A stretch of 64,000 nt of DNA from NCBI RefSeq assembly GCF_014132355.1, contig NZ_BLZO01000025.1, forward strand, positions 94,058 through 158,057, in the 5' to 3' direction. Position 1 is the stretch's first letter. Each line of letters begins with the position of its first letter. The notes beneath the pieces are model-generated. The model was not told the origin of the DNA. It did no database searches and saw nothing but the letters and a program-made list of their open reading frames with translations. This DNA comes from Okeania sp. KiyG1 (GTDB lineage Bacteria; Cyanobacteriota; Cyanobacteriia; Cyanobacteriales; Microcoleaceae). Positions 1 to 64,000 of the stretch are shown piece after piece. The translations under genes were made by a program, and so were the position numbers.

Positions 1-519
1 TAAATAGAAGCAGTTGTTTCTGGGAACAAATCTCAATTCTTTAATTTGATTGAAATCTAAGTTGCTAGGCATTGGCAATAAAAAGTGGTCTATTCCAAAC
101 CATGCTTTGACTTGCTTACCTAGAGGGAACTTAAGCATTCCATTCACTAGCTTGACCCAGCGTGCTGGATAACTAACGACTGCTAAACCATTCTTTTTGC
201 GGTATTTTGGTGGTTTTGGCTTTTGTGCCAGTTCACCTGAAGTAAACATTTTGGCAAGTCTTGCATAAGAGTTGAAGGACTCAATTACAGAATGTAATGT
301 CTGTTGGGCACAGGCTGAACGCATAGCCTTAAAATGCAGATTACTTTTTAACTCAAAATCTAGTTCAGCTTTAGACACAAAGCGTCCTGCTTTAAATAGC
401 ATTTGACGACAATAGTAAATACCACAATTTGTCAACTTATTTGCTTCTGTGCATAGGTATTCAAGCACAGCCATTACTTCTGAGGTATTCTTGACTAGGT
501 GTTGTTGACATCCATACAT
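1..519 (-). CDS. tnpB: TnpB (IS200/IS605 family), N-terminal part, cut by window edge
   Basis: An open frame runs from an ATG at 519 to the first base of the window without a stop, giving 173 residues. It begins MYGCQQHLVKNTSEV and contains a KPPKYRKKNG segment typical of the basic N-terminal half of TnpB, the RNA-guided nuclease of IS200/IS605 elements. A very strong ribosome site (AGGAGGTGAT) lies about 11 bases before the ATG. The same N-terminus (MYSCQQVLV...) is recognisable in the decayed copy starting at 8142, so both belong to one subfamily. The RuvC catalytic half lies outside the window, so activity cannot be judged. Confidence 0.85.
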   Translation of the reverse strand, partial: MYGCQQHLVKNTSEVMAVLEYLCTEANKLTNCGIYYCRQMLFKAGRFVSKAELDFELKSNLHFKAMRSACAQQTLHSVIESFNSYARLAKMFTSGELAQKPKPPKYRKKNGLAVVSYPARWVKLVNGMLKFPLGKQVKAWFGIDHFLLPMPSNLDFNQIKELRFVPRNNCFYL

Positions 520-540
520 TAATTAATTATCACCTCCTGT

Positions 541-625
541 GGATATAATAGCACTATTAAATACCGCTTTATTACCCGCGGGTCGTTATTCAACCAGGGG
601 ATAAATCTTCCGGGAACTTTCTGAG
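541..625 (-). repeat. IS left-end sequence upstream of tnpB
   Basis: The reverse complement of this stretch, containing TTCCCGGAAGATTTATCCCC and a CGCGGGTAATAAAGC block, recurs almost perfectly at about 60655-60712. Here it lies directly upstream of the tnpB start at 519, so it is best read as the subterminal left end of that IS200/IS605-type element. At 60.7 kb the same end stands without its tnpB. Exact transposon boundaries cannot be set by eye. Confidence 0.6.
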
Positions 626-693
626 CGCCATTTTTTAGGTTTTCCAGGATTATAACAAACGAATACTACATTTTCTACAAATAATACAAAAAA

Positions 694-1143
694 ATGAGGC
701 AAAGTTTCTCAAAATTCCTAACATTAATAGGTCGTGGCGGTAATGACGAACTCTTTGGTGGCAGAGGAAATGACACATTAACAGGTGGTGGCGGTGCCGA
801 TGATTTTATTTTCAGCAGCAATAGAGCTTACAGGAGAAACGACTTGGGCGTTGATACTATCAGAGACTTTCGACCTAACGTTGACGACATCGTTCTCAAT
901 ACAGACACATTTGTTACCCTCCGCAGTGAAATAGGAGAAGGATTTAGCATTGAGCGAGAATTTGCATCCGTTAGAAACAGACAAGCTGTTGCTGGTTCTG
1001 TCGCAGATATCGTTTACGTTCGCTCCACTGGAGACTTATATTACAACCCCAATAGTGCTTTACCTGGTTTTGGCGGTGGAGGAAAAATCGCGACATTAGA
1101 AGGTGCGCCGAGAATTAGCGCGTCTGATTTCGTCTTGGAGTAA
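694..1143 (+). CDS. C-terminal remnant of an RTX (haemolysin-type Ca2+-binding) protein
   Basis: 149 residues. After a short leader (MRQSFSKFLTLI) come two or three glycine/aspartate nonapeptides (GGNDELFGGRGNDTLTGGGG) that bind Ca2+ as parallel beta-rolls. A C-terminal region of the kind used for type I secretion follows (DFIFSSN, GVDTIRDF, GDLYYNPN, ASDFVLE). The tail aligns motif by motif with the RTX protein at 1565-3004. RTX proteins normally carry a large N-terminal region and many more repeats, so this is a truncated 3' end. The loss is plausibly linked to the tnpB element ending about 70 bases upstream. No clear ribosome site precedes the ATG; it may be a pseudogene. Confidence 0.6.
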   Translation: MRQSFSKFLTLIGRGGNDELFGGRGNDTLTGGGGADDFIFSSNRAYRRNDLGVDTIRDFRPNVDDIVLNTDTFVTLRSEIGEGFSIEREFASVRNRQAVAGSVADIVYVRSTGDLYYNPNSALPGFGGGGKIATLEGAPRISASDFVLE

Positions 1144-1564
1144 TTATGTCTTGGAAGTGTTCATCAAAATTTAGGAGGCTCAAAGCATTTTAAATTTCGC
1201 AAAAATATTTATTCGCTCAGAGAGTTTAACTGACAATAACTTCAGCAGGCTTTGTGCTGTTTGTTTTTGGGAAATCGTCACAGTATTAAGGTAGAAAATT
1301 TTGATTTTCCTAATTTTTGACTTCTCCTGATATTGACAGCACTTTTGAGAATGGTGAGATAAAGCTAAAGAATACTATAGCTCATGCAACCATGTATGGG
1401 TAAGTTTGGGTAAGTTTAGTAGAACGGATTATCTGACAAATAAGTAGGGATGTTCTACAGAACATCCCTACATTGCTTTGATATCTATTACTCCAAAATT
1501 TCCTGAACTTCCTCAACACTTAAACCGAGAATTTCTGAAATTTCCTCTTATTTTTATATGGTTC
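1144..1564. other. Convergent intergenic region with a perfect palindrome
   Basis: No gene is seen between the two convergent RTX genes. At 1444-1471 there is a 12-bp perfect inverted repeat (GTAGGGATGTTC, loop TACA, then its complement). It has the GTAGGG...CCCTAC ends of a palindromic mini-repeat family found elsewhere in the window. It could act as a two-way terminator but lacks a T-run. Confidence 0.6.
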
Positions 1565-3004
1565 CTAAGCTCGCAAAATAAAGTCGCCTGCAGTTAAAGT
1601 TAAAGCAGTATCTACATTAGCAAACTGAGCACCATTACCAAAACCTCCTGCAGCACCATTTGGATTATAGAATAAGTTACCAGTTGCTGTACTTTGAACA
1701 ATTAAAGCTGGAGAAGTCTCAGCAGCAGCATCTGAGGCAACCACATCAAATTCACCATTAACACTAAATCCTGCTCCAGCATTACTTTGGAGCGCAGCAA
1801 AAGTAGTCTTGTCAAGGAGTATCAAGTCTTGCCCTTGATTGAAATCAGTAATTGTATCTACACCTATATCTACCGTCGGGAATGGACTATTACTGTTGAA
1901 GATGAAGCGGTCAATACTTGCACCACCAATTAGAGTATCGTTGCCAGCACCACCATTGAGGCGATCGCGACCATTACCACCACTTAAAATATCATCACCA
2001 TCACCACCAAGTAGATTATCAAACCCAGTCCGACCTTCCAAAACATCATTGCCATTACCACCTATTAGTAGGTCACTACCTCCACCACCATTTAAAATAT
2101 CATCGTTATTACCGCCAGATAGAGTATCGTTTCCAATCTGACCTGCCAAAATATCATCGCCATCACCACCTCTGAGCAGGTCATTACCCCTACCACCAAG
2201 TAACCAGTCTCTTCCATCAAAACCATTTAAAGTATCATCACCTCCAAGACCGGAGAGAAAATCCCCTGTATCGGAACCGTTGAGTGGATCGTCACCTGAA
2301 GTACCTACCGTATTTTCTAAAACACTGATGCGGGCGATTTCATTACCAGCACCATCATTGTCTGTGGTGAAATCAGCGTCAGAGCGTGCTTGTAAAATAT
2401 TCCCTGGTGCGCCACCACCTTCTCGCACACTGCCAATAAAACCAGGGTGTAGTTCAACTGTTCCACCTTCATCTACTCCTGTATCTGGAGTCATTGGACC
2501 TAGTCCTGCTGCATTTCCAGAAATTTCGTCATTTTCTTCCGTTCCTGCATCCCAAACTCGATTTCCAGTAACAAAAAAATCCTCTCCTAAGAAACCACCA
2601 TTGTCATCAAAAATCTCAAAGGCAACGGGATTGCCATTACCAATAAAGGCATCATTACTGGGCAGAATCATAGAAGCATAGCTAAAGTATCTGTCCTGAG
2701 TTTCATCTACTGTAAATCCCCCAACACCAATATCTCCTAGGAAAAAATCTGGTCCAACTATTCCTTGAGTATTACCAGCTCCACTACTGGTAAATTCAGT
2801 AGATAGGGTAGTTGTAAATCCAACTGTTGGGTTAATAGTAGCATCTTCAGCTAATCTTTCCAGACCAGGAGTAGCAGTTTCGCCTTCATTAAAAAGATCA
2901 AAGCCACCATCATGAAATCCCACCCACATCTGAGAGAAGAATATACTACTACTGGGACTTGCTCCAGAAGCTACATTCTGAACTAAAACTGTAATCTCAG
3001 CCAT
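1565..3004 (-). CDS. Secreted RTX protein with N-terminal spondin_N-like domain
   Basis: 479 residues. Residues 1-160 resemble the spondin_N domain (VLVQNVASGASPSSSIFFSQ, then WVGFHDGGFDLFNEGE, LERLAEDA). Residues about 235-360 hold roughly a dozen GGxGxDxLx nonapeptides that fold as a Ca2+-binding beta-roll. The last 110 residues (DRFIFNSN, GVDTITDF, GNLFYNPNG, AGDFILRA) form the C-terminal secretion module typical of type I export through ABC/MFP/TolC-like machinery. There is no N-terminal signal peptide, as expected. Extracellular, possibly adhesive or surface-layer-like; the precise role is unknown. Its C-terminus is homologous to the fragment at 694-1143, which faces it. Confidence 0.85.
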   Translation of the reverse strand: MAEITVLVQNVASGASPSSSIFFSQMWVGFHDGGFDLFNEGETATPGLERLAEDATINPTVGFTTTLSTEFTSSGAGNTQGIVGPDFFLGDIGVGGFTVDETQDRYFSYASMILPSNDAFIGNGNPVAFEIFDDNGGFLGEDFFVTGNRVWDAGTEENDEISGNAAGLGPMTPDTGVDEGGTVELHPGFIGSVREGGGAPGNILQARSDADFTTDNDGAGNEIARISVLENTVGTSGDDPLNGSDTGDFLSGLGGDDTLNGFDGRDWLLGGRGNDLLRGGDGDDILAGQIGNDTLSGGNNDDILNGGGGSDLLIGGNGNDVLEGRTGFDNLLGGDGDDILSGGNGRDRLNGGAGNDTLIGGASIDRFIFNSNSPFPTVDIGVDTITDFNQGQDLILLDKTTFAALQSNAGAGFSVNGEFDVVASDAAAETSPALIVQSTATGNLFYNPNGAAGGFGNGAQFANVDTALTLTAGDFILRA

Positions 3005-3546
3005 AAATTTTTTTCCTCACTAATGACCATATTAATGCAGAATAGTTTAGCATAGCAAATACAATTTATGAACATATAGGATATATTTATACCTATTTTT
3101 GATACATATAAACTAATTTAACTTGATTGAAATCAATTAATTAAGGCTCAATTTAAATAGAACAAAATAAAATTAATGTCTAAAAAAATAAAATTAATCT
3201 AATTTCTACTAAAAAAATATTTGACGCTGCTGAATACAATATAAGTCTCATAATAGCGCCAAATAAAAAGGATATTTTCAAGAGGTACAAAGTTTTACTA
3301 ATTTAGGGAATAGAGATTAGAGATTAGTATTCAACTGTACCTCATGCTTCATCAAAAGTGCTGTAAGTAGATAAATATACATCTCCAATAATCAAAAATT
3401 AAATCAATTATTGCACTTTTATTCATCAATTATTTCCCTATATTCCCTACTCCCTCACTCTATATTCATCAATTATTTCCTCAATAGTACTAGAAATGCT
3501 TTTTCCAGATGAGCTGTTCCCTGTTGCTTATTCCCTGCTATATAAG
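3005..3546. other. AT-rich intergenic region, no gene seen
   Basis: No supported gene. The RTX promoter should lie near 3010-3150. From about 3410 there are simple motifs of the ATTCCCTACTCCCT kind and a doubled TTCATCAATTATTTCC phrase, both typical of the window's dispersed low-complexity repeats. Confidence 0.5.
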
Positions 3547-4449
3547 TCAAGCTACAGATTCAGATTGAACTGCTACTCTTTCCACTTCTAAGCAAACTTG
3601 CTCTACTGTCGGAGTAAAACCCAGGAATAGCTGCACCTTTTTTGCAAATTCTTCTGGGTTACCGCTGACATAGAAGTTAGTACAGTGCGGAGGGCGATCG
3701 CTTGATATCCCCAAACGTTGAAGTTCCCGAGCAGCACTGCGAACAACAGCGATGGCAGGGTCTACTACCTGTACTGAATTGCCTAAAATTTCTCTAAATA
3801 AATGAAGTAGGTGTGGATAGTGAGTACATCCTAAGATCAGGGTATCTATCTGTTGTGCAATTAGGGGTTTAAGATATTGTCGTACTACCTCAAAAGTATA
3901 CACATCATTAATGCGGCCTTGTTCAATTAATGGTACTAAAGCAGGCGCTCCTACTTGAAATACTAAAACTGAAGGATCTAATTTAAGAATAGTATTTAGA
4001 TAAGCATTGCTGTTGACTGTCTGTCGAGTGGCGATGACGCCTATTTTTTTGCTACCTCTGTTGACAACTGTATTTGCACCAGGTTCAATCATACCAATAA
4101 TAGGAAAATTGTATTCGACTGCTACTCGATCTATTGCTGCAGCAGTAGCAGTATTGCAGGCAACGATCGCCATTTTTACGCCTTGATTTTGCATCCATGT
4201 TAGCACTTGACGTACAAATAGTACGATTTCTGCCTGAGATTTTGTACCATAGGGGAGTCGTGCTGTATCAGCAAAATATATAAAGGTCTCTCCGGAGAGT
4301 TGACAATATGATTCTTTTAAGACACCAATTCCGCCCACACCACTATCAAAGATGCCAATTGGATTTCTCTGTAGTTGTCTAGATTGAGTTTGCCCTAGGT
4401 AAGAGGTAATATATTTACCCTTATTAAATTGATAAAAAATATTTGTCAT
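3547..4449 (-). CDS. murI: Glutamate racemase, divergent copy
   Basis: Converts L- to D-glutamate for peptidoglycan. Family motifs are present in order: GIFDSGVGGIGVL, FADTARLPYGTKS, the first catalytic cysteine in VACNTATAAAI and the second in LGCTHYPHL, followed by VSGNPEEF. The protein is about 300 residues, slightly longer than usual because of an N-terminal extension. The open frame continues to a TTG at 4491, but an ATG at 4449 seems the better start; neither has a convincing ribosome site. A second copy at 59542-60372 has the more canonical motifs (GGLTVL, CNTSSALAL). Two murI genes within 60 kb are unusual; this one may be a diverged paralogue or have acquired a different Asp/Glu racemase role. 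Confidence 0.85.
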   Translation of the reverse strand: MTNIFYQFNKGKYITSYLGQTQSRQLQRNPIGIFDSGVGGIGVLKESYCQLSGETFIYFADTARLPYGTKSQAEIVLFVRQVLTWMQNQGVKMAIVACNTATAAAIDRVAVEYNFPIIGMIEPGANTVVNRGSKKIGVIATRQTVNSNAYLNTILKLDPSVLVFQVGAPALVPLIEQGRINDVYTFEVVRQYLKPLIAQQIDTLILGCTHYPHLLHLFREILGNSVQVVDPAIAVVRSAARELQRLGISSDRPPHCTNFYVSGNPEEFAKKVQLFLGFTPTVEQVCLEVERVAVQSESVA

Positions 4450-6327
4450 CGTTACAATAGAATTGACAAAAAATAGTAGGTTTGGAGCCAAACCTTTCTA
4501 GATAGGAATAAATTAGGGTGAGCATCTATCATTTGCTGCTGACCCTTTACCTTTAAGCACTATAGTGTCGATCGAAACCGGATTTCACTCTGAATCTTAA
4601 ATCTAATTGTTGAGATTATTCATGTTAGACAAAGTTCAAAAAAAAAGAGTCAAAAGTCAAAAATAGGTATTGCTTATGGAAAACACAAAGGCAAAAATTT
4701 TATCTAATACCAAATTCAAGAAAGATTGTTACAGTAAAATCCAGGGGTCAAAGAATTGGAAAATTGGCACTTGTTCCCTCTCATAACTAACACCTAACAC
4801 CTAACACCTAACACCTAGAAATCAATCACTGTAGCAATATTTTATGAAAATGGTATAAGAAGTATTTGATGTCGCTTTGCAAACAAAAAATCTGACTCTA
4901 TTTCGTGAATTAAGTAAGTCTAAATAATTTTATTAATAATCAAGATTATTTAGCTAATAATTATCGATTTCTATTTAGATAGATATAATACTTTTTTATT
5001 GAAAATTGTTATAAATGAGCTGAAAAGATCGCCTATAATACCAATTTGATAAATGTTTGCTACATTTTCTTGAGCGGGGAGTAGCGGAGTGGGTAGGGAC
5101 GTTGTATGCAACGTCCGTACATCGAAGTAAAGATAAGAATAATTAACAATAACTAGCGTGCTAAATTATCAAAAAAGTTATTCAGTCTGTGTTAATTACT
5201 TAATAATTGAATTCAAATTTAAGTATAGCATTCTTTTTCAAATTGCTATAACAAGGAACAGATAACAAATAACAAAGAACAGGGAAGGGAGCAGTTAGAA
5301 AAACATTTTCTAGTCTAATATTCCTCATTTGCATAAGGTAAGCATTTCCTGCGGAATGCTGCACAAACAGCATTCAGCTATTGCTTTTCGTGTAGCTTTA
5401 AAGCTGTATTAATTGAGCTAGAATTAATCTTACTACAAAATTCGTTAAAGTCTATATTCATTTAAACTAGGTCCTTAAAAGCAGGGTATTATTGCTGAGA
5501 GCTTACTGCTTACTGCTTACTGCATAAGTCCTAACCAATTCTTTCTTAGTTATATAAATAATTTTTATGCATAATTATATAGAGATAAATAACTCAAAAA
5601 ATTCGATATAAATTCAGACAAAGATTATTTTTAGGTAAAGGAAAGGTTAAGAATATGAGGAAAACTATCAATAAACTTATAAATTTTATCTGTTAGCTTA
5701 GTATAAATACTTAACTTGAAGTAAAATGGAAAAATACATAGTTTATAATTTTTGTAAAATATGTTTATATTTGTAAACCGGAATATTCAAGAATGTTGGC
5801 AATTAGCTCTTCAAAAAACAGGCAACGGCATATTTGATTAGAACCTCAAGACAAACGAAATATTTTATTCCACAAACTTACAGCACTTTTTAGGATAGTA
5901 AGGTACGCTTTTAAGGCTAATCTTTTTTTCCCTACTCCCTACTCCCTACTCCCTACTTCCTACTCCCTACTCCCTACTCCTTAAAGTCCTAAAATTTTGT
6001 ACCTCATCAACTCCAAAACTGCTGTAAAAGCAATTTTGGGATATGCTGATTCAGAAATTGTCCACTTAATTTCAAGGTGATATAGGCCACCAATCTTAAA
6101 CAAGTTTGGGAGTAAATTCAGGTGTTTAATCATCAGTTAATAATTACTGATTTGGTAATGCTTTGAGTGAATTAATACAAAGAATTTGAGCATCAGAAAA
6201 CCATCAATATTTACCAGTTATTACTTCATCTGGAACTATATTTAAAGTCGTTCAATATCTTAAACGAAAAAGATTTAAGAACAAGTTACTCAAATTTTAC
6301 AATAGTCATTAATTATTTTTATTATCT
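4450..6327. repeat. 1.9-kb repeat-rich gap
   Basis: No coding region can be supported. Readable pieces are: a CCTAACACCTAACA run near 4787-4815; a palindrome at 5093-5120 (GTAGGGACGTTG...CGTCCGTAC); a copy of the 26-bp TTTCCTGCGGAATGCTG mini-repeat at 5345-5370; a GCTTACTGCTTACTGC run near 5500; and a tandem array of the 7-mer TACTCCC at about 5930-5980. The final 250 bp may hold the histidine-kinase promoter. Confidence 0.6.
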
Positions 6328-7716
6328 ATGTTTCCTTACTTAAATAACCATCTTGATTTAGGTTCCACAGTAAAAGATTTACAACTTCATAGTATCCGGG
6401 TTGAAATTGATACATCAGGAATTAGATTAGCTAAAGTTTTTGAAGAAAATCCCCTACTTCCAGGTATTATTTTAACAAAATCGGGTAAATTCATTGGTAT
6501 GGTTTCTCAACAGCAATTTCTCAAAACGTTGAGTCGCCAATATGGAAGAGAAATTTTTTTAAATCGTTCTGTTAAGGTATTATACGACTTTATTAAGTCT
6601 GAATTATTAATCTTCCCAGGAGATACACCTATTGTAGATGCTGCTGATAAAGCAGTAAAGAGACCTCAAGAATTTATTTATGAACCAGTTGTTGTAGAAA
6701 ATTCTCCAGAAGATTATCAAGTTTTAGAAACTCAAAAATTACTTATTGCTCAATCTTATATTCATCAACTTGCCAAAGATTTATTGCAGAAACAAACTCA
6801 AGCACAACTAATTCAAACAGAGAAACTTGTAATGTTAGGGCAAATGGTGGCAGGTTTAGCCCATGAACTGAGAAATCCAATTAATTGTGTGGCAGGTAAT
6901 TCTAAGTTTATGTCTGGTTATTATCAAGACTTTCTGAAATTGATTAATACTTATGAGAAAAATATTCCTGAACCTATAAAAGAAGTTGAAGATTTCAAAG
7001 AAGAGATTGATTTTGAATTTGTCAAACAAGATTACTTGGAGATGATGAATAGTATAGAAATTTCGGCTGACCGAATGATGCAACTTGTTAGTAGTCTCCG
7101 CAATTTTTCTCACATGGAAGGTACCAAACACCAAGAAACAAATATTCATGAATGTTTGGATGGTACTCTATTAATTTTAAAGAATCGTTGGAAGATTAGT
7201 AGAGTTGAAATTATTAAAAATTATGGAGATTTACCTTTGGTTTTGTGTCATTCTGGTCAAGTTAGTCAAGTGTTTATGAATTTGATTACGAATGCTCTTG
7301 ATGCTCTAGAAGAAAATCAAGAAAAAGAAACTGATAGTAGACCGGGTAAAATATGGATTCATACTGAAGTTAAAAATTTATCTGAAAATACAGATCAAAA
7401 TGTAGATAAATCTGCTAATGAGGTAGAATTAAATTCTAATTATGAGATGAAAAGTAGTGTAATTGCTACTGAAAATACTAAAGCAATTTATGGTTGGCTC
7501 TCAATTCGTATCATTGATAATGGTCCTGGTATTCCTTATGAAATTCAAAAGCAAATTTTTGATAAATTTTTTACTACAAAAGCTGTAGGTAAAGGTACTG
7601 GCTTAGGATTAACAATTAGTTATCAAATTGTTGTTGACAACCATCAGGGAAAGTTACATATTAACTCAACTCCAGGAGTAGGAACTGAATTTGAAATATT
7701 GTTGCCTATCAAGTAA
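6328..7716 (+). CDS. Orphan sensor histidine kinase with N-terminal CBS-like region
   Basis: 462 residues, no transmembrane segment seen, so probably cytosolic. Residues 1-130 resemble a CBS-type sensory region (LLPGIILTKSGKFIGMVSQQ). A helical linker leads to the H box LAHELRNPIN with the phospho-accepting His179. The ATPase core has the N box MNLITNALDAL (317-327), G1 box DNGPGI (397-402), F box FDKFFTTK (411-418) and G2 box GKGTGLGL (421-428). An acidic, low-complexity insert of about 50 residues separates the N and G1 boxes (about 333-385). No response regulator lies beside it, so its partner is unknown. Flanked on both sides by repeat-rich DNA. Confidence 0.9.
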   Translation: MFPYLNNHLDLGSTVKDLQLHSIRVEIDTSGIRLAKVFEENPLLPGIILTKSGKFIGMVSQQQFLKTLSRQYGREIFLNRSVKVLYDFIKSELLIFPGDTPIVDAADKAVKRPQEFIYEPVVVENSPEDYQVLETQKLLIAQSYIHQLAKDLLQKQTQAQLIQTEKLVMLGQMVAGLAHELRNPINCVAGNSKFMSGYYQDFLKLINTYEKNIPEPIKEVEDFKEEIDFEFVKQDYLEMMNSIEISADRMMQLVSSLRNFSHMEGTKHQETNIHECLDGTLLILKNRWKISRVEIIKNYGDLPLVLCHSGQVSQVFMNLITNALDALEENQEKETDSRPGKIWIHTEVKNLSENTDQNVDKSANEVELNSNYEMKSSVIATENTKAIYGWLSIRIIDNGPGIPYEIQKQIFDKFFTTKAVGKGTGLGLTISYQIVVDNHQGKLHINSTPGVGTEFEILLPIK

Positions 7717-8033
7717 AACTTATGAGGTTAATTAGTTGTTTTTGATTGAGTAAAAATTTTGGACGTATGTTAGTAGCGATCGCTCAAAATTATCTTTCAT
7801 ATCTAGCATTTAAGATAATTTAGACCAATGGATCAAAATAATACTATACTTATTAAACACTTCAATTATTAAGTAGTATTTTTAGCAGTTATTTGTATGA
7901 AGTAAAGATATCTTATTCGTTACCTAAATAACATCGGAGCATGAAAGCAATCGTCTTTTAAGCGATGGATGAAAGGCTACTCGTCGGATTTTAATCCGAT
8001 GTATTTTTTTGAGTGAAAAGCCACGTTGAAGGT
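7717..8033. other. Intergenic region with hairpins
   Basis: No gene seen. A hairpin followed by a T-run lies near 7982-8010 (ATCGGATT...AATCCGATGTATTTTTTT) and could serve as a terminator, though it is 270 bases past the kinase stop. A HIP1 site (GCGATCGC) lies near 7777. Confidence 0.45.
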
Positions 8034-9885
8034 CCCCGTGTTTTAATCGGGGGATGAAAACAACCGAGTCGTTTAGACTAGACAACTAAAGTAGTCCTGT
8101 GCTATTATTTATCACAATAAATTTTCCAGCCCTCGTTTCAAATGTACTCTTGTCAGCAAGTTTTAGTAAATAAAAATTCTGAATTAATTGCTATCTTAAC
8201 ATTCTTATGCGAAGAGTCTCACAAGCTAACTAACATGAGAATATATTATGGTCGGCAATTATATTTTAAGTCTCACAAAACTCTGGGCAAGTTTGACGCA
8301 GGAATTAGTCTATAAACACAACTATCATTACAAAGTTTTATATTCGCTCTTCAGCACAACAAATATTGAGAACTGTAGCTGAATCCCATAGGCTCTTATT
8401 ATAGTCTAATTAAAGCCTACAGAGAAGGAAAAATCTCAGACAGACCAAGGATTCCTAACTACAGAAAAAAAGGAGGAATGGCTACAGTTAGTTACCCAAC
8501 TCATGCATTAAAACTTAAAGATAATTAAATTAGAGTACCACGCTTAGAATACCTGTAAACGCTGGTTTGGAGTAGATAGCTTTTTAATTTCAGTGCCTAG
8601 TATAAGAGCATTTTCTGCTATTAAAGAACTGAGAATATTACCAAGGAACAGATGTTTTTATTGGTTATGGTGTCTATGAAAAAGAAGTGTTCAATAATTG
8701 ATAATTGATAATGGATAATTGATAATTACCTCTCCCTAAAAGGAAGAGGATTGAATCAAAGGAAAATTTTTCTTGTTTCTCCTTAAAAGGAGAGGCTTTA
8801 AACCTTAATTATTCGGTAATTAAACCTCAATTAAATCAAGAAAATTTCTTAGGAATAGACCAAGGTTTAAATAATTGGTTGACCTGTGTATCGAATGTAG
8901 GAACAAGCGCGGGTTGTAGATGGGAAACACCCACCCCTTTAGTTCCCCCAGGGCTAATTCATTGTCGCGCCTAGAATATTTACAACTGTATATTTTTGGT
9001 TAACTCACCTAGCAAGATGCACAAAATCTCAAAATTTCAAAGGATACAATTTTTCGATCGCGTGACGATGAATGGACCTTACTCCCCATCCCCCACTCCC
9101 CTACTTCTTTTTTCTCTCGTGACAATAAATAGACCCTGCTCCCGGGAGGATAGGGGTGGGTTGGTACAACAAACAAGTATCAACTCTTAAAGAAAATCAA
9201 CCGACTGGATTTTGGTCAAATAAACTAGCTGCCATTACAGAAAAGCGTAACCGCCAAATCCGTGACGGTATTAATAAAGCAGCCAGAATAGTAATTAATC
9301 ATTGTTTAAAAATCTTATGGGTACAATAGTTTTTGGTTGGAATAAAGGATATCCACCCTTTAATTCCCCCCTTACTAAGAGGGGATAGGGGGATAGGAAA
9401 AAAAAGTAATTCAGAATTTGTACCAATTGCCACAGCTAGACTCAAAGAAAGAATAGCTCAGTTGTGTGATGAATATGGAATAATATTTATAGAAACCGAA
9501 GAAAGTTATACTTGTAGGGGCGAATGGCATTCGCCCCTTCGTTTTTAGATGGTGACGATCTGCCTATTTATGGTGAAAAACCCAATGATTGGAAACCTAA
9601 GTCTTTCAGACAAGCTTCTCTAACAGGAAAAAGAATAAAGCGTGGTTTGTATAGAAGTAGTAATAATTGGTGTATTAATGCAGACTGTAAGGTCGCTGCA
9701 AATATCATCACAAAAGTAAACAGAAAGCTAAGTTTAGACTTAAGCCAACTGTGTAGGGGCACATTGACTTGTCCCCAGAGAGTTTATCTTTAGTCAGCTA
9801 AGAATAGACGGAGCAACACCGATTTATCCTGTTGCGCAGTATCTACTTAGAATCCCCGTGACTTGAGTCCGGGGAGTAGTCAAGA
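8034..9885 (+). mobile_element. Decayed IS200/IS605-type (tnpB-only) element
   Basis: The left end carries a hairpin (TCCCCGTG...CGGGGGATGAAA, about 8036-8058). The right end carries a similar hairpin (GAATCCCCGTGAC...GTCCGGGGAGTAGTCAAG, about 9850-9885). Between them lies a badly broken tnpB. Hairpin ends with GATGAA on the left and GTCAA on the right recur in the other elements of this window. The element seems to have landed inside the 3' part of the small gene at 9843-10025. Confidence 0.6.
8142..9793 (+). pseudogene. tnpB: tnpB pseudogene broken by several repeat insertions
   Basis: Starts MYSCQQVLVNKNSEL, then LTFLCEESHKLTN and RIYYGRQLYFKSH, matching the N-terminus of the copy at 1-519. 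A stop follows at about codon 60. Middle pieces are readable around 9180-9330 (QPTGFWSNKLAAITEKRN, RDGINKAARIVINHCLKN). The C-terminus lies at 9640-9793 (KRGLYRSSNNWCINADC, LCRGTLTCPQRVYL). Foreign blocks separate the pieces: a long dispersed repeat at about 8690-8830; CCCACC- and CCCCTTT-type blocks near 8905-8955 and 9060-9170; a GGGGATAGGGGGATAGG block near 9350-9400; and a GTAGGGGCGAATGGC palindrome at 9514-9538. It cannot encode a working protein. Confidence 0.75.
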
Positions 9886-10025
9886 TTTCTATAACCCTCA
9901 AACTCTAATTTTTCAGCTATATCCTGATAATTAAGCCCACCCTGATGAAGTTCTAAAGCTCTTTGTTTGTGAAGTTTCTTAGGGCTATGTTTTGAAGATA
10001 GAGGTTGATTTACCTGATTGGACAC
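9843..10025 (-). CDS. Small helix-turn-helix protein, probably truncated by an IS end
   Basis: 60 residues. KLHKQRALELHQGGLNYQDI, then AEKLEFEGYRN, looks like a helix-turn-helix of the kind found in resolvase- or Xre-like regulators. The last 14 residues are encoded by, or next to, the right-end hairpin of the neighbouring IS, so the original C-terminus is probably lost. The start overlaps the 3' end of the upstream gene (10010-10282) by 16 bases, which implies translational coupling in one operon. DNA binding is inferred from the pattern only. Confidence 0.4.
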   Translation of the reverse strand: MSNQVNQPLSSKHSPKKLHKQRALELHQGGLNYQDIAEKLEFEGYRNLDYSPDSSHGDSK

Positions 10026-10282
10026 ATAATCTCCGAGGGGGCTAATAACTTCCCCTCAAAAATCATAGACCTTTTTTGCTCATCTTTAGACTCAAGAGAA
10101 TCAAGCCATTCCTCAATAATCATTCTACAAATTTCTGTTGTTGATATTCCGCTCTGTTTCGCAACTTTCTCTAACTTGGGCATCTTCTTTTTGCTAATCC
10201 TCAGACCTATAGATTTTTTGGTCAAGGCTTCAGGGTCTTCTTTAAATGTCCCATCAGAGTTTCTCGGTCTTCGTTTCTTCAT
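10010..10282 (-). CDS. Small ribbon-helix-helix-like protein
   Basis: 90 residues. A basic N-terminus (MKKRRPRNSDGTFKED) precedes KSIGLRISKKKMPKLEKVAK, then GISTTEICRMIIEEWLDSL. A short strand followed by two helices is the layout of ribbon-helix-helix DNA-binding proteins such as antitoxins and plasmid or IS regulators. It is the first gene of a two-gene operon with the helix-turn-helix protein at 9843-10025. No toxin is seen nearby. The function is inferred from the pattern and remains uncertain. Confidence 0.5.
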   Translation of the reverse strand: MKKRRPRNSDGTFKEDPEALTKKSIGLRISKKKMPKLEKVAKQSGISTTEICRMIIEEWLDSLESKDEQKRSMIFEGKLLAPSEIMCPIR

Positions 10283-10853
10283 ACCTTTAACCTTTGCTAG
10301 CCATTGCTAAATTCTATTTTAGCAGGGGATATGGGGTTTGATAAATTATATGAAATCCGGTTATACAATTGTCTCACTCTATACTTCCATTCAACATAGG
10401 CTTAACGAAGTCAGAAGTCAGAAGTCAGAAGTTAGAAGCTAGAAGTTAGATAGAGGAGCCGTCAGTAGGGCAACGTACAGAAGTTGTTTTTGTAACGAGG
10501 ATTTGAGCCCCCTACAAAAACATTTGGCCTGAAAAGGCGGGGTTTTAGACCCAATTATTTTGATAAAATGTCGGTATATCCCTAGATACAGCAAATTTCA
10601 GACTAATAGACATTTCCAATAATAAAAAATCAAATCAATTATCGCACAGAAACTATCGATTCTTTCCCCCTATTCACTACTCCCTCTTTTCTAGAGATGT
10701 CTAATTTGGTACAACTGACGGGGTCAATATTTTGTGCTTGTTCGCTATCCTAATTCCTATCTTCCCTACTACTCCCTAAAACTATCAACATAATTACCTC
10801 ATAACGCGCGGAAACTGCTGTAATTCCTACTCTCATCCTTCCTTTTCTTCCAG
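10283..10853. repeat. Repeat-filled gap
   Basis: No gene supported. Contains a direct run of AGAAGTCAGAAGTC units near 10412-10450, a block CGAGGATTTGAGCCCCCTAC near 10497, and a piece of a dispersed repeat (AAAAGGCGGGGTTTTAGACC, then CAATTATTTTGATAAAATG) that recurs near 14870 and 40910. Confidence 0.5.
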
Positions 10854-11262
10854 CTAATGTATGTCGCCAATCCGACAGCTCTCCTGACTAACTACTGAAT
10901 TATTTGACAGTCCCCACTCTAATAGAGATGGGGATTCTTGGCTCAATGACTCACCATCACCTAGCAGGATATCTCCAACTAAGCCAGAGTGCGTGTCTCC
11001 CCAAGCGTAAGTTCCGGTGTGTCCCACCGTACATAGTGCTTTTTGTAGGATGTTTCTTGCAGCATTTACATCTCTATCTGCTTCATACCCACAGTGAGGA
11101 CAAACATGGGTTCTTACAGACAGAGACTTTTTCACAACTTCCCCACAGTTAGAACAATTCTGACTTGTATAGTTAGGTGGTACTGCTACTGTAGACTTGC
11201 CATACTTAAAACCAAAATATTCTAGCCAGCCACGGAAAGTTGACCAAGCAACATCACTGATT
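10854..11262 (-). pseudogene. tnpB: tnpB 3' fragment
   Basis: The C-terminal third of a TnpB reads without a start codon. It includes SDVAWSTFRGWLEYFGFKYG and the zinc-ribbon cysteines in NCSNCGEVV and HVCPHCGYEA. The RuvC-III aspartate is in DRDVNAARNIL, and VGHTGTYAWGD is a typical TnpB tail. The upstream two thirds, with the first two catalytic acids, are missing. The break coincides with a GTAGGGGCGAACGGCC palindrome at 11267-11317. Not functional. Confidence 0.8.
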
Positions 11263-11659
11263 GATTGTAGGGGCGAACGGCCGAAAGCTTGCGCATAACT
11301 ATCGTTAACGCCCCTACGAGCCTTCGATTTTTTACCATACCTTTTACATTCAAAAATGTCTTGAGAAAATCATCTATTTTCTACAGGCGACTGAAGTCGC
11401 CCGGAAAGCTTTTCATCCATGGGCTGAAGCGACATGGTTTTCAAGAAGAGCGAATTCGCCCGATAATAACTAATTATCCGGATTATATATTATTTATCTA
11501 GACAAATACTTGACACCCATTGCTAGCCTTGGCTATCATACAAATAGTACGTTAGTAAGTTAAATGAGGGTAAAAGTCTCTTCACCAGTCAATTGAGAAA
11601 CTGAATCTCTTTTTTGATCTATCTGAGTCAAGTCACTCAATTATTAAGGAGAAATAAAA
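11263..11659. repeat. Palindromic mini-repeats upstream of a small gene
   Basis: 11267-11317 is a GTAGGGGCGAACGGCC...CCCCTAC palindrome that carries a second repeat piece in its centre (GCGCATAACTATCGTTAACG). A hairpin GGCGACTGAAGTCGCC follows near 11387-11402. The last 150 bases probably hold the promoter of the gene at 11660. Confidence 0.55.
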
Positions 11660-11995
11660 ATGAATATTCAAGAAATAGTTATTGAGCAAATCTGCAAGGA
11701 GTTTAAAATCGATCCCAACAATGATAATCAGCAACTTTCAGTAGAAAACCTCAAAGATATTATCCGATGTACAACAAACAAAATGCTTATGGCACATTTT
11801 CAAATTTTACTAGATAACTATCTCGAAAATAGTGATAAAAATTATGCCCTACATCAACTCAGTGTTTTCGCAAATATAGAATCAGAAAATAATGCCAATG
11901 AAATAAAAAAATTAAGTGGTTTTCATGATATTGGCAAACAAATTGCAAATATTGAAGTTAGATTTCTAGAAACAACTCTTGGCTTAAGAACTTAG
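11660..11995 (+). CDS. Hypothetical protein, 111 residues
   Basis: I do not recognise this family. A good ribosome site (AAGGAG) sits eight bases before the ATG, which supports a real gene. The protein is soluble, mostly helical by composition and acidic. Visible phrases are EQICKEFKIDPNN, TNKMLMAHFQILLDNYL and FHDIGKQIANIEVRFLE. It stands alone about 250 bases downstream of the psbA stop codon, in the opposite (convergent) orientation. Confidence 0.6.
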   Translation: MNIQEIVIEQICKEFKIDPNNDNQQLSVENLKDIIRCTTNKMLMAHFQILLDNYLENSDKNYALHQLSVFANIESENNANEIKKLSGFHDIGKQIANIEVRFLETTLGLRT

Positions 11996-12193
11996 CTTTA
12001 ATAATTAAATAATCTCTTTGAGCTTGAGGAAAAAGTAATTAAGAAAAAAGAAGGAATAAGTGAATGAGAATAATCTTCGACATTGAAAACCGCTGTAAGT
12101 CACAATTGTAAGAAACCCTTCTGTCTTCCTTCCACCAAAGTATAAATATTCAGGCGGACATGATATTTCCTATTGCTTATTAAGCTTTTAAGC

Positions 12194-12225
12194 AAAAAAA
12201 AAAGCCCTCTAAATAGAGGACTTTT
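12194..12225 (-). terminator. psbA intrinsic terminator
   Basis: Read on the minus strand just after the psbA stop codon, the sequence is AAGTCCTCTATTTAGAGGGC followed by ten Ts. The stem TCCTCT/AGAGGG with a long T-tract is a textbook intrinsic terminator. Confidence 0.85.
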
Positions 12226-12246
12226 GATAATTCAATCAACTAAAAA

Positions 12247-13308
12247 TTAACCATTGATAGAAGGAGCTTCTACAGCAGCTAAATCTAGAGGGAAGTTGTG
12301 AGCGTTACGCTCGTGCATTACTTCCATACCTAAGTTAGCGCGGTTAATAATGTCTGCCCAAGTATTTACTACACGACCACTAGAATCGATGATGGACTGG
12401 TTGAAGTTGAAACCATTCAAGTTGAAGGCCATTGTGGACACACCTAGAGCGGTGAACCAAATACCTACTACTGGCCATGCTCCTAAGAAGAAGTGTAAGG
12501 AACGGCTGTTGTTGAATGATGCATATTGGAAGATTAAACGACCGAAGTAGCCGTGAGCTGCTACGATGTTGTAAGTTTCTTCTTCTTGACCGAACTTATA
12601 ACCGTAGTTCTGAGATTCTGTTTCAGTTGTTTCACGTACTAAGCTAGAAGTTACCAAAGAACCGTGCATTGCACTGAACAATGAACCACCGAATACACCT
12701 GCTACACCTAACATGTGGAATGGGTGCATTAATATGTTGTGCTCTGCTTGGAACACTAACATGAAGTTGAATGTTCCGGAGATTCCTAAAGGCATTCCAT
12801 CGGAGAAGCTTCCTTGTCCAATAGGATAGATTAAGAATACTGCTGTTGCTGCTGCTACAGGAGCGGAGTAAGCAACACAGATCCAAGGACGCATACCTAA
12901 GCGGTAAGATAGTTCCCACTCACGACCCATGTAGCAAAATACGCCAATGAGGAAGTGGAAGATTACTAGCTGGTATGGGCCACCGTTGTAGAGCCACTCA
13001 TCCAAACTTGCTGCTTCCCAGATAGGATAGAAGTGTAGACCGATAGCGTTGGAGGAAGGTACTACTGCACCGGAAATGATGTTGTTTCCGAACATTAAGG
13101 AACCAGCGACGGGTTCGCGGATACCATCAATGTCTACAGGAGGAGCTGCTACAAATGCGATGATGTAGCAGATAGTAGCTGTTAACAAGGTAGGGATCAT
13201 TAATACACCGAACCAACCGATGTATAAACGATTGTCTGTGCTGGTAATCCAGCTACAGAACTTTTCCCATACGTTAGCGTTTTCACGCTGTTGTAAGGTA
13301 GTTGTCAT
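12247..13308 (-). CDS. psbA: Photosystem II reaction-centre protein D1
   Basis: 353 residues, five-helix thylakoid membrane protein that binds P680, pheophytin, QB and the Mn4CaO5 cluster. Key residues are in register: Tyr161 (YZ), Asp170, Glu189, His190, His198, His332, Glu333, His337, Asp342 and Ala344. Residue 130 is Glu ([11 protein letters not shown]), the pheophytin ligand type linked to high-light D1 forms. The C-terminal extension removed by CtpA is only nine residues (AVEAPSING). Most cyanobacterial D1 proteins have 16; nine is the length in chloroplasts and in Prochlorothrix. A promoter and terminator are visible. Confidence 0.98.
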
Positions 13309-13395
13309 AGTATGTATGATTGCTGTTATGTATGTATGAAATTTTCGAGGTACGGTGGTGCAGGTATTTTTTTGTTTGCCTGCGCCGTTGTTAAT

Positions 13396-13424
13396 AATAT
13401 AGCTAGTTTATTTCGTTTTGTAAA
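13396..13424 (-). promoter_or_regulatory. psbA sigma70-type promoter
   Basis: On the minus strand TTTACA (13419-13424) and TATATT (13396-13401) are separated by exactly 17 bases, 87 bases upstream of the psbA start codon. This would give a 5' leader of about 80 bases. A direct repeat of ATACAT words lies just before the ATG. Confidence 0.75.
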
Positions 13425-13589
13425 GATGTTTAATTCATAAGGTTTTAAATAGAATGTATAAGTTGAGCTTATTTTAACTGGGTCCTGACCCTGGGGAACT
13501 GGGACAAGAGGTGCATCGAATTAAGAAATCCGGTTTCTTAGGAGAAACCAGGTTTCTGGGCTACTCATCAAATTTCTGGAAGCTCATTG

Positions 13590-13862
13590 ACATCCTCTCC
13601 CGTTAAATCGAAGATTATAACGGGAGATTCCCAAACCTCACGATTTAGGTTTACTGCTTAAGTGGCACTTATCTAGACTGTTGCCAGTCCCCGACAGTAC
13701 GCCTACACAGTCAATTTAGTCCACGGTCTGCCCGACCGCAGTGACACCTCAATGGTATCATATGCCTATTATATCATACTTCTATCTCAATGGAGTGCTT
13801 ATTTTTGTTTGGTCGCGATTCATCTCCCGGTAAATCGAAGATTATACCGGGAGTCCTCTCAC
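13590..13862 (-). mobile_element. tnpB-less IS200/IS605-type element with guide-RNA-like right end
   Basis: Minus strand. The left-end hairpin CTCCCGG...CCGGGAG is followed by ATGAATC (13824-13854). The right-end hairpin CTCCCG...CGGGAG is followed by AGGATGTCAA (about 13590-13627). Both share the loop core TATAATCTTCGATTTA. The roughly 190 bases between them resemble the GC-richer right end of tnpB elements, from which omega RNA is made. A TATAAT box lies near 13765. No tnpB remains, so this is read as an internal-deletion derivative that would depend on proteins in trans. Confidence 0.6.
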
Positions 13863-14076
13863 TCCATTTTTGATAGACATCTCCAGAAAAGAGGGAACAG
13901 GGAACACCGGAGCTGGGAACAGGGAACCCACCCCTCGCCCCTCCCCTCCCAGGAGGGGAATAATTGATAATTTATGGGTAAGAATTGATTTTATTTTTGA
14001 TTTTGGAGATGTCTAATATCTACTCCTCGAATGTGCCAGCCTTGCTTGATGCAAATGCACCCCATCTGGGGCCGGG

Positions 14077-14505
14077 CTAAAAGCTGGGGCTGGGGTCAAC
14101 AGTATTGGCAACTTTGAACTCTGTCGCACCCACTTCCTGCAGGGAGAATGTAATGGGAATAGCCCTGGAAGCAGCCCTACAAAAATCGGGTATCAGACGG
14201 ATGAATGTGGCAGTCGGAGGCTGGTATTTGTCCAATACGGCTATGAAGTCCTCTTTCTTCGTGCAGCCAGTGCTAGTCACTAAGATCGTTACTGTTTTTT
14301 CAGTTACTTGTAGTCCATGCAATGTTTCTATAACTGGCTGATATTGACTGATATAGTCATCGATCTCGCTTGCTGAAGCAGTGGGAGTTGCGACACAAAA
14401 GATTACCGTAAATAGCAGGGTTGCTAGACCGAGTGCCACTCTTGAGAGTGCTTTCTTCAAGGGAAGATATGCTTGGAATTTGCTTTTAAGTGTTGTATTT
14501 AACAT
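14077..14505 (-). CDS. Small secreted (periplasmic) protein, unknown family
   Basis: 142 residues. A classic signal peptide covers residues 1-46 (basic start, hydrophobic VALGLATLLFTVIFCVA, cleavage near TASAS|E). The mature part of about 95 residues has ILVTSTGCTKKEDF and IPDFCRAASRAIPITFSL. The two cysteines could form a disulfide in the periplasm or lumen. I do not recognise the family or function. Isolated gene flanked by repeats. Confidence 0.7.
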   Translation of the reverse strand: MLNTTLKSKFQAYLPLKKALSRVALGLATLLFTVIFCVATPTASASEIDDYISQYQPVIETLHGLQVTEKTVTILVTSTGCTKKEDFIAVLDKYQPPTATFIRLIPDFCRAASRAIPITFSLQEVGATEFKVANTVDPSPSF

Positions 14506-14896
14506 AGTGTTGCAATTAATGTGTTTTAGAATCTTGGCCTTAAATTAAGGCAACATAAATCTTAGGATGATGGAGGCTGAAAGCTTGCTATCCTCACCAG
14601 TATAAGTGGAATGGTGCAGCAAACTAAAGGATATTGGCTCCTAGTTTGAAGACCGTCCCGGCCCACTTAACGAAGTCAGAACTCATTTGTGAACCCACCC
14701 TAACCCTTCCCAGGAGGGGAAGTAGGGGATTTGAGTAAGGCTCCAAAAATATTTCGCTGTGCGCAGGTAACAGCTCATCTGGGGGAATAAATTGCCGATA
14801 ATATAAGACTTTTAGCTATTTGGCCTCTCCTGCAATTTGTGAATATACCAGCGCTCATTGCTATATTTCGCCTTAAAAGGCGGGGTTTTAAACCCA
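14506..14896. repeat. Gap with dispersed repeats
   Basis: No gene seen. About 14690-14890 is an inverted copy of sequence near 40910-41000 (CCCAGGAGGGGAAGTAGGGG, then GCGGGGTTTTAAACCC). A phrase ATACCAGCGCTCATTGCTAT near 14850 is one end of the MITE-like element at 62504-62607. Confidence 0.5.
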
Positions 14897-15010
14897 CAGG
14901 ACTTACGCACAGACACTAAATCCAGTGAGGGCGCAATTCGGAGCTTGGCGTTAGCCAATGCCATTCGCCCCTACATATGGCGTTTTCAAGGTTGATTTGC
15001 GTAAGTCCTG
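14897..15010. mobile_element. MITE with nested palindrome, just upstream of the PPK2 gene
   Basis: 114 bp bounded by perfect inverted repeats CAGGACTTACGC / GCGTAAGTCCTG (14897-14908 and 14999-15010). A damaged member of the GGGGCG...CGCCCCTAC palindrome family is nested at 14928-14974. The same terminal repeats bound an element at 22889-23119. It ends 28 bases before the ATG of the downstream gene and so may affect that gene's promoter or leader. Confidence 0.7.
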
Positions 15011-15038
15011 ACCCAATTATTTTGATAAAAAAAGACAG

Positions 15039-16526
15039 ATGTTAGAAACCTTAGATTTAGAACTGTCCCTAGATAAAGAAACTTATATAAGCAAGCTCGA
15101 AGCTTTAATGCAGAAGTTAAGAACCCTACAGAGAGCTTGCTGGCAAAAGAAATTACCTGTGCTGATAGTATTAGAAGGTTGGGCAGCTGCTGGTAAAGGT
15201 GCTTTAGTTCAACAAATAGTGGGAAATATGGACCCGCGAGGATTTGTGGTACATCCAATTTGGCCTGCTACAGCACAAGAACGACAATATCCTTTTATGT
15301 GGAGGTTTTGGCAAAGACTTCCGAGAGCGGGACAAATTGGATGTTTCTATCATAGCTGGTACACTCATGTCCTGGAAGAGCGACTATTTAAAAGAGTGTC
15401 AGAGGCAGAAATTCCTATAAGATTAGAGCAAATTAATGCTTTTGAGCGTCAGATGGTGGATAATGGGGTGGCGATCGCTAAATTCTGGATTCATTTGAGC
15501 AAAAAAGAATTGAAGAAGCGTTTAAAAAAAACTGCTGCTGATTCTTTAAAAGCTTGGCGGGTCAGAAGTGAAGACTGGCAACAAGCAAAAAATTATGAAC
15601 GATATACTGTTTTTGCTGAAGAAATGCTGATTCATACCAACACAGGATTTGCTTCCTGGACATTGGTGGAAGGAAACTCTCAACGTTGGGCAAGAGTCAA
15701 AGTTCTGACAGAAATGGTCTCAACTTTGAGCGAAGCTTTGGATGGACTGCAGATTCAGGCCACACCACTCAAAAATCCTCTTCAAGAACAGCTCAAATCA
15801 AGGGAACCAGATTTTTTAGCTGAAGTAGATTTGACCCAAAGCTTATCTCCAAAACAGTATAAAAAATCTTTACGGCAGCAGCAAGCACTTTTGAATAAAC
15901 TGCAATTGGAAATTTACAAACATCAAATCCCTGTGCTGGTAATATTTGAGGGTTGGGATGCTGCGGGTAAGGGTGGGGCAATTAAAAGATTAACGGATAA
16001 TTTAGACCCCCGAAGTTATGTAGTTAGTGCTTTTGCTGCACCAACGGAGTCAGAAAAAGCCTATCATTATCTCTGGCGGTTTTGGAAACAGTTGCCAGAA
16101 GCAGGAAATATTGGTATTTTTGACCGCAGTTGGTATGGTCGAGTTTTGGTGGAGCGGGTGGAAAGATTTGCTACAGAGTCAGAATGGCAACGTGCATATC
16201 AGGAAATTAATGAGTTTGAGGGACAATTGACCAGTGCAGGTTATGTTTTGGTCAAATTTTGGTTACATATTAGTCAGGAGGAACAATTAAGGCGATTTAC
16301 TGAGCGACAAAATGACCCATTTAAGCAGTATAAGCTTACAGAGGAGGATTGGCGCAATCGAGAAAAGTGGGAAGTTTATGAAGTAGCTGTTAATCAAATG
16401 ATTGAGCTTACAAGTACGCCTACTGCACCTTGGACTTTAATTGGGGGTGATGATAAACATTATGCTCGTGTTAAAGTAATCCAAACAGTGACGGAAGCAA
16501 TTAATGCTCAACTTAAGTACCGATAA
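15039..16526 (+). CDS. pap: Two-domain polyphosphate kinase 2 (polyphosphate:AMP phosphotransferase type)
   Basis: 495 residues with two tandem PPK2 (P-loop) domains, the arrangement of polyphosphate:AMP phosphotransferases that make ADP from AMP and polyphosphate. The C-terminal domain has an intact Walker A FEGWDAAGKGG (303-313) and the Walker B/lid entry FDRSWYGRVLVERVE (361-375). In the N-terminal domain Walker A is GWAAAGKG (the usual Asp is Ala) and the second motif is CFYHSWYTHVLEERL (FDRS lost), so it is probably structural. Cytosolic. It stands alone; a MITE ends 28 bases upstream. Confidence 0.85.
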   Translation: MLETLDLELSLDKETYISKLEALMQKLRTLQRACWQKKLPVLIVLEGWAAAGKGALVQQIVGNMDPRGFVVHPIWPATAQERQYPFMWRFWQRLPRAGQIGCFYHSWYTHVLEERLFKRVSEAEIPIRLEQINAFERQMVDNGVAIAKFWIHLSKKELKKRLKKTAADSLKAWRVRSEDWQQAKNYERYTVFAEEMLIHTNTGFASWTLVEGNSQRWARVKVLTEMVSTLSEALDGLQIQATPLKNPLQEQLKSREPDFLAEVDLTQSLSPKQYKKSLRQQQALLNKLQLEIYKHQIPVLVIFEGWDAAGKGGAIKRLTDNLDPRSYVVSAFAAPTESEKAYHYLWRFWKQLPEAGNIGIFDRSWYGRVLVERVERFATESEWQRAYQEINEFEGQLTSAGYVLVKFWLHISQEEQLRRFTERQNDPFKQYKLTEEDWRNREKWEVYEVAVNQMIELTSTPTAPWTLIGGDDKHYARVKVIQTVTEAINAQLKYR

Positions 16527-16782
16527 AATAAGTTGATTTTTATTTTTAGCTTCGCTGAAGTAAGGTATGAAACTGATGAGTGAGTAGATATTAATAGTAA
16601 GTAAAAATAGAGCGTCTCTTTTAACTACTAACTAATGACTACTAACTACTGATTACTGACCACTAAAAATTATACAATAATTCAGCAACGCCTTATTTTT
16701 TATGTTATGAGAAAGACTGCATCAATCAAGTTAGCTGATTAAGCAAACAATCAAACTTTTCTAAGGAAAAAATCAAAAAATT

Positions 16783-17769
16783 ATGCTGATAATTTTAACA
16801 AGAATAGTATTCTTAATACTGTTAATTTGTATAATTAAGTCACTCTGGGATAGTTCTGGTGGAGATAAGAAAAATTTAATTTCTAAGTTGTTGTTAGTAT
16901 TTTCAATTATTCTGTTAATACTGGCATTTTATGCACCAGATAGTCCAGTAGGAGCTGCTGTTTTTAGGTTTCTAGCTTTTGCTTTTAAACCACTTGGTTT
17001 TTCGATTATACTTTTGATCTATGCCACTACTCTCATATCGAATGGGGGGATAAAAAGTCCAGCTCCAACTCTGATTATTACAGCTTTAATAGTTCTGATA
17101 ATTTCTAGCTCGCCAGTATTTGCTGTATGGGCAGCTCAACAAGCAGAAGAGGACGCTATAGAACTTGTTTCTGTATCAGCTTGTTGTGACGAAAAAGCAG
17201 ATGCGATTGTATTATTGGGTCAGGGAACAACTCAGCCAGTAATACCAGACAGAATACAAGTTCAGCTTACTAAAACAGCAGAGCGGATTATTTATGCATC
17301 TCAACTATATAAGAAAGGTTTAGCTCCCTATATTATAGTAAGTGCTGGTCCGAGAATTGGAGATGATAATAGTACGGTTGAAGCTGTAGATATCAAGAAC
17401 ATTTTAATTGAATTGGGTGTTCCAAGAGGGGCTATTATTCTAGAACCAGATGGAAGGACTGTCTATGAAAGTGCCATTGAAACAAGGGAAATTTTGGATG
17501 CAAAAGGTTTAGACACTGCAGTTATTCTTGTTACTTCTGCTGTTAATATTCGTCGTGCTAGTTTAACTTTTACTGATATAGGAATGAGGGTTATTCCAGC
17601 TCCAACAGATTTTAATACTGTAAATCCTTATGAAGATTCTTCCTATCGTTTTGTACTAGCAGATTTTCTACCTAATGCTCAAGCACTTTTACTAACTACA
17701 GAAGTTTGGGAAGAATATTTAGCTTTATTTTACTACTTCCTACGCGGTTGGTTAGCTCCTGGTTTTTGA
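16783..17769 (+). CDS. YdcF/ElyC-family (DUF218) membrane protein
   Basis: 328 residues. Residues 1-120 hold about four transmembrane helices (LILLICIIKSLW; LLLVFSIILLILAFY; GFSIILLIYATTLI; LIITALIVLIISSSPVFAVW). The periplasmic or lumenal part from about 138 is a DUF218 fold (KADAIVLLGQG, IIVSAGPRIGD, STVEAVDIKNIL, ESAIETREIL, VILVTSAVNIRRASLTF). SanA, ElyC and YdcF of Escherichia coli share the domain and are tied to envelope integrity; the reaction is not settled. Isolated gene, with a weak AAGGA ribosome site about 17 bases upstream. Confidence 0.8.
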   Translation: MLIILTRIVFLILLICIIKSLWDSSGGDKKNLISKLLLVFSIILLILAFYAPDSPVGAAVFRFLAFAFKPLGFSIILLIYATTLISNGGIKSPAPTLIITALIVLIISSSPVFAVWAAQQAEEDAIELVSVSACCDEKADAIVLLGQGTTQPVIPDRIQVQLTKTAERIIYASQLYKKGLAPYIIVSAGPRIGDDNSTVEAVDIKNILIELGVPRGAIILEPDGRTVYESAIETREILDAKGLDTAVILVTSAVNIRRASLTFTDIGMRVIPAPTDFNTVNPYEDSSYRFVLADFLPNAQALLLTTEVWEEYLALFYYFLRGWLAPGF

Positions 17770-18296
17770 GGAAGTATTTTCAACTAACTATATTGTTTTT
17801 ACATAAGCATTCAGCCGTCAGCTATTAGCTAGCTTCCTATGGTCGGAACTGCGAACTTCAGCTATTAATTTGGAGGAAGATAAAAGCAACCTTTGAAATT
17901 GAATTTGAATAAAAATTACTGGTAAAGTCCCTTTCCTAAACCTTAGAAGTAATTACTCATTACTAATTGCTGTTAACGTAGTTCCGACCTAGGAGGCTAA
18001 CTGACTGCTAATAGCTGTTTGCGCAGCATTCCGCAGGAAATGCTTATGTTTTTACTGAAACAAAATCTAAATTTATGCCCCTCAAAAAATTGGAATAGCA
18101 GAGGGGCATTTTTATGATCTTTAATAATGATTTTGATGATAATTTATATTCAAAAAATTCACTAAATAATTTGTAGTGAATTTATAGCAGTCGAAGCAAA
18201 GGTTAGGAAATATCAAAAGCTTAAAACTCAAACAATGCCAGATATTTCCTTCTTCCTTCTTCCTTCTTCCTTCTTTCTTCTTTCTTCTGCCATACC
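17770..18296. repeat. Gap with dispersed repeats and mini-repeat
   Basis: No gene supported. Phrases such as GCATTCAGCCGTCAGCTATT near 17806 and GGTCGGAACTGCG belong to a block that recurs near 26890-27090, 28460-28680 and 50480-50690. A copy of the 26-bp mini-repeat (CTGTTTGCGCAGCATTCCGC) lies at 18015-18040. The 3' end is a TTCCTTC tandem run (18245-18285). Confidence 0.55.
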
Positions 18297-18627
18297 TTAA
18301 TCTTCTTCCAAAGATATTATTTCTAATGGGTCATAATTACTAGAGGACGTAGTTGTTGGATTGTTATCTGAATTAGAAGGAGAAGCAGTAGAAGCAGGAG
18401 AAGCAGGAGTAGATGGCTGCTCATTTATGCTTTTTTTACCACCAGGCACTAAAAAAGTAACAATCAACCAAATACCTAAAAATATCAATAACAATCTAAT
18501 CACAAAATCTTGTCCGGGAGGCGCTTTTGGCGGTTTCTTTTGGTGCTTCGAGTTTAACTTTAATAGATTCAGTTTCGATAGTGTTATCGTCTTTTACATC
18601 AAACGAAAGAGAAAATTGCTTGCCCAT
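18297..18627 (-). CDS. Small tail-membrane protein gene split by a frameshift
   Basis: Two open frames join. ATG at 18627 (with AGGAA before it) encodes 43 residues (MGKQFSLSFDVKDDN, IETESIKVKLEAPKE) and stops at 18496. The second frame runs to 18297 and encodes PPKAPPGQDFVIRLLLIFLG, then WLIVTFLVPGGKKS and a Ser/Thr/Pro-rich tail ending IISLEED. Removing one base near GCACCAAAAG (about 18538) fuses them into a sensible protein: soluble head, KAPPG linker, one transmembrane helix, acidic tail. It is either a frameshift mutation or a +1 translational frameshift. A 68-residue GTG-started frame alone lacks the natural N-terminus. Family not recognised. Confidence 0.5.
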
Positions 18628-19310
18628 ATTTGTTATTCCTATTGTGGCAAATATTATGGTTAAGATATTAAGATAATTTTAGTAATATTTTGAGTTTAAT
18701 TTGAGAAAAAATTATTTAGGAGCCATACATTTATCTTTTCCTTTATAGATTTAATACCTCACACTTAGCCCTCGGTGTCTACAATTGCTTGGAGTTTGTA
18801 GAGGCGGAGGGACAGTTTTTCAGTATTCCTATCTACTTTTTTTCTTCTTCAATTGATACAGCTCATTTTTAACAAGAACTAACAATTTTTTCATGGATTT
18901 TTAATATAAAAGCGGTTAGCAGTCAGCAGTCAGCAGTCAGCAAGATTATTTTTCTAAAGCTAACTAAGGGAATTTAAACCCCTCCTAAACAATCCTGCGC
19001 TTGGGGTTACAGGGGATTTAACCAGAGCTGCTAAAAGCTGAATTTCGCAGTTCCTCTGCAAGAAGCTAGCTGTTTGCGGAGCATTCCGGTACGGAAATGC
19101 TAAAAGCTGATAGCTAGTTAATTTTTTTTGTATCTTTAAACTATAGCAGTCGAAGGAAATGTTAGGACAGATCAAAAGCTTAAAACTCAGACAAAGCCAG
19201 ATTTTTCCTTCTCTGGTAGATAACTAAACACCTTATTCCTTTTTCCTTCTTCCTTCTTCCTTCTGCTATATCTACAATCATAACATTATCTAAAATCTAA
19301 AATAATTACT
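18628..19310. repeat. Gap with dispersed repeats
   Basis: No gene supported. Contains GCAGTCAGCAGTCAGCAG near 18920-18940, a mini-repeat copy at about 19068-19100 (GCTGTTTGCGGAGCATTCCG), and a second TTCCTTCTTCC run near 19240. The phrase TATAGCAGTCGAAG(G/C)AAA occurs both here and near 18184, each time before a TTCCTTC run, so the two stretches are diverged copies. Confidence 0.55.
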
Positions 19311-21065
19311 ATGGCTCAATCTTCTCAAGTACGACTGCAAAAATTAGCCTCCTATTTAGGTCCCCACTGGAAAAAGTCATCATTAGGAGTTTTTTCTCTA
19401 CTAATAGTCAATAGTTTAGGAATTTATATTCCCAAATTAATTAGTCAAGCAATAGATGATTTAAAAGTAGCAACTAAAATTGATGAATTTTTATACTATG
19501 TAGTAGCAATTATAATTTTTGCCTCCATTATGTGGGTAATTAGAATAGTATCGCGCATACTCATATTTGGAGTAGGGAGACAGGTAGAATTTGACCTCAA
19601 ACAAAAGATTTTTAATCGACTCTTAAAATTAGAGCCATCCTATTTTAGTAATAATACAATAGGAGATTTAATTAACCGCGCCACAAGTGATGTTGATAAT
19701 ATCCGCAGGTTATTAGGTTTTGCAGTATTAAGTATTAGCAATACAATTTTTGCTTATGGTTTAACTCTGCCAGTTATGCTTTCTATTAATGTACGGTTAA
19801 GTTTATTAGCAGTTTCTGTTTATCCTATCATGCTAATACTGGTGAAAATATTTAGTAATAAATTGCAGAGTCAACAATTAGCTGTACAAGAAGAACTTTC
19901 TAATATGAGCGATTTGATTCAAGAGGATATGAATGGTATTTCTCTTATCAAAATTTATGCTCAAGAGGAAAATGAGCGACAAGGTTTTAGTGATTATAAT
20001 CAGCGACTTTTAGAGGCAAATTTAGAGTTGGCTAAAACTCGTAATATTCTTTTTCCTATTCTAGTTAGTTTAGCAAGTTCAAGTTTATTAATATTGCTAA
20101 TGAATGGGTCAATATACTTGGAAAATGGTGAATTAACGGTTGGTAATTTTGTAGCTTTAATTCTTTATGTTGAGCGTTTAGTTTTTCCCACTGCATTACT
20201 AGGTTTTACTATTACTGCTTATCAAAGAGGAGAAGTAAGTATTGATCGTATAGAAGCTATTCTCACAGTTGAACCGAAAATTAAAGACCATGAATCACCT
20301 CTAGATTTTCCAAAAGTGGTAAAAGGTTGGGTAAAAAGCCAAGGGTTAACATATACTTATCCGGGTAGTAAAACACCAGCCTTAGACAACATTAATTTTC
20401 TGATTCAACCAGGAGAAACTATTGCTATTGTCGGTTCTATTGGTGCAGGAAAATCAACTTTAGCAAATACATTACCTCGACTTTTAGATATTAATATTGA
20501 CCAACTATTTATAGATGGCTATGACATAACTCAACTAAAATTAACAGATTTACGCAGGGCGATCGCCTACGTTCCTCAAGAAAGTTTTCTCTTCAGTACA
20601 ACAATTAAAAATAACATCTGTTATGGCGACCCATTAGCAAAACAAATAGAAATAGAAGTGGCTGCTAAACAAGCACAAATTCACGAAGAAATTCTCACCT
20701 TTCCCCAACAATATGAAACGATAGTTGGAGAAAGAGGGATTACTTTATCAGGAGGACAAAGACAAAGAACGGCATTAGCAAGAGCATTATTAGTTGATGC
20801 CCCAATATTAATTTTAGATGATGCACTTTCCAGCGTAGATAATCAGACAGCAACTCATATTTTGCAAAATTTATCAACTGGAACTCAAAAGAAAACTGTA
20901 ATTTTTATTTCTCATCAAATGTCTGCTGCTGCTACTGCCAATAGAATTTTTGTCATGGATAAAGGCAAAATTATACAAACTGGAAATCATGCAGAATTAG
21001 TAGAGCAAACTGGATTATATCAGTCACTTTGGAATGAGCAAAAATTAAAGCAGTTATTAGAATAG
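19311..21065 (+). CDS. ABC exporter half-transporter (MdlB/YheI-like)
   Basis: 584 residues: about six transmembrane helices (residues 20-300), then a nucleotide-binding domain. Visible motifs are Walker A GSIGAGKST (375-383), Q-loop VPQESFLFS, signature LSGGQ (479-483), Walker B ILILDDALSSVD (about 499-510) and switch histidine FISHQ. The usual catalytic Glu after Walker B is Asp. This is typical of one partner in heterodimeric exporters such as YheH/YheI or MdlA/MdlB, so it may pair with another subunit encoded elsewhere. Substrate unknown. Inner membrane. No partner gene lies next to it. Confidence 0.85.
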   Translation: MAQSSQVRLQKLASYLGPHWKKSSLGVFSLLIVNSLGIYIPKLISQAIDDLKVATKIDEFLYYVVAIIIFASIMWVIRIVSRILIFGVGRQVEFDLKQKIFNRLLKLEPSYFSNNTIGDLINRATSDVDNIRRLLGFAVLSISNTIFAYGLTLPVMLSINVRLSLLAVSVYPIMLILVKIFSNKLQSQQLAVQEELSNMSDLIQEDMNGISLIKIYAQEENERQGFSDYNQRLLEANLELAKTRNILFPILVSLASSSLLILLMNGSIYLENGELTVGNFVALILYVERLVFPTALLGFTITAYQRGEVSIDRIEAILTVEPKIKDHESPLDFPKVVKGWVKSQGLTYTYPGSKTPALDNINFLIQPGETIAIVGSIGAGKSTLANTLPRLLDINIDQLFIDGYDITQLKLTDLRRAIAYVPQESFLFSTTIKNNICYGDPLAKQIEIEVAAKQAQIHEEILTFPQQYETIVGERGITLSGGQRQRTALARALLVDAPILILDDALSSVDNQTATHILQNLSTGTQKKTVIFISHQMSAAATANRIFVMDKGKIIQTGNHAELVEQTGLYQSLWNEQKLKQLLE

Positions 21066-22065
<1,000 letters not shown>

Positions 22066-22641
22066 ATGCTGGCAACTGAGCAAAAATATTACTCTACCGA
22101 AGAGTATTTAGAACTGGAAGAAGCAGCAGAATTTAGAAGTGAATATCGTCAGGGGGAAATAATTCAAATGGTTGGATGTACACCAAATCACAATTTAATT
22201 TATGGTAACTTTTATGCTGCACTGAAGTATGCACTAAAAGGTAAACCATATTGAGTATTTATGACTGATTTACGTTTATGGATACCTGAATCTAGACTTT
22301 ATACTTATCCAGATGTAATGGTTGTTGCTATTCCTTTAGTCTATGCTGAAAATAGACGGGACACTATTACTAATCCTCTAATAATTGCAGAAGTATTATC
22401 AAATTCTACAGAAAGCTATTACCGAGGAAAAAAAATTGAGTATTACCGAAGTATGAGTAGTTTTCAAGAATATATTTTGATTGACCAATATAGGAATCAT
22501 GTAGAACAATTTAGCAAGACTGAAGAGGGGAAATGGTTATTATCAGAATTTAGTAATTTAGAAGATAATTTGTATTTAAGTTCTGTTGAATCTGGAATAT
22601 CTTTACAGGATATTTACGAAGAAGTTGAATTTGAGGAGTAG
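22066..22641 (+). pseudogene. Uma2-family (DUF820) nuclease gene with an in-frame stop
   Basis: An ATG with a strong AAGGAG site at 22066 opens a Uma2 protein (STEEYLELEEAAEFRSEYRQ, then GEIIQMVG, HNLIYGNFYAALKYAL). A TGA at 22252 interrupts it after KGKPY. The same frame then continues through VFMTDLRLWIPESRLYTYPD to a natural end at 22641. Uma2 proteins are PD-(D/E)XK nuclease-fold proteins very abundant in cyanobacteria. The TYPDVMVV and IIAEVLSNST motifs hold the presumed metal ligands, and KKIEYYRSM is typical. One base change separates it from a full 191-residue gene. Read-through or restart at the ATG at 22261 is possible; a pseudogene is more likely. Confidence 0.75.
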
Positions 22642-22888
22642 GAAGTAGGAACAGTAGTGAGTAGGGAGTAGGGAGTAGGGAATAGAAAATTAATTATTTT
22701 GGGAAAAATTTAGAAAATCTCTATAGCAATTCCCATCTCTGAGTGACGCATAAAATTCATTAATTTGAGAAACGCTATAGTTTTACCAGAATTAAAAATT
22801 TCTCTACTAAATCAAGCATTGGAACTTAGTCGAAACATGAATTAACGGTTAGATAGCACTTGGTTAATGGAACAATTTCAAACATATA
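22642..22888 (+). repeat. Simple repeats and a Uma2 3' fragment
   Basis: After GGGAGTAGGGAGTAGGG runs, 22780-22885 reads as a decayed Uma2 tail (LPELKISLLNQALELSRNMN, a stop, then STWLMEQFQ). A second copy of part of this tail lies at about 22965-23030 inside the following MITE-like block. Confidence 0.6.
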
Positions 22889-23119
22889 CAGGACTTACGC
22901 ATTTTTCCGGCAAAAACACCATATATACCATAGTGCTATAGTTTTTATCTACTATATGTAGTGCTTAGTCGAAACATGAATTAACGGTTAGATAGCACTT
23001 GGTTAATAGAACAATTTCAAACATATACAGGAATTACGCATTTTTCCGACAAAAACACTATATATACCATAGTGCTATAGTTTTTATCTACTATATGTAG
23101 TGCCTTTGCGTAAGTCCTG
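22889..23119. mobile_element. MITE-like block with CAGGACTTACGCA ends and an internal duplication
   Basis: Bounded by CAGGACTTACGCA at 22889-22901 and TGCGTAAGTCCTG at 23107-23119. Its interior phrase CCATATATACCATAGTGC, then TATAGTTTTTATCTACTATA, is present twice about 137 bases apart. The duplicated unit includes Uma2 tail sequence, so a Uma2 fragment and the element were amplified together. Confidence 0.55.
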
Positions 23120-23380
23120 ATATAGCGTTTTTCAGACTAATGAGGTACACCTATTTTTATTTCTATTCTATTCTTTTCCCTTTTCCCTAAAACCAACGAA
23201 TTTTGTACCTCACCACTGTGGGAATTGCTATTGAGAATTGCTATAAAAATAACTCAGCTTGCCAATAAATTTGTTGAAAAAGTAGATAAATAATGAGTAA
23301 CTTACAAACCAAAATTTTAGCTGATACTTAGATAACTGCAACTTGGTCAGAATATTTACAAGTGCTAGAAAGTATAGATA

Positions 23381-23695
23381 ATGAATATTATTGACTTAGA
23401 AAAATATCCAGCACCAGACTTAGTAATAGAAGTTGCTAATAGTTCGCTTTCTGATGCTCAAGGAGAAAAACTTATTTTATATGAAAATATCGGAGTGGGA
23501 GAATATTGGATAATTGATGTACAAAATGTGCAAGTAATTGCATTTGCTGTAGCAGATAGAGGTAGTAAACAAATTCAAGAATCTCTTGTTTTACCAGAAT
23601 TAAAAATTTCCCTACTTGATGAAGCACTTCAACTTAGTAGGAATATGAATCAACGGTTAGTTGGAGCTTGGTTAATGGAAAAATTTCAGCAATAA
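23381..23695 (+). pseudogene. Half-Uma2 unit 1
   Basis: 104 codons: MNIIDLEKYPAPDLVIEVAN, then SSLSDAQGEK, ENIGVGEYWIIDVQNVQVIA, LPELKISLLDEAL and a MEKFQQ end. It keeps the second half of the PD-(D/E)XK fold, with Glu in VIEVANSS. It lacks the upstream half, including the PD aspartate, so nuclease activity is not expected. This unit uniquely has Ile-Ile in YWIIDV. The upstream N-terminal remnant carries an in-frame TAG. Confidence 0.65.
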
Positions 23696-23788
23696 AAATA
23701 ACTCAGCTTGCCAATAAATTTGTTGAAAAAGTAGATAAATAATGAGTAACTTACAAACCAAAATTTTAACTGATACAAAGTATAGATA

Positions 23789-24103
23789 ATGAATATTATT
23801 GACTTAGAAAAATATCCAGCACCAGACTTAGTAATAGAAGTTGCTAATAGTTCGCTTTCTGATGCTCAAGGAGAAAAACGTATTTTATATGAAAATATCG
23901 GAGTGGGAGAATATTGGATAGTTGATGTACAAAATGTGCAAGTAATTGCATTTGCTGTAGCAGATAGAGGTAGTAAACAAATTCAAGAATCTCTTGTTTT
24001 ACCAGAATTAAAAATTTCCCTACTTGATGAAGCACTTCAACTTAGTAGGAATATGAATCAACGGTTAGTTGGAGCTTGGTTAATGGAAAAATTTCAGCAA
24101 TAA
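23789..24103 (+). pseudogene. Half-Uma2 unit 2
   Basis: Same 104-codon unit, with GEKRILYENIG (Arg where the others have Leu). Its leader is shortened: the WSEYLQVLE remnant present before unit 1 is deleted, leaving only MSNLQTKILTDTK before the start. Confidence 0.65.
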
Positions 24104-24238
24104 AAATAACTCAGCTTGCCAATAAATTTGTTGAAAGAAGTAGATAAATAATGAGTAACTTACAAACCAAAATTTTAGCTGATACTTAGATAACTGCAAC
24201 TTGGTCAGAATATTTACAAGTGCTAGAAAGTATAGATA

Positions 24239-24553
24239 ATGAATATTATTGACTTAGAAAAATATCCAGCACCAGACTTAGTAATAGAAGTTGCTAATAG
24301 TTCGCTTTCTGATGCTCAAGGAGAAAAACTTATTTTATATGAAAATATCGGAGTGGGAGAATATTGGATTGTTGATGTACAAAATGTGCAAGTAATTGCA
24401 TTTGCTGTAGCAGATAGAGGTAGTAAACAAATTCAAGAATCTCTTGTTTTACCAGAATTAAAAATTTCCCTACTTGATGAAGCACTTCAACTTAGTAGGA
24501 ATATGAATCAACGGTTAGTTGGAGCTTGGTTAATGGAAAAATTTCAACAATAA
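24239..24553 (+). pseudogene. Half-Uma2 unit 3
   Basis: First unit of the 907-bp higher-order repeat. Protein identical to the consensus (GVGEYWIVDV). The leader contains the full N-terminal remnant with its stop codon. Confidence 0.65.
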
Positions 24554-24621
24554 AAATAACTCAGCTACTTAGATAACTGCAACTTGGTCAGAATATTTAC
24601 AAGTGCTAGAAAGTATAGATA

Positions 24622-24936
24622 ATGAATATTATTGACTTAGAAAAATATCCAGCACCAGACTTAGTAATAGAAGTTGCTAATAGTTCGCTTTCTGATGCTC
24701 AAGGAGAAAAACTTATTTTATATGAAAATATCGGAGTGGTAGAATATTGGATAGTTGATGTACAAAATGTGCAAGTAATTGCATTTGCTGTAGCAGATAG
24801 AGGTAGTAAACAAATTCAAGAATCTCTTGTTTTACCAGAATTAAAAATTTCCCTACTTGATGAAGCACTTCAACTTAGTAGGAATATGAATCAACGGTTA
24901 GTTGGAGCTTGGTTAATGGAAAAATTTCAACAATAA
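24622..24936 (+). pseudogene. Half-Uma2 unit 4
   Basis: Carries GVVEYWIVDV (Gly to Val), a marker shared with units 6 and 8 but not with 1, 2, 3, 5 or 7. This proves the pairwise (383 + 524) amplification. Its leader is short and is followed downstream by an extra copy of the 3' tail (RNMNQRLVGAWLMEKFQQ). Confidence 0.65.
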
Positions 24937-25145
24937 AAATAACTCAGCTTAGTAGGAATATGAATCAACGGTTAGTTGGAGCTTGGTTAATGGAAAAATT
25001 TCAGCAATAAAAATAACTCAGCTTGCCAATAAATTTGTTGAAAGAAGTAGATAAATAATGAGTAACTTACAAACCAAAATTTTAGCTGATACTTAGATAA
25101 CTGCAACTTGGTCAGAATATTTACAAGTGCTAGAAAGTATAGATA

Positions 25146-25460
25146 ATGAATATTATTGACTTAGAAAAATATCCAGCACCAGACTTAGTAATAGAAGTTG
25201 CTAATAGTTCGCTTTCTGATGCTCAAGGAGAAAAACTTATTTTATATGAAAATATCGGAGTGGGAGAATATTGGATTGTTGATGTACAAAATGTGCAAGT
25301 AATTGCATTTGCTGTAGCAGATAGAGGTAGTAAACAAATTCAAGAATCTCTTGTTTTACCAGAATTAAAAATTTCCCTACTTGATGAAGCACTTCAACTT
25401 AGTAGGAATATGAATCAACGGTTAGTTGGAGCTTGGTTAATGGAAAAATTTCAACAATAA
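25146..25460 (+). pseudogene. Half-Uma2 unit 5
   Basis: Repeats unit 3 exactly at the protein level (GVGEYWIVDV) and has the long leader. It begins the second 907-bp higher-order repeat. Confidence 0.65.
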
Positions 25461-25528
25461 AAATAACTCAGCTACTTAGATAACTGCAACTTGGTCAGAA
25501 TATTTACAAGTGCTAGAAAGTATAGATA

Positions 25529-25843
25529 ATGAATATTATTGACTTAGAAAAATATCCAGCACCAGACTTAGTAATAGAAGTTGCTAATAGTTCGCTTTCT
25601 GATGCTCAAGGAGAAAAACTTATTTTATATGAAAATATCGGAGTGGTAGAATATTGGATAGTTGATGTACAAAATGTGCAAGTAATTGCATTTGCTGTAG
25701 CAGATAGAGGTAGTAAACAAATTCAAGAATCTCTTGTTTTACCAGAATTAAAAATTTCCCTACTTGATGAAGCACTTCAACTTAGTAGGAATATGAATCA
25801 ACGGTTAGTTGGAGCTTGGTTAATGGAAAAATTTCAACAATAA
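25529..25843 (+). pseudogene. Half-Uma2 unit 6
   Basis: Repeats unit 4 (GVVEYWIVDV marker), followed by the same orphan 3' tail copy at about 25855-25915. Confidence 0.65.
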
Positions 25844-26052
25844 AAATAACTCAGCTTAGTAGGAATATGAATCAACGGTTAGTTGGAGCTTGGTTAATGG
25901 AAAAATTTCAACAATAAAAATAACTCAGCTTGCCAATAAATTTGTTGAAAGAAGTAGATAAATAATGAGTAACTTACAAACCAAAATTTTAGCTGATACT
26001 TAGATAACTGCAACTTGGTCAGAATATTTACAAGTGCTAGAAAGTATAGATA

Positions 26053-26367
26053 ATGAATATTATTGACTTAGAAAAATATCCAGCACCAGACTTAGTAATA
26101 GAAGTTGCTAATAGTTCGCTTTCTGATGCTCAAGGAGAAAAACTTATTTTATATGAAAATATCGGAGTGGGAGAATATTGGATTGTTGATGTACAAAATG
26201 TGCAAGTAATTGCATTTGCTGTAGCAGATAGAGGTAGTAAACAAATTCAAGAATCTCTTGTTTTACCAGAATTAAAAATTTCCCTACTTGATGAAGCACT
26301 TCAACTTAGTAGGAATATGAATCAACGGTTAGTTGGAGCTTGGTTAATGGAAAAATTTCAACAATAA
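26053..26367 (+). pseudogene. Half-Uma2 unit 7
   Basis: Repeats units 3 and 5. It begins the third higher-order repeat, of which only the first 383-bp half plus the diverged last unit is present. Confidence 0.65.
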
Positions 26368-26435
26368 AAATAACTCAGCTACTTAGATAACTGCAACTTG
26401 GTCAGAATATTTACAAGTGCTAGAAAGTATAGATA

Positions 26436-26750
26436 ATGAATATTATTGACTTAGAAAAATATCCAGCACCAGACTTAGTAATAGAAGTTGCTAATAGTTC
26501 GCTTTCTGATGCTCAAGGAGAAAAACTTATTTTATATGAAAATATCGGAGTGGTAGAATATTGGATAGTTGATGTACAAAATGTGAAAATTATTGCATTG
26601 TCCGTGGTGGATGGAGGTAGTAAACAAATTAGAGAATCTCTTGTTTTACCAGGATTAAAAATTGCTCTACTTGACGAAGCGCTTCAACATAGTCGAAATA
26701 TGAATCAACGCTTAGTTGGAAGTTGGTTAATGGAAAAATTTCAGCAATAA
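26436..26750 (+). pseudogene. Half-Uma2 unit 8, diverged 3' half
   Basis: The first half matches units 4 and 6 (GVVEYWIVDV). From residue about 50 it diverges: NVKIIALSVVDGGSKQIRES, LPGLKIALLDEALQHSRNMN, VGSWLMEKFQQ. It is probably the ancestral 3' end at the array edge, not homogenised with the rest. The junction marks a recombination point. Confidence 0.65.
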
Positions 26751-26765
26751 AAATAACTCAGCTTA

Positions 26766-27176
26766 AAAATAAATCATCTTGGCTGAGTCAGATATTTATT
26801 AATATATTTATCACAAAAAAATTATCTTTTCTGTAGCTGGTTTAATACACCACCATCTTAGAAATTGTTTGAGGTTTGTAGACACTAAGTGGGTAAGCAT
26901 TCAGCTAGCTCGCTGTCAGCTATCAGCAACAAGACTCTCTCATATAGGACAGTATTGAAATTAACAACTGACTTTAAGGGTAAGGGAGGCAACTTTTGTA
27001 GTAAGACAATTAAATATTGCTTTGATCCTAAACTAAAAGCAATAGCTGAAGTCCGCAGTTACGACCATAGGAGGCTAGCTGATGGCTGACGGCTGAATGC
27101 TTACCTAAGTGGTGTGTACAAAACTATCCATAAGCAATTTTCCCTTCTGCCTTCTGCCTTCTGCCTTCTGACTTCT
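26766..27176. repeat. Gap with dispersed repeat
   Basis: About 26890-27090 is a copy of a block (GCATTCAGCTAGCTCGCTGT ... GGAGGCAACTTTTGTAGTAA ... GACCATAGGAGGCTAGCTG) found again at about 50480-50690. The open frame it contains is not a gene. A TTCTGCCTTCTGCC run ends the gap. Confidence 0.6.
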
Positions 27177-27554
27177 TCAATTACAATTTGTCAGATATTC
27201 TGTCCAAACATATCCTGTAACTGGCTCAATAATCTTGACCCAAAACAAACCTTCGATTCCATCCGCAGTTTCTAACTCTACTGTATCTCCATCATCAACT
27301 GTACCAACAACATTACCATTAGGTACTTCTCGGACATTCAGAACAAGACGTTCATTTGTAGAAGAACTTGGCATTGAAACTTCACAACTATCAACAGCAG
27401 CTAATAAAAATTTATCGGTTTTTTCAGTTAAAACTTGATTTGCTATTTGTGATTTAGCCAAAGCGGGGGATGTATTAATAGGTAGAACTTTCACACCTAA
27501 AATCGAGAATAAAATTAGGGGAATTATAGTTAAAGATAGTTGCTTAATATTCAT
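27177..27554 (-). CDS. Secreted SH3b-domain protein
   Basis: 125 residues. A signal peptide spans residues 1-33 (hydrophobic LSLTIIPLILFSILGVKVL, cleavage near SPALA|K). Residues 68-122 form a bacterial SH3 (SH3_3) domain: LNVREVPNGNVVGTVDDG, VELETADG, WVKIIEPVTGYVWTEYL. Such domains bind peptidoglycan or proteins in the periplasm. Two cysteines (SCEVSM and the C-terminal TNCN) could form a disulfide. No partner gene is adjacent, so the role is unknown. Confidence 0.8.
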   Translation of the reverse strand: MNIKQLSLTIIPLILFSILGVKVLPINTSPALAKSQIANQVLTEKTDKFLLAAVDSCEVSMPSSSTNERLVLNVREVPNGNVVGTVDDGDTVELETADGIEGLFWVKIIEPVTGYVWTEYLTNCN

Positions 27555-27884
27555 TTTTAGTTAAAGTTATCTAACTCAAGTTATAGAATAAATAATAACA
27601 TAAATAAAAACTATAGTCTGAATAAATTCAACAAGTAATTAATCTACTTGTGTTAATTTTATTTGTACTCTTTCTATAGCAATCCCAAATTATTTGTCAA
27701 AAATCTAAGGATACATAAAAACTCTGAAATGTTTATTCCTGTTCCTTAAATTACCGAATAGTTAATATGTAAAACATCTCCTTTAAAGGAGAAACAAGAA
27801 AAAATTTTCACGCTCCGCATCAATCCTCTTCTTTTCAGGGAGAAGTAATAATTAATTATTAATTATTAATTGTTGAATATAGTT
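27555..27884. repeat. Gap with dispersed repeat
   Basis: About 27745-27870 is an inverted copy of the dispersed repeat AATTATTAATTACTTCTCC...GAAACAAGAAAAA...TTAAATTACCGAATA seen near 8690-8830, 36540-36800 and 49600-49940. No gene seen. Confidence 0.55.
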
Positions 27885-28271
27885 TTATGGAAATATTATT
27901 CTACCTCTAAAGCCACGATCGCTTCTAAAGATAAATACAGTACCTTGTTTTTCAACTTGCATAGTAGCATTTCCATTATTAGTATTGATACGATAAGTTC
28001 CATCAGTAGGATATTTATTTAGAGAGAACTGAGTACTAAGAGAACCATCCCATTCAATATCAAACTTTACACCAGAGTTGCTTGTAACTACATTGACATT
28101 ACAACGTCCTGTAGACCGAACTCTACCATCAAAATCAATTAGGACACAAGCAGCACGCCTTTGTTCAGTCTTTGACTCAGCGATACTCTTAGGAGCAGTA
28201 AAGCCAACTAAAATTACACAAAATGTTAAAGTTGTGATTAACTTATGTAGAAAAAATAACGATTTATTCAT
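27885..28271 (-). CDS. Small secreted protein, unknown family
   Basis: About 128 residues from the ATG at 28271 (an in-frame TTG three codons earlier is less likely). Signal peptide MNKSLFFLHKLITTLTFCVI to about SIAES. The mature part has ACVLIDFDGRVRSTGRCNVN, with two cysteines 15 apart, and FDIEWDGSLSTQFSL and NNGNATMQVEKQGTVFIF, suggesting a small beta-rich fold. Exported to the periplasm or outside. Family not recognised. Confidence 0.65.
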   Translation of the reverse strand: MNKSLFFLHKLITTLTFCVILVGFTAPKSIAESKTEQRRAACVLIDFDGRVRSTGRCNVNVVTSNSGVKFDIEWDGSLSTQFSLNKYPTDGTYRINTNNGNATMQVEKQGTVFIFRSDRGFRGRIIFP

Positions 28272-28280
28272 TTTAATCAA

Positions 28281-28902
28281 CTTAATTTGACTGGATAATT
28301 TATATTATACTTTTCCTAACTTAAAATTGATGATTGCTGACCAGAGTATGAGAATTTTAATTTTGAAGAAACAGCAAATTTAATGGTTGATTAAAAATGC
28401 TTACTCCGTCAAAAAAAATGTCCTTTATAGATGAAAGTAAAGTTATGATAATTGAGATTACTTGTAAGCATTTAGCTAGCTCCCAGTCAGCGCTTCCCTG
28501 CGGGATGCTACGCAAACAGCAATTAGTAATTATTCATTACTTCTCAGGCTTTGCAAGGGGACCTATGTCAGTAACTTTTTATTCAAACTCAATTTCAAAG
28601 GTTGCTTTTACCTTCCCCAAAATTAGCTGATAGCTAATAGCTGAAGGCTGTTTGCGCAGCATTCCGCAGGAAATACTTACGATTACTTAACAAACAATAA
28701 TAACTGAAGTTATGATATAGCAATCCCAAATGATTTGTAAAAAATCTCCGCATAGATAAAAACTTTAAGACTTTTACCCACTATTCCCTGTTCCCTAAAT
28801 TTAAAGATATTTTTACCTGCAATTGAAATAGGATGGCGATACATAGTAGTCTTAAATGATTTGTCAAAAACTCACTCATAGAAAACTAAAAAATAGAACA
28901 TT
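28281..28902. repeat. Gap with dispersed repeats
   Basis: About 28460-28680 holds the CATTTAGCTAGCTCCCAGTC block and two mini-repeat copies in opposite orientation (about 28492-28520 and 28647-28672). The phrase AGCAATCCCAAATGATTTGT recurs near 27679. No gene seen; the leuB promoter should be in the last 200 bases. Confidence 0.55.
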
Positions 28903-29979
<1,077 letters not shown>

Positions 29980-30088
29980 GCAAAGATATGTTCAACAATT
30001 AATAATTAATAATTAATAATTAATAATTACCTCTCCTTGAAAACGGACAGGATTAACTCAAAGGAAAATTATTTCTTGTTTCTCCTTA
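29980..30088. repeat. Dispersed repeat piece downstream of leuB
   Basis: TTCAACAATTAATAATTAAT, then ACCTCTCCTTGAAAACGG and TTTCTTGTTTCTCCTTAA, is the 5' part of the dispersed repeat seen near 8690. It is interrupted exactly where the solo IS right end begins at 30089. A second copy of the leuB tail (GAAGTGTTGTTGAAAGTTTT) plus this repeat start is present near 31078-31150. Confidence 0.6.
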
Positions 30089-30204
30089 ATAGGGCGGTAG
30101 GGCCCAGACGTCCTTAAAGCACGCGCTTGCCCGATGCAATGGCAGGGCTACGAAACGAGAGAGCTTACACAATGCGCGCCAGCGAGCGTGTGGGAGTATG
30201 TCAC
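30089..30204 (+). ncRNA. Solo IS right end / omega-RNA-like element without tnpB
   Basis: The 116 bases from TAGGGCGGTAGGGC to GTGTGGGAGTATGTCAC match the 3' end of the tnpB element at 43741-43852 piece by piece: AGGGCGGTAGGG, CCTTAAAGC, GGGCTACGAAACGAGA, GCGCCAGCGAGCGTGTGG. In TnpB systems this segment is the guide-RNA scaffold. Here it stands alone inside another repeat, so it is a tnpB-less derivative or a guide-RNA remnant. Expression is not shown. Confidence 0.6.
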
Positions 30205-30421
30205 GATTTAAAGAATTTAATCAAGTAGTGTGCGGAAATTTATTAATGGTCAAACTCAATTAGAAATTACTTTTGACCTTTGACTTCTGACCGCTATATA
30301 CTGACCAGGAGTAACCCAAGCTCAATAGCTAACGGCAATTTCTTTTCTGTACTGAAAGTGAAGCTCAAAAATTATCAGTACAGTCAACTCCACTTGAACA
30401 AATAGGAAAAGGAAACAAATT

Positions 30422-30913
30422 ATGGCAACAAATGAAGAGCAAATGATAGAAGGTTCGGAATACCTGAAAAGAACTATAGGTATTTCTTCAGCTCCTTTTG
30501 AAGCATATCTTAATTATGGGTATGCGTTACTCGCTATTGCTGGAGCTGATGGGGATGTGCCAGAAGCAGAGATGAACTGGTTAATAAATCATCAACGGAT
30601 AGTTGGCGCTCCTGAAGAAGCGATCAAAAAATACAAAGAATTTGACTACAAGAATGCCAAGTTGGAAGACTTGTTGCCCAATATAAAAACAGATGTTCCT
30701 AACTGGTCAGCACCAAGAACATTACTTTATCATGCTATTAAAATGTCTCGGGCTGATAAAGATTACGCAAAGCAAGAGGAAGAAGCTGTAAAAAAAGCGG
30801 CTAAATTGTTGGGAGTTGAAGATGATATTACCCTATCTCTAAATATATTAGTAGAGATGGAAGAAAAAGTTGAGAGTATGCTGAAGGCGCTGATCCATAC
30901 TGAAACTTTATAG
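30422..30913 (+). CDS. TerB-like protein, copy 1
   Basis: 163 residues, helical, acidic and soluble. YALLAIAGADGDVPEAEMNW and SRADKDYAKQEEEAVKKAAK are the two acidic metal-site phrases of the TerB-like (tellurite resistance B) fold. The C-terminus is a long helix (LNILVEMEEKVESMLKAL). The ribosome site AGGAAAAGGAAAC precedes the ATG. About 85% identical to the copy at 31749-32240 and followed by the same hairpin terminator. Function in cyanobacteria unknown; no other ter genes nearby. Confidence 0.75.
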   Translation: MATNEEQMIEGSEYLKRTIGISSAPFEAYLNYGYALLAIAGADGDVPEAEMNWLINHQRIVGAPEEAIKKYKEFDYKNAKLEDLLPNIKTDVPNWSAPRTLLYHAIKMSRADKDYAKQEEEAVKKAAKLLGVEDDITLSLNILVEMEEKVESMLKALIHTETL

Positions 30914-30943
30914 TTAGTAAAATTATTAGCTAGTGTTCAATAA

Positions 30944-30969
30944 AGCAGGTTTTTAGGAAAAGCCTGCTT
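30944..30969 (+). terminator. Hairpin after TerB-like copy 1
   Basis: AGCAGG-TTTTT-AGGA-AAAAG-CCTGCT forms a stem of about 11 bp, 31 bases after the stop codon. The same hairpin occurs at 31213-31239 and 32271-32297. Confidence 0.65.
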
Positions 30970-31212
30970 GATTAATTCAAACTTTGTATTTGCAAGTTGA
31001 TATACACTAGATATCTCCATAAAAGAGGGAATAGGGAATAGGAAATAGGGAACAGGGAAAAATAATTAATAATTTATGGAAGTGTTGTTGAAAGTTTTGA
31101 GTTAGGCAAAGATATATTCAACAATTAATAATTAATAATTAATAATTAATAATTAATAATTAGGGCTTGCTGATTAATTCTCAAACCATTGAAAAGTACC
31201 AGTATTCCAGAC

Positions 31213-31239
31213 AGCAGGTTTTTAGGAAAAGCCTGCTTT
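31213..31239 (+). terminator. Orphan copy of the TerB-like terminator
   Basis: Same AGCAGG...CCTGCT hairpin, but with no gene in front of it. It is preceded by CCAGTATTCCAGACAG, which resembles the sequence preceding the hairpin of copy 2. This suggests a third gene copy was once here and was deleted. Confidence 0.55.
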
Positions 31240-31473
31240 ATTAATTCAAATAATTAATATTTGCAAGTTGATATACACTAGATATCTCCAATAAAAGAGG
31301 TAATAGGGAACAGGGAACCCACCCCTAACCCCTCCCAGGAGGGAAGTAATTGATAATTTATGGAGATAGTTTTCTACTATAGCGCTATATAATTACCACA
31401 AGTAAGGCAAGCTGAATAGCTAAGTGTACTGGCTTTCTTCTACTGACTGTGACACTAAAAAATTGTCAGTACA

Positions 31474-31690
31474 TTGACATCCTCCCCGGCCTAAAGGCAC
31501 GGGGATTCCTACCGAGCCTTAGCTCCTCGGTGGGTTGACGTCTCACAGGCTGCTGCTACTTTGGCAGTAGTCTGACGCTTGCCTCCACGTCCGTTTAGAG
31601 TTTCCGAGTGCCCCCCGGCAACTAATAACACTATAGCATATATTCAATTCACTTAACATAAAAATAAAAAGTCGCCCTACAAGGGCGAGG
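31474..31690 (-). mobile_element. tnpB-less IS200/IS605-type element with omega-RNA-like region
   Basis: Minus strand. The left-end hairpin TCGCCCTTGTAGGGCGA (31671-31687) with GACTTTTTAT matches the left end of the tnpB element at 56661-56690. The right part (GGACGTGGAGGCAAGCGTC, AGACTACTGCCAAAGTAGCA, CCCACCGAGGAGCTAAGGC, TCCCCGTGCCTTTAGGCC, then GGGGAGGATGTCAA) matches 57990-58137. The whole tnpB reading frame between these ends is missing. A TATAGT box lies at the left-end side (about 31634). Classic internal-deletion derivative that keeps ends and RNA scaffold. Confidence 0.75.
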
Positions 31691-31748
31691 CTTTAAACCC
31701 AATTTTTCGGTAAACTCAACTTGAACAAATAGGAAAAGGAAACAAATT

Positions 31749-32240
31749 ATGACAACAAATGAAGAGCAAATGATAGGAGGCTCAGAATACCTCAAAAGGA
31801 CTCAGGGTGTTTCTTCTGCTCCGTTTGAAGCATATCTTAATTTTGGGTATGCGTTGCTCGCTATTGCTGGAGCTGATGGGGATGTGCCAGAGGCAGAGAT
31901 GAACTGGTTAATAAATCATCAACGAATGATTGGCGCTCCTGAAGAAGCTATAGAAAAATACAAAGAATTTGACTACAAGAATGCCAAGTTAGAAGACTTG
32001 TTGCCCAAGATAAAATCAGATGTTCCTGGCTTGTCAACACCAAGAATATTGCTGTATAACGCCATTAAAATGGCTCGTGCTGATAAAGATTACGCAAAAC
32101 AAGAGAAAGAAGCTGTCAAAAAAGCGGCTAAATTGTTAGGAGTTGAAGATGATATTACCCTATCTTTAAATATATTAGTAGAAATGGAAGAAAAAGTTGA
32201 GAGTTTGCTGAAAGCGCTAATTCATACTGAAACATTATAG
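31749..32240 (+). CDS. TerB-like protein, copy 2
   Basis: 163 residues. It keeps all marked residues of copy 1 (GADGDVPEAEMNW; ARADKDYAKQEKEAVKKAAK) with scattered substitutions such as SYLKRTQGVSS and PGLSTPRILLYNAI. Same ribosome site and downstream hairpin, so the duplicated unit includes leader, gene and terminator. The two copies are now separated by a tnpB-less mobile element and simple repeats. Confidence 0.75.
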   Translation: MTTNEEQMIGGSEYLKRTQGVSSAPFEAYLNFGYALLAIAGADGDVPEAEMNWLINHQRMIGAPEEAIEKYKEFDYKNAKLEDLLPKIKSDVPGLSTPRILLYNAIKMARADKDYAKQEKEAVKKAAKLLGVEDDITLSLNILVEMEEKVESLLKALIHTETL

Positions 32241-32270
32241 TTAGTACAATTATTAGCCAGTATTTCAGAC

Positions 32271-32297
32271 AGCAGGTTTTTAGGAAAAGCCTGCTTT
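32271..32297 (+). terminator. Hairpin after TerB-like copy 2
   Basis: AGCAGG...CCTGCT stem followed by TTATT, 31 bases after the stop codon. Confidence 0.65.
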
Positions 32298-32716
32298 ATT
32301 AATTCAAACAATTCATATTTGCAAGTCCATAGCACTACGCAAATAGGTTAGGATATTTACCGAATAATTAATAATTAATAATTAAATAATTTCGGTTTAA
32401 AGCCTTCCCTTTTAAGGGGAAAAAGCGGTCGAGGTATGCTGAGGAAACCTAGCCATATCCAATCGACCAAGACAGCGGTGGTTAGCGGAGCGGACCGTAG
32501 GGTGGGATGGCGATCTTCGGAGCGGGTCTGCAAGAACGGGTCTCCTCGCCATATCTAATCAACCAAGAGAAGAAACAATATTTCCTTATATTCAATTCCG
32601 TAGCGGTTTTAACCAGAGCTAATTATCCATTATCCATTATCCATTATCCATTAATGAACCTCTACATTTCCTTGAAAACATAACTCTAACTATTCAACAA
32701 ATCAAAAAATTTAATC
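32298..32716. repeat. Gap with dispersed long palindrome
   Basis: About 32424-32572 is a copy of the GGTCGA...GGATGGCG...CTCCTCGCCATATC palindromic repeat, embedded in the AAAGCCTTCCCTTTTAAGGGG repeat. ATTATCCATTATCCATTATCC is a simple run. No gene seen. Confidence 0.6.
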
Positions 32717-34093
32717 ATGAATCCTTTATCCTCATCTCAACCTCAAACAAAACTACCAAACGGACCAAAAACACCAGTCTTTATCCAAACAATTAAAGCT
32801 CTATTAGATCAGTTTGGCTTGTTAGAAAGAGCCTATCAAAAATATGGAGATATTTTCTATACACCTAAATCTTTTGGATTTCCACCAATCGTAATTTTGA
32901 GTAATCCTGAAGCAATTGAACAAGTCTTTACTGCTCCTCCAGAATTATTTGAAGTGGGAAAACAAACTACTCTTCCAATCAGAGTTTTATTGGGAGATAA
33001 TTCTCTAGTTTTGATGGATGGTATTCAACATCAAAAGTCTCGTAAATTATTAATGCCTCCTTTCCATGGAGAAAGGATGAAAAGTTACGGTAATACAATT
33101 GTTGAAGTAACAAAACAAGTTATTAGTTCGTGGCAAATAGGTAAGCCTTTTTTCATCCGCGACTATACCCAAGAAATTTCTCTGCGAGTTATCTTACGGA
33201 CTATTTTTGGTTTAGATGAGGGAGAAAGATATGAGCAACTTAGACAAGTTTTGATTTCTTGGTTAGAGACTTTCAACTCTCCGTTAAAATCATTTTTCTT
33301 GTTTTTTCCAGTATTGCAAAAAGATTTAGGTTTTTTGACTCCTTGGGGAAAGTTTGTCAAGCAACAGCAACTAATTCACGAAATTTTGCAGACGGAAATT
33401 TATCGTAGAAGAAACAACCCAGATACTTTAGGTGAAGATATCCTTAGTTTAATACTTTCTGCTAGAGATGAAGCTGGTAAACCAATGAGCGATGCAGAAA
33501 TACGAGATGAATTAATGACTATGTTATTTGCTGGTCACGAAACAACTGCTAATAGTTTGGCTTGGGCTTTTTATTGGATTCATTATCTGCCTGAAGTTGG
33601 CGAAAAACTTATGGCTGAATTAAATTCTCTGCCTCAGAATGCAGATAGCAATTTTATTGCTAAACTACCTTATTTAAGTGCGATAGTTTCAGAAACTTTG
33701 AGAATTTATCCGGTTGTAGTTTTTGTTGGTCGCCAGTTAAAAGCACCCTTGGAAATTTTGGGATATAACTTTGAAGCTGGAACGTCTATTTTACCTTCTA
33801 TTTATTTAACTCATCATCGAGAAGATATCTATCCCGAACCGAAAAATTTTAAACCTGAACGCTTTCTAGAAAGACAATTTTCCCCTTATGAATATTTACC
33901 TTTTGGTGGTGGAAACCGTCGCTGTTTGGGATATGCTTTTGCTCTGTTTGAGATGAAGTTGGTATTAGCAACTATTTTATCCCAAGTAGAACTTGAATTA
34001 TTGGATCGGCATCCGCTTAAACCTTTACGTCGAGGTATTACTTTTACTCCTAGTGGTGGGGTAAAAATGTCGGTTAAAAAAAGTCTCATATAA
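32717..34093 (+). CDS. Cytochrome P450, CYP110-like
   Basis: 458 residues. Heme monooxygenase with the I-helix oxygen motif AGHETT (272-277), K-helix ETLR (326-329), PERF region (NFKPERFLE) and heme loop FGGGNRRCLG with the axial Cys403. No membrane anchor at the N-terminus. Overall phrasing (LPNGPKTP, VLLGDNSLVLMDG, HQKSRKLLMPPFHGERM) resembles the cyanobacterial CYP110 group, some of which oxidise fatty acids or sterol-like compounds. The redox partner and substrate are unknown. Single gene. Confidence 0.9.
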   Translation: MNPLSSSQPQTKLPNGPKTPVFIQTIKALLDQFGLLERAYQKYGDIFYTPKSFGFPPIVILSNPEAIEQVFTAPPELFEVGKQTTLPIRVLLGDNSLVLMDGIQHQKSRKLLMPPFHGERMKSYGNTIVEVTKQVISSWQIGKPFFIRDYTQEISLRVILRTIFGLDEGERYEQLRQVLISWLETFNSPLKSFFLFFPVLQKDLGFLTPWGKFVKQQQLIHEILQTEIYRRRNNPDTLGEDILSLILSARDEAGKPMSDAEIRDELMTMLFAGHETTANSLAWAFYWIHYLPEVGEKLMAELNSLPQNADSNFIAKLPYLSAIVSETLRIYPVVVFVGRQLKAPLEILGYNFEAGTSILPSIYLTHHREDIYPEPKNFKPERFLERQFSPYEYLPFGGGNRRCLGYAFALFEMKLVLATILSQVELELLDRHPLKPLRRGITFTPSGGVKMSVKKSLI

Positions 34094-34311
34094 GTTTTTT
34101 GCATTGCATATTTACAGGATGATTTAGGAATTTTGGATGTGTAGATTAGGGAATTGCCGGAGTTCCTTTTGCTATTGAATTGTTTTTCAATTACGGTAAT
34201 TGATTATTTGCCGTTTCAGCTTCTCAGAGAAGCATTGACTTAATCAGAGAATAACGTATAATATGGTCTCTGAACTAACCATACTTTAAGACCAACCACA
34301 CTCACCCATAG

Positions 34312-35455
34312 ATGAAATCCACTAGAACCAAGCTCAAACTTAATAATAAGCAGAAAACTCTAATGGCTCAACACGCTGGCTACTCACGCTGGTGCTATAA
34401 CTGGGGCTTGAGTCTGTGGAATGCTGCATATATTGATGGTTATAAGCCAAACATCCGTAAGCTTAGAGAGGTTTTTACCAATCACACAAAACCACTTTAT
34501 CCTTGGATGAAAAACTTATCATCTAAAGTTTATCAATATGCTTTTATTAACTTGGGTGAGGCATTTAAAAGATTCTTTAAAGGATTAGGCAAATATCCAA
34601 GATTTAAGAAAAAAGGTAAGTCTGATTCTTTTACAATAGAAAACCAGTGGAAAACCAATAGAATTAAACGGATGGAATCACAAATTACCTTTTATTGGTA
34701 TGGTCAAAACTTATGAACCCATTGAAGCAACTACTAAAAAAATAACCATAAGCAGACAAGCAGGTGATTGGTATATAAGCTGTAGGGGCGAACGGCCGTT
34801 CGCCCCTACGAATGAATCTACTCCTACTCCCACACCCAAAACAACCAATGCCATAGGTGTAGATTTAGGAATAAAAACCTTAGCAAGTTTAAGTGATGGT
34901 AAAATATTTAAAAGCGTAAAACCACTTCATAAATTTGAAGCCAAACTTTCTAGAAAACAATACATCAACCGCAATAAAATAATTGGTTCAGCTAATTGGA
35001 AAAAATCACAATTAAAGATAGCTAGACTACATAGACGGGTAGCCAACATCCGCAAAGATACAGTTCATAAATCAACAACATATTTAGCCAAAAACCACGG
35101 CACTGTTGTCGTAGAAGACTTGAACGTTAGTGGAATGCTCAAAAACCACAAACTAGCAAAATCAATTAGCAGACAGTGCTTTTATGAATTTAGACGACAG
35201 TTAGAATATAAGTGTCAATGGTATGGTTCTGAGTTGGTAGTAGTAGATAGATTTTTCCCATCAACAAAAACTTGTTCTAACTGTAGTCATGTTCAAGAGA
35301 TGCCATTAAATCTCAGGACTTATGAGTGTGAGTGTTGTGGGATATCTATAGACCGGGATTTAAACGCAAGTATAAACTTGAGAGATGCGGTCGGCTTGAC
35401 CGTTAATGCCTGTGGACGGAGTGCTGCCGACAGTTCCGGTGGAAGCAGGAAGTAA
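34312..35455 (+). pseudogene. tnpB: tnpB split by a frameshift and carrying an in-frame palindrome
   Basis: The N-terminal frame (34312-34716) encodes STRTKLKLNNKQKTLMAQHA ... YPRFKKKGKSDSFTIEN. It overlaps a second frame (to 35455) that continues TISRQAGDWYIS. The second frame has all RuvC acids: IGVDLGIKTLASLSDG (D), VVVEDLNVSGML (E) and SIDRDLNASINL (D). The zinc ribbon is present (TCSNC, CECCG). One indel near 34690-34715 breaks the gene. A perfect 28-bp GTAGGGG...CCCCTAC palindrome at 34782-34809 is translated in frame as CRGERPFAPT. The right end with ATGTCGCAATTGTGACG follows at about 35464-35485. Confidence 0.8.
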
Positions 35456-35660
35456 ACATTAAAATGTCGCAATTGTGACGTTTTATATCGGTTTTATGAA
35501 GCAGTTGAGTCTCTACTATTGCGTATAGCACAATAAATATTTTTTCCGTTTTTAAAAAGATAAAAATAAATAACTGCCAAGGAATGACCTTATACTATTG
35601 CCTATGGCACAATAGCTAATTTTTAGCTTTTTAAAAATAAATTATTGAATCTAGATATAT

Positions 35661-36533
35661 ATGTGGAAAAAAATTGCTGAACATATCACTCAAGTAACGG
35701 CCGAACATTTTGAAGTTACTAACCATTCTTCAGTTGGTGGAGGTTGTATTAACAGTGGTTATAAAATAACTAATGGCAGTCGCAACTATTTTGTCAAACT
35801 TAATCAAGCTTCGCAGATAGCAATGTTTGAAGCAGAAGCTTTAGGGTTAAAGCAAATGTCTGAAACCCAGACTATTCTCGTGCCAAAATCAATTTGCTAT
35901 GGCATCGAAGGAAATAATTCTTATATTGTCTTGGAATGGCTAGACTTAGGTGGTCGCGGTCAGGATAAATCTTGGGAAGAGATGGGACGTAATTTAGCAG
36001 CTTTACATCACTATCAGGGTAAAAGTGAATTTGGTTGGGACATCAACAATACTATCGGTTCCACACCCCAGATTAATACTTGGAATGGAGACTGGGCAGA
36101 ATTTTGGGCAGAAAACCGCATCGGTTATCAACTTAAGTTAGCAAAACGTCGGGGTGGCACTTTTCGTCAGAGCGATCGCCTACTAAAAATCATTCCAGAA
36201 TTATTGGCAGGTCATCAACCACAACCTTCTCTGGTTCACGGTGACTTATGGGGGGGAAATGCTGGAGTAACTGTGGATGGGGAGCCAGTAATTTTCGACC
36301 CGGCCACTTATTGGGGCGATCGCGAAGTTGATATTGCTATGACTGAATTATTTGGTAGTTTTCCCAGTGCTTTTTATCGTGGTTATAATCAAGCCTGGCC
36401 TTTAGATGATGGTTATCAACAACGTAAAAGTCTTTATAATTTGTATCATATTCTCAATCACTTTAATCTCTTCGGTGGTGGTTATGGTTCTCAGGCAGAA
36501 CGTATGATTCAGCAATTAATAATTAATAATTAA
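35661..36533 (+). CDS. Fructosamine kinase family protein
   Basis: 290 residues, kinase-like fold. SVGGGCINSGYKI (nucleotide-binding loop), YFVKLN (Lys), FEAEALGLKQM, the catalytic loop LVHGDLWGGNAGV and the metal motif FDPATYWGDREVDIAM mark the fructosamine-3-kinase family, which phosphorylates ketosamines so that glycated proteins can be repaired. Cytosolic, single gene. The last residues (QQLIINN) read into an AATTAATAATTAAT simple repeat, so the natural C-terminus may have been altered slightly. Confidence 0.88.
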   Translation: MWKKIAEHITQVTAEHFEVTNHSSVGGGCINSGYKITNGSRNYFVKLNQASQIAMFEAEALGLKQMSETQTILVPKSICYGIEGNNSYIVLEWLDLGGRGQDKSWEEMGRNLAALHHYQGKSEFGWDINNTIGSTPQINTWNGDWAEFWAENRIGYQLKLAKRRGGTFRQSDRLLKIIPELLAGHQPQPSLVHGDLWGGNAGVTVDGEPVIFDPATYWGDREVDIAMTELFGSFPSAFYRGYNQAWPLDDGYQQRKSLYNLYHILNHFNLFGGGYGSQAERMIQQLIINN

Positions 36534-37175
36534 TAATTAATAATTACTTGGATAGTTAAAACGGAATTGATTGACTCAAAGGAAAATTTTTTCTCTCTTG
36601 GTCGATTGGATATGGCGAGGAGACCCGCTCTTGAGGTGAGCCGCTCCGCTTTATATGTTGCGGAGCAAAACGCCATCCCACCCTTCGGGAAGCTGCGCTT
36701 TTCATGTCGGCGACAGCCGTTAACGTAGTTATGCGAAGCAAAACGACCGCTTGTTTCTTGTTTAAAGGAGAGGCTTTAAACCTTAATTATTCGGTAACAA
36801 TTGTCAGAATGATTTTTCTGCCCAACTATGAGCCTAAAATACTAATTTTTTGAGTGTTTTAGACTGAAACAGGTGCACTGCAATTCGACTCCAAAAAAGC
36901 ATTTGTCTTTATATGTCAATGCTTTTAGATTTAATCAGCAAGCTCTATCATAAGTTTTCTACTCAGAGGTTGTCTGAGAAGTCCCATTTGCTGCATCGCT
37001 CGCCCCCTAAATCCCCCAAAATTGGGGGACTAGAGTAAGCAAATTGACTCTTGTTCCCCCCAAAGTTGGCTTGCTCGGGGGCAAAATTCAGTATCAAAAA
37101 ACTTTTCAGATATCCTCTCATTAAACAGTAATTTTTGGATATTTTCTCTAATAGAAATACTCTAATTTAAAAATA
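36534..37175. repeat. Gap with dispersed repeats
   Basis: 36534-36800 is a full copy of the AATTAATAATT...TTCTTGTTT...AAAGGAGAGGCTTTAAACC repeat, with the long GATATGGCGAGGAGACCCGC...AAAACGACCGC palindrome nested in it (about 36592-36755). At 37000-37085 are CCCCCTAAATCCCCCAAAAT and GGGGGC phrases. No gene seen. Confidence 0.6.
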
Positions 37176-39860
37176 TCACTCATCGGATTTATTTTCTTTT
37201 TGTGGAGCTGGAATTATGTCTTGAATTGGCTTTACCCATTCTGGTAATCCATCTGGATATAACTTAGGATAAATAATTAGTAAAATAATGCCAATAATAG
37301 AAGAGATTAAGATAAAAAGAATTTGCCCATTCTGCATCCAAGCCAAGAAATCTAAAAAACTTGGATTTTTAGTGTCCTCTCTTTTTGGTTGAGGAGAATT
37401 TCCTGTTACTTCATTTTTAATATTATTATTACCAAATATATTATCCACAACATTTCCATTTTTATTGTTAATTTTAGGGCTATTAACAATAACGTCTCCA
37501 CCTATATGTATATTATGAGGATGTCTAAGTTGTGAAATTTTTTCATAATTATGACTATCTATTGCATCATCAATTAAACTCCGGATATTAACTTCATAAT
37601 AGGGGGAATTACCGCATTCAATTGTCATTTTGCCATTATTAAGCCGTTCTTTTAATTTCTCAAATTTGTAGAAGTGAGGATTCTGAGTATTTTTACAAGT
37701 TCTACAATTACAAGGAATTAATTGATTATATTTGAGTCGATTATTGTAGGAGCTATGAATTTTATCTAATTCGTGAGTAACAATAGTGATTAAATCCCGT
37801 TTTTGTTGCCCAGAAATTCTAATTTTTATTTCTCTCTTACTGTAATATTCAATTACTTCTGCTCTGGTTTGATTTTTCTTGAGAATAACTCCACTTTTCC
37901 ATACATATTTTTGCTTCTCAATATTCTTGTGCATCGCCACAATAAACTGAGTAATTATTCCTTTAGGCATAAATTCGTAGGTGTAACGTAAAATCAAATT
38001 ATTACTTTCATCCCAGTCATATTCTGGTTGAGCTTCTGTTAGAAGTTGAGGGGCAATATAAGTTTGAGAAGTACCAGGAATTTTATAGCAGAGTTTAAAT
38101 TTAATCATTAATTGCAGTAACTCATCGTGCATATTGGCATATTTATCTTCATGCCAAATATTGACTAAATCGTCTTTGGTAAATTTGCCAAAATTATCAT
38201 AAACTTGTGGATTATCTAGAACTTTATAAACTGCGGCTGTTCCCCATTCTGGTTTGAGAATAACTGTTTTATTTAACAAAGGGTCATCTTGAAAATGAAG
38301 ACAAACTCCTAAGTCATGTAAGTAACCACTTAATTGTAATTTATCCTCTCGTTTCTTAAAGCCATTCTCTTCACAAATGGATAAATATTCTGTCAAACTA
38401 ATATAGTTACGACTATCTTTTTCTAATACTTCACGGACTTTTTTCCAAGTCTTAGGAAGGGCGCTGCCAATATGAGATAAATTACTGATGTAATGTTGGA
38501 TTTGTGTTCTAATTTTTTCTAATCCTTGGTTAGTAGCAAGATTAGTGGCTAAGATTTCTTTGATATTAGAAAATTGACTTTGCAATGCCCGTTGATTAAT
38601 TTCCCGTTTACGTTCCTGTTTCTCATTTTTGATAATTAATAAAGGACTATTATCGCTCAATAATTCTGCTATATTCAGCCAATAATAAAAATCTGTATCT
38701 TCTTTACGAGTATCAGCTACAAGAATATATAGGGAGCGTTTGGTCAGAAAAAACTGGTGAGTAGCATGATAAATTTCTTGTCCGCCAAAATCCCAAATAT
38801 TCATCTGAAATTCATGTTGATTTTTTGTGGGAAAATTCCACTGATGAACTTCAATTCCTTTGGTGGTATCTTCATCTCGGAGTTGATAGTCTGGGTTTTG
38901 AATTTTGTTAGCTAGTGTAGTTTTACCAGCGCCACCTTCTCCAATAATTATTAATTTTGCTTCATAGAGATAATCTATTCCTTCCTTTTCTATTTGTTGG
39001 AAATATTCTCTAATTGCTTTTATGCCTTTTGTAGCAATTTCTATTGGTGGAGTTTCTAGAGGATTATATCTTAAATAAAGCGTAGTTAAGTTGGTTAGTT
39101 TAGAAATTGATTCCGGTAATGTTGTTAATTTATTATAATCTAAATAAAACGTAGTTAAGTTGGTTAGTTTAGAAATTGATTCCGGTAATGTTGTTAATTT
39201 ATTATATTCTAAATAAAGCGTAGTTAAGTTGGTTAGTTTAGAAATTGATTCCGGTAATGTTGTTAATTTATTATATTCTAAATAAAGCGTAGTTAAGTTA
39301 GTAAGTTTACTGATTGATTCCGATAATGTTGTTAATTGATTATGTCTTAAATAAAGCGTAGTTAAGTTAGTGAGTTTACTGATTGATCCCGGTAATTTAG
39401 TTAATTGATTATAACCTAAATAAAGCGTAGTTAAGTTGGTTAGTTTAGAAATTGATTCCGGTAATGTTGTTAATTTATTATAATCTAAATAAAACGTAGT
39501 TAAGTTGATGAGTTTACTGATTGATTCCGGCAATTTTGTTAATTTATTTTTACTTAAATCAAGGGTGGTTAAGTTAGTGAGTTTAGAAATTGATTCCGGT
39601 AATTTTGTTAGTTTATTTTTACTTAAATCAAGGGTAGTTAAGTTAGTGAGTTTAGAAATTGATTCCGGTAATGTTGTTAATTTATTACTTCCTAAATAAA
39701 GCCTAGTTAAATTGGTGAGTTTAGAAATTGATTCCGGTAATGTTGTTAATTTATTATCACTTAAATCTAACTTCTTAAGTTTGTTATCCTTAGCTATCTG
39801 TATTTTTTTTTGAACACTTTCTGGTATCTGATTCTGTTTATTTATTTTAGGAGAAGTCAT
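37176..39860 (-). CDS. LRR-Roc-COR (ROCO) family GTPase with C-terminal membrane anchor
   Basis: About 894 residues from the ATG at 39860 (MTSPKINKQNQIPESVQ); the frame is open to an ATG at 39911. Residues about 30-275 hold ten 23-residue leucine-rich repeats (LTTLPESISKLTNLTTLYL). A Roc GTPase follows: P-loop GEGGAGKTT, TTKGIEVHQW, DFGGQEIYH and LLIIKNEKQ in place of NKxD. The COR region (TWKKVREVLEKDSRNYISL, KPEWGTAAVYKVLD) follows. The end has a cysteine pair (CNCRTCKNTQ) and one transmembrane helix (ILFILISSIIGIILLIIYP). ROCO proteins dimerise through COR and act as GTP switches; the output in cyanobacteria is unknown. Confidence 0.88.
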   Translation of the reverse strand: MTSPKINKQNQIPESVQKKIQIAKDNKLKKLDLSDNKLTTLPESISKLTNLTRLYLGSNKLTTLPESISKLTNLTTLDLSKNKLTKLPESISKLTNLTTLDLSKNKLTKLPESISKLINLTTFYLDYNKLTTLPESISKLTNLTTLYLGYNQLTKLPGSISKLTNLTTLYLRHNQLTTLSESISKLTNLTTLYLEYNKLTTLPESISKLTNLTTLYLEYNKLTTLPESISKLTNLTTFYLDYNKLTTLPESISKLTNLTTLYLRYNPLETPPIEIATKGIKAIREYFQQIEKEGIDYLYEAKLIIIGEGGAGKTTLANKIQNPDYQLRDEDTTKGIEVHQWNFPTKNQHEFQMNIWDFGGQEIYHATHQFFLTKRSLYILVADTRKEDTDFYYWLNIAELLSDNSPLLIIKNEKQERKREINQRALQSQFSNIKEILATNLATNQGLEKIRTQIQHYISNLSHIGSALPKTWKKVREVLEKDSRNYISLTEYLSICEENGFKKREDKLQLSGYLHDLGVCLHFQDDPLLNKTVILKPEWGTAAVYKVLDNPQVYDNFGKFTKDDLVNIWHEDKYANMHDELLQLMIKFKLCYKIPGTSQTYIAPQLLTEAQPEYDWDESNNLILRYTYEFMPKGIITQFIVAMHKNIEKQKYVWKSGVILKKNQTRAEVIEYYSKREIKIRISGQQKRDLITIVTHELDKIHSSYNNRLKYNQLIPCNCRTCKNTQNPHFYKFEKLKERLNNGKMTIECGNSPYYEVNIRSLIDDAIDSHNYEKISQLRHPHNIHIGGDVIVNSPKINNKNGNVVDNIFGNNNIKNEVTGNSPQPKREDTKNPSFLDFLAWMQNGQILFILISSIIGIILLIIYPKLYPDGLPEWVKPIQDIIPAPQKENKSDE

Positions 39861-41250
39861 AATTCCATAAAATATTTTTACGCTCACTATAATACCTACA
39901 AAGACAAACATTGATTTTCCATAACTATTTAGGGTTTGCTTATGGAAGTCTTATGGGTGAGGGTAGGAGACAGGAGAATAGAATTTCCTACGGAATGCTC
40001 CACAAACAGAATTCTGAATTTCCTACGGAATGCTCCGCAAATAGAATTCAGAATTTATCAGAATTTAGAGGAGTTAGGAGGAAGAAATATCCCTTAATTT
40101 TTCTATCCTTATCTACTCAGAATTCTAACTTTTTAGCTTTTTAGACGGAAAACCTTGCACCTTTTTTCACTCTAAAAATCCTCAAATATTTACATATAAA
40201 GGCTTTGACAATTAATCAGTAGAACAATAATTATCCATATTGGTCAATCCTCTCCTTTTTAGGGAAAGGTAATTATCCATTATCCATTAATGAACCATTT
40301 CCTTTGGTAAGCATTTCCTGCTGAATGCTGCGCAAACAACTATTAGCATTCAGCTAATTCCTTCTTCCAAGATAATGACTTATAACTCATACCTAATAGC
40401 TGACTGCTGACTGCTGACCGCTGAATGCTTACGTCTTAATAAAGCGATATAGCTGCCGCACTTACTCCGCCAACGCTTCAAAAGCTTCTATATCTCAAAA
40501 TCAGTTGAACACTTAACTTTTACTTATCAATTTCAGTATTTTCCTTTGAATATTTTTAATTTTGTCAGGATTTTATGACAAAAAGAAAAAAAATTTTCTG
40601 AGAAAACTAACGAAGTTTCAAAATTTTTAGCTGTTTTTCTCAATTGTGTAGTATTATGAATTGTAGTAAAATCTGAAGCTAATTATTGCTGAAGAGAATT
40701 TTGACGCTGCAAATACTGATTATTTCGTTCTTTCAGAGACAAATAGTCTTGTTTTCCTCAACCAGAAATGACAAATTTTTCTCTTCTAACTTTTCCGCAG
40801 TTTGATAGATTGACAAATTTGTGGTATGCGGGAGAAAAAAGAACAATTATAGCTGATGAGCGATCGCTCCACTCTTATCCAAACACTTTTTTGACCAAAA
40901 TAACATGGGTCTAAAACCCCGCCTTTTAAGGCGAAATATTTTTGGAGCTTTTCTCAAATCCCCTACTTCCCCTCCTGGGAGGGTTAGGGTGGGTTAACTT
41001 CTGTACGGGCGCCATTCGGAGCTTTGCGCCAGCAAACGGCCGTTTGCTTCGCATAACTATCGTTAACGCCCCTACTTCTGACTTCTGACTTCGTTAAAAT
41101 CTCCGATTTAACAGGAGAGAACTTCACCTGCATATTAAATCAGTAGTCAGAAATATTGCTAGAATGACTGAAAATATAGCTTTTGAATAAAATCTGGCAG
41201 AGGTAGATTCTGGCAAAAGCTAGAATTAAATATATAGAATTAAAAATCTC
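39861..41250. repeat. 1.4-kb repeat-rich gap
   Basis: No gene supported. Mini-repeat copies lie at about 39984-40010, 40018-40044 and 40312-40337. A CTGACTGCTGACTGCTGACC run is near 40400. 40910-41000 is the inverted copy of 14690-14890. At 40985-41075 a GGGCGCCATTCGG...GCCCCTAC palindrome has another repeat (GCTTCGCATAACTATCGTTA) inside it. The AT-rich stretch 40540-40890 has no recognisable element. Confidence 0.55.
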
Positions 41251-42381
41251 ATGACTTTGGCGCAAGCACTGGAACAAGAGTGGAAAACCAAGCTTCAGGA
41301 AGACTACCCAAACCATAGCTCAGATGTCCACAATAGTATTATTTGCTGGCTATTGGGAAATAACCCTAGTCGCTTAGACGAGCTGACTCCTACTCAAAAG
41401 CAAATGGCATCTAAAGGCAGGGAGTTTCTTTATCGAATTCTAAAACAAAGATATTTGGACATTCCACCAGAGCGAGCTTATCGAAACTTACTGCAACGCT
41501 TAAGTGGCCTAGTAATGCTGCGACAGAAAATACGAGCATGGGTAAATACCAGTCGCGATCGCCAACGAAGTGTAATTGATGTCCTCCAGGAAGTGATCCA
41601 AGAGATGCTAAATAGCGATCGCTACCTCCAGCAACAAATGGCCAAAATCAGTGAATGTACAAAAAATCCTAATCTCCGCAACTCTCTATTATTGGCCAGT
41701 GTAGAAGAATATTGTATTAGACCGATTCGCAATCAGCCTCTACTGGTATATAGATTTGTTAATTATCTACGTCGAACTCAAAGAGGTGGCCTAACTCAAG
41801 TACCTGTAAAAGAATGGGTTAAATTAATCTCAGAAGATATTAGTCCTGGTGATACGGAAGACCAAGTGAGTTTGTTGGATGCCGTAGTGACTTCAGGGTA
41901 TCAAGATACTGAAGAAATGGAGCAACAACATTTGCTCCGCTCTAAAGTCCAGGAAGAATTTGAGAAATATTTGGCGGAAAAAGTTGATTCAAAGGCAGCA
42001 GAATGGTTGAAACTTTATCTTCGAGGCAATACTCAAGAGGAAATTGCTCAAGCTTTAGATATGCCTATCAAGCAAATATATAGGTTACGAGAAAAAGTCA
42101 GTTATCATGCAATTCGTGTTTTTGCAGTTAAACAACAACCAGAATTAGTAGCTAGTTGGTTAGAAATTTCTCTGAATGAGCATGGTTTAGGTTTGACTTC
42201 TAATCAATGGCAAAAATATTGGCAAAATCTCAATCCTCAACAACGTCATTTAATTGAAGGGTTAAAATCAGGTGCTAGTGTGGAGGAAATTGCTAAACAG
42301 TTAAACTTGAGAAGTAACCAAGTTATTAGCGAATGGACAAAATTATACTTATCTGCTCAATCATTACGAAATAGTTCTTAG
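41251..42381 (+). CDS. HetZ-like DNA-binding protein
   Basis: 376 residues, soluble and helical. It resembles the HetZ-related proteins of cyanobacteria (MTLAQALEQEWKTKLQED, PERAYRNLLQRLSGLVMLRQ, DRQRSVIDVLQEVIQEML, PLLVYRFVNYLRRTQRGGLT). The C-terminal third has two helix-turn-helix-like stretches (YLRGNTQEEIAQALDMPIKQ and GLKSGASVEEIAKQLNLRSN), as in sigma-like regulators. HetZ controls early heterocyst commitment in Anabaena, but relatives occur in non-heterocystous strains with unknown roles. Single gene. The family assignment is from memory of phrasing and is moderately secure. Confidence 0.65.
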   Translation: MTLAQALEQEWKTKLQEDYPNHSSDVHNSIICWLLGNNPSRLDELTPTQKQMASKGREFLYRILKQRYLDIPPERAYRNLLQRLSGLVMLRQKIRAWVNTSRDRQRSVIDVLQEVIQEMLNSDRYLQQQMAKISECTKNPNLRNSLLLASVEEYCIRPIRNQPLLVYRFVNYLRRTQRGGLTQVPVKEWVKLISEDISPGDTEDQVSLLDAVVTSGYQDTEEMEQQHLLRSKVQEEFEKYLAEKVDSKAAEWLKLYLRGNTQEEIAQALDMPIKQIYRLREKVSYHAIRVFAVKQQPELVASWLEISLNEHGLGLTSNQWQKYWQNLNPQQRHLIEGLKSGASVEEIAKQLNLRSNQVISEWTKLYLSAQSLRNSS

Positions 42382-42396
42382 CTAGACCGCCCTTGA

Positions 42397-43852
42397 GCCT
42401 CACACCATAATTTTTAAGAGGAGTGTGAGATGAATCGGCGGCCAATTGAATAAGTTCGATGCCCATTCAATTTGCAACCATCCCACCAGAAGCTTTCGCC
42501 CTAGTTGAAAAACTTGTATTTATGATGTTGCCTATAACCCCGGAAATTTTCCACTATGCGCACTGCCTACCAATATAAATTAAGGCCCAACAAAGAACAA
42601 ATAGCCACAATAGGATTGTGGTTAGAATTGTTGCGTCGGCAGTACAACTATCGGTTAGGCGAACGCTTCTCGTGGTGGAAAGAAAATCGCTGTCCGGTTA
42701 ATGCTTGTCCCTTGGTCAAGCCCATTCCTCAATTAAGAGATAATCCAGATTATTACTCTCAAAAAAAAGATTTGGTCAATACCAAAGACAAGTTTCCTGA
42801 GTATAAGCTGATTCATTCTCAGGTTTTACAGGATTGCATAAAACGGGTAAAACTTGCCTTTGATAGATGGTTTAAGGCAGATCAAAGTGGATATAAATTA
42901 GGGAAACCAAGGTTTAAGAAAACAAGTCGTTATCGCAGTTTTACTTATCCTCAAATCAAACAAAACTGTATTGAAGAAAATCAAATTAATTTGCCCAAAA
43001 TTGGAAAGGTAAAGTTAATTCAGCATCGTCAAATACCAGAAGGATTGACAATTAAAACAGTGACTATTAGTCGTAAAGCTGATGGTTATTATGTGACTTT
43101 ATCCCTAGAATACAAATCAGTTCCAGCTTTAACAACTAAAGTTGAACCTACATTAAAAAACACTCTGGGAATCGATATGGGGCTGAAAGAATTATTAGTA
43201 ACAAGTGAAGGAGAATCTATCCCCATCCCTCAATACTATCGAAAATCTCAGCAGCGATTAAAGACTCTACAAAAACGCTTATCCCGTAAAAAGAAAGGAA
43301 GCAAAAGATGGTTAAAAACTGTTAAAGCTGTAGCCAAACAACATAAAAAAGTGGCTGATAAACGTAAAGACTTTCATTTCAAAACAGCCAATGAATTGTT
43401 ATCACTCATCTGAAGTTATAGCCCATGTAGACGCGGAGCGCGGCGTGCCGGAGGCAAACTTAAATATCAAAGGACTAGCAAAGACTCGTTTGAGTAAATC
43501 AATTAACGATGCTGGATGGGGCCAATTCCTGTCTATTTTAACTGTCAAAGCCGGAAATGCTGGACAGAAAACTATAGGAGTGAACCCCAAAAATACCAGC
43601 CAAGACTGCTCAAACTGTGGAAAAAAAGTTCCCAAAGAATTATCTCAAAGAACCCATTCTTGTCCGCACTGTGGCATAGCAATAGACCACGACTTGTTTG
43701 CGCAGCATGACCTAGGAAATGCAGCGATAAATATAAAAAATAGGGCGGTAGGGCATTCCGTTCTTAAAGCTCGTGGAGCTCGACGGGATACCGGGGCTAC
43801 GAAACGAGAAGCCCACACTATAGCGCCAGCAAGCGTGTGGGAGTATGTCACA
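42397..43852 (+). mobile_element. IS200/IS605-type tnpB element
   Basis: The left-end hairpin CCTCACACC...GGAGTGTGAG followed by ATGAATC lies at about 42399-42436. The right-end hairpin CCCACAC...GTGTGGGAG followed by TATGTCAC lies at about 43812-43852. No tnpA is seen, so this is a tnpB-only (IS1341-like) element moved in trans. The right 110 bases are repeated alone at 30089-30204. Confidence 0.7.
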
Positions 43853-43903
43853 AATCTTTTGCAGATGGTCATTTCAGTTATCAGTTATAGTAGTTTAACT
43901 TAA
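42556..43903 (+). pseudogene. tnpB: tnpB with frameshift and two in-frame mini-insertions
   Basis: The frame 42556-43413 gives the N-terminal part (RTAYQYKLRPNKEQIATIGL; RuvC-I Asp in LGIDMGLKELLV). It shifts near 43395-43410 into the frame ending at 43903 (NTSQDCSNCGKKV, HSCPHCGIAIDHD). Two foreign pieces are visible. The expected AHEDLNIKGL reads AHVDAERGVPEANLNIKGL, which destroys the catalytic Glu. DHDLNAAINI is split by 24 nt encoding LFAQHDLG, a copy of the dispersed TTTGCGCAGCAT mini-repeat. Inactive. Confidence 0.8.
43741..43852 (+). ncRNA. Omega-RNA-like right end of the tnpB element
   Basis: The segment from AGGGCGGTAGGGC to GTATGTCAC overlaps the 3' part of tnpB and is conserved with the solo copy at 30089-30204. 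By position and hairpins it corresponds to the guide-RNA scaffold of TnpB systems; the guide would be the flanking sequence after TATGTCAC. Confidence 0.5.
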
Positions 43904-44173
43904 AAAATGAGATGTTTTTTTGTCTGAAACTCTCTCATAGCAAGAAAGCTTTGTTTCAATCTAAAGTTAAATGACTATATCAGTACTTCTAGCTGTTTGC
44001 GCAGCATTCCCTAGGAAAGCCTTATATTTGATATAGGGAATATTCTTTTCTTTTCAAGGAGAGGTAATTATTAATTGTTGAATCAGCCTCAATAGCTCTA
44101 GTGAAGACGGTTGTTGCCTATTTTAATCCCGATCGTTAAATAGATTATTTAGTTTCAAACTAACAACTCAATA

Positions 44174-45281
44174 ATGCCCGCACACAACAAAAATAATGGG
44201 GAAAAGCAAATGGATCATCCCCAGATATTTGCTCTAATTGACAATATATTACCATTTGAAGCCTGTCTACACTATCAAATTTTACCTTTATCTATAGAAG
44301 GTAGCCGAGTTAGACTTGGTGTAGTTGACATCAAAGATTCTTCTGCTATAAATTATGCTCGCCGATTATTATCTTATTTAAATTGTTCGCTGGTAATGGA
44401 AGAAATTTCCTCTGAAACTCAGAGGTCAATATTATCATCCTATTTAAACTATATTGGTCATCAAAAATCTGCCACTTCTAGTTCTTCTCAACCTAAATTA
44501 CCCCATAATAATCAACAAATTGATAATCCTCAATCTCCTAAAAAAGGAAAAAATCAGCAATTTTCTGAGCAAAAAAAGACCGCAAATCAAGAATATTTAA
44601 TTAAACAATCTCAAGGCTCACAACAACAAACACTTGAAACTAAAATTCAACATCCACAAAATTATTTATGTGATGTTTTAGAATTATTTCTACCTAATTC
44701 TCAACAATCTATATCTTTAGAATCTATGGCTATTTTAGAGCCTCAACAGCTATTGAAAGAACTAATGGTAAGAGTTTTAGAATCAGGAATTGGTAGACTT
44801 TATTTTGAGCAACAAGAATCACAAGGAAAAATTTTGTGGAGTCAAGATGGAGTTCTACAATCTGTAGTTGAAAACCTAGAACGAGAAAAAATTGAAGGTG
44901 TTATTAACGAACTTAAAATTCTGACAAAATGAGTTCAATTCCCATTAAAAACCTCGGCAAGTAGAAATTGAAAGAATTTATCAAAAGAATCATTTACTAT
45001 TACGTTTGAGAGTGATGCCAGGAGCTTATGGAGAAGAAGCAACACTACAGGTATTAAGAGGAGCTGCTTTAAAATTTTATCAACAGCAAAAGTTATCTTT
45101 ATTGAGTCAAGATACCTTGAAATTAGGCAAACAATTACAGATAAAAATCAATCAAATTTATTGCCGTCAACATCTAGCTCCATTTCAACTAGATAGCTTG
45201 TTAACTTTACAGAAGTTACTGGATAATGTTGAGCATCAGGTTGAATGTATTATTTCTCAACAAAATAATCAAAATTTATAA
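44174..45281 (+). pseudogene. PilB/GspE-N-like gene broken by frameshifts
   Basis: A first frame of 252 codons (44174-44932; ATG at 44210 after GGGGAAAAG is the likelier start) reads HPQIFALIDNILPFEACLHY, LPLSIEGSRVRLGVVDIKD, like the N-terminal (MshEN/GspE-N) domain of type II/IV pilus ATPases. A Gln/Ser-rich linker and PQQLLKELMVRVLESGIGRL follow. The reading then jumps frames twice (about 44932-44970) to QVEIERIYQKNHLLLRLRVM, PGAYGEEATLQVLRGAAL, ending at 45281. No Walker motifs occur, so even the intact ancestor was not an ATPase. Decayed or sequencing-affected. Confidence 0.55.
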
Positions 45282-45569
45282 ATATGACAGGGAGTAGGGA
45301 GTAGCTTACAAGGGTAAATTTTTCCAACTTGAGTGGAGAGGACGCGGGGAGGGGGAGACACGGAGACGCGGAGAAAGGAAGGCGCGGATTTGAGTGGACG
45401 GGAGTTCTCTTTAATGAATAGAGCGGGTAGATTTAATTAATTATTCAATTATCTAATGAAATTCAAGAAAATTTCTTCACATAAAATGGCTGAAACCATT
45501 GCCTGTTCAACCCATCTCCACTTCCCCGCGTCTGGTGCGTCTCCGTGTCCTAACCCCCAGTAACCCATA

Positions 45570-46631
45570 CTATACTAGAACAGGTTCCTCTAGCGGCCAC
45601 CGATTCACTGTTTTGCCAATTACTGCCATTTCCTGCATTAATCGGTCGAATTTTTCAGGTGTCAGGGATTGAGGGCCATCAGATAAAGCTTTTGCTGGAT
45701 TTGGATGGACTTCAATCATCAGAGAATCTGTCCCTGCTGCAATAGCAGCCATTGCCATTGCCGGTACATATTCAGCTCGACCAGTACCATGACTAGGGTC
45801 AATCATAATTGGTAAATGAGTCAGCGATCGCAATACTGGTATTGCTGAGAGGTCCAAGGTATTACGAGCATACTGACGGTCAAATGTACGAATACCTCGT
45901 TCACAGAGAATTACATTTGGATTTCCCGCAGCTAGAATATATTCTGCAGCCATTAACCAGTCTTCGATAGTTGCAGCCATTCCCCGCTTCAAAAGTACAG
46001 GTTTGTCTTGGGCACCTACCTTTTTTAATAGAGAGAAGTTTTGCATATTACGGGCACCCACTTGTAGCACATCAGCAACTTCAATTAATTTTGGTAAGTC
46101 AGCAGCATCCATTACTTCTGTGATGATACCCAGACCAGTTTTTTCTTTAGCTGCAGCTAGTAGACCTAGAGCACTTTCACCATGTCCCTGAAAAGAGTAA
46201 GGAGAGGTACGAGGTTTATAAGCTCCTCCGCGCAAAAACCTAGCACCCGCAGCTTTAACTCGTTGGGCTGTTTCTATAATCATCTCCTCATTTTCTACGG
46301 AACAAGGACCTGCAACGACAACTAAGGGGTGATGAAGACCGAAAGTTACAGGTCCATCCGGAGTAGATACTACTACATCACTTGCTTCTCCATGGCGATA
46401 TTCTAAACTTGCTCGCTTATAAGGACGTTCAACCCGCATTACCTGTTCGATCCAAGGACTTAGTTCTTGTAGTTGCAATGGATCGAGGTCTGAAGTATCT
46501 CCTACTAAACCTATGACAACTTTATAGCGTCCAACAATTTTTTCTGGTGTCAGACCCCAATTAGTTTGAAGGTCATTACAAAGACGGTCTATTTCAGCTT
46601 CTGGAGAACCAACTTTTGTTACTATAATCAT
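45570..46631 (-). CDS. aroF: 3-deoxy-7-phosphoheptulonate (DAHP) synthase, type I-beta
   Basis: 353 residues. First step of the shikimate pathway: phosphoenolpyruvate plus erythrose 4-phosphate to DAHP. An N-terminal ferredoxin-like regulatory region (residues 1-85, MIIVTKVGSPEAEIDRLCND) precedes a KDO8P/DAHP-synthase barrel. Motifs: VVAGPCSVEN, ARFLRGGAYKPRTSPYSFQG, GIITEVMD, KPVLLKRGMAATIEDWLMAA, ILCERGIRTF, IMIDPSHGTGR (metal His and Asp) and MIEVHPNP. Full length for the family. Cytosolic, single gene. Confidence 0.96.
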   Translation of the reverse strand: MIIVTKVGSPEAEIDRLCNDLQTNWGLTPEKIVGRYKVVIGLVGDTSDLDPLQLQELSPWIEQVMRVERPYKRASLEYRHGEASDVVVSTPDGPVTFGLHHPLVVVAGPCSVENEEMIIETAQRVKAAGARFLRGGAYKPRTSPYSFQGHGESALGLLAAAKEKTGLGIITEVMDAADLPKLIEVADVLQVGARNMQNFSLLKKVGAQDKPVLLKRGMAATIEDWLMAAEYILAAGNPNVILCERGIRTFDRQYARNTLDLSAIPVLRSLTHLPIMIDPSHGTGRAEYVPAMAMAAIAAGTDSLMIEVHPNPAKALSDGPQSLTPEKFDRLMQEMAVIGKTVNRWPLEEPVLV

Positions 46632-46955
46632 TTTTCTTTTGCAGTTAAATTTAGATGTGAGTTAAACTACGGTTATTTCGACAATAACTTGCCAAGGTTG
46701 ACTTTTACTTGTTTCTTAACAAATCCAATATAATTTCAAGTTTGCTCTGTGGATGCAATGTTTTCACATCTCAATCTATAGCAATCCTATTTTATTTGTG
46801 TATAAAAATCTTACCGCTTTTAGGGGACAGGGAACAGGGAACAGGGAACAGGCGGGAGTTTCAGTTTTTTTATCTACTTTTTGATTACCCGTAACCTATT
46901 TAGGATTGCTATATCAATCTATAAATAAATTGTTTGGGAAGATTAATAAAATACT
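46632..46955. other. Intergenic, simple repeats
   Basis: Holds a GGGAACAGGGAACAGGG run near 46825 and an inverted pair: ATAGCAATCCTATTTTATTT near 46780 and AAATAGGTTACGGGTAATC... / TATTTAGGATTGCTAT near 46895. The inverted pair suggests a small MITE. No gene supported. Confidence 0.45.
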
Positions 46956-46978
46956 AGAGACGAGGTTTTCTCATCTCT
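46956..46978 (-). terminator. Terminator of the rpsO-PAM68 operon
   Basis: On the minus strand, 18 bases after the PAM68 stop: AGAGATGAG-AAAAC-CTCGTCTCT followed by AGTATTTTATT. The stem has one mismatch; the T-run is modest. Confidence 0.6.
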
Positions 46979-46996
46979 ATTAATCATAGATAGAAA

Positions 46997-47494
46997 TTAG
47001 CTTTTTGATTTAGCTTCTTTTCTGGCTTCTTTAACCCGTTGAAAGTTAGTTTTTAGTTCTTGCCAACCCAATAAACTACCTTTTCTATCTTCATCCCAAG
47101 AAGCGGAAAAAAGACCATAACTCAAACCAATAACACTTAAACCAAAAAAGCCCATACTAACTAGCAAAACTGCTTGGTTTGGTAGTACTAAAATATCATT
47201 TGTAATGATAAAGTAGCTAATAACAAAGGTTAATAAAGCCAATATTAGAGGTGTACCAGAGAATAACACCATACGACTTATCATCCGCCGACTAACTACT
47301 TCTGGGATAGAATTGTCTTCTTTGAGTTGTTGGCGTTTTTGATTACTAATGTTTTTCGGCTGATTTTTTACATTGGAAGATTGTTGTTCCTCTACTGTTT
47401 TTGTTTTAGGTGAGGGAGATGATTTCTTACCTTGTTTTTTACGATTTTTAGCAGGCTCAAAAGGTAAAGGTTGACGTGATGATTCTGAGGGCAT
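46997..47494 (-). CDS. PAM68 family protein (DUF3464)
   Basis: 165 residues. A charged, disordered N-terminus (SRQPLPFEPAKNRKKQGKKS) leads to PEVVSRRMISRMVLFSGTPL and two transmembrane helices (ILALLTFVISYFIITNDILV; AVLLVSMGFFGLSVIGLSYG). The conserved tail follows (LFSASWDEDRKGSLLGWQEL). PAM68 aids photosystem II assembly in plants and cyanobacteria (Sll0933), acting in the thylakoid membrane. The gene begins 10 bases after rpsO, so they form an operon, a conserved pairing in cyanobacteria. Confidence 0.9.
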   Translation of the reverse strand: MPSESSRQPLPFEPAKNRKKQGKKSSPSPKTKTVEEQQSSNVKNQPKNISNQKRQQLKEDNSIPEVVSRRMISRMVLFSGTPLILALLTFVISYFIITNDILVLPNQAVLLVSMGFFGLSVIGLSYGLFSASWDEDRKGSLLGWQELKTNFQRVKEARKEAKSKS

Positions 47495-47504
47495 AATTCA
47501 GCTT

Positions 47505-47774
47505 CTAACCTCTAATACCAAGGCGAGTAATTAATGTTTTATAACGTTCTTGGCTTTGTTTCTGGATATATGATAGTAAACGCTTACGTTTACCAATCAT
47601 TTTTAATAGACCTCTTTGGGATGAATAATCTTGCTTATTATTTTTTAAATGAGCACTTAATTTGCTAATTTTTTCAGTCAGCATAGCTACTTGGACATCT
47701 GCTGAACCTGTATCCGTTTCATGGGTTTGGTATTCACCAATAATTTCTTGTTTACGTTGTTGCTTGAGAGCCAT
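47505..47774 (-). CDS. rpsO: 30S ribosomal protein S15
   Basis: 89 residues, normal length. Primary binder of 16S rRNA in the central domain. Recognisable phrases are [52 protein letters not shown] and [12 protein letters not shown]. Co-transcribed with the PAM68 gene downstream. ruvA lies upstream in the same direction, but 730 bases of repeat-containing DNA separate them. Confidence 0.98.
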
Positions 47775-48503
47775 ATATTTAACTTCTACTAATCTTTCTC
47801 AAAATTACTACAATCATTAACTATATCATCATATATCTGTTCTGGACAATAGACCTCTCCGGAAAAGAGGGAGTAAGGAGTAAGGGACGTTGTATGCAAC
47901 GTCCCTACAGAGTAGGGGAAAGAATTGATGATTTTTGCGCGATAATTGATTTGATTTTTGATTATCACGCCTATGTCTAATAGAAGAAGATAAGATTTCA
48001 ATTATCAGGAGTCTACTTCCGATTGGCGCACTTTAACGCTGTCCTTAATTTAGAGCGACCAGCATATAAGCTGGAGTTCACTTATGGTGGTCGTGACCAG
48101 CCAACGTAGTCAGTTAAGACTTAATCTGCAACCTTTGAGAGACAATTCCTAAAAATGTCTAGGATTGGCTAGGTTTTTCAAAGGTGAATCTCTTGCTAGG
48201 TAGACGGGTGTAAAATCTCGTCATTGCGAGGAGGAACGACGAAGCCATCCTCATTACTATACTACAGCTCTGCCGACTTTTCTCCCCTTGGATGCAGTAT
48301 TATATTTATTTCTGCCCAGCTATTTAGTATCTTCACTTATATATTTTTTTAAAATTTGGTTTAATAGCTCCACGCTGAAAAAAAAATAGGTTGTCCTGCT
48401 CGCATAATGGTAAAGATATACATTTTTTAATTTCTTCCCACAGTCCTCACACTGTCTCTACTATTACTATGTACCACCACAAAATTGTTTAACTGTGCCT
48501 TTT
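47775..48503. repeat. Repeat-containing spacer between ruvA and rpsO
   Basis: A GTAGGGACGTTGTATGCAAC-type palindrome lies at 47881-47908 inside a larger repeat with the phrases GACCTCTCCGGAAAAGAGGG and AATTGATTTGATTTTTGATT (compare 13870-14010, 31010-31080 and 52350). The remainder (48010-48480) holds TGCGAGGAGGAACGACGAAG near 48230 and no gene. ruvA, rpsO and PAM68 probably formed one cluster before these insertions. Confidence 0.5.
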
Positions 48504-49139
48504 TCAAAGTTGAGTAGGGCGACTCAACCAACTAATAGCTTCCCTGATCCAATCTTCTGGATTTGTATTTTTGGAAATTTTAGCATTTTGACTAACAGCT
48601 TGCAATGCCTGTATTACCTCTTGACCTGTATATCCCAAAGCTAACAAAGTCATTTCTACTTCTTCTTGAATAGCGGGGGTAACTCCCACAGGTACTGATG
48701 TAGTTAAGCCAGCATCATGTCGCCACTCGGCCAATTTATTTTTTAATTCTAAAGCAATACGTTCTGCTGTTTTCGGGCCTACCCCTGGAGTTTTGGCTAA
48801 GACACGAGTATTTCCCCCAACAATAGCTTGGACTAAATCTGGTAATTCTAAAGTATTTAACAAAGCGATCGCTAATTGTGTCCCAATACCACTAACACTT
48901 ACTAACTGGCGAAATAAATCTCTTTCTGCAGAGATACCAAAACCGTACAATAACATTTGGTCTTCTCGTATTTGTTGGTGAGTAAAAACTTGTATTTCTT
49001 CTCCTTGTTGTAAATTTTGAGTTAACCTCGGCAGAATTTGTAGTTCATAACCTACTTGATTAACTTCTAAAATTAGAGTCACACGAATACCACTACCTTT
49101 TTGAATATCAGCTATTTTTCCTTTCAGATAATTAATCAT
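48504..49139 (-). CDS. ruvA: Holliday junction branch migration protein RuvA
   Basis: 211 residues. RuvA tetramers bind four-way junctions and load the RuvB motor. Domain I, an OB fold, covers 1-65 (MINYLKGKIADIQKGSGIRV; EDQMLLYGF). Domain II has tandem helix-hairpin-helix motifs (LVSVSGIGTQLAIALLNTL; LAKTPGVGPKTAERIALELK). Domain III is the C-terminal RuvB-binding part (EVEMTLLALGYTGQEVIQAL). Full length. A HIP1 site lies inside the gene. ruvB is not nearby, as usual in cyanobacteria. Confidence 0.97.
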   Translation of the reverse strand: MINYLKGKIADIQKGSGIRVTLILEVNQVGYELQILPRLTQNLQQGEEIQVFTHQQIREDQMLLYGFGISAERDLFRQLVSVSGIGTQLAIALLNTLELPDLVQAIVGGNTRVLAKTPGVGPKTAERIALELKNKLAEWRHDAGLTTSVPVGVTPAIQEEVEMTLLALGYTGQEVIQALQAVSQNAKISKNTNPEDWIREAISWLSRPTQL

Positions 49140-50154
49140 AAAAATTCATTTTAAAGTTATTACAAAATTACTATAAGTAGCATAAACGCGAAAACGTTTG
49201 TCTTTCAAGCCAGGCATAAACCATCAGATAAGTCTTAACCTGTAGTGTTTTATTCTCAACTATACTATATGTAATTGTATAAAGTATTCAATTATGGTGA
49301 TGTATGGTTGCCAATAAGTTTTAATTAAACCCAATGAACAACTCAAAGCTGTCTGATATTTTATCTGCTAATAATCTAATGAATCAACTAATTATGGTAT
49401 CTATTATGGTTATGAACGCTATTGAAAAACACATAAATTATCGTAAAATATGATTCATTACAATAAGAGAAAACCAACAAATACTATCAATCAATCTACT
49501 CCAAAGCTGCCTAAAAAAATCAGACAAATTGAAGAAAACTATACTTCTCAATCATCTAAATAAGAGCATAATTTTCTACCTAAATCGTTCAACAATTAAT
49601 AATGAATAATGAATAATGAATAATTACCTCTCCTTGAAAGAAGAGGATTGACAAATTCATGAAAATTTTTCTTTATTATCCCCTTAAAAGGGGAAAAAGC
49701 GGTCGATCTTCGGAGTGGCTCTGATAAGAGCAGGTCTCCTCGCTGTCCGATCATCGACCAAGAGAAGAAATAATATTTCCTGATATTCAATTCCGTAACG
49801 GTCTTAACCAGAGGTAATTATTAATTATCCATTGTCAATTATCAATTAATGAATTCTCCTGGAAAAGAAGAGGATTAACTCAAAGAAAAATTTTTTGTTT
49901 CTCCTTGAAAGGAGAAGCTTTAAACCTTAATTATTCGCTTATACCAATTTGAAAAAGAATGCTATAAAAAGGTAGACCTTACTAGAATATGCGGAAAAAT
50001 AGCTATTCCAGTTCATTTTAGATAGTTATTTATATTGTTTTTCCCTTTTTTCAATATTTATCCCTTCTTCCTTCTTTCCTCTTCCTTTTTTCGTACGGAC
50101 GCCCTTATGCAACGTCCCTACCATTTGTAACAAACATTTATCACGCTTGGTATT
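49140..50154. repeat. Repeat-rich gap
   Basis: No gene supported. 49590-49940 holds a full copy of the AATTAATAAT...CTCTCCTTGAAAG...TTTAAACCTTAATTATTCG repeat, with the GGTCGATCTTCGGAG...CGACCAAGAG palindrome nested in it (about 49693-49765). A damaged GTACGGACGCC...GTCCCTAC palindrome lies near 50094-50120. 49320-49560 is AT-rich without a recognised feature. Confidence 0.55.
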
Positions 50155-50268
50155 AAAAGAGTCAAATGCGGTTTATATCAAACTCAAATAGGTAGATTAA
50201 TTAATAGTGACCTGAATGGAGCTGCTAATATTTTAAGAAAAATAGAGACACAGCTAAATCAAAAATAG
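50155..50268 (+). pseudogene. tnpB: tnpB 3' fragment
   Basis: A 37-codon stretch KRVKCGLYQTQIGRLINSDL, NGAANILRKIETQLNQK, then a stop, matches the extreme C-terminus of TnpB proteins like the copy ending at 9793 (RGLYRSSNNWCINADC). Nothing upstream in frame is TnpB, so only a 3' scar remains. Confidence 0.6.
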
Positions 50269-50735
50269 AGATACAGCCTGGAACTCTAAACCAATAAAAC
50301 GCGAAGCAATGTGAATTTATTGTATTGCGTAGCATCGATTTAGAATCTCTTGCATTTTAACCAAGAGAGAAGTCAAATATTAACAACTACTGAACTATCA
50401 TTGAACTTACAAAAGTTTTGACTTGATGAGATATTAATTTTTAGAGCTTTTGGTAATAAAGAACAAAGATTAATGTAAGAATTCAGCTATTAGCTGTCAG
50501 CTATCAGCAACAAGATTCTATCTTATGGGAAAGTGTTTAAATTAACAACTGACTTTAAAGGCAAGGGAGGCAACTTTTGTAGTAAGACAATTAAATATTG
50601 CTTTTATCCTAAACTAAAAGCAATAGCTGATAGCTGAAGTCCGCAGTTCCGACCATAGGAGGCTGGCTGACGGCTGAATGCTTAGATATTAAGATTAAAC
50701 TGTATCTGCTCATTCTAAAAATTAGGGTAATTTTT
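50269..50735. repeat. Gap with dispersed block
   Basis: 50475-50690 is a second copy of the block at 26890-27090 (CAGCTATTAGCTGTCAGCTA ... GGCAAGGGAGGCAACTTTTG ... GACCATAGGAGGCTGGCTG). The short open frame inside is not a gene. Confidence 0.6.
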
Positions 50736-52025
50736 ATGTCATTGCCAAAGTTTAATCTATCTCAATTATTTCCTAACTTAGACCGACAAATTTTAATTCT
50801 GGCAATGGGTAGATTATTATCTCAAATTGGTACAGGATTTACTTTATTTTATGTACCAATTTTTTTGTCAATCAAGTTGGTTTATCTACAACTTCAGTTG
50901 GTATTGCTTTAAGTAGCGCTCAAATTTCTGGCGTAATTGCTCGTTTTCTTGGAGGTTCTTTAAGTGACTCTCAATTTTTTGGTCGTCGGATAACTCTATT
51001 ATTATCATTAATTATTTCGGCACTAGCTTCAATAGTAATGGCAATAGCTAATAATTTTTCTGTTGTAGTTATCGGTAATTTATTACTAGGATTAGGTACA
51101 GGATTATATTGGCCGGCAATTGAAACTATTGTGGCAGATTTAGCAGTACCAACCGAACGTAAAGAGGCTTATGCTATTACGAGATTAGCAGATAATTTTG
51201 GTTTGCAGTTGGGAATTATTTCTGGTGGAATAGTTGTGAATTTTACAGGTGCTTATAGATCATTATTTATAGTTGATTCTATTTCATTCTTGATTTTGCA
51301 GGAATTGTATATTTATGGCTTAAGGAAACTTATAAACCAGTTAAATTAAAGCTTAAAATTGAAACAGATAGGAAAAAAATACTAATGGTTGGCTATTAGC
51401 TTTTAGCGATAGAACTCTAATTATTTTTGTGATGGTGAATGTTTTTTTTACTTTCTACATTTCTCAAATTCACAGCACAATACCTTTATATTTAAACAAC
51501 TTTGTTTCCGGAAATTTTTCACCACTAATTATCAGTGCTATATTTACAGGACATACTGCTTTGACTGTTATATTCCAATTACCAGTTGCGAGAAAATTAC
51601 GCAATTTCAGTCATGCTCAAGCATTAATAATTTCAGCAATATTATGGGGGTTAGGATTTTTCGTCATTGGTATTGCTGGAATAGTAGAAATAGGTAATAT
51701 TTTATTGACTACTTTAGCTTTAAGTTTATTTGCTATTGCTATTATTTCTTATACTCCTTCTGCTTCAGCTTTAGTAGCGGACTTAGCACCAGAATCTTTG
51801 CGTGGTATTTATTTAGCAATTAATGCTCAGTGTTGGGCGATTGGATTTTTAATCGGACCGCTATTAGGAGGATGGGTATTAGATCGAACACAAATTGTGG
51901 TAAGAATATTTTGGTTATCAATGGTAATAACTGTGGGAATTACTGTTAGTGTTTTGCAGTATCTTGACCGCAAATTGATGAGTAAAAATTTGGTTAATAG
52001 AGAGGGAGTAGGGAGTAAAGAGTAG
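50736..52025 (+). pseudogene. MFS transporter pseudogene with several frameshifts
   Basis: Starts MSLPKFNLSQLFPNLDRQIL. A shift in the T-run near 50858 must be undone to read NQVGLSTTSVGIALSSAQIS, GGSLSDSQFFGRRITLLLSL. A second shift near 51295 breaks SFLIFAGIVYLWLKETYKPV. A third lies near 51385. The last frame (51429-52025) reads FTFYISQIHSTIPLYLNNFV ... LVADLAPESLRGIYLAINAQ ... IGFLIGPLLGGWVLDRTQ. With shifts corrected this would be a 12-helix major facilitator. The frame runs into a GGGAGTAGGGAGT repeat at its end. Inactive unless the indels are sequencing errors in homopolymers. Confidence 0.8.
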
Positions 52026-52139
52026 GGGAAAATAATTGATTATTTCTTTGGAATAATACCAAGATTTCTAATCGCAAAAATATTTTAGTAGTTAGAATAA
52101 AGAATTATTCAGTTATTAATATTTATTGTTGAGTTATTG

Positions 52140-52314
52140 AATATTTAATAGAACTACTATTACTATTAGGGTTAGGGATATGGGTATTAGAACGAACACA
52201 AATTGTGGTGAAAAATTTTTGGTTAGCAATGGTAATAACTGTAGAAATTACTGTTGGTATTTTACAGTGTCTTGACCACAGATTGATGAGTAAAAATTTG
52301 GTTAATAAAGAATA
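52140..52314 (+). pseudogene. Duplicated 3' fragment of the MFS gene
   Basis: Reads LGIWVLERTQIVVKNFWLAM, VITVEITVGILQCLDHRLMS, KNLVNKE, a diverged copy of the end of the preceding transporter (GGWVLDRTQIVVRIFWLSMV). It lies directly before the tandem array and shows that duplication began in the 3' end of this gene. Confidence 0.7.
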
Positions 52315-52398
52315 GGGAGTAGGGAGTAGGGAGTAGGGAGAAATAATTGATGATTTATTTTGGATAATTGATTTGATTTTTATTATTGGAGATGTCTC

Positions 52399-54215
52399 AT
52401 GGCAGAAATATTTCAGTAGTCAGAATCAATAATTATTCAGCTATTAATATTAGATATTTAGTCAGACCATCATTATTTCAAGGCTCTGACTTTCCTGCGG
52501 AATGCTGCGCAAACAGGCAGAGGTGCTGAAGGGCGCAGTTCCTCCGGAGGAGGCTAACTGATAACTGAAATGAACGCAGATTTAGGAGTGAAAATTTGGC
52601 AAATAAAGAAAGTAATTAATGGCAGAAATATTTTAGTATTCAGAATCAATAATTATTCAGCTATTAATATTAAATATTTAGTCAGACATCATTATTTCAA
52701 GGCTCTAACTTTCCTGCGGAATGCTGTGCAAACAGGCAGAGGTACTGAAGGGCGCAGTTCCTCCGGAGGAGGCTAACTGTTAACGCAGTTCCTCCGGAGG
52801 AGGCTAACTGATAACTGAAATGAAGGTAGATTTAGGAGTGAAAATTTGGCAAATAAAGAAAGTAATTAATGGCAGAAATATTTTAGTATTCAGAATCAAT
52901 AATTATTCAGCTATTAATATTAGATGTTTAGTCAGACATCATTATTTCAAGGCTCTGAATTTCCTGCGGAATGCTGCGCAAACAGGCAGAGGTACTGTTA
53001 ACTGATAACTGATAATTGATAACTGAAATGACCGCAGATTTAGGAGTGAAAATTTGGCAAATAAAGAAAGTAATTAATGGCAGAAATATTTTAGTATTCA
53101 GAATCAATAATTATTCAGCTATTAATATTAGATGTTTAGTCAGACATCATTATTTCAAGGCTCTGAATTTCCTGCGGAATGCTGTGCAAACAGGCAGAGG
53201 TACTGTTAACTGATAACTGAAATGACCGCAGATTTAGGAGTGAAAATTTGGCAAATAAAGAAAGTAATTAATGGCAGAAATATTTTAGTATTCAGAATCA
53301 AGAATTATTCAGCTATTAATATTAGATGTTTAGTCAGACATCATTATTTCAAGGCTCTGAATTTCCTGCGGAATGCTGCGCAAACAGGCAGAGGTACTGA
53401 TAACTGATAACTGATAACTGATAACTGATAACTGATAACTGAAATGACCGCAGATTTAGGAGTGAAAATTTGGCAAATAAAGAAAGTAATTAATGGCAGA
53501 AATATTTTAGTATTCAGAATCAATAATTATTCAGCTATTAATATTAGATGTTTAGTCAGACATCATTATTTCAAGGCTCTGAATTTCCTGCGGAATGCTG
53601 CGCAAACAGGCAGAGGTACTGTTAACTGATAACTGATAACTGATAACTGAAATGACCGCAGATTTAGGAGTGAAAATTTGGCAAATAAAGAAAGTAATTA
53701 ATGGCAGAAATATTTTAGTATTCAGAATCAAGAATTATTCAGCTATTAATATTAGATATTTAGTCAGAACATCATTATTTCAAGGCTCTGAATTTCCTGC
53801 GGAATGCTGCGCAAACAGTCAGAGGTACTGAAGGGCGCAGTTCCTCCGGAAGAGGCTAACTGATAACTGATAACTGATAATTGATAACTGAAATGAACGC
53901 AGATTTAGGAGTGAAAAATTGGCAAATACAGAAAGTAATTAATGACATAAATATTTTAGTATTCAGAATCAAGAATTATTCAGCTATTAATATTAGATAT
54001 TTAGTCAGAACATCATTATTTCAAGGCTCTGAATTTCCTGCGGAATGCTGCGCAAACAGGCAGAGGTACTGTTAACTGATAACTGATAACTGATAACTGA
54101 TAACTGATAACTGAAATGACCGCAGATTTAGGAGTGAAAAATTGGCAAATACAGAAAGTAATTAATGACATAAATATTTCAGAATTCAGAATCAAGAATT
54201 AGTTGATGAGAGATT
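52399..54215 (+). repeat. Tandem array of about nine units of 190-250 bp
   Basis: Units share ATGACCGCAGATTTAGGAGT, GCAAATAAAGAAAGTAATTA, GGCAGAAATATTTTAGTATT, TTTAGTCAGACATCATTATT, then the mini-repeat TTTCCTGCGGAATGCTGCGC, AGGCAGAGGTACTG and GATAACTGATAACTG linkers. ATGs of units lie at 52570, 52820, 53028, 53222, 53444, 53652, 53892 and 54115, plus a leading partial unit from 52399. Spacing varies because the number of linker copies differs, and some units carry a GCAGTTCCTCCGGAGGAGGC block. Each can be translated as a 61-68-residue frame, but that frame runs through the mini-repeat, so it is probably not a gene. A related non-repeated ancestor is visible near 52060-52130. Confidence 0.8.
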
Positions 54216-54599
54216 TAGAACCTCCAACAATTAAAGACGACTAAATTATCAGATTTTGTAGGGTATTAAAATTAATTATACTTTTACCGGAATTGCCAAC
54301 TAAATTTGCCAGTAGTTCAAAATTAAACTCATAACTCAGAATTATTTCTCGCTCAAAACATCACACTAAACTCAATCTCAATATCCAAATATTACCCAGT
54401 GGAAAACAAATACCTTAAATGTAAATTATTTTGGCTCCTGATTGACAAAAATCAATTCTTTAAGTTGATTAAATTCACAAACCTGTTAAATTAATCAAGA
54501 TTTAATGAGACAATACATACAATACATTGTACTTGAGTGTCGGGACTGAACAATTTCATTCAACCCCACTCTCACCATATAGAATACCAAAAAGAGAAA
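54216..54599. other. Upstream region of cyanoP
   Basis: No gene seen apart from the cyanoP leader. An open frame extends upstream of the cyanoP ATG to 54537, but the signal peptide fixes the start at 54600. Confidence 0.5.
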
Positions 54600-55142
54600 A
54601 TGTTCAAAAAAATTGTAGCTTTATGTTTAGTAGCGATCGCTCTGGTACTAACAGGTTGTGTTTCTATTGGCGGTGGACTACAAAGCTTCGTGGATACAAC
54701 TGATGGTTATGAATTCCTTTATCCTAACGGTTGGCTCGAAGTCAAAGTATCTGATGGCCCGGATGTAGTATTCCATGACCTAGTTGAGGCCACTGAGAAT
54801 GTTAGTGTCGTTATTAGTCCCGTAGTCGGAGATAAAACTCTGGCTGACTTGGGTACTCCTACTGAAGTAGGATATAAACTGAGCAAAAATGCCATTGCAC
54901 CAACAGACTCTGGTCGGGAAGCAGAATTAGTAAGTGCAGAAGCACGAGAATATAAAGCTAAAACATATTATCAACTGGAATATGCTGTTAAATTAGCTGA
55001 TGGGAGAAAGCGTCATAATTTAGCAAGTGTAGGAGTTAGTCGAGGTAAACTGTTGACTATGAATATTTCAACTACTGAAGCACGCTGGCAAAAACTACAT
55101 GATAAGTTTGAGCAAGTTATTAACTCTTTCTCTATATATTAG
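54600..55142 (+). CDS. CyanoP (PsbP-like) photosystem II lipoprotein
   Basis: 180 residues from the ATG at 54600 (AAAGAGAAA before it). A lipoprotein signal MFKKIVALCLVAIALVLTGC places the lipid-modified cysteine at 20. The mature part has the PsbP fold phrases DTTDGYEFLYPNGWLEVKV, PDVVFHDLVEATENVSVVIS and AREYKAKTYYQLEYAVKLAD. CyanoP sits on the lumenal side of photosystem II and helps early assembly. The maf gene follows 132 bases downstream in the same direction, an arrangement I recall as common in cyanobacteria. Confidence 0.9.
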   Translation: MFKKIVALCLVAIALVLTGCVSIGGGLQSFVDTTDGYEFLYPNGWLEVKVSDGPDVVFHDLVEATENVSVVISPVVGDKTLADLGTPTEVGYKLSKNAIAPTDSGREAELVSAEAREYKAKTYYQLEYAVKLADGRKRHNLASVGVSRGKLLTMNISTTEARWQKLHDKFEQVINSFSIY

Positions 55143-55274
55143 TGAGAATTTTTTATATTAGTCAGGACTAGCAAATTTTAAGTTTTCCAATCTTAAAAAA
55201 TATCGTTAAATATAGGCTATAGTCCTGACAAATTATCAATGTTTTATGGAATATTTTTTTGCTTGCTTGAAAAT

Positions 55275-55889
55275 ATGAAAACTCCAACCTTCATATTAGC
55301 TTCATCATCATCAGCGAGACTTCGCTTGTTGAAAACTATTGGTATTCATCCTATAGTTATGCCTAGTAACTTTGATGAATCAAAAGTTAAATTAATAGAA
55401 CCTCGAAAATTAGTAGAAACATTAGCCCAGGCTAAAGCAGAAACAATAGCTAAGTCTCTAATGAAAGAGAACTTATCTGAAACACAATCAAATTTAATTT
55501 TAGGATGTGATTCAGTATTAGTTATTGATGACGAAATTTATGGTAAACCTGCTGATAATAAAGAGGCGATCGCTCGATGGCAAAAAATGCGCGGTCGAGT
55601 TGGTCAATTGTACACAGGTCATGCTTTAATCGATCTAGTTAAAAATCAAACTCTCGTACTTTGTAGAATGACAAAAGTTCATTTTGCTCTGGTAAACGAC
55701 CGTGAAATAGAAGCTTATGTTGCGACTGGAGAACCTTTAAAATGTGCTGGTTGTTTTGCCATAGAAGGTAAAGGTGGTTTATTTATTGAAAAAATAGAAG
55801 GTTGTCATACTAATGTAATTGGTTTAAGTCTACCATTATTGAGAGTTATGCTAAATAGTTTAGGATATCAAGTTAGCAACTTTTGGTAG
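55275..55889 (+). CDS. maf: Maf family nucleoside-triphosphate pyrophosphatase
   Basis: 204 residues from the ATG at 55275 (a frame extension to 55239 lacks family sequence). Maf proteins hydrolyse non-canonical or canonical NTPs/dNTPs to NMPs. Motifs: [20 protein letters not shown] (P-loop-like start), [43 protein letters not shown] and [20 protein letters not shown], then [11 protein letters not shown]. It overlaps a HIP1 site near 55567. Probably co-transcribed with cyanoP. Cytosolic. Confidence 0.9.
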
Positions 55890-56467
55890 ATTATAAAATA
55901 TCCTATTTTTAATCTGATAATTCTTTTAAATTGAAGAGTAATAGCAAACTTATTTCCTACTTATAACTATAAGGATTGAAAATTAAAGAAAGCTCAGAAA
56001 ATTATTTAACAACTAATATTATAAGTAACTAAGGCAATTCAACTTGTATAGCTCTTGAAGAAGCCAGAAGGCAGAAGGAAAAATTGCTTATGGATAGTCA
56101 ACGACCAGCCACTCCATGCCTTATAAACCCAAACAATTTTAAGCACCCCCGTTGACGGTGGAGTATTAAACCTGCAAAAGAAAAGATAAAATCATCATTC
56201 ATCAACATCCAAGAATAGAAAAGCATTGCTAATAGCTAACTCATAATTTAAATTTGCATAATATTTGAACAATTAATAATTTAAAAATTACTTCATATAA
56301 AAAAATAGGATTCAATAAAAATAATTTATTTTATTTTATTGATTTTTACTTTAAGAAGCTATTTGTAAATACAAGATTAAGTAGGGTGTGTGACAGCACA
56401 GTTACCATTTCTGGAATAATGGTCGGTGTTACATCTCATGTACTGCTTGCTGTGGGATGGTGCGTTA
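55890..56467. other. AT-rich gap, no gene seen
   Basis: Nothing codes here. A hairpin-like CACCCCCGTTGACGGTGGAG lies near 56144-56163. GTAGGGTGTGTGACAGCACA at about 56382 and CTCACCCTATACAATC at about 56610 form weak inverted ends around the following MITE. Confidence 0.4.
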
Positions 56468-56594
56468 TATCATGTTCGGTTGAATACTTACACTTTGGAG
56501 GAAGGAAGGCAGCTATGCAGAAGGCAGAAGGCAGAAGGTAAGAAAAGGTTAAAAGGGATAAAGTTTTTTTATAACTGATTATCCGAACATGATA
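56468..56594. mobile_element. MITE with TATCATGTTCGG ends
   Basis: 12-bp perfect inverted repeats TATCATGTTCGG (56468-56479) and CCGAACATGATA (56583-56594) enclose 103 bases that include a GGCAGAAGGCAGAAGG run. No reading frame. By size and ends it is a non-autonomous DNA transposon. Confidence 0.65.
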
Positions 56595-56739
56595 TTACAT
56601 TTCATTAACTCACCCTATACAATCTAATATTTATTTGACCGAAAAATTGGGTCCCAAGCCTCGCCCTTCTAGGGCGACTTTTTAGTTGTTAAGTGTTTCA
56701 ATTAATATGTTACAATACTGTTAGTTTAAATATCGAATT

Positions 56740-58023
56740 ATGAAAGCTAGATTTAAGTATCGCATATATCCAACACCGGGACAAAAGCATCAATTAGCAA
56801 AGCTATTTGGTTGCGTTTGCTGGCGCAACACTTCGTGAACGTGTTGTTTGGAATGATAGCCTAGCTTGTTGTCAAGAAAAATACAAATCAGGAGGTAAGA
56901 AACCCACTAACTCACAACTACAAAAACAGTTTATTACTCAAGCAAAAAAGACTGAAAATAGAGAGTGGCTTCAAGAAGTTTCTAACATACCATTGCAGCA
57001 ATCTTTGAATGATTTAAACCAGGCTTATCAAAACTTTTTTCAATCAACAAAAGGCCAGAGAAAAGGTAAACCTGTTAAACCTCCTAAATTCAAAAGTAGA
57101 AAGTCAAAACAAACTGCTAGATTTACAAGAGGAGGTTTTAAAGTTGGTCAGCATAAAGTTTATTTAGCCAAAGTTGGAAAACTCAAGATAGTTTGGTCTA
57201 GAGAGTTACCTGCTGCTCCATCATCAGTAACAGTAATCAAAGACGTAGGGGCAAACGGCCGTTTGCCCCTACATAGATATTTCTTAAGTTTTGTAGTAGA
57301 AACTTGTGCCAAAACCTTGCCTCGTACTGATAATTCAGTGGGGATAGACTTAGGCATTAAAACCTTTGCTACATTTAGTGATGGTACGAAGGTTGATGCA
57401 CCTAAACCATTGAAAAAACGGATTAAAAAGTAGCCTCTTTCAGAGGAGCTGCGCTAACGAAAGCTAAGTAAATCATTATCAAAAAAAACCTTTGGGTCTA
57501 AACAATATGAAAAAGCTAGATTGAGAGTAGCTAAATTTTCCTACGGAATGCTGCGCAAACATGCCAAAGTAAAAGACATGAGGACTGATTTTCTGCATAA
57601 ATTGTCCACTGAAATAATTCGTGAAAACCAAACAATTGTTTTAGAGGATTTGAATGTTTCTGGAATGGTCAAAAAGCGGTGCGACCCCGCGACGACGCCA
57701 GCTCGCTTGCGGAACGCGCACCAAGAGACCGTAAATTATCCAGAGCAATATCAGATTTAGGTTGGCGGACATTCCGAACACTTCTAGAAGGTAAAGCAGA
57801 AAAATACGGTCGCGATTTCAGAGTAATTAATCGTTGGGAGCCAACCAGCCAAAAATGCAGTTGTTGTGGTTTTCGTGGAGGCAAATTAGACCTTCAAGTG
57901 CGAGAGTGGGAATGCCTTAACTGTGGTGCAAAACACGATAGAGACAAGAATGCAGCAATAAATATATTAGTCGCGGGCGGGCAGTCCGAGACAAAAAACG
58001 GACGTGGAGGCAAGCGTAAGACT
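56740..58023 (+). pseudogene. tnpB: tnpB interrupted by at least five palindromic mini-insertions
   Basis: Reads KARFKYRIYPTPGQKHQLAK, LFGCV, then an insertion. It continues VVWNDSLACCQEKYKSGGKK ... VGIDLGIKTFATFSDG (RuvC-I Asp) ... IVLEDLNVSGMVK (Glu) ... QKCSCCGFRGGKL, CLNCGAKHDRDKNAAINIL (zinc ribbon and third Asp). Insertions sit at about 56818-56839 (frame-breaking), 57245-57272 (28-bp palindrome, in frame as GANGRLPLHR), 57431-57461 (brings a stop), 57536-57560 (24 nt in frame as FSYGMLRK) and 57676-57728 (frame-breaking). Removing them restores a full-length TnpB. Confidence 0.85.
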
Positions 58024-58137
58024 ACTGCAAAAGTAGCAGCAGCCTGTGTTAGCGGCAGCTATGCGAAGCAAAACGTCAACCCACCGAGGAGCTACGGCGG
58101 TAGGAATCCCCGCGCCTTTAGGCCGGGGAGGATGTCA
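57961..58137 (+). ncRNA. Omega-RNA-like 3' region of the tnpB element
   Basis: Conserved with 31474-31620 on the other strand (GGACGTGGAGGCAAGCGT, GACTACTGCAAAAGTAGCAG hairpin, CCCACCGAGGAGCTACGG, CCCCGCGCCTTTAGGCCGGG hairpin, GATGTCAA end). Relative to that copy about 25 bases (TTAGCGGCAGCTATGCGAAG...) are inserted at about 58049-58073, from another mini-repeat family. Function as guide RNA is inferred from TnpB biology. Confidence 0.55.
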
Positions 58138-58406
58138 AAAACACTCTCTTTCGCATTGCAGGGGAGTAAGGGAGTGGGGGAGAAGTAAACATCCGAAATA
58201 TGCTGTATCTATAAAGTGCATATTTAACGCTAAAAATAAAATATTTATTTTACCCTATTTTACAATACATTCACAAGCAAACCTCAAAAATAAAATTTTT
58301 CTTTAATACCATTGACAAATTCTTAAATAAAATTATTCTGATTTACAGCAGTAAAAGCTGATACAGATTAAATTGCTAAGTTACTAAATCATTTTGAGGT
58401 TAAGTT

Positions 58407-58976
58407 ATGGTTATTGAGCGCGTTCCTGATGTAGTATTCAAAACCCGTGTCCGTGATGAATCTGTTGAAGGACCTAACCCTTTTCGTTGGCAAGACAAAA
58501 CTACCCAAGATATTTTTGGTGGCAAGCGCGTAGTATTATTTGCATTACCTGGAGCTTTTACACCAACTTGCTCATCTACTCACTTACCTCGCTATGAAGA
58601 ACTATACGATGAATTCAAAGCACAAGGAATAGGCGAAATTATTTGTCTATCAGTAAACGATGCCTTCGTAATGTTCCAATGGGGTAAACAGCAAAATGCC
58701 AAAAATGTATTCCTATTACCAGATGGCAATGGAGAATTCTCTCGTAAAATGGGAATGTTAGTAGATAAGTCCAATATCGGTTTTGGTATGCGTTCCTGGC
58801 GCTATGCAATGGTTGTCAATGACTGTAAAATCGAAAAGATATTTGTTGAAGAAGGTTTTAGCGACAACTATGGTGACGATCCATTTGAGACATCTGACGC
58901 AGATACGGTATTAGCCTATCTAAAAGGTACAGAACCACCAGCAGAAAAACCAGCTCGATTAGAGTTTGTTGGCTAG
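58407..58976 (+). CDS. Peroxiredoxin, PrxII/Prx5 type
   Basis: 189 residues. Reduces H2O2 and organic peroxides with a thioredoxin- or glutathione-linked donor; cytosolic. The active-site loop ALPGAFTPTCSSTHLPRYEE holds the peroxidatic Cys55, with Thr52 and the distal Arg in MRSWRYAMVVND. A second cysteine at 80 (EIICLSVND) suits an atypical mechanism. FLLPDGNGEFSRKMGM and ETSDADTVLAYL are family phrases. There is no fused glutaredoxin domain. Single gene, no clear ribosome site. Confidence 0.93.
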   Translation: MVIERVPDVVFKTRVRDESVEGPNPFRWQDKTTQDIFGGKRVVLFALPGAFTPTCSSTHLPRYEELYDEFKAQGIGEIICLSVNDAFVMFQWGKQQNAKNVFLLPDGNGEFSRKMGMLVDKSNIGFGMRSWRYAMVVNDCKIEKIFVEEGFSDNYGDDPFETSDADTVLAYLKGTEPPAEKPARLEFVG

Positions 58977-59225
58977 TTTGCCTCTCTAACATAGAGCTGA
59001 AACGGACAATAATAATACTATATGTAGCAATTAAATGTGATTTTTGAACTGTAGCGTCTAAAATTCAACCTAAACAATAATTTTTTTGCGCTATGAGGAT
59101 ATCTTCATATTGCTATATATAGTGTTAATCTATTTTAGTAACTAATAATAACCAAAATATATTCGACAATTTCCATTGTCTTCACTTCAGTTGGTAAATA
59201 ATCATATAATTTTTATCTATTCAAA
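58977..59225. other. Intergenic, no feature recognised
   Basis: AT-rich, with no gene or clear repeat. It ends in TATTCAAA, the left target duplication of the next element. Confidence 0.5.
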
Positions 59226-59442
59226 GGGTGCATCTCAATTAAGTGATAAGTAATTATACTCAAGAAGAGGGAATGCTCAAAACACTTGGTGAATTTACAG
59301 GTAAACTCAGACTATAGAGCATCCTGATTTTTGGCGTGCATCTCTTATGTGCAAAAATACTTTTTTCCTATTCCCTATTCCCTATTCCCTCCATACCTAA
59401 AAGCGATAAATTTTTGACTTTCTTCAAAACTGAGATGCACCC
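59226..59442. mobile_element. MITE with 12-bp ends and perfect 8-bp target duplication
   Basis: 217 bp from GGGTGCATCTCA (59226-59237) to TGAGATGCACCC (59431-59442), flanked on both sides by TATTCAAA (59218-59225 and 59443-59450). There is no reading frame inside; the interior includes a CCTATTCCCTATTCCC run. Size, ends and target duplication define a non-autonomous DNA transposon. An 8-bp AT-rich duplication fits families such as ISL3, but the parent IS is not in the window. Confidence 0.85.
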
Positions 59443-59541
59443 TATTCAAACTAAAATAAATAGGAAAAATTAGATAGATGTTCAACCGATACATTATAGT
59501 GATAATGATTTGATTTGAATAATATTTATAGACTATCAAGA

Positions 59542-60372
59542 ATGATCGTTGAAACTAGACAAAAAAGAATAGGTATTTTTGATAGTGGGATAGGAGGTTT
59601 AACTGTTCTGAGAGAGCTATATAGACAGTTACCTAGTGAATCTATTCTTTACTTTGGAGATACAGCAAGATTACCTTATGGTACAAGAACTAGCAAAGAA
59701 ATTGTGCAGTTTGTAGATGAAATTATAGAGTGGTTAATCAAAAGTGGAGTTAAAATGGTATTGATGGCTTGTAATACCAGTTCAGCTCTTGCTTTAGAAA
59801 AAATTAAGTCTAAATTTGATATTCCAATCCTAGGATTGATTGTACCAGGGGCAAAAGCTGCAGTAGAATTAGGAACAAGAATAGGTGTAATTGCTACCCC
59901 CGCAACTGCTGCTAGTAATGCCTATCGTACTGCTATTCTAGAGGCAAATGCTTCTGCTAAAGTGTGGCAAGTAGGCTGTCCCTATTTCGTACCTTTAATA
60001 GAGCAAAATCAACTACATAATCCTTACACATATCAGATAGCAGAAGAATATTTGATGCCATTAATACAGCAAAAAATTGACACATTGGTTTATGGTTGTA
60101 CTCACTATCCCTATTTAGAACCAATATTGCGTTCTTTTCTACCTAGAAATGTTAGTTTTGTAGACCCTGCTGTATCTCTAGTTAAAGTAGCTGCTAAAAA
60201 ACTAGAAATTATGAATTTGCAAAACTATGAGAAGGCAAAACCAACAAAATTCGTAGTTAGCGGTTCTCCTCAAAAATTTGCTGAATTATCATTACAATGG
60301 CTTGGTTATAAACCAATTGTACAATCAGTTTCTTTCTCTACTTTTCTAGAAAAATCTATTTCTATGGCATAG
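59542..60372 (+). CDS. murI: Glutamate racemase, canonical copy
   Basis: 276 residues from the ATG at 59542 (a TTG nine codons earlier is less likely). Makes D-glutamate for peptidoglycan. Motifs: RIGIFDSGIGGLTVLRELYR, YFGDTARLPYGTRT, the first catalytic Cys in LMACNTSSALAL, IGVIATPATAASNAY and the second Cys in VYGCTHYPYL, with VSGSPQKFAE near the end. It matches the usual cyanobacterial MurI more closely than the copy at 3547-4449 and is probably the housekeeping enzyme. MITEs flank it on both sides (59226-59442 and 60379-60517). Confidence 0.94.
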   Translation: MIVETRQKRIGIFDSGIGGLTVLRELYRQLPSESILYFGDTARLPYGTRTSKEIVQFVDEIIEWLIKSGVKMVLMACNTSSALALEKIKSKFDIPILGLIVPGAKAAVELGTRIGVIATPATAASNAYRTAILEANASAKVWQVGCPYFVPLIEQNQLHNPYTYQIAEEYLMPLIQQKIDTLVYGCTHYPYLEPILRSFLPRNVSFVDPAVSLVKVAAKKLEIMNLQNYEKAKPTKFVVSGSPQKFAELSLQWLGYKPIVQSVSFSTFLEKSISMA

Positions 60373-60378
60373 AATTTA

Positions 60379-60517
60379 AGAGCTGATTTATAAACTGAGT
60401 TGAAACTCCTTTCTAGCATGAGTTTGTGGAAAATTATGCCCTAGGGGCTTAGATAGTGTCAAACCCTTACACTGTAAAGCATTTATCCTCTTAATATTTA
60501 CTTTATAAATCAGCTCT
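60379..60517. mobile_element. MITE directly after murI
   Basis: Perfect 16-bp inverted repeats AGAGCTGATTTATAAA (60379-60394) and TTTATAAATCAGCTCT (60502-60517) enclose 107 bases without a reading frame. It begins six bases after the murI stop codon, so its hairpin potential could serve as the gene's terminator. Confidence 0.75.
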
Positions 60518-60654
60518 AAGTTTGAGATATAAAAATCAAATTAAATGCTCGATCTAATAATAATTAGCGAAAAATTTTACAGAGTTTTTGCGATCGAATT
60601 AAAATGCTAATCTAGTTTGATAACTTCTCTTAAACATAAAAACTGACGGGAGAA
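60518..60654. other. Short AT-rich spacer
   Basis: No gene or repeat recognised. Confidence 0.4.
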
Positions 60655-61117
60655 AAGTTCCCGGAAGATTTATCCCCTGGTTGAATAACGACGCGCGGGT
60701 AATAAAGCAGAGTAAAACTATGCTATACTAGAAGTAGTGAGTAACAACAAGGTTTGTCGCCATGACAAGATCGCGCTTTGCGGTGAAATTCTGGTGGACA
60801 GGAGACGGGGACGATGCTTCCTACGACGGCTGTTAGCTCCGCATTCGGCACCGAAAAGCAAGTAACGCAGCTAGAGCAGCGATTTATAGCTCCAATATCT
60901 AGAGTAAAACCACTCGTGAAAACTACAAAAAAAAGGTAAGCTCACAGCTATACAATGATCTATGCCGAGGAGTTTAGAAGTCTACCCTTCAGGCTTTAAG
61001 CAAATGTGGATTTATGAGGGGCTGCGTGCGGAAGTAAATTCCGCACATTTATTCGTCCCGTCCCATTTGCGGTTGATTTGCCACATAATCCAGGGTGTTT
61101 CAACCCCTGGAGATGTC
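60655..61117 (+). mobile_element. Possible tnpB-less element with a known IS left end
   Basis: 60655-60712 repeats, in inverse orientation, the left end at about 555-625 (GTTCCCGGAAGATTTATCCC). At 61090-61117 a hairpin CCAGGGTGTTTCAACCCCTGG followed by AGATGTCAA looks like an IS right end. The intervening 380 bases (TATACT box near 60724, TCGCGCTTTGCGGTGAAATT, GTGCGGAA...TTCCGCAC hairpin) encode no protein. The pairing of these two ends is inference. Confidence 0.4.
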
Positions 61118-61139
61118 AATTTATCTAAATGTTGGCATT

Positions 61140-62471
61140 TATACCCGCGCTCTCCTGCAAGGGAGCGTCGGGATGAATGCCAATCAATTTTGCGGTTCAC
61201 ACATAATCTGTTAAGATGTAAGAGTCGAATAGCAAGCAGTAAATGGTTGAAAAGTCTTACAAGTTTAGGTTTTATCCTACTCCAGAACAGGAAAACCTGT
61301 TGAGGAGGACTTTAGGTTGCGTTCGACTGATCTACAACAGAGCTTTAGCTGCTAGAACTCAAGCTTGGTATGAGAACAAAGAGCGAGTAGGGTATAAGCA
61401 AACTTCTGCTATGCTGACTCACTGGAAAAAGCAGGAAGATTTAGATTTCCTCACACAAGTCAGTAGCGTCCCATTACAGCAAGGTTTAAGACATCTACAA
61501 GCTGCTTTCACTAACTTTTTTAGTGGACGTGCTAAATATCCCAACTTTAAGAAAAAGCGTAATGGTGGTAGTGCAGAATTTACAAAGTCCGCATTTAAGT
61601 GGAAAGATGGTCAAGTCTATCTAGCTAAATGTGCTGAACCATTACCTATCAGGTGGAGCAGGCAACTACCATCAGGTTGTACACCTAGTACAATTACGGT
61701 CAAACTTGACCCAAGTGGTAGATGGTCTGTATCTTTGAGAGTCAATGACACCAGAGATTTGAGACTCAAACCAACTAACAAACAAGTAGGTATTGACTTA
61801 GGTATCACCAGTCTTTTAACTACCAGTGATGGAGAAAAAGTCACTAACCCTAAAAATATAAACAAATTACACAAGAAACTGAGGTTAGCTCAGAAGTCTC
61901 TAAAGAGAAAAACTAAGGGGTCTAATAACTATCAAAAAGCTAGGCTGATTTTAGCTAGGATACACGCAAAAATTAAAGATTCAAGGCTTGACTATACTCA
62001 TAAGCTAACAACTCAACTAATTAGAGAAAACCAAACGATAGTAGTTGAGGACTTGGCAGTAAAAAATATGCTCAAAAACCACAAGTTAGCAAAAGCAATA
62101 AGTGATGCCAACTGGGGAGAATTAGTCAGGCAATTAGAGTACAAGGCTGATTGGTATGGACGGGAATTAATCAAGATTGATAGATATTTTCCTAGTTCTA
62201 AGCGTTGTTCTAATTGCGGACATATAGTAGAAAAATTACCTCTAAGCGTAAGAGAGTGGGATTGTCCAGAGTGTGCATCTCACCATGACAGGGACATAAA
62301 CGCAAGTATAAACATTTTGGCTGCGGGACTCGCAGTGTCAGTCTGTGGAGCGACTGTAAGACCCGAGGAGAGTAAATCTCGGAAGGCGGGTGCTAAGAAA
62401 CAGAAAGTCTCTAACAGTGATGCTAGGGAATCCCGCGCTGTCACGCAAGTGCAGCGTCGGGAGGATGTCAA
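61140..62471 (+). mobile_element. Intact tnpB-only IS200/IS605-type (IS1341-like) element
   Basis: The left-end hairpin CCCGCGCTCTCCTGCAAGGG, then AGCGTCGGGATGAATGCC, lies at 61144-61182. The right-end hairpin CCCGCGCTGTCACGCAAGTG, then CAGCGTCGGGAGGATGTCAA, lies at 62432-62471. These paired imperfect palindromes are the class's recognition ends, and no tnpA is present. The element would need a TnpA from elsewhere to move. Confidence 0.75.
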
Positions 62472-62487
62472 AGCAGATAATTTATAG
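61243..62487 (+). CDS. tnpB: TnpB, apparently intact
   Basis: 414 residues. The only undamaged TnpB in the window. N-terminus EKSYKFRFYPTPEQENLLRR. RuvC acids are in QVGIDLGITSLLTTSDG (Asp), TIVVEDLAVKNML (Glu) and HHDRDINASINIL (Asp). Zinc-ribbon cysteines are in RCSNCGHIVEKL and WDCPECASHH. TnpB is an RNA-guided DNA nuclease, ancestor of Cas12, that helps its element persist after excision. The last 50 codons overlap the right end (guide-RNA region), and the frame reads past the element boundary (EDVKADNL). Start ATG at 61243; ribosome site not evident. Confidence 0.92.
   Translation: MVEKSYKFRFYPTPEQENLLRRTLGCVRLIYNRALAARTQAWYENKERVGYKQTSAMLTHWKKQEDLDFLTQVSSVPLQQGLRHLQAAFTNFFSGRAKYPNFKKKRNGGSAEFTKSAFKWKDGQVYLAKCAEPLPIRWSRQLPSGCTPSTITVKLDPSGRWSVSLRVNDTRDLRLKPTNKQVGIDLGITSLLTTSDGEKVTNPKNINKLHKKLRLAQKSLKRKTKGSNNYQKARLILARIHAKIKDSRLDYTHKLTTQLIRENQTIVVEDLAVKNMLKNHKLAKAISDANWGELVRQLEYKADWYGRELIKIDRYFPSSKRCSNCGHIVEKLPLSVREWDCPECASHHDRDINASINILAAGLAVSVCGATVRPEESKSRKAGAKKQKVSNSDARESRAVTQVQRREDVKADNL
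62320..62471 (+). ncRNA. Omega-RNA-like region overlapping tnpB 3' end
   Basis: By analogy with other TnpB elements, the guide RNA derives from the 3' end of tnpB through the right-end hairpin to GATGTCAA, with the guide reading into the flank from 62472 (AGCAGATAATTTATAG...). The 5' limit is a guess. Confidence 0.45.
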
Positions 62488-62503
62488 TTTCTATAAACTA
62501 TAG

Positions 62504-62607
62504 TATAGCAATGAACGCTCAGGTATTTACAACTTCCAGTTCAAAGTGCAGTAAGCGAAAAGGTTTACAAAAAATCATGTGTAAATATGCCAGCGCACAT
62601 TGCTATA
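62504..62607. mobile_element. Small MITE
   Basis: 104 bp with imperfect 28-bp inverted ends: TATAGCAATGAACGCTCAGG... at 62504 and ...CCAGCGCACATTGCTATA ending at 62607. A single end of the same kind is seen near 14850. No reading frame. Confidence 0.6.
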
Positions 62608-62952
62608 TTATCTGCTGTTTTTTACCGAAAAATCATGGTTTAAAGCCTCCCCTTTTAAGGGAATAAAAAGTGGTCGAGATATGGCGTTTTGCTGGTGCAT
62701 AACTACGTTAACGGCTGTCGCTGACATCAATGCGAGCGCATTCCGCACCGAAAAGTGGAGTGGCTCTGATAAGAGCGGGTTTCCTCGCCATATCTACATA
62801 ATCGACCAAGAGAAAATAGAATTCCGTATTTCAATTCATTTTGATTTCCTAGGTCATGCTGCGCAAACAGCTAAAGATACTGGCTAACTGATAACGTAGT
62901 TCCTCTGAAAGAGGCTAGGGTAGCTCCGACCACAGGAGGCTAACTGAAATGA
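62608..62952. repeat. Nested dispersed repeats
   Basis: Contains the AAAGCCTCCCCTTTTAAGGG repeat with the GGTCGAGATATGGCGTTTTG ... TCCTCGCCATATC palindrome nested at about 62672-62815, a mini-repeat (TTTCCTAGGTCATGCTGCGC) at 62845-62870, and CGTAGTTCCTCTGAAAGAGG at about 62894. No gene seen. Confidence 0.6.
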
Positions 62953-63111
62953 CTAATGCAAATTAGTTCTTGAGTTAGCAATACCTTGTTCCCAAGATTT
63001 ATTTTTTGTGATTTTTGCACCCCTTTGGGCTAATGTTAATAGTAGATATACAGTAAACACATAACCAGTTGCTAGAATGGGAATAATTACAGGAATGTCA
63101 TTGTAGTTCAT
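62953..63111 (-). CDS. Small membrane protein, 52 residues, unknown
   Basis: ATG at 63111, stop at 62953. MNYNDIPVIIPILATGYVFT, then VYLLLTLAQRGAKITKNKSW and EQGIANSRTNLH: one hydrophobic helix (residues 7-28) followed by a positively charged tail, like many small subunits of thylakoid complexes. I cannot assign it to one. No ribosome site is obvious. Clean coding composition amid non-coding DNA makes it a plausible real gene. Confidence 0.5.
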   Translation of the reverse strand: MNYNDIPVIIPILATGYVFTVYLLLTLAQRGAKITKNKSWEQGIANSRTNLH

Positions 63112-64000
63112 AGTTTTATTAGGTGGTATGGTGAGGAGGGTTTTTATGCAAGTATTTCTTAGCTCAAAAGCTAAGTAATTTAAAGATTAATTGAGTATTA
63201 TTTACTTAGTAATTAATTGAAATCAATACTAATAACAACAATTATTCTTTAATTTATTTTTAGAGAAAAAGAAGTTTATAGACAAAGTATTGAATTCTTT
63301 GTCTTCATCAGGTTGTAGCATTAAATAGTAATGCAAAGTAGCAGATATTTTGATTTTTAAGTTACCTTCTGCTTAGGTCGTCTCTAAATTTAGATCCTAG
63401 ATGTAGATGTATTTTTAGAGAAGAGGTTATTCAGATTCTAAATTGTTGATGATTACTGAGTAAGATTGCTTACCTGGAATACTATCAATTTATCGCAATT
63501 TTTAGCAATTGTATTGCTTAATTCAATCATCTATCGATCTAAAATTTTAACCCGGGACTATGTTTTAGTAACTAATAACCCATAGATTTTTAGAAGCTTA
63601 AATTAACTCAATTTCTGTACTTTAGTCATTGGTAAATATATCTCAGACAAACTATACAGCTATTAAGTTATCTTCATTATCATTAATTAGATAGAGCGCC
63701 TGATAGCTTAATTAATATAATCTACATAGCAAAAACTTTCAGGTTAATTTTGGTCGAATATGATGATGACTAAATTATATGTATTCCAGCTCAGAAGTTT
63801 TTGACTATTATCTTCACCAATAGGTAACTTTTAACTATTGAGGAATTTTTGGTCTATTTACCTGTTGAATTCAAAATGTAACTATTATCTCTTTTTACTC
63901 TAAATATTTATAGTAGATTGAGTCAACCTTTAATGAATGGTGAAAAACTATTCTCTACTATTCGTAGCCAGCCTTGATAATTAGGTAAATTGAGAGACAA
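63112..64000. other. AT-rich right end without recognisable genes
   Basis: No open frame of note, no repeat family and no RNA gene recognised on either strand. It may hold the upstream region of the small gene at 62953-63111 and of a gene beyond the window. Confidence 0.5.

Follow-up and report, generated by a model that had tools for sequence, protein, structure and literature searches.

The window, by which we mean the whole 64,000-nucleotide stretch of Okeania DNA analysed here, contains at 56640-58140 on the plus strand a decayed tnpB element of the IS200/IS605 type, with the TnpB start codon at 56740 and no tnpA seen inside. TnpB domains and shared element ends both place it in this group. 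Pfam family PF07282 matches the 3′ part of the element (E 5.6e-24), and in a DNA search most full-length matches among genomic paralogues share the same ends (query positions ∼1-5 to 1499-1501). Searching the host's own genome (10.98 Mb in 198 contigs) with positions 56640-58140 retrieved dozens of copies, ∼30 of them near full length, and the family comprises about 40 copies in this genome. Elsewhere in the window are eight consecutive plus-strand ORFs of exactly 104 amino acids (23381-26750), probably a tandem gene array, and a 911-amino-acid LRR-Roc-COR protein, a bacterial ROCO-type GTPase (37176-39911). No Rfam match was obtained within the window.

For a 40-sequence alignment, the window copy was combined with 39 paralogues found in its own genome. 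Relative to these and to copies in other genomes it carries six short inserts, in agreement with the first-pass annotation of this DNA, which had described about six mini-insertions in one tnpB. Insert-free paralogues include L019, with a TnpB ORF of 400 amino acids, and L028, with one of 397, and L024 and L032 likewise have the insert-free length. This alignment with copies of the same subfamily, a step that the annotation had suggested, defines all six inserts and shifts the boundaries first proposed by only a few bases (57431-57461 becomes 57433-57456, 57536-57560, first given as 24 nt, becomes 57539-57559 and 58049-58073 becomes 58049-58070).

The first insert, at 56818-56839, is a frameshifting 22-nt double-hairpin unit on the minus strand (reading TTCACGAAGTGTTGCGCCAGCA) that is found in 7 of the 40 aligned copies and whose length of 22 is given by filled and empty junctions. 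At 57245-57272 lies a plus-strand 28-nt palindrome, GTAGGGGCAAACGGCCGTTTGCCCCTAC, which replaces seven nucleotides (TCAGCTA in the empty copy L019) and thereby adds a net 21 with the frame kept; 13 of 36 tnpB copies carry a palindrome at this site, and two more carry a variant shifted by one base. The remaining inserts are likewise on the plus strand. A 24-nt double-hairpin unit, GCCTCTTTCAGAGGAGCTGCGCTA, occupies 57433-57456 (2 of 40 copies), and a 21-nt double-hairpin unit, TCCTACGGAATGCTGCGCAAA, is inserted in frame at TTT^CAT to fill 57539-57559 (4 of 40). A frameshifting 53-nt GC-rich hairpin unit follows at 57675-57727, which is equivalent to 57676-57728 (5 of 40). Finally, a 22-nt double-hairpin unit, TTAGCGGCAGCTATGCGAAGCA, sits at G^AA at 58049-58070 in the 3′ region of the element, a putative guide-RNA region, and 17 of 36 copies have a unit of this type at the same site. 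The sequence of the sister tail at 31474-31620 lacks this last piece, as had been noted before.

The two 22-nt pieces (56818 and 58049) are alike in length, target and fold. Three inserts have net lengths that keep the frame, namely the palindrome (+21), the 24-nt unit (+24) and the 21-nt unit (+21). The initial description of two pieces as in frame thus needs correction, and the 24-nt unit creates a TAG at its left edge (57431-57433) that terminates the ORF at 56807-57433. At a second palindrome site, which is filled in 14 of the 40 copies and empty in the window copy, the palindrome takes the place of about 10 nucleotides, for a net gain of 18 in most.

The six inserts represent at least four repeat families, and the proposal that these families recur elsewhere is borne out far above chance. 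Occurrences were counted in a 2.064-Mb sample made up of the window and 100 of 120 random 20-kb tiles drawn from 42 contigs of known length; these were contigs met in earlier matches and so are rich in tnpB, and the window's own contig (C25) was left out of the tile draw. Patterns for the six inserts, in order, match 4, 51, 27, 187, 10 and 35 times in this sample and the reversed patterns 0, 0, 0, 0, 0 and 1 times, which rules out chance matches as the source of the repeats. The sixth pattern describes a relative of the 58049 unit; the class to which the 58049 unit itself belongs is represented 37 times in the 2.064 Mb. GTAGGGG...CCCCTAC units of exactly 28 nt also number 37 in this sample. 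The 56818 type occupies six places, two outside tnpB and the other four at one tnpB site. Across the whole genome, a 24-nt string around the 21-nt unit has 547 matches with at most two mismatches, and two palindrome variants have 79 and 122 matches with at most three, each with none in the control. Within the window, an array at 52493-54056 consists of eight plus-strand 21-nt units spaced by ∼190-250 bp and four minus-strand 24-nt units.

The same 24-nt string, again with at most two mismatches, is present in 15 of 60 genomes (12 of the 55 good ones) and in 4 of 34 genera. Genomes of the host's own genus have 237 to 547 matches each, with zero in the reversed control throughout. All four genera with the 21-nt family belong to the host's family, and 0 of 23 sampled genomes from other families of the order have it. 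The palindrome is spread more widely (25 of 60 genomes, 11 of 34 genera). Exact matches to the 56818 junction sequence in named records come from eight stretches, all in the Okeania metagenome assemblies SIO3B5 and SIO2B3.

Four of the six inserts (the 21-nt unit, the 24-nt unit and both 22-nt units) are predicted, as single-stranded DNA, to form two abutting hairpins with stems of 3-5 base pairs and loops of 3-4 nucleotides. These double-hairpin units are no more stable than shuffled sequences (z −0.05 to −0.73), whereas the 28-nt palindrome is (z −5.8). Covariation is better evidence for the double-hairpin fold than the stability of any single fold. In one 22-nt class, both variable pairs of the first stem are preserved in 19 of 23 distinct sequences (mean of 4.7 and maximum of 11 after shuffling); the corresponding values are 5 of 12 for the other 22-nt class (mean 0.7, maximum 4) and 26 of 97 for the 21-nt class (mean 12.6, maximum 21), all against shuffles that ignore the relatedness of the sequences. 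When double mini-hairpins in general were scanned for, the host genome gave 357 hits per 100 kb and a Markov control 326, so that real units did not stand out from the control; 200 kb of Nostoc plasmids yielded fewer hits than control (234 versus 283 and 265 versus 299). A narrower double-hairpin pattern found one look-alike per Nostoc plasmid.

Comparison of filled sites with matching empty sites within the sequence analysed yielded 162 pairs in 101 contexts, of which 52 are clean non-palindrome contexts. Contexts were distinguished by five nucleotides of flank on each side, so that a single tnpB site may contribute several contexts and not all of them are independent. The commonest insert lengths in clean contexts are 21 nt (16 of 25), 24 nt (6 of 7), 53 nt (6 of 8, four of these six being the 57675 site) and 22 nt (7 of 8 for the family like the 58049 unit, and 3 of 4 for the 56818 type, whose contexts represent one tnpB site). 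Junction repeats of at least three nucleotides occur in 4 of the 52 clean contexts, which indicates little target duplication.

Targets differ by class. In 96 distinct contexts, the 21-nt unit stands after two T residues (91% and 96%, in that order) and before a C (92%), and its empty sites as aligned read TT^C in 8 of 16 cases. Empty sites of the 58049-like family as aligned read G^AA in 5 of 7, and G^AA flanks surround 26 of the 37 instances of the 22-nt class that contains the 58049 unit. Some exceptions to TT^C and G^AA differ by a shift of one or two bases, and the target rules are not absolute.

The palindrome behaves differently in that it swaps out 7-10 nucleotides of target instead of being simply inserted. 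In a genome designated G005, the positions of the palindromes at L163:498 and L126:19359, which belong to one syntenic block of the host genome, hold eight or nine other bases, and the adjoining DNA on both sides is 94.8-97.3% identical. Several replaced targets (TAAGCTGA, TAAGCTAC, TCAGCTA and TTAGCTG), not all, contain AGCT. Insertions are also nested: a piece lies inside a palindrome in L020, L035, L044 and L084, and one lies inside a 24-nt unit in L020.

Several of these features recall repeats that are already known. Elhai et al. (Genome Res, 2008) reportedly described small dispersed repeats (SDRs) of Nostoc that are ∼21-27 nt long, dispersed and nested, often in heptamer repeats, and SDR4-6 are said to share a small secondary structure with compensatory changes. 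The units described here resemble SDRs in these general features: they are commonest at 21, 22 and 24 nt, have many dispersed copies (547 matches versus 0 for the string around the 21-nt unit), receive nested insertions and form two abutting hairpins in four units, with pairing above every shuffle in three classes when relatedness is left uncontrolled. A passage of one article states that SDR5 inserts precisely between bases 3 and 4 of HIP1 (PMC4390886). In contrast, no such HIP1 rule is evident here, as the 2.064 Mb contain no strongly recurrent 16-33-nt segment between GCG and ATCGC, although this rule concerns one SDR family only. The units also differ from SDRs in that the 21-nt family occurs, among the genomes sampled, in four genera of the host's family and in none of the 23 from other families of the order, and the hosts are Okeania and its kin, not Nostoc.

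The palindrome has its own relatives. GTAG-tagged REPs and REPINs, which are associated with RAYT transposases, are presented in sections of two articles as short dispersed palindromes with a GTAG edge that sometimes lie inside genes (PMC3733652, PMC3116915). The element described here is likewise a GTAG-edged palindrome with many copies, RAYTs are present in the genome, and one RAYT-like gene lies among related palindromes, although its 28-nt copy is inside the ORF and two other RAYTs have different palindromes beside them. Distinctive features here are the symmetry of the palindrome (GTAG...CTAC) and the loss of 7-10 nt of target on insertion. Like Rickettsia palindromic elements, which a section of PMC3733652 characterizes as palindromic repeats within coding sequence that keep the frame, it also occurs in frame in coding sequence, but at 28 nt it is shorter and it occupies decayed or mobile genes (two units of any family in 1.026 Mb of other long ORFs). 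MITEs, given in the same section as non-coding, dispersed elements of 70-300 bp (PMC3733652), share with our units the non-coding character, the dispersal and presumably movement in trans. The units here are far below that size range, and those of 21-24 nt show no evident terminal inverted repeats; junction repeats of at least three nucleotides occur in only 4 of the 52 clean non-palindrome contexts.

Because the units match SDRs in size, structure and nesting and the palindrome matches GTAG-tagged REPs, we place both within known kinds. The initial suggestion of an undescribed mobile system was therefore too strong, since SDRs and GTAG-tagged REPs have been described. What is unusual relative to these kinds is the target-replacing junction of the palindrome and the class-specific targets. 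A literature search, with most subscription papers outside its coverage, found no published report of such repeats in Okeania.

Seven unit patterns mark 367 places in the 2.064 Mb. A comparison of repeats inside tnpB with those elsewhere had been proposed at the outset, and tnpB is indeed the densest class measured, with 66 units in 88.5 kb (746 per Mb). Other multicopy genes have 4 in 41.8 kb (96 per Mb), other ORFs of at least 150 amino acids have 2 in 1.026 Mb (2 per Mb), and the remaining 908 kb holds 295 (325 per Mb). When places with similar flanks are joined, the 66 in tnpB become 30 sites (339 per Mb) and the remainder becomes 129 sites (142 per Mb), the latter count being lowered by single-linkage that joined 61 non-tnpB places into one. 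The excess of tnpB over the remainder is thus 2.3- to 2.4-fold (p 2e-8 uncollapsed, 7e-5 collapsed). Among tnpB stretches of at least 900 bp, a unit is carried by 32 of 42 without an ORF of at least 350 amino acids versus 3 of 15 with one (Fisher p 0.0004), a contrast that is partly circular because the frameshifting inserts of 22 and 53 nt are enough to disrupt the ORF. Purging is indicated more firmly by the scarcity of units in ordinary ORFs.

One explanation for this distribution is that tnpB is a preferred landing site, whose targets would be exposed by a single-stranded transposition phase or by RNA-guided nicks. It would account for a tnpB density above that of other non-ORF DNA both before (2.3-fold) and after (2.4-fold) collapsing and for the low count in other multicopy genes relative to tnpB, and two inserts without raised linkage disequilibrium (LD) to near SNPs (see below) are compatible with it. 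However, each of the six inserts in the window copy is found at the same alignment column in other tnpB copies, 12 of the 15 long-ORF tnpB stretches are free of units while ORF-less ones are loaded (with the circularity just mentioned), and 295 of the 367 places lie in DNA that is neither tnpB, other multicopy gene nor long ORF. The claim that tnpB attracts or enables insertion is unsupported by these observations, and we consider such a landing site unlikely; a modest preference for tnpB is compatible with the counts. Most simply, units would disappear from working genes and persist in dead ones, which fits relaxed selection, and the residual 2.3- to 2.4-fold excess may only reflect promoters and small genes under selection in the remainder.

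Orientation was also examined. Among co-directional gene pairs, the 21-nt family shows no significant sense-strand bias (37 same versus 22 opposite, p 0.067), and the other four families show none (p 0.70 or more). The lack of bias speaks against insertion into transcripts.

The tnpB copies recombine on a short scale. LD was assessed in 36 of the 40 copies, after three partial ones (L078, L079 and L085) and one with a large insertion (L084) were dropped. Mean r2 between SNPs is 0.47 at distances of 1-2 nt, 0.11 at 6-10 nt and 0.04 at more than 640 nt; the near-far difference is 0.033 versus at most 0.0064 in 500 position permutations, and 31 dereplicated copies agree. Many pairs of inserts occur in all four combinations of presence and absence, so that inserts combine freely. 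Based on 7-8 SNPs per insert within 25 nt, mean r2 between insert and SNPs is not raised for the 56818 insert (0.039 within 25 nt, 0.051 beyond 250 nt) or the 57675 insert (0.023 and 0.067) and is slightly raised for the 58049 insert (0.067 and 0.031) and the 57539 insert (0.094 and 0.036). At both palindrome sites, the replaced bases themselves probably inflate the r2 values close to the site. Short-scale recombination means that inserts of several lineages can accumulate in a single copy, and the recurrence of all six at the same sites in other copies indicates that most of the load is probably inherited.

Alternatively, many tnpB copies may have acquired each insert separately at exactly the same spot. 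Given the LD values, repeated insertion at one spot is possible for the 56818, 57675, 57539 and 58049 inserts, and the four presence/absence combinations, the two inserts without raised LD to their neighbours and the two placements of the palindrome at the 57245 site, which differ by one base, would all fit it. However, SNPs are equally mosaic and their LD depends on distance, such that recombination alone yields these combinations. Moreover, the 56818 type is rare elsewhere (two of its six places in 2.064 Mb are outside tnpB), and the same junction sequence is present in other Okeania assemblies. Independent acquisition in place of inheritance therefore seems quite improbable. The notion that the pieces are native variable TnpB segments lost from other copies gains nothing beyond the frame-keeping lengths of three of them and is virtually ruled out, because insert-free copies with ORFs of 397-400 amino acids encode full-length TnpB, so that none of the six is native, and the repeat families recur at unrelated loci.

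Returning to mobile repeats as the source of the inserts, the host genome has 24 matches to Y1 transposases, fragments included. Six RAYT-type ORFs were examined, four of which pass the NCBIfam REP-transposase cut-off and two of which fall just short. One RAYT-like ORF of 198 amino acids (L247:692-1288; score 75.8, cut-off 80) lies among GTAGGGGCGAATGGCATTCGCCC / GTAGGGGC repeats, with related palindromes around it, and contains an in-frame 28-nt GTAGGGG palindrome within the ORF (peptide VGANGRSPLH). The RAYT genes L143:14605-15099 and L175:10160-10645 are adjoined by different palindromic repeats, of the GCGAGCAAGATGCTCGC and CAGGCTGGAAGCCTG types, respectively. The palindrome would most likely be moved in trans by a single-strand (HUH/Y1) transposase, for example a RAYT-type enzyme of this genome. 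The L247 arrangement supports a RAYT-type mover without proving it. The hairpins and the little target duplication of the 21-24-nt units suit a single-strand DNA or RNA-based route.

We think it probable that the locus is a decayed tnpB holding six inserts of two kinds of tiny non-coding mobile repeat, which are purged from working genes and are kept and reshuffled in dead copies. This reading draws on features observed directly: the foreign origin of the pieces, their usual lengths, junctions, copy numbers, nesting and shared sites, the recombination of tnpB and the concentration of units in decayed copies. Fixed-length double-hairpin units of 21, 22 and 24 nt, together with the 53-nt hairpin unit, would enter a short target with little or no duplication, and the 28-nt GTAG...CTAC palindrome, of the REP kind, would replace a target of 7-10 nt. 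Units may arrive anywhere at a low rate, and they would be purged from working genes and survive in intergenic DNA and dead tnpB copies, where copying and recombination of the tnpB elements could multiply and reshuffle them. The main reason why the repeats accumulate in tnpB is thus probably that broken copies withstand them and hand them on. Counting against this reading, our analysis identified no candidate for the mover of the 21-24-nt units. More generally, where copies recombine and decay, a transposon copy filled with inserts should not be taken for an insertion hot spot on that account alone.

A more specific and tentative proposal, which we regard as possible though somewhat doubtful, is that the 21-, 22- and 24-nt units form one in-trans transposition system with class-specific targets (TT^C and G^AA) and little or no duplication. 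The tnpB elements would then be carriers between sites and species, and stores once the gene is dead, and the palindrome would move by a separate reaction that replaces 7-10 nt. If true, the 21-24-nt double-hairpin system would be among the smallest transposition systems known, and we know of no mover established for mobile repeats of ∼21-24 nt. The Okeania genome, which offers hundreds of copies, units of defined length, target preferences, empty sites and sites that vary among related genomes, makes the question of the mover directly testable.

The target-replacing junctions of the palindrome offer a mechanistic clue for REP-type elements. Short patch substitutions shared among tnpB paralogues look like small replacement events too. 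The change from TTTGGAAT to CGAGTGAAT is common to L027, L030, L031, L038 and L081, and that from TTATCAA to GTTGCTCT is common to L038, L041, L044 and L081.
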